This document shows positions 1 through 37,067 of a DNA stretch of 37,067 nucleotides, in pieces (the stretch's first letter is position 1; each line of letters opens with the position of its first letter). Made by a program: the position numbers and the translations under genes. A model generated the notes under the pieces. That model worked only from the letters and a program-made list of their open reading frames with translations, made no database searches and was not told the origin of the DNA. The stretch is from Candidatus Avichristensenella intestinipullorum (GTDB lineage: Bacteria > Bacillota > Clostridia > Christensenellales > Aristaeellaceae): contig DVFI01000062.1 in assembly GCA_018713305.1 (NCBI GenBank), positions 1 through 37,067 of the forward strand, in the 5' to 3' direction.

Positions 1-306
1 CGAGAGCGGATACGCCAGCAGAGAGCCAATCGTCAGGCTGATGGCCGTGCCCACCGCGGTGTTGCCCACCGTAATCAGGTACGCTTTGCCCATGGCAGCG
101 CGGCGTTGCCAGATATACTCATAGGAATTGAGCGACCATTTTTCCGGCCAGAAGGAATATCCGTGGTTAAACAGCGCCGAGTCGTCCGTAAAGGAAGCCA
201 CAATCATCAGGTAAAAGGGCACGATGATGCAAATGGTGGCAAAACCCAGGACAACATAGCAGATGATTTGAAATATGGTGTTTTCCCGCGTCTTTATGGC
301 GTTCAT
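1..306 (-). CDS. ABC sugar-type permease, LplC/YtcP-like (C-terminus outside window)
   Basis: Inner-membrane subunit of a binding-protein-dependent ABC importer. The visible 102 codons read from an ATG at 304-306. They contain an N-terminal membrane segment (IICYVVLGFATICIIVPFYL) followed by the periplasmic-loop pattern typical of LplC/YtcP permeases (FxPEKWSLNSYEYIW) and the start of a second helix (TVGNTAVGTAISLTIGSLL). The EAA loop and the rest of the protein lie beyond position 1. It sits 17 bp downstream of the other permease gene and is co-transcribed with it and the solute-binding protein gene. The substrate cannot be read from the sequence; relatives import oligosaccharides or sugar derivatives. 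Confidence 0.85.
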   Translation of the reverse strand, partial: MNAIKTRENTIFQIICYVVLGFATICIIVPFYLMIVASFTDDSALFNHGYSFWPEKWSLNSYEYIWQRRAAMGKAYLITVGNTAVGTAISLTIGSLLAYPLS

Positions 307-323
307 GCGATTCCCTCCCGCGC

Positions 324-1286
324 TTAGAAAATGGCGTTGTCCCGGTCAATTCTGCGCACAATGCCGTTGGAAATCAGCAGAAGCAGGAATCCGACAACCG
401 ACTGGTAGCAGGAGGCCGCTGTGGACATGTTCAGATTGTTCTTGACCAGCAGCGCGCGGTATACATACGTGTCAATGGTGTTGGTGACCGGATAGAGAAT
501 GCCGGAATCCATCGGAACACGGTAAAACAGTCCAAAGTCGCTGTAGAACATGCTTCCGATGCTCAGCAGCACCAGAAACGAGATGGTGGGACGAAGCAGC
601 GGCAGCGTGATCAGGCGAATCTGCTGCCATTTGCTTGCGCCATCCAGCGAGGCGGATTCATAATAGGCAGGGTCAATGCCGACAATGGAGGAAAGATACA
701 GGATACAGGAATATCCCGTATTGCGCCAGCAGGTGACAAAGCAGATGATGAACGGCCAGTATTTTGGCGTGTTATACCAGCTGATTTTATTCATGCCAAA
801 GCGCATCAGCAGGCGGTTGAGTACGCCGGACTGCGTGCCGAGAAAGCCGTAAAGCAGAAAGGCGACCAGCAGCCAGGAAATCAGGTAGGGCATCAGCAGC
901 ATTGTCTGGAAGGCACGCGAGAAGAATTTGCTGCGGATTTCGTTGAGCATAATCGCGGTCGATACGCCCATGACCACCGAAAGTACGATGAAAGCCAGGT
1001 TGTAGCCGACGGTGTTGCGCGTGATAATCCAGGCGTCCTTGGTTGCAAAAAGGTATTCAAAGTTCTCCAGGCCGACCCAGGCGCCGCGGAAAATGCCGTC
1101 CGCGTAGTTGATTTTCTGAAAGGACAGCACCAGGCCGATGATGGGAAAATAGTTGTTAATCAGCAGGTAGGCAAGGCCGGGAATCATCATTAGATAGAGC
1201 GGATACAGCCGGCGCAGACTTCTCGCGCCTCCTCCGCTCAGCGACCGTTTGCCTTGTTTGGGCAGGGCTATCGTATGGGAAAACAT
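324..1286 (-). CDS. ABC sugar-type permease, LplB/YteP-like
   Basis: Partner inner-membrane permease, 320 aa, with about six hydrophobic segments and the cytoplasmic EAA loop (YYESASLDGASKWQQIRLIT) that docks on the ATPase. The N-terminal stretch LYPLYLMMIPGLAYLLINNY and the following FPIIGLVLSFQ are typical of LplB/YteP proteins. The ATG at 1286 is preferred over the in-frame ATG at 1295, because GAGGAG lies about 10 nt before the former and directly abuts the latter. The gene follows the solute-binding protein gene after about 90 bp that contain a terminator-like hairpin. No ATPase gene is adjacent; such importers often share an ATPase encoded elsewhere. Confidence 0.9.
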   Translation of the reverse strand: MFSHTIALPKQGKRSLSGGGARSLRRLYPLYLMMIPGLAYLLINNYFPIIGLVLSFQKINYADGIFRGAWVGLENFEYLFATKDAWIITRNTVGYNLAFIVLSVVMGVSTAIMLNEIRSKFFSRAFQTMLLMPYLISWLLVAFLLYGFLGTQSGVLNRLLMRFGMNKISWYNTPKYWPFIICFVTCWRNTGYSCILYLSSIVGIDPAYYESASLDGASKWQQIRLITLPLLRPTISFLVLLSIGSMFYSDFGLFYRVPMDSGILYPVTNTIDTYVYRALLVKNNLNMSTAASCYQSVVGFLLLLISNGIVRRIDRDNAIF

Positions 1287-1334
1287 GGCGATCATACTCC
1301 TCTGCTCTGACGCATCATTCCCGCACCCCTTGGG

Positions 1335-1363
1335 AAAAAGGGGAAGCGCCTTCGCGCTTCCCC
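1335..1363 (-). terminator. Intercistronic hairpin between solute-binding protein and permease genes
   Basis: On the minus strand GGGGAAGCGC, a GAAG loop and GCGCTTCCCC form a perfect 10 bp stem followed by TTTTT. This has the form of an intrinsic terminator but lies inside the transporter operon. Partial termination or 3'-end protection here would make the binding protein mRNA more abundant than the permease mRNA, a familiar arrangement in ABC importer operons. That role is inferred. Confidence 0.7.
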
Positions 1364-1379
1364 GCGCAGAAACTGCGCA

Positions 1380-2855
1380 TTACTTGGCGGCTGCCCACTC
1401 GTTGAGCTGCGCCTGCTTGGCCTCGATAATCTTGTTCAGGCCCGCCTCTTCCATGGCAGCCAGGAACTGCGGATAGGCGCTGTCGAAGTCGAGCACGCCG
1501 TTGTACAGCCCCTGCTTGTATTCAGCCAGCACGCTTGTCACCGCGGCATATTCGGTCTCAAGTCCCGTGTAATCAAAGTGGAATCCCATCGCCGGGCTGA
1601 CATTGACGGTTTTCCAGAACTCCATGACGTCGTCGCGCCAGGTCTCGGACTGGTAATTCCACGGCGGGGTCAGGAGCTGGTTGCCGGCCATGACCTTCTG
1701 CTCGGTCCAGGTGTTGTTGGAAGCGTCCACTCCCTCCGGATAGTCGCGGCGTCCGGTCTCGTCCAGCACATAGTTGGTGCCTTCGATGCCGCAGTAGAAC
1801 AGCGTCATCAGCTCGTGGTTGGTGTAAAGTTCGTTGACGTACTTCATCGCCGCCGCGGCATGCTTGGAGGTGCTGGGGATGGTAATCGTGCCGTCATAGC
1901 TGGTCAGCAGCGGGTCCTGGATGTAGGCGACTTCCATCTCATAGCCGCAGTTCTTGGTGAAGATGTTCTTCGCGGTTTCATAGTCGAACGTTTCCACGCC
2001 CTTGCCATAGGCAAAGGTATTGCCTTCGCGCACCCATGCCTCGCCGGGCGTCGTGTTGGTCGCGGCATCGGGGAGGATGTAGCCGGCCTGATACCACCGG
2101 TTGAGCAGGCGGAGCTGTTCGACGAACGGTTCGTACGTCCACAGGTTGACCACGTTGTACGTCTCGTCTACCAGCACGCCGAAGGAATCACCCAAATCGT
2201 TGTAATAGGCGGCCGTGCAGGCGGGCATGGCGCAGGTCAGGCTGGCGTAGGGCACCAGGCAGTTCATGTTCGGGTACAGCTCGTGCACCTTGGCCAGCAC
2301 CTTTTCCAAATCCGCAAATTCCTGGATGTCATCCACCGTGTAGCCGGTTTCGGCCAGGATATCGGCGCGCATCGCAAAGCAGCGGATATAGGACGGATCT
2401 TTCATAATCGGTATCGCATAGATTTCGCCATTGACGTACAGGTTGTCCAGCCAGAAGGACAGGCCGTCCGAATAGGCTTCCAGGATACCCTGGCCGTATT
2501 GCTCGTACAGCTCGCCCAGCGGCATGAGCATGTTCTGGCTAATCTGATCGACATACTGATTGTCGTCGGTCATCATCAAATCCAGATCCTCGCCACCGCT
2601 AATCATCAACTGCATGGTCGTCTGCAGCGGTTCCTTGGGATAGCCGAAGATGAGTTCCAGCTCCACGCCGATGCTCTCGCGCGTAATCGCGTTCATTTTT
2701 TCCAGCACCGCGTTCACGTCCGTCATCGTCGCCGGGTCGGCCAGCATGGCGTAGACGATTTTCTCAACGGGCGCTTCTTCGGCGCTCACGCCGGCGACAG
2801 GCAGGCACATCGCCAGCAAAACCAACGTTATCAGAGCGACTCGCAGGTTTTTCAT
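1380..2855 (-). CDS. Extracellular solute-binding protein with DUF3502-like C-terminus
   Basis: Substrate-capturing component of the ABC importer, 491 aa. It has a Sec signal peptide (MKNLRVALITLVLLAMC...VSA, cleavage probably near residue 25). The Cys at 17 follows Met and does not make a proper lipobox, so anchoring as a lipoprotein is doubtful. The LipO-like features are GGEDLDLMMTDDN near the N-terminus and a C-terminal block (ETEYAAVTSVLAEYKQGL ... IIEAKQAQLNEW) that resembles DUF3502. AAGGAGG precedes the ATG. It is the first gene of the leftward transporter operon. The ligand is unknown; divergent amidohydrolase and lyase genes suggest an N-acylated or carboxylated compound rather than a simple sugar. 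Confidence 0.88.
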   Translation of the reverse strand: MKNLRVALITLVLLAMCLPVAGVSAEEAPVEKIVYAMLADPATMTDVNAVLEKMNAITRESIGVELELIFGYPKEPLQTTMQLMISGGEDLDLMMTDDNQYVDQISQNMLMPLGELYEQYGQGILEAYSDGLSFWLDNLYVNGEIYAIPIMKDPSYIRCFAMRADILAETGYTVDDIQEFADLEKVLAKVHELYPNMNCLVPYASLTCAMPACTAAYYNDLGDSFGVLVDETYNVVNLWTYEPFVEQLRLLNRWYQAGYILPDAATNTTPGEAWVREGNTFAYGKGVETFDYETAKNIFTKNCGYEMEVAYIQDPLLTSYDGTITIPSTSKHAAAAMKYVNELYTNHELMTLFYCGIEGTNYVLDETGRRDYPEGVDASNNTWTEQKVMAGNQLLTPPWNYQSETWRDDVMEFWKTVNVSPAMGFHFDYTGLETEYAAVTSVLAEYKQGLYNGVLDFDSAYPQFLAAMEEAGLNKIIEAKQAQLNEWAAAK

Positions 2856-2869
2856 AATCCTTCCTCCTT

Positions 2870-2902
2870 ACAATGCTGTTGGAGCAGCGCTCCTGCTATT
2901 GT
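2870..2902 (-). repeat. Nested inverted repeat at the transporter operon start
   Basis: Arms ACAATGC and GCTATTGT (one extra base) enclose GGAGC-AGC-GCTCC. The element lies between the -10 box and the ribosome binding site of the solute-binding protein gene, around the expected transcription start. It could be an operator or a leader hairpin. Confidence 0.45.
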
Positions 2903-2906
2903 GGAC

Positions 2907-2915
2907 ATTATAGCA
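2907..2915 (-). promoter_or_regulatory. Extended -10 promoter of the transporter operon
   Basis: On the minus strand TGCTATAAT is a perfect extended -10 element about 50 bp upstream of the solute-binding protein start. No good -35 hexamer lies 16-18 bp further upstream, which fits an extended -10 or activator-dependent promoter. The AraC-type regulator encoded nearby is a candidate activator. Confidence 0.55.
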
Positions 2916-3144
2916 AATTGATTCTGAAAATATTGTTGATAATCGGCTGTTTTTTGATACTATTCCGGCTTCCCCCACTTCCTTCTTTGCGCAAAAAACG
3001 CAACTATCCCGTGGGCTTCTTGCATTTTGGGTCCACTTTGTAGGATAAAATGCATAGTTATTTTTCGGAAATTAAATCATAAAAAACAAAAAATCACATC
3101 TACGGCAACGTGTTTGCCCGTCTTTTGCTGCATATACGACCGGC

Positions 3145-3174
3145 TTGACATGGCAAAACGGCGGGAAATATACT
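3145..3174 (+). promoter_or_regulatory. Promoter of the amidohydrolase-lyase-regulator operon
   Basis: TTGACA (3145-3150), an 18 bp spacer and TATACT (3169-3174). Transcription would start about 48 nt before the M20 gene. The divergent intergenic space (2856-3228) otherwise holds an AT-rich stretch without a gene. Confidence 0.75.
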
Positions 3175-3228
3175 GGGCGTGCGGCTTGCGTCCGATTTCG
3201 ATATCGCAGGGTGAAAGGAGCGCTGGAC

Positions 3229-4563
3229 ATGTACGACCGAATCTGTCAGTCAGTAGACCGCAACGCCCAGGAGATCATCGCTTGGCGTCGCGATTTTCAT
3301 CGCCATGCGGAGATCGCAATGCTGGAGATGCGCACCGCCTCGCTGGTTGCCAGCCGTCTGGCTTCCTGGGGATACAGCGTTTCTCTGGGCGAGAGCGTGT
3401 GCGATATGACCCATCTTTCTTATATGGCGACCCCCGAGCAGTTGGAAAGCCACTATCAAAGAGCGCTGGGCGAGAATCCCGCAACGGCGTACCTGGAGCA
3501 GGTGCGCAACGGCGCGACAGCTGTCATCGGCCTTCTGGACTGCGGCGAAGGGCCGGTGGTCGGCCTGCATTGCGAGCTGGACGCCGTCCCTGTGACCGAA
3601 TCCACCCGCGCAGATTACAGGCCCGTGCGCGAAGGCTTTGCCTCCATCCATCCGGGCATGGCGCATACCTGCGGCCACGATGCCAATCTGGCTGCCATGC
3701 TGGGCTGTGCAAAGGCGCTGAGCGAGGTTCGCGACCATCTGCACGGCAAGGTGAAATTCATCTTCAAGCCTGCGGACGAGCGAGGTCAGGGTGCAGCCAT
3801 GCTGATTCCCAAGGGCCATCTGGACGATGTGGATTATCTGTTCTCGACGCATTTGTTCGGGCGGGAACTGGGCGTTCCCGGCGCGGACATCATGTCCAAT
3901 TTTCCCGAGACCCTGGCCACGGGCCGCATGGAGGCGGTCTTTCGCGGCAAGGCGTCCAGCCCCACCGCCCATCCGCAGCTTTGCAAAAACGTGATTACCG
4001 CCATGGGAACGGCGATTACCAACCTTCAAAGCATCCCGCGCCACGGCGAAGGCGTGACCCGCGTCCAGGTGCTGCATGTCCATGCCGGAGAAAAGCGCGG
4101 CGGCGTGCCGGAAGAGGGCGTGATGGAAATCAGCTATGCCGGACAGACCATGGAAATCCGCAGGTTCCTGGAGGACTATGCACTGCGCATTTTCAAGGCT
4201 TCGGCCGAGATGCATGGCGTGACGTGCGATGTGCATCAGACCGAGGGGTTTCCGCCCATCCTATCCGACGCCGAGTTGGCCGAACGGATGGAAAGCGTGG
4301 CCAATGCGCATGTGCCCGGCGTATGCGTGCGCTATGTGCCGCATCGCACCCTCTACGGCACGGACGATTTCGTCTATATGATGGAAAAGGTGCGTGAGCA
4401 TGGCGGGCTGGCCACCGACACGCAGCAAATCTCCGATGTACAGGGCATTGTGCATACCGGCGAGTTTGACTACGATGAGTCGGTCATTCCCAAAACCGCC
4501 AAGGTCTTTGCCGCCACCGTCTACGACCTGCTCAAGCAGGCTGTGAAGGAGGAAACGCCATGA
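3229..4563 (+). CDS. AbgA-like M20 family amidohydrolase
   Basis: Predicted cytoplasmic metal-dependent amidohydrolase, 444 aa, most like the aminobenzoyl-glutamate hydrolase subunit AbgA. Shared blocks are WRRDFHRHAE near the N-terminus, YRPVREGFASIHPGM before the metal site, and the C-terminal HTGEFDYDE. Expected metal ligands are present: C148 and H150 in HTCGHD, E184, H208 and H409. Two positions differ from the family. The general-base Glu of PAEE is Asp (PADE, D183), and the conserved lid-domain His of the AAHAG motif appears to be missing (ASSPTAHP). The ATG at 3229 is chosen because GAAAGGAG precedes it; an upstream in-frame ATG at 3145 lies inside the promoter. The gene overlaps the next by ATGA. 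Likely role: releasing an amino acid or acyl group from an imported amide. Confidence 0.85.
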   Translation: MYDRICQSVDRNAQEIIAWRRDFHRHAEIAMLEMRTASLVASRLASWGYSVSLGESVCDMTHLSYMATPEQLESHYQRALGENPATAYLEQVRNGATAVIGLLDCGEGPVVGLHCELDAVPVTESTRADYRPVREGFASIHPGMAHTCGHDANLAAMLGCAKALSEVRDHLHGKVKFIFKPADERGQGAAMLIPKGHLDDVDYLFSTHLFGRELGVPGADIMSNFPETLATGRMEAVFRGKASSPTAHPQLCKNVITAMGTAITNLQSIPRHGEGVTRVQVLHVHAGEKRGGVPEEGVMEISYAGQTMEIRRFLEDYALRIFKASAEMHGVTCDVHQTEGFPPILSDAELAERMESVANAHVPGVCVRYVPHRTLYGTDDFVYMMEKVREHGGLATDTQQISDVQGIVHTGEFDYDESVIPKTAKVFAATVYDLLKQAVKEETP

Positions 4564-5498
4564 TGGCTCAGGATACGAACAGGACCACCCTTCGGGACCT
4601 GCTCCGCCGGGGCCAGATTTTTGTGCCCTGCATCTGGGACAGCTTCACCGCGACCGCCGCAGAGCTGAGCGGTTTCCCCGCCACGCTTCTGTCCGGCGGC
4701 GCGCTGTCCGGCAGCCTGGGGTTGCCTGACATCGGGCTGATTACCGCGGACGATTTGGTCACCCGCACGCAGTTCCTCTGCGCTCATTCCGCGCTTCCCT
4801 GCATCATCGATGCGGACGATGGATTTGGCGAAAGTCCGCTTTGCGCGTATCGTCTGGCCAGACGGCTGGCGGAAGCGGGTGCGATGGGGCTGACGCTGGA
4901 TGATACGACCGGGCTGCGCGGCTATAACCGCTGGGGCGAGGATTTCCGCGGCGGAGCGCAGGACGGCAAAATGCGCCATCCGGTCATCTCGCGCGAGCAA
5001 TGGCTGGCTAAGATTCGGGCGGGCCTGGAAGCGACCCGCGGCACGGACTGCCTGCTGATTGCCCGGACGGAAGCCAAGCTGCAATACGGCCTGGACGAAG
5101 CCATTGCGCGCTGCCGGCAGGCTCTGGACCTGGGCGCGGAAATGACGCTCATTATCGGATTGAAAACGCTGGAAGAGGCGCGCGTTGTCGCCGAGCGGGT
5201 GCCCGGCTGGAAGATGTGGCCGGATGTGATGACGACCGATGGCGTGCCGGACGTGCGGCTGGAAGACATTGCGCCGCTGGGCTTTAACCTGGTCACCATC
5301 CACATTTTTGAAAAGGCGTCCATGTATGGGATGCTTCTCTTCGGGAAAAAAACCTTTGCCGATCGCACGACGGTCTTTTGCGATACGCACGACAGCGGCC
5401 TGAGCGAGGAGGACAAAAAGAAGAGCATCATGGTCAACGGCTGCCTGACCGGGGCGACGGACTGGCTGGAAATGGAGAAGGAATTCTGGAGGACGTGA
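4560..5498 (+). CDS. Isocitrate lyase/PEP mutase superfamily protein
   Basis: A 312 aa TIM-barrel protein of the ICL/PEPM superfamily, whose members cleave or form C-C or C-P bonds in alpha-oxycarboxylates using Mg2+. Diagnostic pieces are LLSGGALSGSLGLPD, the metal-binding DADDGFGE (IIDADDGFGESPL), the second acidic strand LTLDDT, and IARTEAKLQYGLDEAIARC. The KKCGH catalytic loop of lyases such as PrpB and AceA is absent; the equivalent region reads TTGLRGYNRWGEDFRGG. The protein is therefore probably not a classical methylisocitrate lyase, and may be a hydrolase or a lyase with another acid-base group. The start overlaps the M20 stop codon, indicating translational coupling. ATGATG allows a start one codon later. 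Confidence 0.8.
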   Translation: MMAQDTNRTTLRDLLRRGQIFVPCIWDSFTATAAELSGFPATLLSGGALSGSLGLPDIGLITADDLVTRTQFLCAHSALPCIIDADDGFGESPLCAYRLARRLAEAGAMGLTLDDTTGLRGYNRWGEDFRGGAQDGKMRHPVISREQWLAKIRAGLEATRGTDCLLIARTEAKLQYGLDEAIARCRQALDLGAEMTLIIGLKTLEEARVVAERVPGWKMWPDVMTTDGVPDVRLEDIAPLGFNLVTIHIFEKASMYGMLLFGKKTFADRTTVFCDTHDSGLSEEDKKKSIMVNGCLTGATDWLEMEKEFWRT

Positions 5499-5532
5499 GC
5501 GCTCCGTGGGGCGGACGACAGGAGGGCATGGC

Positions 5533-7128
5533 ATGAACGTGCTAATTGTGGACGACGATGTGAGCATGGTGCGAAGGCTGCGCGAGCGCATTGACTGGCG
5601 TCGTTACGGCATCGCAACCGTGCTGAGCGCCTACTGCGTCCGCTCCGCCCAGGAAATCATGGAAGAATTCCCCGTGGATATCCTGTTTTGCGATATTGAA
5701 ATGCCGCAGGGCAGTGGACTGGAGCTTGTCGCGTGGGCGCGCGAGCGCGGCTATCCGGTAGAGGTCATCTTTCTGACCTGTCACAGCGAGTTTGACTACG
5801 CGCGTCAGGCCATCGCCGTGGACAGCTTCGAATACCTGCTTAAGCCTTGCAGCGAGGAAAAACTTCAGGAGGCCATCGAGCGGGTGGCGGAGCGCGTGCG
5901 CACCGTCCGCGAAAAGGCACGGTACGTTCGGTATGGGAAAATCTGGGAGCAGAACCGGCCGGTGCTGAAGGAAGCGTTCTGGCGCGATATCCTTTCCGAC
6001 AGCCGCGGCGCTTCCTCGCCGCGCATTCGAAACCTGGCGGAAAGCCTCGGCGTGGCCATCGACCCGCAGAAAGCCGTCTGGCTGGTGCTGCTGCGCGCCC
6101 GGAGCTATACGCAGGATTTGCCCGCGCAAAAACCGGACGGGTTGGATGAAATCGTTCAGGGCCTGGCCGCTCAATGCCTGCCCATGGACTGCCCCTCCAG
6201 TTGCACGTTTACTCTGGAGAGCAAAAACATCCGCTGCTGCGCCGCGGTGATATCGGGCGCGCCGGAATTGCCCGCAGCCAAGGAGATGGAACAGCGCTGC
6301 CTGCAGCTGATTGACCGCTGCTCCAAGGCGACCGGCTGCTTTCTTTCCTGCTATCTGGCGCGCTGTCTGCCCGGGGAACTGTCGGCTGCCTGCGCGCGTC
6401 TGGAGGCGATGGATGCCGCCTCGTCCCGTTCCAGCGGTGTGTTCTTTCTCAAACAGCGAAGCGGTGCACAGGCGGGATACCAGCGCGCGCTGCCGGATAT
6501 GCGCTTGATGGGCCGGTATTTTCAGCAGCCGAACGGTCTGGAACAAATCGTGGGCCTGACGGCCGACTGGCTGGAAGCCCGCGATACCTCCGACCGGCTG
6601 TTGATGTGCACCTTTCGGGAGGCGTTCTGCCGCGTGCGTGACGAGGCGCTGCGCCGGTACGGCATGAATCCGCAGGAGATTGACGCGTTTCATATGGCCT
6701 ATCGACTGGAGGCGGCTTCTCTCGAATCGGCTGAGGGTATGCTGGCCTATGTCCGCCATATGGCGGGACGCTACTTCGACCTAATCGCACGCAAGCCCGT
6801 GCCGGATACGGCCGCCGTCGCCATGGCCAAAGCGTTCATCCGGGAGCATTACGGAGAAGACCTGACGCTGGAGGATATTGCGTCCCATGTTTATCTGAGC
6901 GCCGATTATCTGGCCAAGCTCTTTCGGCGCGACACCGGCGCTTCGGTGATGGATTTTCTGATTGACTGCCGTATTTCACACGCCGCCACGCTGCTGGCGC
7001 AGACAGACGATCGCATTGGCGATATCGCGGTACAGGTGGGCTATGACAACTTCCCGTATTTTTCCCGCCTGTTTCGCCAGAAGACGGGCATGTCGCCCCG
7101 CGAGTACCGACGCCTTCACGGACGCTGA
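5533..7128 (+). CDS. AraC-type response regulator, YesN-like
   Basis: Two-component response regulator and transcription factor, 531 aa. It has a receiver domain (about 1-120) with the acidic pocket VDDD and phospho-acceptor D54 (FCDIEMPQ), a long variable middle segment, and a C-terminal double helix-turn-helix AraC domain (about 430-531: LTLEDIASHVYLSADYLAKL and GYDNFPYFSRLFRQKTG). The ATG at 5533 is used because AGGAGG lies about 9 nt upstream. It lies 34 bp after the lyase gene in the same operon. YesN-type regulators usually activate transporter operons in response to YesM-type kinases. The neighbouring kinase is the likely partner and the divergent ABC importer a likely target (inferred). 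Confidence 0.93.
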   Translation: MNVLIVDDDVSMVRRLRERIDWRRYGIATVLSAYCVRSAQEIMEEFPVDILFCDIEMPQGSGLELVAWARERGYPVEVIFLTCHSEFDYARQAIAVDSFEYLLKPCSEEKLQEAIERVAERVRTVREKARYVRYGKIWEQNRPVLKEAFWRDILSDSRGASSPRIRNLAESLGVAIDPQKAVWLVLLRARSYTQDLPAQKPDGLDEIVQGLAAQCLPMDCPSSCTFTLESKNIRCCAAVISGAPELPAAKEMEQRCLQLIDRCSKATGCFLSCYLARCLPGELSAACARLEAMDAASSRSSGVFFLKQRSGAQAGYQRALPDMRLMGRYFQQPNGLEQIVGLTADWLEARDTSDRLLMCTFREAFCRVRDEALRRYGMNPQEIDAFHMAYRLEAASLESAEGMLAYVRHMAGRYFDLIARKPVPDTAAVAMAKAFIREHYGEDLTLEDIASHVYLSADYLAKLFRRDTGASVMDFLIDCRISHAATLLAQTDDRIGDIAVQVGYDNFPYFSRLFRQKTGMSPREYRRLHGR

Positions 7129-8894
7129 ATTCCCTCCCGGTCCAGACCGCGCGCGAGCTTCGTGCCGTTTATGGAAGAGTCTGGCCTGCAGGGAAAGGAC
7201 AGCGTAACCTCTGCGCCGCCTTCCGGCAGATTGCCTGCACGGAAGGTTGCCTGCTCGCCGTAAATCAACTCCAGCCGCCGCCGAACGTTCCAAAGCCCGA
7301 TGTGCAGGCTCTCCCGTTGCGAAACGCTCTCTTCCTGCTCTATCTTTTTCAGCGCCTCCTCCGAAAACCCTTCGCCGTTATCCCGCACGGAAATCCACAG
7401 CCTGTTTCCGCCGGGCGACAGTGTGCACGATACGTCGACTTGTGTCGGCCCTTGGCGGTGAAATCCGTGCTTGATGCAGTTTTCCACAAGCGGCGTCAAC
7501 AGCAGACACGGCGTAGGAATCTCTTCGCAGGCCGGGTCGACATCCAGGCTGTAAAAGAGCATATCCTGATAATAGCAGCGCTGGATTTCCAAATAGTCGC
7601 GGATATAGGAAATTTCCCGATGCAGCGGGACGATGGCGCGGTCGGAATGGAGGGTATAGCGCAGATAGGACGTCAGATGCTCGATGACTTTGCGAATCAG
7701 TTCGTCGTTGCCGGTATAGGTATTGTTGTAGATAAGGTTCAGGGTGTTGACAATAAAGTGCGGGCGCATCTGATGCTGCAGGTTGGCAATCATCAGGCGC
7801 TGCTCTTCTCTGCCTTTTTCCCGCAATTCTTCCTGCAGGCGTTCAATTTGGGTGGACATCTGGTTAAAAGCGGAAAAAATCTCCTGAAGCTCCGCAGAAC
7901 CGCCCCCGGACGTGATTCGATAGTCCAGCGAACGGCTGCCGATGCGCGCGATGGCCACGGACAGTTCTCGCAGCGGCAAAAGCACGACGCGCCGCAAAAC
8001 GCTCAACGTCCAGGGAATCAGGATAAGGACGGACAGGACGGCCGCAATGAGCCAGACGCGCTGGAAGGTATCCAGAGAATGCCAGAAGCCTGCGACGGGG
8101 CGCGCATAGACGATATGGATGTTGCTGTTGCCAAACGATTTGGCCAGGGCCCTGTAGGAGCCGTTTGGACCGGAAAAGCTCCAGCTTCCGGTGCGCGAAA
8201 GATTGATGCCCAAGGCCTCCGCTTCCTCCGTCGCGTGTAACGGCGTACCGGCGGAGTCGGCCAGAAAGATGAGGCCGTCTTCGTAGAAACGCTGTTCTCG
8301 CAGCCCTTCGGCCAGTATTTCCACGGAGATGCAGGCGCTCAGATAGACCCGGTTGTAGCGGTAGAGACACAGCAGATACCATTCCCCGTCGGCTTGCACG
8401 GGCGTCCATGTGCCCAGAAAAGCGATGTCGTCGCCATAGGGATTGGCCAGCAGGAATGTCTGCAGCGCCGCCTGGCGCTTGCCGGCGATATAGCGTTCAA
8501 AGCTATGGATTTCAAACAGGTATTCGCTCTGCGGTTCAAAGACAAAGAAGGCGACCACGTCGTCGTACAGCCCCAGCAGGGAGTATAGGCGGTTAAAGAT
8601 GTCCTGCTCGGCAAAAAAACGCGCGTTGTTGCCCAGAATCGGTAGGGTGGACAGCTGCGGAACGGTGGTTCCGGTCAGCATAAGCTGGTTGGAGATGGCC
8701 TCCAGTTGGGCGTCGAAGTCGCCGATATTCAGCGTCATGGCCTCCTGCGTAGCCCAGTCCGCGCTGTCGTTGGCCCTATCGATGGCGTATAGGGTTTCCG
8801 CCACCAGCAGCAACAGCAAAATGGCCATGCACAACCCCGTGGCAGTCGTGACCTGAAAACCGATAGTACGTCTCAAGGCGGCGAATTTTCCCAT
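7116..8894 (-). CDS. YesM-like sensor histidine kinase
   Basis: Membrane sensor kinase, 592 aa. TM1 (about 13-35) and TM2 (about 278-298) flank a large extracytoplasmic sensor region. A HAMP domain follows, then a His_kinase domain with QMRPHF (phospho-acceptor H379) and an HATPase domain with LVENCIKHGF (N box) and RDNGEGFS (G box). This order is that of YesM/LytS-type kinases. The start at 8894 has AAGGAG about 8 nt upstream; a longer in-frame start at 8918 has none. Its 3' end overlaps the regulator gene by 13 bp in convergent orientation, whereas YesM/YesN genes are usually in tandem. Promoter at 8962-8990. Confidence 0.93.
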   Translation of the reverse strand: MGKFAALRRTIGFQVTTATGLCMAILLLLLVAETLYAIDRANDSADWATQEAMTLNIGDFDAQLEAISNQLMLTGTTVPQLSTLPILGNNARFFAEQDIFNRLYSLLGLYDDVVAFFVFEPQSEYLFEIHSFERYIAGKRQAALQTFLLANPYGDDIAFLGTWTPVQADGEWYLLCLYRYNRVYLSACISVEILAEGLREQRFYEDGLIFLADSAGTPLHATEEAEALGINLSRTGSWSFSGPNGSYRALAKSFGNSNIHIVYARPVAGFWHSLDTFQRVWLIAAVLSVLILIPWTLSVLRRVVLLPLRELSVAIARIGSRSLDYRITSGGGSAELQEIFSAFNQMSTQIERLQEELREKGREEQRLMIANLQHQMRPHFIVNTLNLIYNNTYTGNDELIRKVIEHLTSYLRYTLHSDRAIVPLHREISYIRDYLEIQRCYYQDMLFYSLDVDPACEEIPTPCLLLTPLVENCIKHGFHRQGPTQVDVSCTLSPGGNRLWISVRDNGEGFSEEALKKIEQEESVSQRESLHIGLWNVRRRLELIYGEQATFRAGNLPEGGAEVTLSFPCRPDSSINGTKLARGLDREGIQRP

Positions 8895-8943
8895 GGCGTT
8901 TCTCCTTCGCGCGCGCATTGGTCCGGCGGTCTTGCATCTGATT

Positions 8944-8959
8944 CCTCAATCGATTGCAA
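8944..8959 (-). promoter_or_regulatory. cre/LacI-like operator at the sensor kinase promoter
   Basis: On the minus strand TTGCAATCGATTGAGG starts two bases after the -10 box. It matches the left 13 bases of the palindrome TTGCAATCGATTGCAA, with the last three bases diverged. The site shares TTGCAATCGAT with the one at 9221-9236. Confidence 0.5.
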
Positions 8960-8961
8960 TC

Positions 8962-8990
8962 AGTATAGCTTTCCCAGAAGCGGCTGTCAA
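8962..8990 (-). promoter_or_regulatory. Promoter of the sensor kinase gene
   Basis: On the minus strand TTGACA (8985-8990), a 17 bp spacer and TATACT (8962-8967). This is close to the sigma-A consensus, and the gene begins about 70 bp downstream. Confidence 0.8.
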
Positions 8991-9186
8991 ATTGATTTTT
9001 TCGGTTGTTTTTTCAAAATGCACGGAAATCTTATGTGCGAGCAGGCGCGAAGAACGTGCTAATGCGTGAAATTGCAAAGAATCTCTTTATTTTTTGCCTC
9101 CAAATGGAGGTGGGGAGGCGAAAAAACCGAAAACTTGGGCAGGACCGGCATTTAAAGCGGTCTTGATACATCCGCGCGCGAGGGGA

Positions 9187-9215
9187 TTGTATTTGCGAAA
9201 GGTTTTTGCTATACT
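9187..9215 (+). promoter_or_regulatory. Promoter of the dehydrogenase-cyclase operon
   Basis: TTGTAT (9187-9192), a 17 bp spacer and TATACT (9210-9215), the latter preceded by TGC as in an extended -10 promoter. The region 8991-9186 between this and the divergent kinase promoter is AT-rich and shows no gene. Confidence 0.7.
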
Positions 9216-9220
9216 CTGTA

Positions 9221-9236
9221 TTGCAATCGATGCCAA
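9221..9236 (+). promoter_or_regulatory. cre-like operator overlapping the transcription start
   Basis: TTGCAATCGATGCCAA satisfies every fixed position of the Bacillus CcpA cre consensus WTGNAANCGNWNNCAW and sits at the expected +1. A repressor bound here would block initiation. Another LacI-family regulator could bind the same type of site, so carbon catabolite control is likely but not certain. Confidence 0.6.
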
Positions 9237-9252
9237 TTCAGGGGGAATGCCA

Positions 9253-10176
9253 ATGGATATCGCAGTGCTGGGCGCTGGAGCGATGGGAACGCTGTTTGGC
9301 GCGCATCTGGCCGCGCGCCACAACGTGCTGATGGTGGATGTCAGCGAGCAGCGCGTGCGCAGGTTGCAGGAGCAGGGCGCGCGCATCTGCAGCGCGGAGG
9401 GAGAGCTGGCGCGGCCACTGCGCGCGGTAACGAGCGCGGCGGAGAGGAAACCGGTGGACCTGGTGCTCGTCTTTGTCAAAGCCATGCACACCGCCGCGGC
9501 GTTGGCGCAGAACCGGGCGCTGATTGGCCCGCAGACGTACCTGATGACGCTGCAAAACGGCGCGGGACATGAAGAAATCCTCGGCGAATTTGCACCGGCA
9601 GGGCGCGTGATTCTGGGGACCACGCAGCATAATGCATCCTTCCTGCCCGATGGGCGCGTGCACCATGGCGGAGGCGGGGAGACTTGGATTGGCCTGCTGA
9701 CGGGTGAAACGGCGGCGCTGGAACCGATTGCGGCGGCATTTACCGCCTCGGGCCTGCACACGGCGGTCATGGACGACGTGCGCCGCTGTATCTGGCAAAA
9801 GCTGCTGCTGAATACGTCAGCCAGCGCGCTGACGGCCATCCTGCAAATGCCGCTCGGCTATATTCTGGATAATCCCGATGCGCGGGCGCTGATGCAGACG
9901 CTGGTGCGCGAGGCAGTGGCGGTCGCCAATCGTCAGGTTCGCACGCCATTGGACGCGCAGGAGGAAATTCTCCGCATCGAGTCTGCGCTCCACGGCGCGC
10001 GGCAGGGATACACGTCCATCTGCATGGACATTCGCGCGGGGCGTCAGACGGAAGTGGATACGATAAGCGGTTATGTGCTGGCCATGGCCGACCGACTTGG
10101 CGTGTCCACGCCCTGCCATCGCACCGTCGTTGCGCTCCTGCATGCCCTGCAGTCCCGACCGGCCCATTCATGCTGA
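9253..10176 (+). CDS. Ketopantoate reductase (PanE/ApbA) family dehydrogenase
   Basis: NAD(P)H-dependent 2-oxoacid reductase or 2-hydroxyacid dehydrogenase, 307 aa. The N-terminal Rossmann motif is GAGAMG (residues 7-12). The conserved lysine is K183 (IWQKLLLN), and the C-terminal family signature is SICMDIRAGRQTEVDTISG. Family members include PanE of pantothenate synthesis. With no panB, panC or panD nearby, and with uptake and hydrolase genes around it, a catabolic oxidoreductase is at least as likely. The start at 9253 is preferred over the ATG at 9247 because of spacing from AGGGGG. It is the first gene of a two-gene operon with the cyclase. Confidence 0.88.
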   Translation: MDIAVLGAGAMGTLFGAHLAARHNVLMVDVSEQRVRRLQEQGARICSAEGELARPLRAVTSAAERKPVDLVLVFVKAMHTAAALAQNRALIGPQTYLMTLQNGAGHEEILGEFAPAGRVILGTTQHNASFLPDGRVHHGGGGETWIGLLTGETAALEPIAAAFTASGLHTAVMDDVRRCIWQKLLLNTSASALTAILQMPLGYILDNPDARALMQTLVREAVAVANRQVRTPLDAQEEILRIESALHGARQGYTSICMDIRAGRQTEVDTISGYVLAMADRLGVSTPCHRTVVALLHALQSRPAHSC

Positions 10177-10195
10177 TTTCAAGGAGGAAAGAACC

Positions 10196-10876
10196 ATGTG
10201 CGTATCCGAAATGGGCAAGCTTCGCCTGATTGATTTGAGCAAGCCGCTGGATCCGGCCACGGAGACGCGGCGCTGCCACCTGTTCCGCTTCAATACCGGT
10301 GGCCCGATTCCCGACTTCCATACCATCATCGATATTACCAGCCATCTGGGCACCCATGTGGAATGCCCGTACCATCACCATGACGACTGGCCGGACGTGA
10401 CGCGCCTGCCGCTGGATGCTTTTCTGGGCCGCGCGGTGCTCGTGCGCTTTGACGACGCCGCGCCGCGCAGCTATATCACGCCCCGGATGCTCCAGGCGCA
10501 CGGCGGAAAGATTCGTGCCGGGGATATCGTGCTGCTCGATTCCGCCTATCCGCTTCCGCCGTTTACGGACAAGACCAACACCGACGAGGACCGCCGCCTG
10601 CTGGTCAACGGCGATACGGCGCGCTGGCTGCTGGAGCGGGGCGTGAAGTGCGTGGGCTTTGGCGACGGCGTGTCCATTGAAAACCGCTATGAGGATGTCT
10701 GCGCGTTTCACGACATCCTCATGGAAAAGAACGTCGTATTCCTGGAAGTGCTCAAAAACCTGGACCAGCTCTCGTGCGACGTGTTCTTCCTGTCCTATTC
10801 GCCGCTTCCCATCCGGGGCCTGGACTCCTCGCCCGTGCGCGCGTATGCGATAGAAGGGCTGGCGGAGTTTTCCTGA
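10196..10876 (+). CDS. Cyclase family (kynurenine formamidase-like) metal hydrolase
   Basis: A 226 aa protein of the cyclase family (PF04199), which includes kynurenine formamidase and other Zn- or Mn-dependent amide and lactone hydrolases. The signature HxGTHxDxPxH appears as HLGTHVECPYH (residues 50-60), with Glu in place of the usual Asp. Other family features are IDLSKPLDP near the start, GDIVLLDS in the core and FGDGVSIEN. AAGGAGG precedes the ATG. The gene begins 19 bp after the dehydrogenase gene, and an intrinsic terminator follows. It probably hydrolyses an amide or ester intermediate in the same pathway; the substrate is unknown. Confidence 0.85.
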   Translation: MCVSEMGKLRLIDLSKPLDPATETRRCHLFRFNTGGPIPDFHTIIDITSHLGTHVECPYHHHDDWPDVTRLPLDAFLGRAVLVRFDDAAPRSYITPRMLQAHGGKIRAGDIVLLDSAYPLPPFTDKTNTDEDRRLLVNGDTARWLLERGVKCVGFGDGVSIENRYEDVCAFHDILMEKNVVFLEVLKNLDQLSCDVFFLSYSPLPIRGLDSSPVRAYAIEGLAEFS

Positions 10877-10907
10877 CGGCGCAGCGGCGCTCTGCAATCC
10901 TCCTTTG

Positions 10908-10942
10908 CCCCGGACGCAGGCAAACGCCTCGCCGGGGTTTTT
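10908..10942 (+). terminator. Intrinsic terminator after the cyclase gene
   Basis: CCCCGG (10908-10913) pairs with CCGGGG (10932-10937), with an inner AGGC/GCCT stem, followed by TTTTT. Confidence 0.75.
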
Positions 10943-10998
10943 ACAGGAAAAAACGGGCGCGACGCATCGCGGGCCGCGGCCCGCGCGCAAAGGCCGCC

Positions 10999-11027
10999 TT
11001 GCCTCCCGGAACAGAATGTGGTAAGAT
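10999..11027 (+). promoter_or_regulatory. Promoter of the L,D-transpeptidase gene
   Basis: TTGCCT (10999-11004), a 17 bp spacer and TAAGAT (11022-11027), about 38 bp before the ATG. Confidence 0.55.
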
Positions 11028-11065
11028 GGGGCAAAACAAAACGGTACCGCACAAAGGAGAGATTC

Positions 11066-12646
11066 ATGCGTCATTCTCGCGCCGCAGCCATCGTTTGTTT
11101 CCTTTGCCTTTGCCTGGGCCTGGCCGGGAACGCCGGCGCCCAGGAGACGGGCTTTCAGGCAGTGCCGGACGTCCTCCGCCCCGGCAAGATGTACAGCGTT
11201 GAAGTCAATGCCCCCTATACCGGCGGCGCGTCCCTGTACCTGACGGACGACAGCGGCGCGCTCGTGTACTCGATTTACACCGGCTACCCCGTGTACGAAG
11301 GGCATAACAGCCTGGGCTGGGACGGGATGACCGCGGAGGAAAACGCCGTGGCGGAAGGCGAGTATACGCTGGTTTTTGAAATGGAGGACGGAACGCGCCT
11401 GTCCGCCCCGCTGCGCATCGGCGCGCCCTATCCGCTCATTACGCATGTGCTGCAGAATGAATGGGTGCTGACGGGGACGGAACCGTTGACCATCAGCTTT
11501 GAGGCGAGCGTGGACGGCACGCTGGAGGTGCAGCTGCGCGCCGACGGGACGCAGGAGACCACGCTGCTGCCTCCGGCGGCGCTGTCCGCCGGCGAGAACG
11601 TATACCAATGGAACGGACTGCTCGACGGCGAACTGGCGCCGGCGGGGGAGTATACGCTGCTGCTGCTCCTCCAGGGGGAAAACGGCCAGGAATCCATGGA
11701 GCACAACGTGTTCATCACCGTGGCAGACCCCACGCAGAACGCCACCGACGCGCCCGTGGCCATGGTGGACATCACACCCACGCCCGCGCCCACCGCAACG
11801 CCCGCGCCCACCTCTGCGCCGTATTCCAGCGTGGATGACGGCACCTTCTGGTCGATGCACCCGGGCGAGCTGGACGACGAGGTCATCTGGGATATCCTGA
11901 CGCAGCCCATCGTGGTCTACGACGACGGGCGCGAGGCCGGCACGTTCGAGCACGCCTACCTGATGGAAAACCCGGACGGCTCCGGCGAGCGCGTGGCGCA
12001 GCTTCATGTGCAGTCGCAGGGCGTGCACGTCATCGGCGAGGAAAACGAGTACGGCTATGTGCTGGTGGAAGCGTTCAGCAATTATGACCTGGACTATAAC
12101 GTATATACGCAGGAAGAACGCGAGCACGCCTTTGATTTGCGCCAGGGCTATGTGCAGGCCAAATACCTCAAGACCGTCGAGGTCAACCAGCATCAGGGCC
12201 TGCTCATCGACAAGCTGACCCAGCGCATGTACCTGTTCCTGGACGGCGAGCGGGTCACGGAGTTTCTGATTTCCACGGGCAAGATTACCTCCGATGAGAA
12301 ATACCATTACGAAACCATCGCCGGCGAGTACATCACCATCAGCCGGACCGGTGCGTTTGGCGATGAGGACATGTACTGCGACATGGCCATCCGCATCAAC
12401 GGCGGCATCCTCATTCATGAGGTGCCCTGCATGATTGCCCCGGACGGCTACTACGATTATGACCCCTATGAGCCCTACCTGGGCACCAAGGCCAGCCATG
12501 CCTGCGTGCGCGTGCAGCGGGAGCTGACGCCGGAAGGATATAACCACGAGTGGCTCTGGGACAATCTGGAGCTGAACACGAAGGTGCTCATCTGGGACGA
12601 CGCCAACCGCCTCGATACGCCCACCACCTGGCAGCCCAACCCGTAA
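11066..12646 (+). CDS. Secreted L,D-transpeptidase (YkuD) with FlgD-Ig-like domains
   Basis: Predicted exported peptidoglycan cross-linking enzyme, 526 aa. A signal peptide (residues 1 to about 26, ending AGNAGA) is followed by two FlgD-Ig-like modules, each carrying a WDG/WNG and EGEYTL/AGEYTL pattern. Then come a Thr/Pro/Ala linker (TPTPAPTATPAPTSAP, near 235-250), an SH3-like segment (about 290-370) and a C-terminal YkuD domain. The catalytic motif is H...SHACVR with nucleophile C480; the usual SHGC has Ala for Gly. A canonical AAAGGAG precedes the ATG. It appears to be transcribed alone. Function from family knowledge: 3-3 cross-linking or anchoring at the cell wall, with the Ig-like modules acting as spacers or binding modules. 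Confidence 0.85.
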   Translation: MRHSRAAAIVCFLCLCLGLAGNAGAQETGFQAVPDVLRPGKMYSVEVNAPYTGGASLYLTDDSGALVYSIYTGYPVYEGHNSLGWDGMTAEENAVAEGEYTLVFEMEDGTRLSAPLRIGAPYPLITHVLQNEWVLTGTEPLTISFEASVDGTLEVQLRADGTQETTLLPPAALSAGENVYQWNGLLDGELAPAGEYTLLLLLQGENGQESMEHNVFITVADPTQNATDAPVAMVDITPTPAPTATPAPTSAPYSSVDDGTFWSMHPGELDDEVIWDILTQPIVVYDDGREAGTFEHAYLMENPDGSGERVAQLHVQSQGVHVIGEENEYGYVLVEAFSNYDLDYNVYTQEEREHAFDLRQGYVQAKYLKTVEVNQHQGLLIDKLTQRMYLFLDGERVTEFLISTGKITSDEKYHYETIAGEYITISRTGAFGDEDMYCDMAIRINGGILIHEVPCMIAPDGYYDYDPYEPYLGTKASHACVRVQRELTPEGYNHEWLWDNLELNTKVLIWDDANRLDTPTTWQPNP

Positions 12647-12682
12647 GCGCCGCCTGCATGGCCTATGCGGGCGAAAACATGC

Positions 12683-12718
12683 AAAAGGCCGGGAGGCGCA
12701 GGGAGGCGCCGCCCGGCC
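12683..12718 (-). terminator. Intrinsic terminator for the DUF3788-like gene
   Basis: Reading the minus strand, GGCCGGG (12712-12718) and CCCGGCC (12687-12693) form a GC-rich stem followed by TTTT. It lies between convergent genes and may also slow plus-strand transcription from the transpeptidase gene. Confidence 0.65.
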
Positions 12719-12731
12719 CGCCGGAAAGCCG

Positions 12732-13145
12732 TTACTTTCTGTTCGGCTTTCTTTTGACAGCCAACAGTTTCCCGTACTCCTCAAATTCAGCCGTATCCGT
12801 CGGCTCCAGCATCAGCCATTTTCCGTCATGATAGGTGGGAGCCTCGTCATATGCGCTTTGAACCTTCCGGGAGTAGCTTGCTCTGTCTGCTTCAAATGCT
12901 TCCCGTTCGTTTTTCCCCAAGACGACCATAAACCCCATACGGTTTTCTCCGGCATATAGCGCGCAGAGCGTTTTGCCGCCGCGGCGGTATTTGTATTCGT
13001 ATTTCCATGCCCTGCCGCCTGCGTTCCACAGGCGTTCCATGGCATATTTTTCCTCAATGAAAGCGCACAGCGCGTTCCATATATCATACAGCGGCCGTCC
13101 GAGCAGACGAATCATTTCTTCGGCATGGGGGATGGTATCGAGCAT
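12732..13145 (-). CDS. DUF3788-like small protein
   Basis: A 137 aa soluble protein resembling the DUF3788 family, with conserved-looking pieces WKYEYKYRRGGKTLCALY and GKWLMLEP and a basic C-terminus. The ATG at 13145 is chosen because GGAGG lies about 10 nt upstream; the longer in-frame start at 13244 has no such site. No catalytic motif is evident and the function is unknown. It lies 158 bp downstream of guaA on the same strand and may be expressed by read-through from it. Confidence 0.65.
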   Translation of the reverse strand: MLDTIPHAEEMIRLLGRPLYDIWNALCAFIEEKYAMERLWNAGGRAWKYEYKYRRGGKTLCALYAGENRMGFMVVLGKNEREAFEADRASYSRKVQSAYDEAPTYHDGKWLMLEPTDTAEFEEYGKLLAVKRKPNRK

Positions 13146-13303
13146 GGTTGTCCCTCCTCCGCAGGCATTCCCGGCCGGATGGCGGGCCGTGATACATAAG
13201 CGCAGGGAGCGCTTTCCTTCGCCCGGCCGCTCCGGCGCAGGCAAAGCGGCACGCCCGCCTCGTTACGGAAGTGCCGCCCTGAACGCACGTGCAAACTGTC
13301 GCC

Positions 13304-14554
13304 TTACTCCCATTCAATCGCAGCCGGGGGTTTATCGGTCACGTCGAGCACCACGCGGCTGACATGGGGCACTTCCGCGGCGATGCGCTGCGAAACGCGC
13401 GCCACCACCTCATAGGGCAGGCGCGCCCAGGATGCGGTCATAAAATCGGTGGTATGGACAGCGCGCAGGCAGACGACGTTGTCATAGGCCCGTTTGCCGT
13501 CGCGGACGCCGACGGAGCGCGCGCCGGTGAGCACGGTGAAATACTGGCTGATGTCCTCCGCCAGGCCCGCGCGCTCCAACTCCTGGCGGAAAATCGCGTC
13601 CGCCTCGCGTTCGATATGCACCTTTTCGCGCGTAATGGCGCCCGTCACGCGCACGCCCAGGCCCGGACCGGGGAAGGGCTGACGGCGCACCATGCTTTCC
13701 GGCAGGCCGAGCGCCAGGCCCACCTGGCGCACCTCGTCCTTAAAGAGCATGCGCAGCGGCTCGACCAGCCCCTTGAACTGGATGCGCTCGGGCAGGCCGC
13801 CCACGTTATGGTGGCTCTTGATAACGCCTTCGCCCGGCGCGGAGCCGCTTTCGATGATGTCGGGGTAAATGGTGCCCTGCGCCAGGTAATCCAGGCGTCC
13901 CAGCTTCTCCGCCTCGGCGGAAAAGACGTCGATGAATTCGGCGCCGATGATTTTGCGCTTGCGCTCGGGGTCCTCCACGCCGGCCAGCTTGTCCAGAAAG
14001 CGATCCGACGCGTCCACGGCGACGAGATGCACGTCGAAGGTGCGGGTAAACACCTGCCGGACCTCTTCGGGCTCGCCCTTGCGCATGAGGCCGTGGTCGA
14101 CAAACACGCAGTCCAGACGGTTGCCGATGGCCCGGTGGATCAGGGCCGCCGTGACCGCGCTGTCCACCCCGCCGGAAAGCCCCAGCAGAACGCGCCCGTC
14201 TCCGACCTGGCGCTCGATATCGGCGACGGCGTCGCGGATGAACATGTCCATATTCCAGTCGGCGCGGCATTCGCAGCGGGCGAAAAGAAAGTCGGAAAGC
14301 GCGTCGCAGTCCGACGGGCTGGAGACGCGCAGGATGGGCACGCCCAGGGAAAAGACGCCCGGATCGCAGGGATACCGGTCAAAATCCTCGCCTGCCAGCA
14401 CCAGGCCGACGGGCTGCCTGGCGCGGATGGTTTCCAGGGCCGCGTTGCAGGGGAGCACCTCGCAGAATACGTGCTCCGTGCGAATCAGCCGCGCCACATG
14501 CGCGGCGTAGGGACCGCCGAAGTGCAAAACGAGCACCGTCTGGGACTGGGGCAT
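13304..14554 (-). CDS. guaA: GMP synthase lacking its glutaminase active site
   Basis: Converts XMP to GMP using ATP and an amino donor. The ATP-pyrophosphatase half is intact: SGGVDS at 127-132, FVDHGLMRKGE, QGTIYPDIIESG, KSHHNVGGLPE, RRQPFPGPGLGV and the C-terminal DKPPAAIEWE. The class I glutamine amidotransferase half keeps only its first 75 residues or so (VLVLHFGGPY ... LGVPILRV) and its last helix (DALSDFLFARCECRADW). The segment that should carry the nucleophilic GICYG Cys and the HPE His/Glu is deleted in frame, giving 416 aa instead of about 510-525. The enzyme should use free ammonia or a separate glutaminase. AAGGAGG lies about 9 nt before the ATG. The frame is uninterrupted, so this is not a decayed gene. 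Confidence 0.93.
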   Translation of the reverse strand: MPQSQTVLVLHFGGPYAAHVARLIRTEHVFCEVLPCNAALETIRARQPVGLVLAGEDFDRYPCDPGVFSLGVPILRVSSPSDCDALSDFLFARCECRADWNMDMFIRDAVADIERQVGDGRVLLGLSGGVDSAVTAALIHRAIGNRLDCVFVDHGLMRKGEPEEVRQVFTRTFDVHLVAVDASDRFLDKLAGVEDPERKRKIIGAEFIDVFSAEAEKLGRLDYLAQGTIYPDIIESGSAPGEGVIKSHHNVGGLPERIQFKGLVEPLRMLFKDEVRQVGLALGLPESMVRRQPFPGPGLGVRVTGAITREKVHIEREADAIFRQELERAGLAEDISQYFTVLTGARSVGVRDGKRAYDNVVCLRAVHTTDFMTASWARLPYEVVARVSQRIAAEVPHVSRVVLDVTDKPPAAIEWE

Positions 14555-14613
14555 GCGATATATCCTCCTTGTACAATGGCTGTTGCCTGATACGATGGCG
14601 ACCGTTATCAAAT

Positions 14614-14642
14614 AGTATAGCATAGGCGGCAGGGAGCGTCAA
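14614..14642 (-). promoter_or_regulatory. Promoter of guaA
   Basis: On the minus strand TTGACG (14637-14642), a 17 bp spacer and TATACT (14614-14619). The leader is about 50 nt, too short for a purine riboswitch. Confidence 0.8.
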
Positions 14643-14658
14643 ATTTGTCGAAGCGGGG

Positions 14659-14673
14659 CCGCGCCGGGCGCGG
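14659..14673. repeat. Perfect palindrome between two divergent promoters
   Basis: CCGCGCC-G-GGCGCGG directly abuts the -35 box of the lipoprotein operon and lies 16 bp from the -35 box of guaA. It is a candidate operator for one or both promoters. Confidence 0.5.
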
Positions 14674-14702
14674 TTGACTTCTGGAGATGCGCAAATTATA
14701 AT
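14674..14702 (+). promoter_or_regulatory. Promoter of the tubulin-like/Hsp70-like operon
   Basis: TTGACT (14674-14679), a 17 bp spacer and TATAAT (14697-14702), about 50 bp before the first gene. This near-consensus promoter implies substantial constitutive expression unless the adjacent palindrome is bound. Confidence 0.8.
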
Positions 14703-14752
14703 GGTGCTGTGCGGTTTTTCGCGCAAAGTACGAAGAAATAAGGAGAAATGCC

Positions 14753-16423
14753 ATGGTTTCAGACAAGCGAAAGATGGCGTTTTGCGCTTTGCTGCTGGCG
14801 GTCGGCTTTTTGGTGACCGGCTGCGCCACGGTGCCTCCGCAGCCCATAGGGTCCGGGTCTTCCGCCACGGCCGCGCCGGCCGCGTCGGATGCGGCTGCGG
14901 TGGGCCAGGGCACGGCTGTGCCGGCAGAGAACACGGAACCGGTTTCCGCTCCCGCCGAATCCGCCGGCGTGGCCGACGCTACGGCCCCGGCCGTCGCCGA
15001 CGCGCCGCAGACGGTGGAGATTTTTTATTCCGGCATGCCTTCCATGATGGGCTTTGCCGACGCGCCGCAGGCCACGGTGTATGAGCAGACCGCGGAGGCG
15101 CTGCCGGCGTGCGTCAGCCTGTGCTGGTCCTCGGCGCAGGTTTTGTTTTATCGCTACAGCGTGCAGACGGACAAGGCGGGCATGGCCGTAACGCGGGATA
15201 CGCTGCTGCGCTGGGTGGGCGAGCCCGCCTTTTACCGCGACGAGCCCATGACGAACCAGCCTGCGCGCGTCAAGGCGGAAGGCGAAGCAATCAGCACGGA
15301 GGCGGCCCGCCTGAACGAACCGGTGCCGGATTTCTTTGCCGTGGCCGGCGTCGAAAGGCCGGCGGCTTCGGGAAGCCTGTCCGGAACCCCGGCGGCCGTC
15401 GCCGCGTCCGATCCTGCGGCGCTGACGCTGATTGTGACGGACTTGCACGAGCTGCGCATGGACGACGGCGCGCTGCTGTCCGCGCTGAACCAGTATGCGC
15501 TGGAAGCCGGGCGGACGGTGGGCGTGGCGGCCATCCGCAGCGAATTTGCCGGCTATGTGCCGGAGGTGGGCGCAAACGGCACGTCGTTTGTCTGGGGCGA
15601 CGAGCCCTCGGGCTCTTTGGAGACGACGCTGGATTACGGCGACTATACGCTGGGCATATCCATTGACCCCGAACAGCGCCAGACCGCGCCGCGTCCCTTC
15701 TATGTGCTGTGCATCGGGGAGCAGGAGGCGGTGGACGCCTATCTGGCGGCGCTGTCCGGGCGCCTGCAGGGCGAGCTGGCCGCCAATCAGGCCTTCCGAA
15801 TGGAAACGGCCGTGTTTGGCGGCGCGTATGTGCCGCAGGGCTATACAATGGCGGGCCATATGCGCTACCTGTCCGGGCAGGGCGTGACCGCCGTGGCCGA
15901 CCCGTCCGCTCCGGCGGGCGTGGCGCTGGTGGAGCTGAAGGCTTCGCAGCAGACGCGCTACCTGGAATGGGAGCTGGACTATACCGTGCATGCCTCCGAC
16001 CCGCGCGGCGCCAGCCTGGCGGCGGAGGACTTCACCTTCATCGCCGAGGCGGTTTCCGCGCAGCAGCGCACGGTGCTGCCCAACCTGTCCTGGCAGATTG
16101 CCGCGGCGCAGGGCAACACGGTGACGCTGCGGCTGCGCCTGGAACTGCCGCAGGGCGCGCTGTCCAGCGGTTCCTATACCATGGAAATCTTCGGAAGCCT
16201 GGCCGCGCCGGACGAGCTGCCCGGCTCGGACTGGGCGGCGGATTTCGGCTACGACGCCGACGGCGCGCAGATTCTGCAAATGGAGCAGGGAACGCTCGCC
16301 TTTGACGGCAGCCGCACGCTGTTCCTTTCGCGGCTGATTGACACGCTGGGCGTAGCAAACCTGGGACGCCTGGGCGTGACGTCCCTGGGCATGGTCAGCC
16401 TTGCGCTGACGGTGTACGCCTGA
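14753..16423 (+). CDS. Lipoprotein with possible degenerate VWA-like domain
   Basis: Not a recognised family. It is a 556 aa lipoprotein with signal sequence and lipobox LVTGC (lipidated C24), then an Ala/Pro/Ser-rich linker to about residue 85. A folded region starts at IFYSGMPSMMGF (90-101), which sits where a VWA domain would have a DxSxS strand but lacks the Asp. LIVTDLHELR (about 225-234) resembles the second VWA strand, and RPFYVLCIG (about 313-321) is another strand-turn block. The C-terminal part is beta-rich and ends in a hydrophobic stretch. Gene order with the tubulin-like and Hsp70-like proteins suggests an extracytoplasmic component of the same complex. The VWA comparison is inference. 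Confidence 0.75.
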   Translation: MVSDKRKMAFCALLLAVGFLVTGCATVPPQPIGSGSSATAAPAASDAAAVGQGTAVPAENTEPVSAPAESAGVADATAPAVADAPQTVEIFYSGMPSMMGFADAPQATVYEQTAEALPACVSLCWSSAQVLFYRYSVQTDKAGMAVTRDTLLRWVGEPAFYRDEPMTNQPARVKAEGEAISTEAARLNEPVPDFFAVAGVERPAASGSLSGTPAAVAASDPAALTLIVTDLHELRMDDGALLSALNQYALEAGRTVGVAAIRSEFAGYVPEVGANGTSFVWGDEPSGSLETTLDYGDYTLGISIDPEQRQTAPRPFYVLCIGEQEAVDAYLAALSGRLQGELAANQAFRMETAVFGGAYVPQGYTMAGHMRYLSGQGVTAVADPSAPAGVALVELKASQQTRYLEWELDYTVHASDPRGASLAAEDFTFIAEAVSAQQRTVLPNLSWQIAAAQGNTVTLRLRLELPQGALSSGSYTMEIFGSLAAPDELPGSDWAADFGYDADGAQILQMEQGTLAFDGSRTLFLSRLIDTLGVANLGRLGVTSLGMVSLALTVYA

Positions 16424-16436
16424 AAGGGGGGCGCTG

Positions 16437-17030
16437 ATGAACCGTTTCCTTTCCACCTGCTGGCGCGTGCTGCTGATTCTGCTGGTCTATCTGGTGCTGG
16501 GCGTGCCGGTCGTAGGGCTGATGATTCCCGGCGCGGGCGGAGAAAGCGTGCAGATTCCCATGCTCTTTCAGAGCGCGCTGCGCGCGGCGGCTTACGGGCA
16601 GGGCTTTTTCCCCGACAACGTCTATTATGAAGACTGGCAGCAGTTTTGCAGCGCCTACGCGATGAACTGCCTGTTCCTGTCGCTGGGGCTGGTGGCGCTC
16701 TGGAACGTGCTGTACGCGCCCTTTGCGCTGGGCCGAAACCACGAAAACTCCGCGCGCGTGACGATATGGGTGTTCGTGGCGCTGCATATCGGCCTGCAGC
16801 TGGCGTATGCGTTTTATGTGTTTACCCTGGGCGCGCATATCTGGGCGTGGCTGATTACCCAGCCGTTCGGGCTGCGGCTGCTGTTGCTGCTGCCGCAGCT
16901 GCTGGTGCTGCCGTTTTATCTGTCCGTCCGCGCGCTATGCCCGTATCGGATTTATAACGTATTTCCCATCTTTGCCCGCCTGCGCGGCCAGTTGGGCCTT
17001 CGGGTCTATTCCCGGCGCGGCGCGCGCTGA
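16437..17030 (+). CDS. Four-helix integral membrane protein
   Basis: A 197 aa membrane protein of no recognised family. Hydrophobic segments are at about 9-31, 72-93, 105-130 and 140-165. A polar loop of about 40 residues follows the first helix, and the C-terminus is strongly basic (RLRGQLGLRVYSRRGAR), which should face the cytoplasm. It lies 13 bp after the lipoprotein gene and 12 bp before the tubulin-like gene, so the three are almost certainly co-translated. Plausible role: membrane anchor linking the outside lipoprotein to the cytoplasmic NTPases. Confidence 0.75.
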   Translation: MNRFLSTCWRVLLILLVYLVLGVPVVGLMIPGAGGESVQIPMLFQSALRAAAYGQGFFPDNVYYEDWQQFCSAYAMNCLFLSLGLVALWNVLYAPFALGRNHENSARVTIWVFVALHIGLQLAYAFYVFTLGAHIWAWLITQPFGLRLLLLLPQLLVLPFYLSVRALCPYRIYNVFPIFARLRGQLGLRVYSRRGAR

Positions 17031-17042
17031 AAGGAGCGAGGC

Positions 17043-18524
17043 ATGGCCAATCATTTCCTGGTATTCATCGGGGGCACCGGCGCAAAATGCGCCGAGGCCT
17101 TTGTGCAGCTTGCGGCCTGCGGCGCGATGGGCGGGCCGGAAAACACCTATCATATCCTGACCCTGGACGTGGACGCAACCAACGGCAACCGCATGCTGGC
17201 GATAGAGGCGCTGGCGCGCTACCGCCTGCTGCGCGAGCAGTTCCCCGCGACCGGCCAGTTTGCCGGCAGCACGCTGCTGGGACCCAACCTGGTGCACTAC
17301 GACTGGCACGTGCAGCTGCCCGACAATTTCCCCAACGCGGCGGGCGTCAACTGCCTTCACGCCATGCGCGCCCAGAACAACGCCGAGGAAGAGACGCTCA
17401 TGCGCCTTTTGTATACGGACGAGGAGATGGGCTTTGACTTTTCCCGCGAGGGCTTCCATGCCATCCCGGCCCTGGGCGCGCCGGTGCTGCAGCATATCCT
17501 GGAACAGGGGCTGGCGCTGGGCGGATGCCAGGCGTTTGTGGACGCGCTGCGCGCGGAGACGGGCGTCAATTCCCGCCTTATCCTGGTCGGTTCCATCTTC
17601 GGCGGGACGGGCGCGTGCGGCATTCCGGCCGTCACGCGGTATCTGACGGACAAGACGCGCGACATCGCCATGGCTGGCAACCTGCTGACCTGCGGCGTGC
17701 TGCTGCTGCCCTACTACCATTTTGCTGAACCGGGGGAAGGGGACGCGCTGGGCGTGCATGCGCGCAAGTTTTACAACAACGCGCGCGGCGCGCTGGCGTT
17801 TTACCGGGATATGGAGCAGGAGCTGGGCTATGAACGCCTGTACCTCATCGGGTCTCCTTTGGATTTCAACATGGGCGCGTACCGCCCGGGCATGGAGAGC
17901 CAGAAAAACCCGCCGACCCCCGTGGAATGGGAAAGCGCGCTGGCCATCGCGCACTGCATTGCCTCGGAGCCGGACGAAACGCGGGGGCGGCAGTTTTACA
18001 AGTGCGTGGCGGGCGAGGGGGACGGAGAAATCCCCAGGCGCCTGTATGCCGGCTGGGAAGGATGGTCGCTGAACATCCGCGAAACGGTGGGCGCGATGGC
18101 GCGCTTTGTGGCGGCGTACATGGGCTATTACCGCCCCTACATTCGCCGCTTTGCCGGGCGGGAGCGCGGGTTTAAGCCGTTTTATGAGGAACTGCTCAAG
18201 GAGTATGTGGACACGCAGGAGGCCGAGCACAAGGGGCTGGCGGCGCTGGAGGCGTTTTGCGCGCGCTGGTGGGAATGGGCGCGCGCCTCGCTGAGCTACG
18301 ATATGCTCACGCAGGCGTGCTTCAGCGGCCGCATGATGACCAGCGGCGGATATCCCTTCGCTGCCCTGAGCAGCCTGGCGGAGGGGCCTGCGGCGTCCAG
18401 CTGGCATGCGGTGGAGGACGCGATGTTCGACGGCATCCGGCCGCTGGACGGCCAGGAGGCGAACCGCGCCGGGCGCAACGCAGGGCTGTTCCTGCACGGA
18501 CTCTACGCGCACTGCGCGCTGTAA
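17043..18524 (+). CDS. Divergent FtsZ/tubulin-like GTPase (Tubulin_2-like)
   Basis: A 493 aa protein with the nucleotide-binding layout of the FtsZ/tubulin superfamily, closest in pattern to the Pfam Tubulin_2 group. A T1-like glycine loop is FIGGTGAK (8-15), a T3-like strand is LTLDVDATNGN (about 40-50), and the tubulin signature GGGTGTG appears as FGGTGACG (186-193). A long C-terminal alpha-helical region follows from about residue 330, rich in Trp and Arg. It is not FtsZ: the fold is embellished and no FtsZ C-terminal tail is present. GTP binding is expected; polymerisation is unproven. AAAGGAG precedes the ATG. Its neighbours are a membrane protein before and an Hsp70-like protein 15 bp after. 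Confidence 0.78.
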   Translation: MANHFLVFIGGTGAKCAEAFVQLAACGAMGGPENTYHILTLDVDATNGNRMLAIEALARYRLLREQFPATGQFAGSTLLGPNLVHYDWHVQLPDNFPNAAGVNCLHAMRAQNNAEEETLMRLLYTDEEMGFDFSREGFHAIPALGAPVLQHILEQGLALGGCQAFVDALRAETGVNSRLILVGSIFGGTGACGIPAVTRYLTDKTRDIAMAGNLLTCGVLLLPYYHFAEPGEGDALGVHARKFYNNARGALAFYRDMEQELGYERLYLIGSPLDFNMGAYRPGMESQKNPPTPVEWESALAIAHCIASEPDETRGRQFYKCVAGEGDGEIPRRLYAGWEGWSLNIRETVGAMARFVAAYMGYYRPYIRRFAGRERGFKPFYEELLKEYVDTQEAEHKGLAALEAFCARWWEWARASLSYDMLTQACFSGRMMTSGGYPFAALSSLAEGPAASSWHAVEDAMFDGIRPLDGQEANRAGRNAGLFLHGLYAHCAL

Positions 18525-18539
18525 AGGAGGCGAAATCAG

Positions 18540-21500
18540 GTGGCAAATCGAAAAAAGGGCGGCGCTGCGCACAGGAGCTTCCTGGCTTTGCCCCGTCTGC
18601 GCGCGGGGCACGGCCTGCAGGCGCCCGTAACCAGCCAATGGACGGAAAACGACCGCGCGCTGGCGCTGATTAGCCGCAGCATCGACGTGCTCAACAGCGC
18701 GGAAAAGGGACATTCCATCCCGGATATCTTCTCCCAGAGCATTCAGTTTGAGTTTGACCTGGGCATCGGAAACGCGCGCGCGGTGGAGCAGTGGCAGGGG
18801 TTGCTGGCGACGCTGCTGCTGGCCGGCGCCGGCGGACAGGCGCGCGTGCGCCCGCTGGATATGGACGCCCTGGGCGACGCGCCCTTTGCGCGCATCTTCC
18901 GCGCGGTGGCCGCGCGGCGTGGCATCGAAGGCATGACGCTCTTCGAGCTGCGCCGCACGGACGGCAGCTGGGGCGCGGTGGCGTTTCGCTTTGCGGGGAT
19001 GCCGACGATGCTGTGCCCTGCCGCGGAAATCCGCGGGCCGTTTGTGGTGGACGACCCCTGGCTCCGGCAGACGGAGCGCGGATGGACGTTTGACGCGCCC
19101 CTTGCGCTGGTGGACGACCCCCGATACGGCGAACGGCGCCTGGCGCTGCGCAACGAAATCTATGCGCTGGCGACGCGCGAAATCCCCGCGCGGGAAAACC
19201 GCGACGGCCTGCAGATGATCCGCCTGCGCGCGTTCTTCGAGTTCCTCAGCCGCGGTGGGGACGGCATCTCGCCCTATCCGGTCAACGCGGAGGTGCGCGC
19301 GGCGCTGTTTACGCAGGACGCGGCCGCGGCGCGCCCGAGTTCGCCGGTGTTTACGGACAGAATCTGCCTGCTGCGGGAAGGGAATGCATACAACCGCATC
19401 CATGCCTGCGCGGTGGAAACCATGCGCATCTTCACCGGTGCGCAGGACAGCGGATGGCGGGCGCTGCTGCCGCTGCGGCGCGCCTTTGCCGAGCGGGAGC
19501 TGGACAAGCTGCGCGCGGGGACGCTGCGCGTGCGGCTGCGCTGGCATAACGGCGCGGTGGAGGCGGAGCTGCAGGACGAGGGCGACCGCGTGCTCGAATC
19601 CCGCCTGTACCGCATCCAGGACCTGGTCAACTACGCCCGCCACCGCAACGCGCCGCAGACGGCGGTCTGGCCGCCCAAAGCGCTGGAGGGCTGGAATCGC
19701 TATTATCTCCTGCGCTACGACGACGGCAACGCGCTGCCCCTGGCCGTGCAGGCGCTGGAAATGAACGCGGGCCCTACGGACCTGGCGCTTTTGCCGCGCA
19801 TGCCGCGCGGCCTGGCCTTCTCGCTGGAGGGCGAGGAAATGGGCGTGCTGCTGTGCGAATATGAGACGATGGTCAATCCGCGCGCGCGGGCGTTTACCCT
19901 GGGGTTTGATTTCGGTACCACCGGCACGACGGCCTACAAATGCGACGCGGCGTCCGGAACGGTGACGCCGGTATCCTTCGAGGAGGACGGCGCGCTGTTC
20001 CTGTTTGGCCGCGAGGAGGGCGCGGATGTGGCGTTGACGGCCAATCTGGTCTGCGAGCATATCGCAGCGCGCGCCACACACTTTACGCTGCTGCGCCAAA
20101 AGGGCGAGGCGGACGCGGGCGCGCTGCTGGGCGCGACCATCCCCTTTGTCACCAGCGCCGCCTTTAACCCGGAACTGGTGCGGGACGTGTCCGACGATTT
20201 GAAATGGGGAACGCTCAGCGCGGACAAGGTACGCGCCAACCTTTTCCTCGAGCAGTACCTGATGATGTGCCTGTGGCATGCCTGCCGCTGCGGCGCGGCG
20301 TCCATCAGCTGGCGGGCCTCGTATCCGCTGTCCATGCACGGCCGCCTGCAGGAGGAGTTTATCGCCAAGGTCCAGACGCTGACGGCGGGGCTGTGCACGC
20401 ATTGCTACCGGATGCCCTATGAAACCTATTTCTGCTCCGAGTCGGAAGCCGTCGGCTTTATGATGATGGACAACGCCATCCAGAGCCGCTTCCTGCGCGG
20501 CGTGACCATCAACGACGAGACGGGCTTTTTCTGCCTGGACATCGGCGGAGGTTCGACGGACTTTTCGCTCTGGCAGCACCGCAGGCCGCTGATGCAGGCC
20601 TCGCTGCGCTGGGCGGGCAACGCCATCCTCTGCGAAAGCGTGACGCGCGAGAACCACGGCGAGGGCTGCGCGCCGAGGGAGGAAATCATCGACAGCTTTT
20701 TTGCCACCGGCGGGGACGGACGGCGCGACGCGCTGGCCGAGCCGCTGCGCCAGGGCCGCTTTGACGAGTTCCGCCGCGTATGGAACGTGCTGGTGGACGA
20801 AATCACAGACGCCATGAAAGGCGTGCGCCGCACCGCCGAGCCCCTGGCAGGCTATTTGAACATCGTGCGCTTTAATCTGTACATGCTCCTGTTCTTTGCC
20901 GGCCGCATGGTGGGCAAGGCGCTGGAGGCGGGCTGCCGGGTCGGCATGCAGGGCGCGCCGCTGCCGGTGTGCGTGCTGGGCAACGGCGCCAAGATGATGA
21001 CGCTCCTGTACAACGACGTGGAGCGCATTCAGCGGTCCACGCCGGACGGCGGCATGGAAAGCGTCGTACAGGAGCGCTGCAACCCGGCCCGCTACGAGGA
21101 AGAGATGGGGCGTTTCCTGCGCGTGTTCAAGGCCGGCTGCGCGACGGAAGGCTTTGAAGCGGTCATTATCGAGCCGTTCATGCCCAAGCAGGAGGCGGCG
21201 CGCGGCCTGGCGCTGGCGCCCGAGGCGTTTTTGTCCCGGCGCGCGCGGCAGGACCTGGCGGAGCAGGACGCATGGCCGGCGCAGAGCGCCTACGAGCGCG
21301 AGGCAAACGGCGTCGTCTGCCAGACGATGACCGACGATTTCCGCGCGCTGCTGTCGGACAGCTTTCTGGCGCTGCGCGCCGCGCTGACGACGGAAGAGGA
21401 GCTGCGCGCATTCCTTGCGTCGCTCTTCCCGCAGCCGGAGGGGGATGACCGCTACCAGGCGTCCGCCTATTTCCGGAGCATCTGGGGGCAGTGCCTGCGG

Positions 21501-21620
21501 CAAAACCCGGAGCCCACGCTGCCCGGCCAGCCGCTGCCGGCCCGGGATACCGTCTCCGGGCGCTTTGTCGAGGCGCTGGCGGCCATGAACCGGATGATGC
21601 GCGCCGGCCAGAGCGCGTAA
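18540..21620 (+). CDS. Giant protein with embedded Hsp70/actin-like ATPase
   Basis: A 1026 aa cytoplasmic protein starting at GTG 18540 (AAAGGAGG upstream). Residues 1 to about 450 form a domain I do not recognise, with the pieces MTLFELRRTDGSWGAVAFRF and PTMLCPAAEIRGPFVVDD. Next is an actin/Hsp70-type ATPase: phosphate 1 FDFGTTGTT (456-464), phosphate 2 LDIGGGSTDF (666-675) and adenosine motif VLGNGAKMM (812-820). The remaining 200 or so residues are helical. It lacks a DnaK substrate-binding domain, so it is a specialised Hsp70 relative rather than a general chaperone. The position 15 bp after the tubulin-like gene implies that they work together, for example with this ATPase remodelling tubulin-like assemblies (inferred). 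Confidence 0.8.
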   Translation: MANRKKGGAAHRSFLALPRLRAGHGLQAPVTSQWTENDRALALISRSIDVLNSAEKGHSIPDIFSQSIQFEFDLGIGNARAVEQWQGLLATLLLAGAGGQARVRPLDMDALGDAPFARIFRAVAARRGIEGMTLFELRRTDGSWGAVAFRFAGMPTMLCPAAEIRGPFVVDDPWLRQTERGWTFDAPLALVDDPRYGERRLALRNEIYALATREIPARENRDGLQMIRLRAFFEFLSRGGDGISPYPVNAEVRAALFTQDAAAARPSSPVFTDRICLLREGNAYNRIHACAVETMRIFTGAQDSGWRALLPLRRAFAERELDKLRAGTLRVRLRWHNGAVEAELQDEGDRVLESRLYRIQDLVNYARHRNAPQTAVWPPKALEGWNRYYLLRYDDGNALPLAVQALEMNAGPTDLALLPRMPRGLAFSLEGEEMGVLLCEYETMVNPRARAFTLGFDFGTTGTTAYKCDAASGTVTPVSFEEDGALFLFGREEGADVALTANLVCEHIAARATHFTLLRQKGEADAGALLGATIPFVTSAAFNPELVRDVSDDLKWGTLSADKVRANLFLEQYLMMCLWHACRCGAASISWRASYPLSMHGRLQEEFIAKVQTLTAGLCTHCYRMPYETYFCSESEAVGFMMMDNAIQSRFLRGVTINDETGFFCLDIGGGSTDFSLWQHRRPLMQASLRWAGNAILCESVTRENHGEGCAPREEIIDSFFATGGDGRRDALAEPLRQGRFDEFRRVWNVLVDEITDAMKGVRRTAEPLAGYLNIVRFNLYMLLFFAGRMVGKALEAGCRVGMQGAPLPVCVLGNGAKMMTLLYNDVERIQRSTPDGGMESVVQERCNPARYEEEMGRFLRVFKAGCATEGFEAVIIEPFMPKQEAARGLALAPEAFLSRRARQDLAEQDAWPAQSAYEREANGVVCQTMTDDFRALLSDSFLALRAALTTEEELRAFLASLFPQPEGDDRYQASAYFRSIWGQCLRQNPEPTLPGQPLPARDTVSGRFVEALAAMNRMMRAGQSA

Positions 21621-21650
21621 GCTATCGCGGAGACGGAGGGGGTGCGAGGC

Positions 21651-22394
21651 GTGGACGCAACGGCATGGTGGCACCAGGAAATCGAAAGCATGCGCGCGGC
21701 GCTGGAGCGGGGCCATGCGGGCTTGCTGGCGGCGCTGTGCGTCCTGGGGGCGCTGTGCGCGCTGCTGCTTTTCCTGTGCCTGCGCCTCCGGGCCCGGGGA
21801 CGCAAGGTGGAGCGGTGGCTGGAAGGAGAAATGGCGCGGCTGCATGAGGAAATCGCGCGGCTGCACGAGCAGGCGGCGCGGCTGCCCGAAACGGCAAGGG
21901 AACAGCGGCCCGGCGGCGAAGCGCAGACGCGGGGGCCGGTTCGGGCGCAGGCCGCCTCCGTGCGGCCCGCATCCCCGCCGCGCCCTGCGCCGCAGCCCAA
22001 ATACACCCCGCGCGCGCCGGAAGCGCTGGTGCCGCTGCTGAACGAATGGCTTGCCGGCGAAGAGCCGTATAACTTTGTGGAAACCCTGCGCGCCATCGAC
22101 CCGCGCCTGCCCCTGCAGCGCGTGACGCCGCGCGCGGGAACGGACCGGTTTGAAAAAGAAACAATGCTGGAAGACGGCGGCGACGCGCTGTTTGCCTATG
22201 TGCAGGGGGACGACGCGCTGCTGTTTCCCAACTATGGGCGCTTCAGCGCCACGCTGGACCCCAAGCCGCTGTTTGAAGGGGCGAGGTACGCGGGGCGCAT
22301 TCACTCCATCGCGCGGCCGGCGCGCCTGGCGCGATGCGAGGGGGGCGCATGGAAGCTGTGCGAAAAGGGCCGCGTGCAGATGCGGCAGGGATGA
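21651..22394 (+). CDS. Membrane-anchored coiled-coil protein
   Basis: A 247 aa single-pass membrane protein of no recognised family. A short N-terminal segment precedes a transmembrane helix (about 25-45, LLAALCVLGALCALLLFLCL), then an amphipathic coiled coil (about 52-80, with repeated RLHEEIARLHEQAARL), a Pro/Ala/Arg-rich linker (about 88-118) and a beta-rich C-terminal domain ending in WKLCEKGRVQM. The GTG at 21651 is chosen for its distance from GGAGGG; a GTG at 21642 abuts that site. Basic residues after the helix place the coiled coil and C-terminal domain in the cytoplasm, where they could recruit the two NTPases. Confidence 0.7.
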   Translation: MDATAWWHQEIESMRAALERGHAGLLAALCVLGALCALLLFLCLRLRARGRKVERWLEGEMARLHEEIARLHEQAARLPETAREQRPGGEAQTRGPVRAQAASVRPASPPRPAPQPKYTPRAPEALVPLLNEWLAGEEPYNFVETLRAIDPRLPLQRVTPRAGTDRFEKETMLEDGGDALFAYVQGDDALLFPNYGRFSATLDPKPLFEGARYAGRIHSIARPARLARCEGGAWKLCEKGRVQMRQG

Positions 22395-22404
22395 CGGAGG
22401 GAAC

Positions 22405-23118
22405 ATGACGATGCGAAAACATTGGGTGGCCATTGGGCTGGCGCTGGCGCTGCTGCTGAGCGCGGCGGGCGGCCACGCGCTCAGCCAGGCGGAGTATGAG
22501 GAACGGTATGCGCAGATAAGCGCCGAATACGGGCGCATCCGCTACGGGGACACCAACGAGGACATCATTCCCATCAAGGAACGCCTCAAGGAACTGGGGT
22601 ATTACGCCTACAACGTCAACGACCGCTTCCACCGCACGCTGGAAATCGCGCTGCGCGTGTTTTGCCAGCAGATGGGGCTGGAGGGGGACGGACGGGAGCT
22701 GACGCCGCTTTTGCAGGCCATTTTGCGCAACGAGCCGGACCTGCCGGCCGCCATCTCGCCCCAGATTGACACCTCGCTCTATTCCTACGAGCCGGACGGG
22801 ACGACCTACACGCCCTACACCTACGCGCGCCTGATGCGGGAGAGCGTGCGGGAGCAGGCGAGCGTCGGCTTCGAGGGACAGATTGTGCAGGTGGCCGGCG
22901 GCGTGGACGAGCCGTACCTTTACGCCGTGCAAATGGAGGAGGACCCCGAACAGATTGTCTATGTCTCCTACCAGCCGCTGCCGCGCACGACGGCGTTCCA
23001 GGCGGGCGACCGCGTGGCGGTGTTCGGCGTGACGCAGGGCCTGACCGCCGTTGCGCAGATGGGCACGGAGACCCAGCGCCTTTCTGTGGCCGCCGACCGG
23101 GTGGGCTTCCTGCCCTGA
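22405..23118 (+). CDS. Exported protein with peptidoglycan-binding-like domain
   Basis: A 237 aa secreted or membrane-tethered protein with a signal peptide (about residues 1-26, [14 protein letters not shown]). After a short helix comes a PG_binding_1-like unit (about 45-95), recognisable from [23 protein letters not shown] and the helix [16 protein letters not shown]-terminal OB-like beta domain (about 155-237, [11 protein letters not shown] ... [14 protein letters not shown]) follows. The ATG at 22405 has GGAGG about 4 nt upstream; the next Met (22411) is an alternative with better spacing. It is the last gene of the operon and extends the system into the cell wall. Confidence 0.75.
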
Positions 23119-23133
23119 CGGCGGAGAAGCGGA

Positions 23134-23165
23134 GCGCGCGGCCGGAAACGGGGGCGCGCGGCCGG
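23134..23165. repeat. Twelve-base direct repeat upstream of lepA
   Basis: GCGCGCGGCCGG occurs at 23134-23145 and 23154-23165, a 20 bp period, just upstream of the lepA -35 box. No T-run follows, so it does not look like a terminator for the preceding operon. Confidence 0.5.
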
Positions 23166-23168
23166 GGC

Positions 23169-23197
23169 TTGCAATTTCTGCCGCCTTCCTTTATGAT
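23169..23197 (+). promoter_or_regulatory. Promoter of lepA
   Basis: TTGCAA (23169-23174), a 17 bp spacer and TATGAT (23192-23197), about 50 bp before the ATG. Confidence 0.65.
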
Positions 23198-23248
23198 AGG
23201 GGGCGCCCGGGACCACGGGATGTAACCACAGGATTCGGAGGCAACAGG

Positions 23249-25042
23249 ATGAGGCTTGATCATATCCGCAATTTCTGCATCATCGCCCATATCGACCATG
23301 GCAAAAGCACGCTGGCCGACCGCCTGCTGGAGGCGACGGGCGTGTTTGAAAAGCGGGAGATGGTGGACCAGATTCTGGACAGCATGGAGCTGGAGCGCGA
23401 GCGCGGCATTACCATCAAGTCCAAGGCCGTGCGCATGCAGTACCGGGCCCGCGACGGCCAGACCTACACCCTCAACCTGATAGACACCCCCGGCCATGTG
23501 GACTTTTCCTACGAGGTTTCGCGGGCGCTGGCCGCCTGCGAGGGCGCGCTGCTGGTGGTGGACGCCACGCAGGGCATCGAGGCGCAGACGCTTGCCAACG
23601 TCTATATGGCGCTGGATCATGACCTGGAGATTATCCCCGTCATCAATAAAATCGACCTGCCCTCCGCGCAGCCCGAAACGGTGCGCGCGGAAATCGAGGA
23701 CGTTATCGGGCTGGACGCCTCCTACGCGCCGCTGGTCAGCGCCAAGCTGGGCACGGGCGTGGAAGACGTGCTCGAGGCGGTCGTGCAGCATATTCCGCCG
23801 CCCCGCGGGGACGAGAACAAGCCCCTGCAGGCGCTGGTGTTCGATTCGTTCTATGACAACTATCGCGGCGCTATCTGCTATGTGCGCGTGATGCAGGGGC
23901 AGGTGCGCGCGGGCACGTGCATTCGCATGATGGCCACGGGCGCTACCTTTGACGCCGTGGAAGTCGGCTCCTTCCGGCCGGGCTATGCGCCCATGGACGC
24001 TCTTTTGCCGGGCGATGTGGGCTATATCGGCGCGTCCATCAAGGACGTGCGGGATACCCGCGTGGGCGACACCATTACCGACGATGCCAACCCGGCCGAC
24101 GCGCCGTTGCCCGGCTACCGCCAGGTAAACCCCATGGTATTCTGCGGAATTTATCCCGCCGACGGCGCGGACTATGAAGCCCTGCGCGACGCGCTGGAAA
24201 AGCTGCGCCTCAACGACGCCTCGCTCTCCTTCGAGCCGGAAACGTCCGCCGCGCTGGGATATGGCTTCCGCTGCGGTTTTCTGGGCCTTTTGCACATGGA
24301 AATCATCCAGACGCGGCTGGAGCGGGAGTTTGATTTGGACCTGATTACCACCGCCCCCAGCGTCATCTATGAGCTGACCCGGACGGACGGCGCGGAAATG
24401 ACCATCGACAACCCCACCAACCTGCCCGACGTCTCCCAGATTGCCGAAATGCGCGAGCCCTACGTCCTGGCGCATATCCATACGCCGCAGGAATTCGTCG
24501 GCGCGCTGATGGAGCTGTGCCAGCAGAAGCGCGGCGTTTTCCGCGACATGCAGTACGAGGGCAGCCGCGTGGTGCTCCGCTACGAGATGCCGCTCAATGA
24601 AATCATCTTTGACTTTTTCGACCAGCTCAAATCCCGCTCGCGGGGCTATGCCTCCCTGGACTATGAGCTGTGCGGCTATGAAAAGAGCGACCTGGTGAAG
24701 CTGGACATCCTTCTCAACGGCGAAATCTGCGACGCCCTGTCCATGATTGTCCATCGCGACCGGGCCTATGCCCGGGGCCGCTCCATCGCCGAAAAGCTCA
24801 AGGAAGTCATCCCGCGCCAGCAGTTTGAAATCCCCATTCAGGCAGCCATCGGCGGCAAAATCATCGCGCGCGAGACCGTCAAGGCCGTGCGCAAGGACGT
24901 GCTGGCCAAGTGCTACGGCGGCGACATCACGCGTAAAAAGAAACTGCTGGAAAAGCAGAAGGAAGGCAAGAAGCGCATGCGCCAGGTGGGCACGGTGGAG
25001 GTGCCCAGCGAGGCGTTTATGGCGGTTCTGAAGATGGACTGA
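23249..25042 (+). CDS. lepA: Elongation factor 4 (LepA)
   Basis: Ribosome-bound translational GTPase that acts on elongating or initiating ribosomes, 597 aa, normal for the family. The G domain has AHIDHGKST (G1), DTPGHVDF (G3) and NKIDLP (G4). EF-G-like domains II, III and V follow, and the LepA-specific C-terminal domain carries [20 protein letters not shown]. The ATG at 23249 gives the family N-terminus [14 protein letters not shown] and has a GGAG-type site upstream. It heads the housekeeping operon, with hemW 10 bp downstream. Confidence 0.98.
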
Positions 25043-25052
25043 CGGGGGACGC

Positions 25053-26141
25053 ATGGACGGTATCGGGCTGTATCTGCATATTCCCTTCTGCGCGCGCAAG
25101 TGCGCGTATTGCGATTTCGCCTCGTTTGCGGGCCGGGAGGACATGGCGCCCGCCGTGCTGGCGGCCATGCGCGATGAAATGCGCCGCGCGAAAGGCCTGA
25201 AAATCGCTACGGTGTACCTGGGCGGCGGCACGCCCACCTGCCTGCGCACGGAGCAGCTTCTGGGCCTGCTGGCGGAGGCGAAGGCCTGCTTTGACATAGC
25301 GCCCGGGGCGGAAGTGACCGTCGAGGCCAACCCGGGCACGGTGGATGCCGCCAAGCTGGCCGCCCTGCGCGAGGCGGGCGTAAATCGCCTCTCGCTGGGC
25401 GCGCAGGCGATGCAGGATGCGCTGCTGGAAACGCTGGGCCGTATCCATCGCTGGGCGGATGTGGAGCGCGCCGTGTCGGACGCGCGCAGCGCCGGATTTG
25501 ACAACATCAGCCTGGATTTGATGTACGGCCTGCCCGGCCAGACGCCGGCGGATTTTCGCGCGTCGCTGGATGCGGCGCTGTCCCTGTCTCCGCGCCATCT
25601 TTCGCTGTACAGCCTCATCGTGGAGGAAAATACGCCATTCCATGCGCGCTATGCGGACCATCCCGAGCTTCTGCCCGGGGAGGACGCGCTGTGCGAAATG
25701 GCGGACGACGCGCTGTGGATGGCCGAATCCGCCGGCCTGCTCCGCTACGAGATTTCCAACTACGCGCAGCCGGGCTTTGCTTCGCAGCATAACCTGGGGT
25801 ACTGGCTGCGCCGGGATTATCTGGGCATTGGCTGCGCCGCGCATTCGCTGCTGCATAATTTCCGGTGGGGCAACGCCGCTACGCTGGAAGGCTACCTGGC
25901 GGGAAAGCGGGACGAAGAAATCGTCGTTTCCGAGGAGGAGGTCCGTTTTGAGCGGCTGATGCTGGGATTGCGCCTGGTGGACGGCATCGCATGGGGCGAA
26001 CAGGCGCTGTTTGACCAGTTCCGCCCGGCGCTGGAAAAGCTGCGCATGCGCGGGCTGATGGAATGGGACGAGGAGCGCGTGTGGCTGACGCCGCGCGGGC
26101 TGGATGTGCAAAACCGCGTGCTGGCGGAGCTGATGCCATGA
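25053..26141 (+). CDS. hemW: Radical SAM heme chaperone HemW
   Basis: Radical SAM protein, 362 aa, often annotated as oxygen-independent coproporphyrinogen III oxidase. The cluster motif CARKCAYCDF (13-22), with Phe after the third Cys and Asp, is the HemW form rather than the HemN form, so heme binding and transfer is more likely than coproporphyrinogen oxidation. Other family blocks are YLGGGTPTCL, EANPGTV, GVNRLSLGAQ and YEISNYAQPG. It is translated just behind lepA, as in many Firmicutes, and overlaps the next gene by ATGA. Confidence 0.93.
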   Translation: MDGIGLYLHIPFCARKCAYCDFASFAGREDMAPAVLAAMRDEMRRAKGLKIATVYLGGGTPTCLRTEQLLGLLAEAKACFDIAPGAEVTVEANPGTVDAAKLAALREAGVNRLSLGAQAMQDALLETLGRIHRWADVERAVSDARSAGFDNISLDLMYGLPGQTPADFRASLDAALSLSPRHLSLYSLIVEENTPFHARYADHPELLPGEDALCEMADDALWMAESAGLLRYEISNYAQPGFASQHNLGYWLRRDYLGIGCAAHSLLHNFRWGNAATLEGYLAGKRDEEIVVSEEEVRFERLMLGLRLVDGIAWGEQALFDQFRPALEKLRMRGLMEWDEERVWLTPRGLDVQNRVLAELMP

Positions 26142-26986
26142 TTGCCCCGCGGCCTCGTGTCCGGAAAAGGCGGTGGCCCAGGCGGCTGCTGCTGACGGCG
26201 CTGGCGCTGGCGCTGCTGGCGGGCGCCGCGCTGTTTCAGGGGCTGGTGGTGCGCACCTATCAGGTCAAAAGCGCCAAGCTCGACAGCGGGGCGGAAATAC
26301 GGCTGGTCGTCCTGACCGATTTGCACGGCGCTGTGTACGGCGAGCGGCAGGAACCCATTGTCAGGCGCGTGGCGCAGCTGCGGCCCGACGCCATTTGCCT
26401 GGTGGGGGACATGGTGGACGACCGCGTTTCGCCGGAAGGCACGCGCGTGCTTCTGGAACAGATTGCGGGCCTTGCGCCCACGTTTTATGTGACCGGCAGC
26501 CATGAATACTGGTCGCCGGAGCGCGAGCAAATCGTGCCGATGTTCACGCACTATGGCGTGACCGTGCTGCAAGGACAGACCGTCTCCGTTACCCTGAACG
26601 GCCAGCGCGTGGCCTTCAGCGGGCTGAACGACCCGGTCTATACCCCCAATTACGGCTACGACGTGCTCCTGCGCCCCTTTGAAAACCTGGATTCGGACGC
26701 CTTTCATATCCTGCTTTCCCATCGCCCCGACCCCATAGAGACCTTTGCGCAATATGGCTTTGATCTCGTCCTCTCCGGCCACACCCACGGCGGCCAGGTG
26801 CGCGTGCCCTTTTTGCTCAACGGCCTGTACGCGCCGGATCAGGGCTGGTTTCCTCCCTATGCCGGCGGCCTGTATCAGGTGGGCGGCAGCGCCCTGGTGG
26901 TCAGTCGCGGCCTTTCCTATGACCCGCAGCTCCCCCGCGTTTTCAACCCGCCGGAGATTGTCCTGGTCCGCGTGACCGGTCCATGA
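26138..26986 (+). CDS. Membrane-anchored metallophosphoesterase
   Basis: Calcineurin-like phosphoesterase, 282 aa, of the YkuE/YaeI type. A basic N-terminus and one membrane helix (about 17-38) precede the metal motifs LTDLHG, GDMVDD, GSHEY (Ser in place of the usual Asn of GNHE), LSHRPD and GHTHGGQ. Relatives hydrolyse phosphodiester or pyrophosphate bonds in envelope lipids; the substrate here is not known. The start overlaps the hemW stop codon, so translation is coupled. It is inserted between hemW and hrcA, which are often adjacent. No obvious terminator separates it from the CIRCE promoter region. Confidence 0.88.
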   Translation: MIAPRPRVRKRRWPRRLLLTALALALLAGAALFQGLVVRTYQVKSAKLDSGAEIRLVVLTDLHGAVYGERQEPIVRRVAQLRPDAICLVGDMVDDRVSPEGTRVLLEQIAGLAPTFYVTGSHEYWSPEREQIVPMFTHYGVTVLQGQTVSVTLNGQRVAFSGLNDPVYTPNYGYDVLLRPFENLDSDAFHILLSHRPDPIETFAQYGFDLVLSGHTHGGQVRVPFLLNGLYAPDQGWFPPYAGGLYQVGGSALVVSRGLSYDPQLPRVFNPPEIVLVRVTGP

Positions 26987-27062
26987 AGCCGCCCGGTTTG
27001 CGTGTTCAAAAATCGTTAAAACAACATTCATACGGGAAAACTGAAAACAGGCGGTTTGACTA

Positions 27063-27091
27063 TTGACAAAGAACGTCAAACATGCTATCCT
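27063..27091 (+). promoter_or_regulatory. Heat-shock promoter of hrcA-grpE-dnaK-dnaJ
   Basis: TTGACA (27063-27068), a 17 bp spacer and TATCCT (27086-27091), with transcription expected to begin just before the CIRCE element. Confidence 0.85.
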
Positions 27092-27101
27092 ATGCCCGTG
27101 G

Positions 27102-27128
27102 TTAGCACTCGACGATTGAGAGTGCTAA
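27102..27128 (+). promoter_or_regulatory. CIRCE operator (HrcA binding site)
   Basis: TTAGCACTC-N9-GAGTGCTAA, a perfect match to the CIRCE consensus, placed at about +4 to +30 of the transcript. HrcA bound here represses the operon until heat stress diverts GroEL. It is the only CIRCE seen in the window. Confidence 0.98.
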
Positions 27129-27155
27129 TAACCGGAGAAAGGAGGCGGGCGAATC

Positions 27156-28226
27156 GTGCGGCTGGACGAACGAAAGTATCGCATATTGCAGGCCATCATC
27201 GACGACTACATCATGACGGCCATGCCGGTTGGCTCGCGGACGATTTCCAAAAAGTATGACATTGGCGGCCTCTCCTCGGCGACCATCCGGAACGAGATGA
27301 GCGACCTGGAGGAGCTGGGGTATCTGGAACAGCCGCACACCTCGGCGGGGCGCGTCCCTTCGCTCAAGGCATACCGGCTGTATGTGGAAAATCTGCTGCG
27401 CGGCGCGCATACGCTGCCGGCGGAGGAGGCGCGGGCGCTGCGCAACCACTTCGACGTGCGCGCGCGCCAGGTGGAGAACGTCATCGCCAACGCGGCGCGG
27501 GCCATTTCCGACGTCACGCGCTACACCGCGGTGGTGACCGCACCCAGACCCCGCACGCCGCGCATCCGGCGGGTGCAGCTGGTGCCGGTGAGCGAGGGCG
27601 CGGCGCTGCTGGTGCTGGTAACGGACGCGGGGACGGTGAAGGACGCGCTGATTCCGGTGGACGCGGCGATGAGCGCGGACGATTTGCATGCGGTGAGCAA
27701 CCTGCTCTCCGAGCAGTTGGAAGGCGCGACGTCCGCGCAGGTGAGGGAGCGCCTTTCCGCGCTCGGGGACGTGTTCCGGGAGCACCGGCAGGTGTTCGAT
27801 GAGGTGCTGGAGGCCGCCGAACGCAGCAGCCCCATGGACGTGATGGTGGGCGGACGGTCGAATATCCTGCACTATCCGGAATACTCGGATACGGAGAAGG
27901 CGCGGGCGGTTTTAAGCGTGCTGGAGACGCGCGACAAGCTCCTGCGGCTGATGCAGGGCTCGCCCCAGATGACCTTCACCATCCGCATTGGCGACGAAAC
28001 CGGCATGCCGGAGACGAGCGACTGCTCGGTGGTCTCCATGACCTACCGCCTCGGCGACGAGACCTCCGGCACCATCGGCGTCATCGGGCCCATGCGCATG
28101 CAGTATGCGCGCGTCATCCCGGTGCTGGATTATATGGGCAAGGCGCTCGGCGAGCTGTTGGGCGGACAGAGCGCGACGATACCCAAGGGAAAGGGAAAGA
28201 GGAAAGAAGATGCAACCGAAGGATAA
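27156..28226 (+). CDS. hrcA: Heat-inducible repressor HrcA
   Basis: Negative regulator of class I heat-shock genes, 356 aa. The N-terminal winged helix includes LDERKYRILQAIIDDYI, GSRTISKKYDIGGLSSATIRN and LEELGYLEQPHTSAGRVPS. The C-terminal part contains GTIGVIGPMRMQYARVIPVL, the usual end-of-family block. It starts at GTG 27156 behind AAAGGAGG. It is autoregulated through the CIRCE element directly upstream. Its 3' end overlaps grpE by 17 bp. Confidence 0.97.
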   Translation: MRLDERKYRILQAIIDDYIMTAMPVGSRTISKKYDIGGLSSATIRNEMSDLEELGYLEQPHTSAGRVPSLKAYRLYVENLLRGAHTLPAEEARALRNHFDVRARQVENVIANAARAISDVTRYTAVVTAPRPRTPRIRRVQLVPVSEGAALLVLVTDAGTVKDALIPVDAAMSADDLHAVSNLLSEQLEGATSAQVRERLSALGDVFREHRQVFDEVLEAAERSSPMDVMVGGRSNILHYPEYSDTEKARAVLSVLETRDKLLRLMQGSPQMTFTIRIGDETGMPETSDCSVVSMTYRLGDETSGTIGVIGPMRMQYARVIPVLDYMGKALGELLGGQSATIPKGKGKRKEDATEG

Positions 28227-28812
28227 CAGCCCCAAGGATACCAACCCCAAGGACACCCGCCCGAACGAGACCACTCCCGAGACGCCCGAGGCGGGCGCGG
28301 GCCCCGGCGCGCAGGAGCAGAGAGACCCTGCGCAGGAGGACGCGCAGGCCCTGGCCGAAAAGCTGGCTGAAAAGCTGGCCGAAGCGGAACGGCAGCGCGA
28401 CGAGTACCTGGATATGGCGCAGCGCCTGCAGGCGGAGTTTGACAACTTCCGCCGCCGCAACAACGCCGTGCGCTCGGAGGCCTGGGAGGATGGAGCGCGG
28501 GAGACGGTGGCGTTGATGCTGCCTGTGATTGACAACCTGGAGCGCGCGCTGGAGGCGGCCAAGGACAAGACGCCGCTGCGCCAAGGCGTGGAGATGGTGC
28601 ACAAGCAGATGCTCGAGCTGCTGGCCAAGCGCGGCGTTACGGTCATCGACCGCGTAGGCGAGGCGTTCGATCCCGAGCTGGAAAACGCAGTCATGCAGGC
28701 GGACCCCTCCGAGGGCGAGCCGGGCACGGTTTGCACGGTGCTGCAAAAGGGCTACCGTACCGCGAACCGGATTATTCGCCATGCGGCAGTACGCGTGGTC
28801 GCGGCCGAATAG
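28210..28812 (+). CDS. grpE: Nucleotide exchange factor GrpE
   Basis: Releases ADP from DnaK. 200 aa with an acidic, low-complexity N-terminus containing three PKDTNP-like repeats, a long dimerisation coiled coil (about 50-90), the family block AEFDNFRRRNN and the C-terminal beta domain (FDPELENAVM ... VLQKGYRTANRIIRHAAVRV). The ATG at 28210 lies within the hrcA coding region, so translation is coupled. Confidence 0.97.
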   Translation: MQPKDNSPKDTNPKDTRPNETTPETPEAGAGPGAQEQRDPAQEDAQALAEKLAEKLAEAERQRDEYLDMAQRLQAEFDNFRRRNNAVRSEAWEDGARETVALMLPVIDNLERALEAAKDKTPLRQGVEMVHKQMLELLAKRGVTVIDRVGEAFDPELENAVMQADPSEGEPGTVCTVLQKGYRTANRIIRHAAVRVVAAE

Positions 28813-28871
28813 GCTGCTTCATATAGATTTTCACAGACGATTTCGGCTTTTATCAATAAGGAGGAACTATC

Positions 28872-30698
28872 ATGAGTAAGATTATCGGCATCGACCTGGG
28901 CACCACCAACTCCTGCGTCGCCGTCATGGAAGGCGGCGAGGCGACGGTTATCCCCAACGCGGAAGGCTCCCGTACCACTCCGTCGGTCGTGGCCTTTACC
29001 AAGGACGGCGAGCGCCTGGTAGGCCAGGTCGCCAAGCGCCAGGCTGTTACCAACCCGGACCGCACCGTCATCTCCATCAAGCGCGAGATGGGCACGGCCC
29101 ATAAAATCAATATCGACGGCAAGGCCTATACGCCGCAGGAAATCTCCGCGTTTATCCTGCAAAAGCTCAAGACGGACGCGGAAAGCTATCTGGGGCAGAA
29201 GGTGACCCAGGCCGTGATCACCGTGCCCGCATACTTCAACGACAGCCAGCGTCAGGCCACCAAGGATGCGGGCCGCATCGCGGGCCTGGAAGTGCTGCGC
29301 ATTATCAACGAGCCGACGGCGGCCTCTCTGGCGTACGGCCTGGATAAGGAAGGCAGCCAGAAAATCCTCGTGTACGACTTGGGCGGCGGCACCTTCGACG
29401 TATCGCTGCTGGAAATCGGCGACGGCGTCTTTGAGGTGCTGGCCACCAACGGCAACACCCGCCTGGGCGGCGACGACTTTGACCAGCGCGTCATCGATTA
29501 CATTGCTGAAGAGTTCAAGCGCACCGACGGCGTGGACCTGCGCAAGGACCGCATGGCGCTGCAGCGTCTGAAGGAAGCGGCCGAAAAAGCCAAGATTGAG
29601 CTGTCCGGCGTCATGAGCGCCAACATCAACCTGCCCTTCATCACCGCGGACGCCAACGGCCCGCGCCATCTGGATATCACGCTCACCCGCGCCAAGTTCG
29701 ACGAGCTGACGCGCGACCTGGTCGACGCGACCATCAAGCCCATGCAGCAGGCGCTCAAGGACGCCGGCCTGACCGCGTCGCAGATTGACAAGGTCATTCT
29801 CGTGGGCGGCTCTACCCGCATTCCCGCCGTGCAGGAAGCGGTCAAGCGCATCACGGGCAAGGACCCCTTCAAGGGCATCAACCCCGACGAGTGCGTGGCC
29901 GTGGGCGCGGCGATTCAGGGCGGCGTGCTGGGCGGCGAGGTCAAGGACGTGCTGCTGCTGGACGTGACGCCGCTGTCGCTGGGCATCGAGACCATGGGCG
30001 GCGTGTTCACGCGCCTGATTGACCGCAACACCACCATCCCGACCACCAAGAGCCAGATTTTCTCCACCGCCGCCGACGGACAGACCACGGTAGAAGTCCA
30101 CGTCCTGCAGGGCGAGCGCGAGATGGCCGCCCACAACAAGACCCTCGGCCGCTTCCAGCTGACCGGCATCGCGCCCGCGCCGCGCGGCGTGCCGCAGATT
30201 GAAGTCACCTTCAATATCGACCGCAACGGCATCGTCAACGTCAGCGCCAAGGACCTGGGCACCGGCAACGAGCAGAAGGTGACCATTACCGCTTCGACCA
30301 ACCTGACCGAAGAGGAAATCCAGCAGCGCGTCAAGGAGGCGGAACAGTACGCCGAGGAAGACCGCCGCAACAAGGAGCAGGTGGAAACCGTCAACCGCGC
30401 CGACAGCCTCATCTACGAGACGGAAAAGCAGCTCAAGGATTTGGGCGATAAGCTTTCGGCCGAAGACAAGGCAACGGTCGAGGCGGAGCTGGAGACGCTC
30501 AAAAAAGCGCGCGAAAGCAACGACGCCGGCCAGATTAAGACCGCCATGGAAGGCTTCAGCGATAAAGTCTATCAGATTTTCGGCAAGATTTATCAGCAGC
30601 AGCCGGGCCAGCAGACCCCGCCGACGGGCGACCCCGGCGCGGACGCGGGCCAGACCAACGCGGACGGCAGCGTGGACGCGGACTACGACGTGAAGTAA
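28872..30698 (+). CDS. dnaK: Chaperone DnaK (Hsp70)
   Basis: Main cytosolic Hsp70, 608 aa. The ATPase domain begins [18 protein letters not shown] and includes [12 protein letters not shown] and [11 protein letters not shown]. The substrate-binding domain contains [17 protein letters not shown] and the helical lid, and the tail is Gly/Asp/Pro-rich. This is the Firmicutes form, without the extra ATPase loop of Gram-negative DnaK. AAGGAGG lies 9 nt before the ATG. Expression is from the CIRCE promoter; no separate promoter is obvious in the 59 bp gap after grpE. Confidence 0.99.
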
Positions 30699-30751
30699 GC
30701 AACCCAATTCGCAGGCGAAAGGGCGCCGCCTGCCGCCGGTTCGGAGGGTCC

Positions 30752-30779
30752 GGGCCGTCGGCGGGGCCGGCGGCCCTTT
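30752..30779 (+). terminator. Hairpin between dnaK and dnaJ
   Basis: GGGCCGTCGGC and GCCGGCGGCCC pair with one mismatch around a GGG loop, followed by only TTT. It may attenuate transcription into dnaJ or mark an mRNA processing site, giving more DnaK than DnaJ. Confidence 0.5.
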
Positions 30780-30806
30780 GGCGTGCCAGCAGAAGGCGGT
30801 GTGAAT

Positions 30807-31943
30807 TTGGCCAAGCGGGATTATTACGAGGTGCTCGGCGTATCCAAGAACGCAACGGAGGCGGAAATCAAAACCGCGTACCGGCACAAGGCAAAGGAAT
30901 GCCACCCGGACCTGCACCCGGACGACAAGGCCGCCGAGGAACGGTTCAAGGAAATCAACGAGGCGTACGAGGTGCTCTCCGACGCCAACCGGCGCGCGCG
31001 CTACGACCAGTTCGGCCACGAAGGGCCGAACATGGGGGGCGCGGGCGGTTTTGACTTTGGAGGCGGCTTTGGCGGGTTCGGCGGCTTTGGCGATATTTTC
31101 GATACGTTTTTCGGCGGAGGCAGCCGGCAGACGCGCAACGGCCCCGAACGCGGGGCGGATTTGCGCTACGACGTGACCATCACGTTCGAGGAAGCCGCCT
31201 TTGGGTGCAAAAAAACCTTCAAGTTCCAGCGCAGCGAAAACTGCGAGGCGTGCCATGGGACGGGGGCCAAGGACGGGTCCTCCCTGAAAAGATGCACAGT
31301 CTGCAACGGCACGGGAACCGTGCGGACGACCACCAACTCGCTCTTTGGGTCCATGGTGACGCAGCGGCCGTGCTCCGCCTGCAACGGCACGGGCCAGGTG
31401 ATTACCGAAAAATGCCCCGGGTGCGGGGGCGCGGGCCGCGTGCGCGCTACGCGCACGGCGACGGTGAACATCCCCGCCGGCATTGACAACGGCCAGGTGA
31501 TCACCATGACGGGCCACGGAGAGCCGGGCCTGCGCGGCGGCCCGCCGGGGGATTTGCATGTGTACGTTGCGGTCAGGCCGCACAAGCTCTTCAAGCGGGA
31601 AGGGTACAATCTCTATTGCGAAATTCCCCTTTCCTTTACGCAGGCGGCGCTGGGGGGCACCCTGGAAATCCCCACGCTGGAAGGCCCCATGGAACACCAT
31701 ATCCCCGAAGGCACCCAGACGGATACCGAGTTCCGCTTTCGCGGAAAGGGCATTCAGATGCTCCGCTCCTCCGGCCGGGGCGACCTGTTCGTGCGGGTGC
31801 GCGTGGACGTCCCGCGCCGCCTGAGCGACCGGCAGAAGGAGCTGCTCAAGCAGTTCGAGGACTCCCTGACCGGGAAGGAATATGAAACGCGCAAGTCGTT
31901 CTTTGAGCGCATGCGCGACCTGTTCAGCGACGGACGAAACTGA
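30807..31943 (+). CDS. dnaJ: Chaperone DnaJ (Hsp40)
   Basis: Co-chaperone that stimulates DnaK, about 378 aa. The J domain has DYYEVLGV and the HKAKECHPDLHPDD segment. A Gly/Phe-rich region (about 70-110), a zinc domain with four CxxCxGxG-type repeats (CEACHGTG, CTVCNGTG, CSACNGTG, CPGCGGAG) and the C-terminal beta domains follow. Note that the J-domain HPD is present as CHPDLHPDD. The start is uncertain: TTG 30807 gives the family N-terminus MAKRDYYE and is best spaced from AAGGCGG; GTG at 30801 or 30783 are alternatives. Confidence 0.96.
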   Translation: MAKRDYYEVLGVSKNATEAEIKTAYRHKAKECHPDLHPDDKAAEERFKEINEAYEVLSDANRRARYDQFGHEGPNMGGAGGFDFGGGFGGFGGFGDIFDTFFGGGSRQTRNGPERGADLRYDVTITFEEAAFGCKKTFKFQRSENCEACHGTGAKDGSSLKRCTVCNGTGTVRTTTNSLFGSMVTQRPCSACNGTGQVITEKCPGCGGAGRVRATRTATVNIPAGIDNGQVITMTGHGEPGLRGGPPGDLHVYVAVRPHKLFKREGYNLYCEIPLSFTQAALGGTLEIPTLEGPMEHHIPEGTQTDTEFRFRGKGIQMLRSSGRGDLFVRVRVDVPRRLSDRQKELLKQFEDSLTGKEYETRKSFFERMRDLFSDGRN

Positions 31944-31963
31944 TACGCAGGGAGGGATGGGGC

Positions 31964-32902
31964 ATGGACTGGCTGAAAGTGACCGTGCGCACCAACACGG
32001 CAGGCGCGGACATGGTCAGCGAGGCGCTGATGCGCGCGGGCGCGTCCGGCACGCTGATAGAAGACCGGATGGACGCGCAGGCAGAGCTGGAAAACCCCGC
32101 CAAGTGGGATATGGTAGACCCCGCTTTGGTCGAAGCCATGGACGAGGACGTCCTCGTGCACGCCTATCTGCCGCAGGATGCTTCGACCCTGGAGCGCGTG
32201 GCGTCGCTGCGGGCAACGCTGGAGGCGCTGACGCCGGACGCGATTGGCTTTGACGCCGGCGCGCGGACGCTCTCGGTAGAAAACGTGCGCGAAGAGGACT
32301 GGGCGGAAAACTGGAAGCGGTACTACAAGCCCTTCCGGGCAGGCCGGCGCCTGGTCGTCAAGCCGGTCTGGGAGCCCTTTGCCGCCGGGCCGGACGACAG
32401 AATCGTCGAAATCGACCCGGGCATGGCCTTTGGCAACGGAACGCATGAAACCACCTATATGTGCCTGGAACTGCTGGAAAGCTGTCTGCGGCCGGGCGAT
32501 ACGGTGCTGGATGTGGGCACCGGCTCGGGCATCCTGGCGCTGGCGGCCGCCCGGCTGGGCGCATCCCATGCCCTGGGCGTGGACATCGACCCGGTGGCGG
32601 TGCGCGTGGCGCGCGAAAACATCGCGCGAAACGGCCTGGAAAGCGTGGTGGAGGTGCGCCAGGGGGATTTGCTGCAGGGCCTGAACGTGCAGGCGGATGT
32701 GGTGCTTGCCAACATCATCGCCGACGCGGTCATCCTGCTCAGCGGCGCGGTGCGCGCGCATCTGAAGCAGGGCGGCGCGTTCCTGTGCTCCGGCATCATT
32801 CGCGACAGGGAAGCGGACGTGCGCGCGGCATTGCAGGCGGCGGGCTTTGCGGTGGAACGCGCAGAATACAGGGGCGAATGGGTCGCCCTGGTGGCGAGGT
32901 AA
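31964..32902 (+). CDS. prmA: Ribosomal protein L11 methyltransferase PrmA
   Basis: SAM-dependent trimethylation of ribosomal protein L11. 312 aa, the normal length. The N-terminal L11-recognition domain is followed by the linker EEDWAENWKRYYKPFRAG, the block DPGMAFGNGTHETT, the SAM motif LDVGTGSGILALAA, DIDPVAVRVARENI and the catalytic-site LANII. GGGAGG precedes the ATG. It lies 20 bp after dnaJ, as in other Firmicutes. Confidence 0.96.
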   Translation: MDWLKVTVRTNTAGADMVSEALMRAGASGTLIEDRMDAQAELENPAKWDMVDPALVEAMDEDVLVHAYLPQDASTLERVASLRATLEALTPDAIGFDAGARTLSVENVREEDWAENWKRYYKPFRAGRRLVVKPVWEPFAAGPDDRIVEIDPGMAFGNGTHETTYMCLELLESCLRPGDTVLDVGTGSGILALAAARLGASHALGVDIDPVAVRVARENIARNGLESVVEVRQGDLLQGLNVQADVVLANIIADAVILLSGAVRAHLKQGGAFLCSGIIRDREADVRAALQAAGFAVERAEYRGEWVALVAR

Positions 32903-32906
32903 GGGC

Positions 32907-33632
32907 ATGCATCGGTTTTATTTTGACGAAGCGAAGCGGCAGCGGGACAGCGTGCTCCTGGACGAGGCGGAGGCACGCCATGCCGTGCAGGTTCTGCGCC
33001 TGAAGAAGGGCGCGCGGGTGGTGCTGCTGGACGGACTGGGCGGCGTGTTTGAAGCGGAGCTGACCGAGGCGGGAAAGCGTGTGACCGCGCGCATTCTCCG
33101 CCAGCTGCCGGACGGGGAACCGCGCGTGCGCGTGACGCTGTACCAGGGCTTGCCCAAGTCCGACAAGCTGGAGACCATTTTGCAAAAGTGCACCGAGCTG
33201 GGCGTGCATGCGCTGCAGCCGGTGCTGTTCTCCCGCTGCGTCAAGGAACCGGGGAAAAACGCGGAAAAGAGCCTGCAGCGCCTTCGCCGCGTGGCGCGCG
33301 AGGCGGCCAAGCAGTGCGGCCGGGGCCAGGTGCCCATGGTCGGCCAGACCAAACCGCTGACGGAGCTGCTGGAGCGCATCGCCGGGCATGACAGGGTGCT
33401 GGTGCCCTGGGAGGAGGCGGCGGACACGCATATCGCCGACGCGCTGGGCAGCGAGCCGCCCCAGGAAATCGCGCTGGTCATCGGGCCGGAAGGCGGCATC
33501 ACGGCGGAGGAAATCGAACAGCTGCGCGGCGTGGGCGCGCGCGTGGTCACCATGGGCCCGCGCATCCTGCGCACCGAGACGGCGGGCATGGCGGCGCTCA
33601 GCGCCATTCTGACGCTGACGGGGGATTTGTAA
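32907..33632 (+). CDS. rsmE: 16S rRNA m3U1498 methyltransferase RsmE
   Basis: SPOUT-class methyltransferase, 241 aa. The N-terminal PUA-like domain (RHAVQVLRLKKGARVVLLDG) is followed by the trefoil-knot domain with LYQGLPKSDKLETILQKCTELGV, IGPEGGITAEEI and the C-terminal knot GPRILRTETAGMAALSAIL. It starts 4 nt after prmA and overlaps mtaB by one base (TAATG). Confidence 0.96.
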   Translation: MHRFYFDEAKRQRDSVLLDEAEARHAVQVLRLKKGARVVLLDGLGGVFEAELTEAGKRVTARILRQLPDGEPRVRVTLYQGLPKSDKLETILQKCTELGVHALQPVLFSRCVKEPGKNAEKSLQRLRRVAREAAKQCGRGQVPMVGQTKPLTELLERIAGHDRVLVPWEEAADTHIADALGSEPPQEIALVIGPEGGITAEEIEQLRGVGARVVTMGPRILRTETAGMAALSAILTLTGDL

Positions 33633-34948
33633 TGGCCCCCACCGTCGCGTTCTGCACCCTGGGGTGCAAGGTCAACCAGTATGATTCGCAGGCCATGCTG
33701 GAACGCCTGGAAAGCGCGGGGTATACGGCTGCGCCTTTTTCCGCGCCCTGCGACGTATATGTGGTGAACACCTGTACGGTGACCGGCACGGGGGACAAAA
33801 AATCCCGCCAGATGATTCGCCGCGCCGCGCGCGAGCATCCCGGCGCCGCCATTGTCGTCACCGGCTGCCTGGCGCAGCGCGCGGCGCAGGAGCTTGCGGC
33901 CATGCCGGGGGTGCGGCTGGTGCTGGGGACGCAGCGCCGCGGGGAAATCGCGGAGCTGCTCGCGGCCGCGCTGCGGCAGGAAGAACCCCTTATCGCCGTG
34001 GCGCCGCTGGGGCGGGATACGCCTTTTGAGGCGCTGACCGTGCGGGGCAGCGAGGGCCGCACGCGCGCCACGCTGAAAATTCAGGAGGGGTGCCAGAACG
34101 GCTGCGCCTATTGCATCATTCCCAGCGTGCGCGGGCCGGTTCGCTCCCGTCCCCTGCCGGATATCGCCTCGGAGGCCATGCGCCTGGCAGAGGCGGGCTT
34201 TGCGGAAATCGTGGTGACGGGCATTCACCTGGCCTCCTACGGCCGGGATTTCGGCGACAGTGTCGGCCTGCTGGATGCGCTGCGCGCGGTGGCGCGGACG
34301 CCCGGCGTGCGCCGTGTCCGCATTGGCTCGCTGGAGCCGGCCATCGTGACGGAGGCGTTCGCCCGGGGCCTAAAAGAGCTCCCCGCCGTTTGCCCCCATT
34401 TTACCCTCGCGCTGCAAAGCGGCAGCGATACGGTGCTGGCACGCATGGGGCGGCGCTATGATACCGCCGGGTATCGCCGCGCGGTGGAGGCGCTGCGCGC
34501 CTGCTATCCGGATGCCGCCATTGCCTCGGACATCCTTTGCGGTTTTCCGGGGGAGACGCAGGCGGAATTTGCGCAGACGCGGGATTTCCTCCGGGAGATT
34601 GGCTTTGCGCGCATTCATGTCTTTCCCTATTCGCCGCGCGAGGGAACGCGGGCGGCCCGGATGCCCGGCCAGGTACCCAAATCGGTTCGGGAGGCGCGCG
34701 CCGCGGAACTCATCGCGCTGGGCGCGCAGCTGGAGGCTGCGTACCTGTCGCGCTGGGTGGGCAGGACGTGCGAGGTGCTCTTTGAGGAAAGCCATCCGCT
34801 GGGCGCGCAGGGGTATACGGCCGAGTATGTGCGCGTGGCGGCCGGCGGTACGCCGGGCCGGTTTGCGGCCGTGAAAATGGAGCGGGTAAACAATTCCATT
34901 TTGGAAGGCTCCCTTGTGCGGGAAGAAAAGGCGTGCGCTATCCGTTGA
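33632..34948 (+). CDS. mtaB: tRNA t6A37 methylthiotransferase MtaB
   Basis: Radical SAM enzyme that converts t6A37 of tRNA to ms2t6A. 438 aa. The N-terminal UPF0004 domain supplies Cys residues for one cluster (TLGCKVNQYDSQAM, NTCTVT, GCLAQ). The radical SAM site is GCQNGCAYCIIPSVRG, and a TRAM-like C-terminus follows. The lack of MiaB signatures and the gene context (yqeV position in Bacillus) favour MtaB. It is translationally coupled to rsmE. Confidence 0.94.
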   Translation: MAPTVAFCTLGCKVNQYDSQAMLERLESAGYTAAPFSAPCDVYVVNTCTVTGTGDKKSRQMIRRAAREHPGAAIVVTGCLAQRAAQELAAMPGVRLVLGTQRRGEIAELLAAALRQEEPLIAVAPLGRDTPFEALTVRGSEGRTRATLKIQEGCQNGCAYCIIPSVRGPVRSRPLPDIASEAMRLAEAGFAEIVVTGIHLASYGRDFGDSVGLLDALRAVARTPGVRRVRIGSLEPAIVTEAFARGLKELPAVCPHFTLALQSGSDTVLARMGRRYDTAGYRRAVEALRACYPDAAIASDILCGFPGETQAEFAQTRDFLREIGFARIHVFPYSPREGTRAARMPGQVPKSVREARAAELIALGAQLEAAYLSRWVGRTCEVLFEESHPLGAQGYTAEYVRVAAGGTPGRFAAVKMERVNNSILEGSLVREEKACAIR

Positions 34949-34986
34949 ATGGATGGCAGCGTTTTCCACGGAAAGAGGTGAGGAAT

Positions 34987-35331
34987 TTGGAAGACTGCAT
35001 CTTCTGCAAAATCGTGCGCGGGGAAATCCCGACGAAGAAGGTGTACGAGGATGAACGCGTGCTGGCGTTTTACGACGTGGCGCCCCAGGCGCCCGTGCAT
35101 GTGTTGATTGTTCCCAAGGCGCATTCGCAGGATCTGCTGGATTCGCGTGCTCTGGACGACGCCCTGCTGGCGCATCTGCTGCGTACGGCGGCGGAAGTGG
35201 CCGTGATGCTGGGGCTGGACAAGACGGGTTTCCGGATTGTCTCCAACTGTGGAGAGGACGGACGCCAGTCGGTCAAACACCTGCATATCCATCTGCTGGG
35301 CGGGCAAAAGCTCTCGGAGAGGATGTCGTGA
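34987..35331 (+). CDS. HIT family nucleotide-binding protein
   Basis: Small histidine-triad hydrolase, 114 aa, of the Hint branch acting on nucleoside phosphoramidates or related adenylates. It has the N-terminal CIFCKIVRGEIP, with two Cys typical of Hint proteins, and the active-site triad HLHIHLLGG near the C-terminus. TTG at 34987 is preferred because AGAGGTGAGG lies just upstream and it yields the family N-terminus MEDCIFCKI; an ATG at 34933 would overlap the mtaB end and add 18 atypical residues. The gene follows mtaB by 38 bp. Confidence 0.92.
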   Translation: MEDCIFCKIVRGEIPTKKVYEDERVLAFYDVAPQAPVHVLIVPKAHSQDLLDSRALDDALLAHLLRTAAEVAVMLGLDKTGFRIVSNCGEDGRQSVKHLHIHLLGGQKLSERMS

Positions 35332-35368
35332 AATCCCCGGAGAGAATGTGAAAATTTTGTGATTACAG

Positions 35369-35397
35369 TTGACGCACATCCGCAAACGCGTTATAAT
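35369..35397 (+). promoter_or_regulatory. Promoter of rpsU
   Basis: TTGACG (35369-35374), a 17 bp spacer and TATAAT (35392-35397). It lets rpsU be transcribed independently of the long upstream operon. Confidence 0.85.
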
Positions 35398-35455
35398 AAT
35401 TCGCGTGTCCGCTCGGAACGGGGCGGGCGAGATGAGCGGAGGGGAGGGATACTAA

Positions 35456-35629
35456 GTGTCTGAAGTCCGGATTAGGGAAAACGAATCCCTGGAAAGCGCT
35501 CTGAGAAGGTTCAAGCGCCAGTGCGCGCGCGCTGGTGTTCTGGCGGAAGTGAGAAAACGCGAGCATTATGAGAAGCCCAGCGTCAAGCGCAAGAAGAAGG
35601 CGGAAGCTGCCCGCAAGCGCAAGTACTGA
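35456..35629 (+). CDS. rpsU: Small ribosomal subunit protein bS21
   Basis: A 57 aa ribosomal protein located near the anti-Shine-Dalgarno end of 16S rRNA. It reads [18 protein letters not shown] at the N-terminus, then [20 protein letters not shown] and a Lys/Arg-rich tail ending RKRKY, an unmistakable S21. It starts at GTG 35456 with GGGAGGG 7 nt upstream. It occupies the usual Firmicutes position after mtaB and a HIT gene. Confidence 0.97.
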
Positions 35630-35668
35630 GCCGATTTTCCGCAATGGCGGTATTCTCTGAGGCAAGCG

Positions 35669-36107
35669 GCGCCCGGCCATGAGGCCGGGCGCTAAGACCG
35701 TCGACAAGGTTTTGTCGACGGTCTTTCGCTGCAAGGCTGTTTCTCAGCCTTGCAGCGAAGGGGACATCATGTTCCTGTGCGCAAAGCGCACGGCCGGAAC
35801 ATGATAGCGGAAGCGGCTTGCAGCCGCTCCAGCTTGTCGGAAATGGCCGGCGCAGCCGGCCTTTTCCGACAAGCTGAGCGCCCGGCCATGAGGCCGGGCA
35901 CTGTTTTTTGCCCTTCGGCGATGGGATGCAGAGGCCGCAACGGCGCGGCTGCGCCAGGCCGGAGGAAAGCGCCCGGTTTTCCGCCTGTCAAATGCCTTTT
36001 GCAAGGCATTCCGGGGAAAAACAGCGTCGACCGGCCGACGGGACGGCCTGCGCAGCAAATGCCGCCTGCGCTCCCGCGGCCGTGTCTCCCGCATACGCAT
36101 GCGGGAG
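35669..36107. repeat. Dense array of perfect inverted repeats
   Basis: No credible gene lies in 35630-36162. Hairpins follow one another with gaps of only a few bases: 35669-35692 (10 bp stem, ATGA loop); 35694-35725 (14 bp, AAGACCGTCGACAA arm); 35725-35759 (15 bp); 35766-35805 (10 + 6 bp); 35812-35828 (7 bp); 35831-35875 (13 + 7 bp); 35878-35899 (second copy of the first stem); 35991-36010 (8 bp); 36025-36040 (5 bp); 36086-36107 (9 bp). The arm sequences differ from one hairpin to the next, except that the GCCCGGCC-ATGA-GGCCGGGC unit occurs twice, 209 bp apart. The first hairpins may also terminate rpsU. Confidence 0.85.
35878..35909 (+). terminator. Terminator-like hairpin in the inverted-repeat array
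   Basis: GCCCGGCC-ATGA-GGCCGGGC followed by ACTG and TTTTTT (35904-35909). This is the only stem of the array with a clear T-run on the plus strand and is the best candidate for final termination of rpsU transcription. Confidence 0.55.
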
Positions 36108-36162
36108 GGGACGAATCGCCGTCCGCCCTCTCCCGCGCGGTGTCCCGCAGGAATGCGCCGCC

Positions 36163-37067
36163 TCAGGGCTGCGACGGGCCGTCCTTGATGAACAGCACGT
36201 CTTTCTTGGCCAGGCTGACAGTCAGCGTCTGGCCGATATCGCGATGACGCGTTCCCTCGTTGACAAACTCCACATCAACGGATATGCCGTTTCCTTCCAG
36301 CGTATAGCGCATGATGCTGCCAATCATGGAAAAGCGCGTAATCCTGCCGGTGACGCTGTATCCGTCCGCAACCGGCGCCACGGAGAACACCTCCGGCCGG
36401 ATGGCGACCACGTCGCACGCCGGCGCAGGAATGCCCAGCAGCTGCGCCGCCTGCGCGGGGGACAGGACGTTATAGTGTCCGATGAACTGCGCCACGAAGG
36501 TGGTTTTCGGCTGGGTATAAATGTCCTCGGGCGCGCCTTCCTGCTCAATGATGCCGTTATGCATGACGCAGATGCGGTCCGAGATGGCCATGGCCTCTTC
36601 CTGGTCATGCGTGACGAAGATGGCGGTAATGTGCATGCTTTGCTGAATTTCGCGAATCTGGATGCGCAGGTTCTGGCGAATCTGGGCATCCAGCGCGGAA
36701 AGCGGCTCGTCCAGCAGCAGGACCTTCGGTTCCATAATCAGGGCGCGCGCAAGCGCGACGCGCTGCTGCTGGCCGCCGGAGAGCTGGCTGGGACGGTGGC
36801 GCTCCTTGCCCTCCAGGCCCACCAGCGCTATCATCTTTTTCACCTTCTCGCGGATGACGTCCTTGGGTTGCTTCTGGATGGTCAGGCCAAAGGCGATGTT
36901 CTGCGCGGCCGTCATGTTCGGGAAGAGCGCGTAGCTCTGAAAGACCATGCCGACCTGGCGATGGCGCGCGTCAATGGCCGTGACATCCTTGCCGTCGATG
37001 AAGACGCTGCCGCTGTCAATAACGTTCAGGCCTGCAATCGCGCGCAGCAGCGTGGACTTGCCGCAGC
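36163..37067 (-). CDS. ABC transporter ATPase, PotA/UgpC-like (N-terminus outside window)
   Basis: ATP-hydrolysing subunit of an ABC importer; 301 codons are visible and the start lies beyond the right edge. The window edge cuts the Walker A loop, leaving [13 protein letters not shown]. Next come the Q loop ([12 protein letters not shown]), the signature [15 protein letters not shown], Walker [12 protein letters not shown] and the switch His in [14 protein letters not shown] regulatory domain (about the last 85 residues, from [10 protein letters not shown]) follows. The TOBE domain and the sequence style point to the spermidine/iron/glycerol-phosphate or sugar importer class. The substrate cannot be told without the neighbouring permeases. 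Confidence 0.93.

Follow-up and report, generated by a model that had tools for sequence, protein, structure and literature searches.

In choosing a target, IS1272 and TnSha1, two members of the IS1182 family from staphylococci, go by hairpin structure rather than by sequence; many of the chosen hairpins are terminators, and the stem-loop is lost in part or in whole, leaving no duplication (PMC4923244, PMC5678879). Bacterial miniature inverted-repeat transposable elements (MITEs) such as BOX, RUP, and SPRITE are short, noncoding, mosaic, and intergenic and insert into one another, and REP/BIME repeats with their RAYT are dispersed palindromes behind genes. The array of hairpins described here resembles all of these systems. 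We conclude that it is very probably a member of a MITE family that targets terminators and is moved in trans by a DDE transposase of the IS1182 family, with the element's own hairpins serving as further landing sites.

RESULTS

The window, which is the whole stretch of 37,067 nucleotides that was analyzed, comes from Candidatus Avichristensenella intestinipullorum. Seven hairpins stand back to back at 35669-35909, between rpsU (ribosomal protein S21; 35456-35629, plus strand, assigned from its open reading frame and rpsU relatives) and a convergent ABC-transporter ATPase gene (36163-37067, minus strand). On the plus strand, the array begins with a copy of the hairpin of the struck rpsU terminator (35668-35693, with the hairpin proper at 35669-35692), recognized as a target duplication by its direct-repeat match to a right copy at 35877-35902. 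The T-run of the original terminator (35904-35909) is now found behind the right copy only. The two copies enclose a noncoding miniature element of 183 bp (35694-35876), defined by its paralogues and its ends, AAGACCGTCGACAA and TTCCGACAAGCTG, and composed of modules A-B-C-D-F. Module A (35694-35725) is a terminal inverted repeat in the form of a hairpin, module B (35725-35759) is a 15-bp hairpin, module C (35762-35805, its hairpin at 35766-35805) is bulged, ATCATGTTCC/GGAACATGAT, with a conserved TGT...ACGGCC, and module D (35809-35830) is the hairpin GGAAGCGGCTTGCAGCCGCTCC. Module F (35830-35876) is a near-perfect 47-nt palindrome with a CTG end; its 22-nt arms, 95% complementary, form the longest stem of the array, exceeding the 15 bp given as the maximum in the initial annotation.

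The 251-nt hairpin stretch folds with −184 kcal/mol, compared with −105 ± 5 kcal/mol in shuffles (z = −15.8), and its opposite strand reaches a z of −16.8. The hairpins at 35669-35909 are far beyond chance, and the earlier description of the first 240 bp as nearly all stem is correct. The same description had extended the hairpins over about 440 bp, which was not confirmed for 35910-36107: the folding of 35910-36110 has a z of −2.0, with 6 of 200 shuffles folding equally well, and a genome search with the interval found no relatives of 35910-36107 elsewhere in the same genome. On these grounds we dropped this part from the element; the sole clear hairpin there, at 36086-36107, falls within the 3′ region of the ABC-transporter gene on the opposite strand.

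Searching the genome (2.35 Mb in 151 contigs) with the interval revealed 39 strong copies besides the window, with 86 to 99% identity falling within query positions 3 to 203 (35671-35871). The whole array is a dispersed repeat, contrary to the initial annotation, which had suggested such a search and had argued that arms unrelated to one another exclude an ordinary repeat family; the arms are indeed unrelated inside the locus, but this is no case against a family. The 14-base end motif has 108 matches with at most one mismatch in this genome, including the inner arm of hairpin A and hence not an element count, versus 3 for the reversed control. Placed side by side, the copies are modular, with A, B, C, and D followed by one of several right parts (E, F, or G). 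Across copies, module A reads CAGACCGTCGACAA-loop-TTGTCGACGGTCTTT, and module B is a CGCTGCAAGGCTG hairpin with a variable loop. The longest two-ended copies measure about 330 to 345 bp, and the longest copies carry terminal inverted repeats because their end, TTCGACGGTCTG, is the reverse complement of their start. The family has the hallmarks of a MITE, as there is no transposase gene, the length is well below 1 kb (183 bp in the window), and it occurs at 40 places.

About 30 contig ends stop inside elements or IS1182-type ends, often 128 to 131 nt in (for example, C1, C21, C28, C38, C78, C80, C86, C101, C102, C103, C109, and C134 of G000). The stops at 128 to 131 nt look like a k-mer limit, and the repeats account for much of the fragmentation of this assembly.

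Modules C and D form a conserved core. Across 12 copies from 8 genomes and 5 genera, 95.4% of their pairs are kept and 9 of 24 pairs differ in both partners, as in none of 500 shuffles; slid controls were 36 to 47% paired. The alignment is small and its structure was drawn up manually after the window copy, which biases the pair count towards that copy. A covariance model located the core in 54 of 308 genomes and 9 of 50 genera of the bacterial family, as well as in a small number of genomes from other families in the order; with 16 to 17 candidates scored per genome, core copy numbers are minima. In module B, the stem sequence is replaced wholesale between genera while pairing is retained. 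The kept and covarying pairs and the wide occurrence of the core are what one would expect of a conserved structured RNA behind rpsU, riboswitch-like or a small RNA, that became multicopy by chance and for which mobility is secondary. We consider this improbable. Rfam gave nothing at the gathering threshold over the elements, neither a structured RNA nor a group II intron, and only subthreshold chance matches. There is no fixed gene partner, as copies lie behind unrelated genes; the insertions are at terminators and have duplicated flanks; and the outright replacement of module B stems does not fit such an RNA. The covariation analysis in relatives, which the initial annotation had called for, supports its idea of a structured noncoding RNA to the extent that one internal hairpin covaries across genera, but not as a free-standing RNA. 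Locus L124 in G071 carries a gene for 6S RNA (Rfam RF00013, 65.9 bits) at 1897-2081, about 280 bp from an element copy.

CAGACCGTCGACAA, the end sequence of the elements, is the terminal inverted repeat of insertion sequences of the IS1182 family; such insertion sequences occur complete in a related genus and, in the genome of the window, cut off at 13 contig ends. The relative G095, which has diverged element copies, contains, next to a hairpin, a 1.55-kb element with the ends CAGACCGTCAACAA and TTGTCGACGGTCTG, and the open reading frame inside this element matches the NCBIfam IS1182 transposase model with 420 bits (cutoff, 270). In the genome of the window, 8 contig ends break 24 to 157 nt inside one insertion sequence end (CAGACCGCCGACAAAGGGG... 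/ CAGACCGCCGACAAAGGGGCTG...), and 5 break inside the other (CAGACCGTTGACAAAACC... / CAGACCGTTGACAAAACCAAGTCAACGGTCTTTTTTTCATAAGG...). The latter is a terminal inverted repeat hairpin of the module A design, a design that the IS1182-type element of this genome shows at one of its ends (CAGACCGTTGACAAAACCAAGTCAACGGTCTTTTTTT). One contig end holds 32 codons that are 69% identical to the C-terminus of the G095 transposase, at the matching distance from the end. The assembly of this genome has no intact transposase gene and no match to PF13751; the putative partner was traced through contig ends only, and from these we infer the source of the transposase. The 13 contig ends presumably represent several IS1182 copies that the assembler failed to resolve.

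The 14-nt ends of the copies in this genome match the IS1182 element L208 at 13 to 14 of 14 positions. In the window copy, the left end, AAGACCGTCGACAA, is of the CAG type with the first base altered and agrees with L208 at 13 of 14 positions, and the right end, TTCCGACAAGCTG, has the CTG and corresponds to another IS1182-type end, CAGCTTGTC. These two ends are unlike, of the CAGACC type on the left and the CAGCTT type on the right; this copy may have arisen from two elements joined into a composite, or its original right end may be lost. Repeats of the REP/BIME type, for which a RAYT (Y1) transposase provides mobility, would likewise be dispersed, palindromic, intergenic, and mosaic. However, the inverted repeats at the ends belong to a DDE insertion sequence, the target duplications comprise whole hairpins, and the genome has no match to the Y1 transposase (PF01797) while the controls were detected, which makes this origin very unlikely unless a RAYT gene falls into a gap of the assembly.

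The hairpin GCGCCCGGCCATGAGGCCGGGC is present on both sides of the window element, with TTTTTT after the right copy. The terminator copies form a 25-nt direct repeat with one mismatch (left copy versus 35878-35902), and among 20 right flanks the best match to the left flank of the window was its own, with 22 exact nucleotides (score, 22; others, at most 10). L143, L158, and L161 have a duplicated flanking hairpin as in the window, and L147 has a less perfect one. Flank pairs in this genome are more alike than permuted pairs (permutation P of about 0.001); the duplication is recognizable in only about 5 of 20 testable copies, the rest being truncated or rearranged. Hairpins adjoin 55 of the 79 distinct element ends in this genome, against 3.1% in the control (a score of at least 6, reaching the boundary, in the outer 40 bases of each end; 381 control positions further out). 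The flanking hairpins vary by site, save where they are element modules. By a rough frame test using GC3, 28 of 37 copies have a flanking gene directed towards them and follow its stop codon at a median distance of 54.5 nt.

MITEs in other genera have perfect flank repeats of 24 nt (L291), 22 nt (L303), and 32 nt (L309), and L119, from another genus, has one of about 27 nt with one difference; 843 kb of unrelated control contigs contained no such repeat of at least 22 nt at that spacing. The target duplication of the MITEs is of the same kind as that of the autonomous IS1182 elements. IS1182 copies in four genera are inserted between perfect whole-palindrome repeats of 25, 25, 21, and 22 bp (AAACCACCCGTCAAACGGGTGGTTT in G254, AAAAGGTGGGTTTTACCCACCTTTT in G301, AAACTGCCCAAGGGCAGTAAC in G023, and AGCCTTGCATTTTTGCAAGGCT in G133); such repeats were not found at most other transposase loci, many of which are fragments or are cut off by a contig end. 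Among ten IS1182 elements from named plasmids, with transposases about 42 to 45% identical, eight have perfect palindromic repeats of 16 to 28 bp directly at their CAG...CTG ends, and a ninth, from Salmonella, has the same stem with an inverted loop. In this ninth element (L322; plasmid CP053580.1), the hairpins at 811-831 and 2419-2439 have the reverse-complementary loops TCT and AGA. It looks as though one of the two hairpins had been flipped, which may bear on a cruciform step. The tenth (L323; Providencia plasmid NZ_CP120531.1) has no palindromic flanking repeat and may have inserted in another way or have decayed since.

None of the relatives whose rpsU region was read has such an array, and most show one terminator-like hairpin. 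In the sister species G046, the core model had no match and the rpsU terminator differs in sequence, so that an empty site with an identical terminator was not found. In G006, from another genus, rpsU (locus L202) has its own terminator, and behind it comes a row of other hairpins (TTTCCTGCTCAGTC..., CGCAGGGGGGTC...), which may have inserted independently at the rpsU terminator. A chain of terminators selected by the host to insulate rpsU from the convergent ABC-transporter gene could account for the terminator-like outer hairpins; IS1182 ends also begin with terminator-like hairpins. We hold this explanation, offered by the initial annotation, to be highly implausible, because the array is missing at the relatives' rpsU, the six-T run follows the right terminator copy only, and the same array occurs behind many unrelated genes. 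It holds true only insofar as both outer hairpins are copies of the rpsU terminator, produced by its duplication.

The hairpins of the element serve as later targets, because 11 of the 13 IS1182-type ends adjoin module F (AAGGCCGGC-loop-GCCGGCCTT) or the module G hairpin CCTTGCGCAGCAAGG. The arrays of unrelated hairpins and the module mosaic therefore result from hairpins acting as further targets, and the window copy with its CAGACC-type left and CAGCTT-type right ends is probably a nested composite. Long palindromes at contig breaks are typical artifact sites and many contigs end here, but we give next to no credence to an assembly artifact or to template switching during replication, the latter proposed in the initial annotation, as the same modules recur in various arrangements at dozens of sites unrelated to one another, with ends shared with IS1182, and in other genera from other assemblies.

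DISCUSSION

The interpretation as a terminator-targeting MITE builds on features read directly from the DNA, namely, the repeat family, its ends, the type of target, the duplication of whole hairpins, the IS1182 elements with the same ends, and the nesting. From these we infer that an IS1182 transposase moves the MITE, that the chemistry would take place at a cruciform, and that termination would be preserved. The initial annotation had considered a decayed mobile palindromic element; mobile and palindromic it appears to be, but the large family and the putative IS1182-type partner speak against a mere relic.

We hypothesize that the transposase recognizes a palindrome, here the rho-independent rpsU terminator, by its hairpin or cruciform shape and that the element ends are joined at the two feet of the stem-loop. 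Gap repair would then leave the element flanked by a complete hairpin at either end. The T-run would stay with the right copy, and the host gene would keep its terminator; insertion may thus be nearly harmless because the right copy with the T-run would keep rpsU terminated. Each hairpin of the element would be a new landing site, so that insertions nest and arrays of unrelated hairpins grow. A MITE family living in terminators, whose insertion leaves one terminator copy intact, would explain the puzzling intergenic hairpin arrays of this bacterial family. The findings also open the structure-guided choice of targets by a DDE transposase to testing.

More tentatively, the C-D core might be a functional nucleic acid structure that the element needs, as RNA or single-stranded DNA, and the MITEs might act as landing pads that draw later insertions off genes, each hairpin inviting the next. 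If functional, the core could, for instance, allow the transposase or a host factor to dock, or it could act as an RNA protecting the transcript of the host.

How does this family compare with known systems? Other bacterial MITEs, including BOX, RUP, and SPRITE, use other transposase families (PMC10969869), and the text of this review does not mention IS1182. REP/BIME repeats differ in that the genome of the window has no RAYT and its elements have DDE-type inverted repeats. Literature on dispersed clostridial hairpin repeats yielded nothing matching, and a literature search, with most subscription journals outside its coverage, found no description of the MITE family, the covarying core, or the nesting, which appear to be new. 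Palindrome targeting by IS1182 members is already in the literature, and the class as such is known. The closest relatives are the IS1182-family insertion sequences (transposase model NF033551; PF05598 plus PF13751), with which the family shares CAG... terminal inverted repeats, palindromic targets, and whole-hairpin repeats of 16 to 28 bp, the latter seen in IS1182 of relatives and named plasmids; in contrast to these, the window element is 183 bp long, has no transposase, and would have to be moved in trans. IS1272-type replacement of the stem-loop is not what we found, as the stem-loop is present on both sides of the elements. Here the stem-loop is doubled whole, which corresponds to pathway b in Fig. 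13 of the 2017 IS1272 paper (PMC5678879). That paper only drew stem-loop duplication as a possibility, and the IS1182 copies in four related genera and on nine named plasmids provide natural evidence for this outcome.
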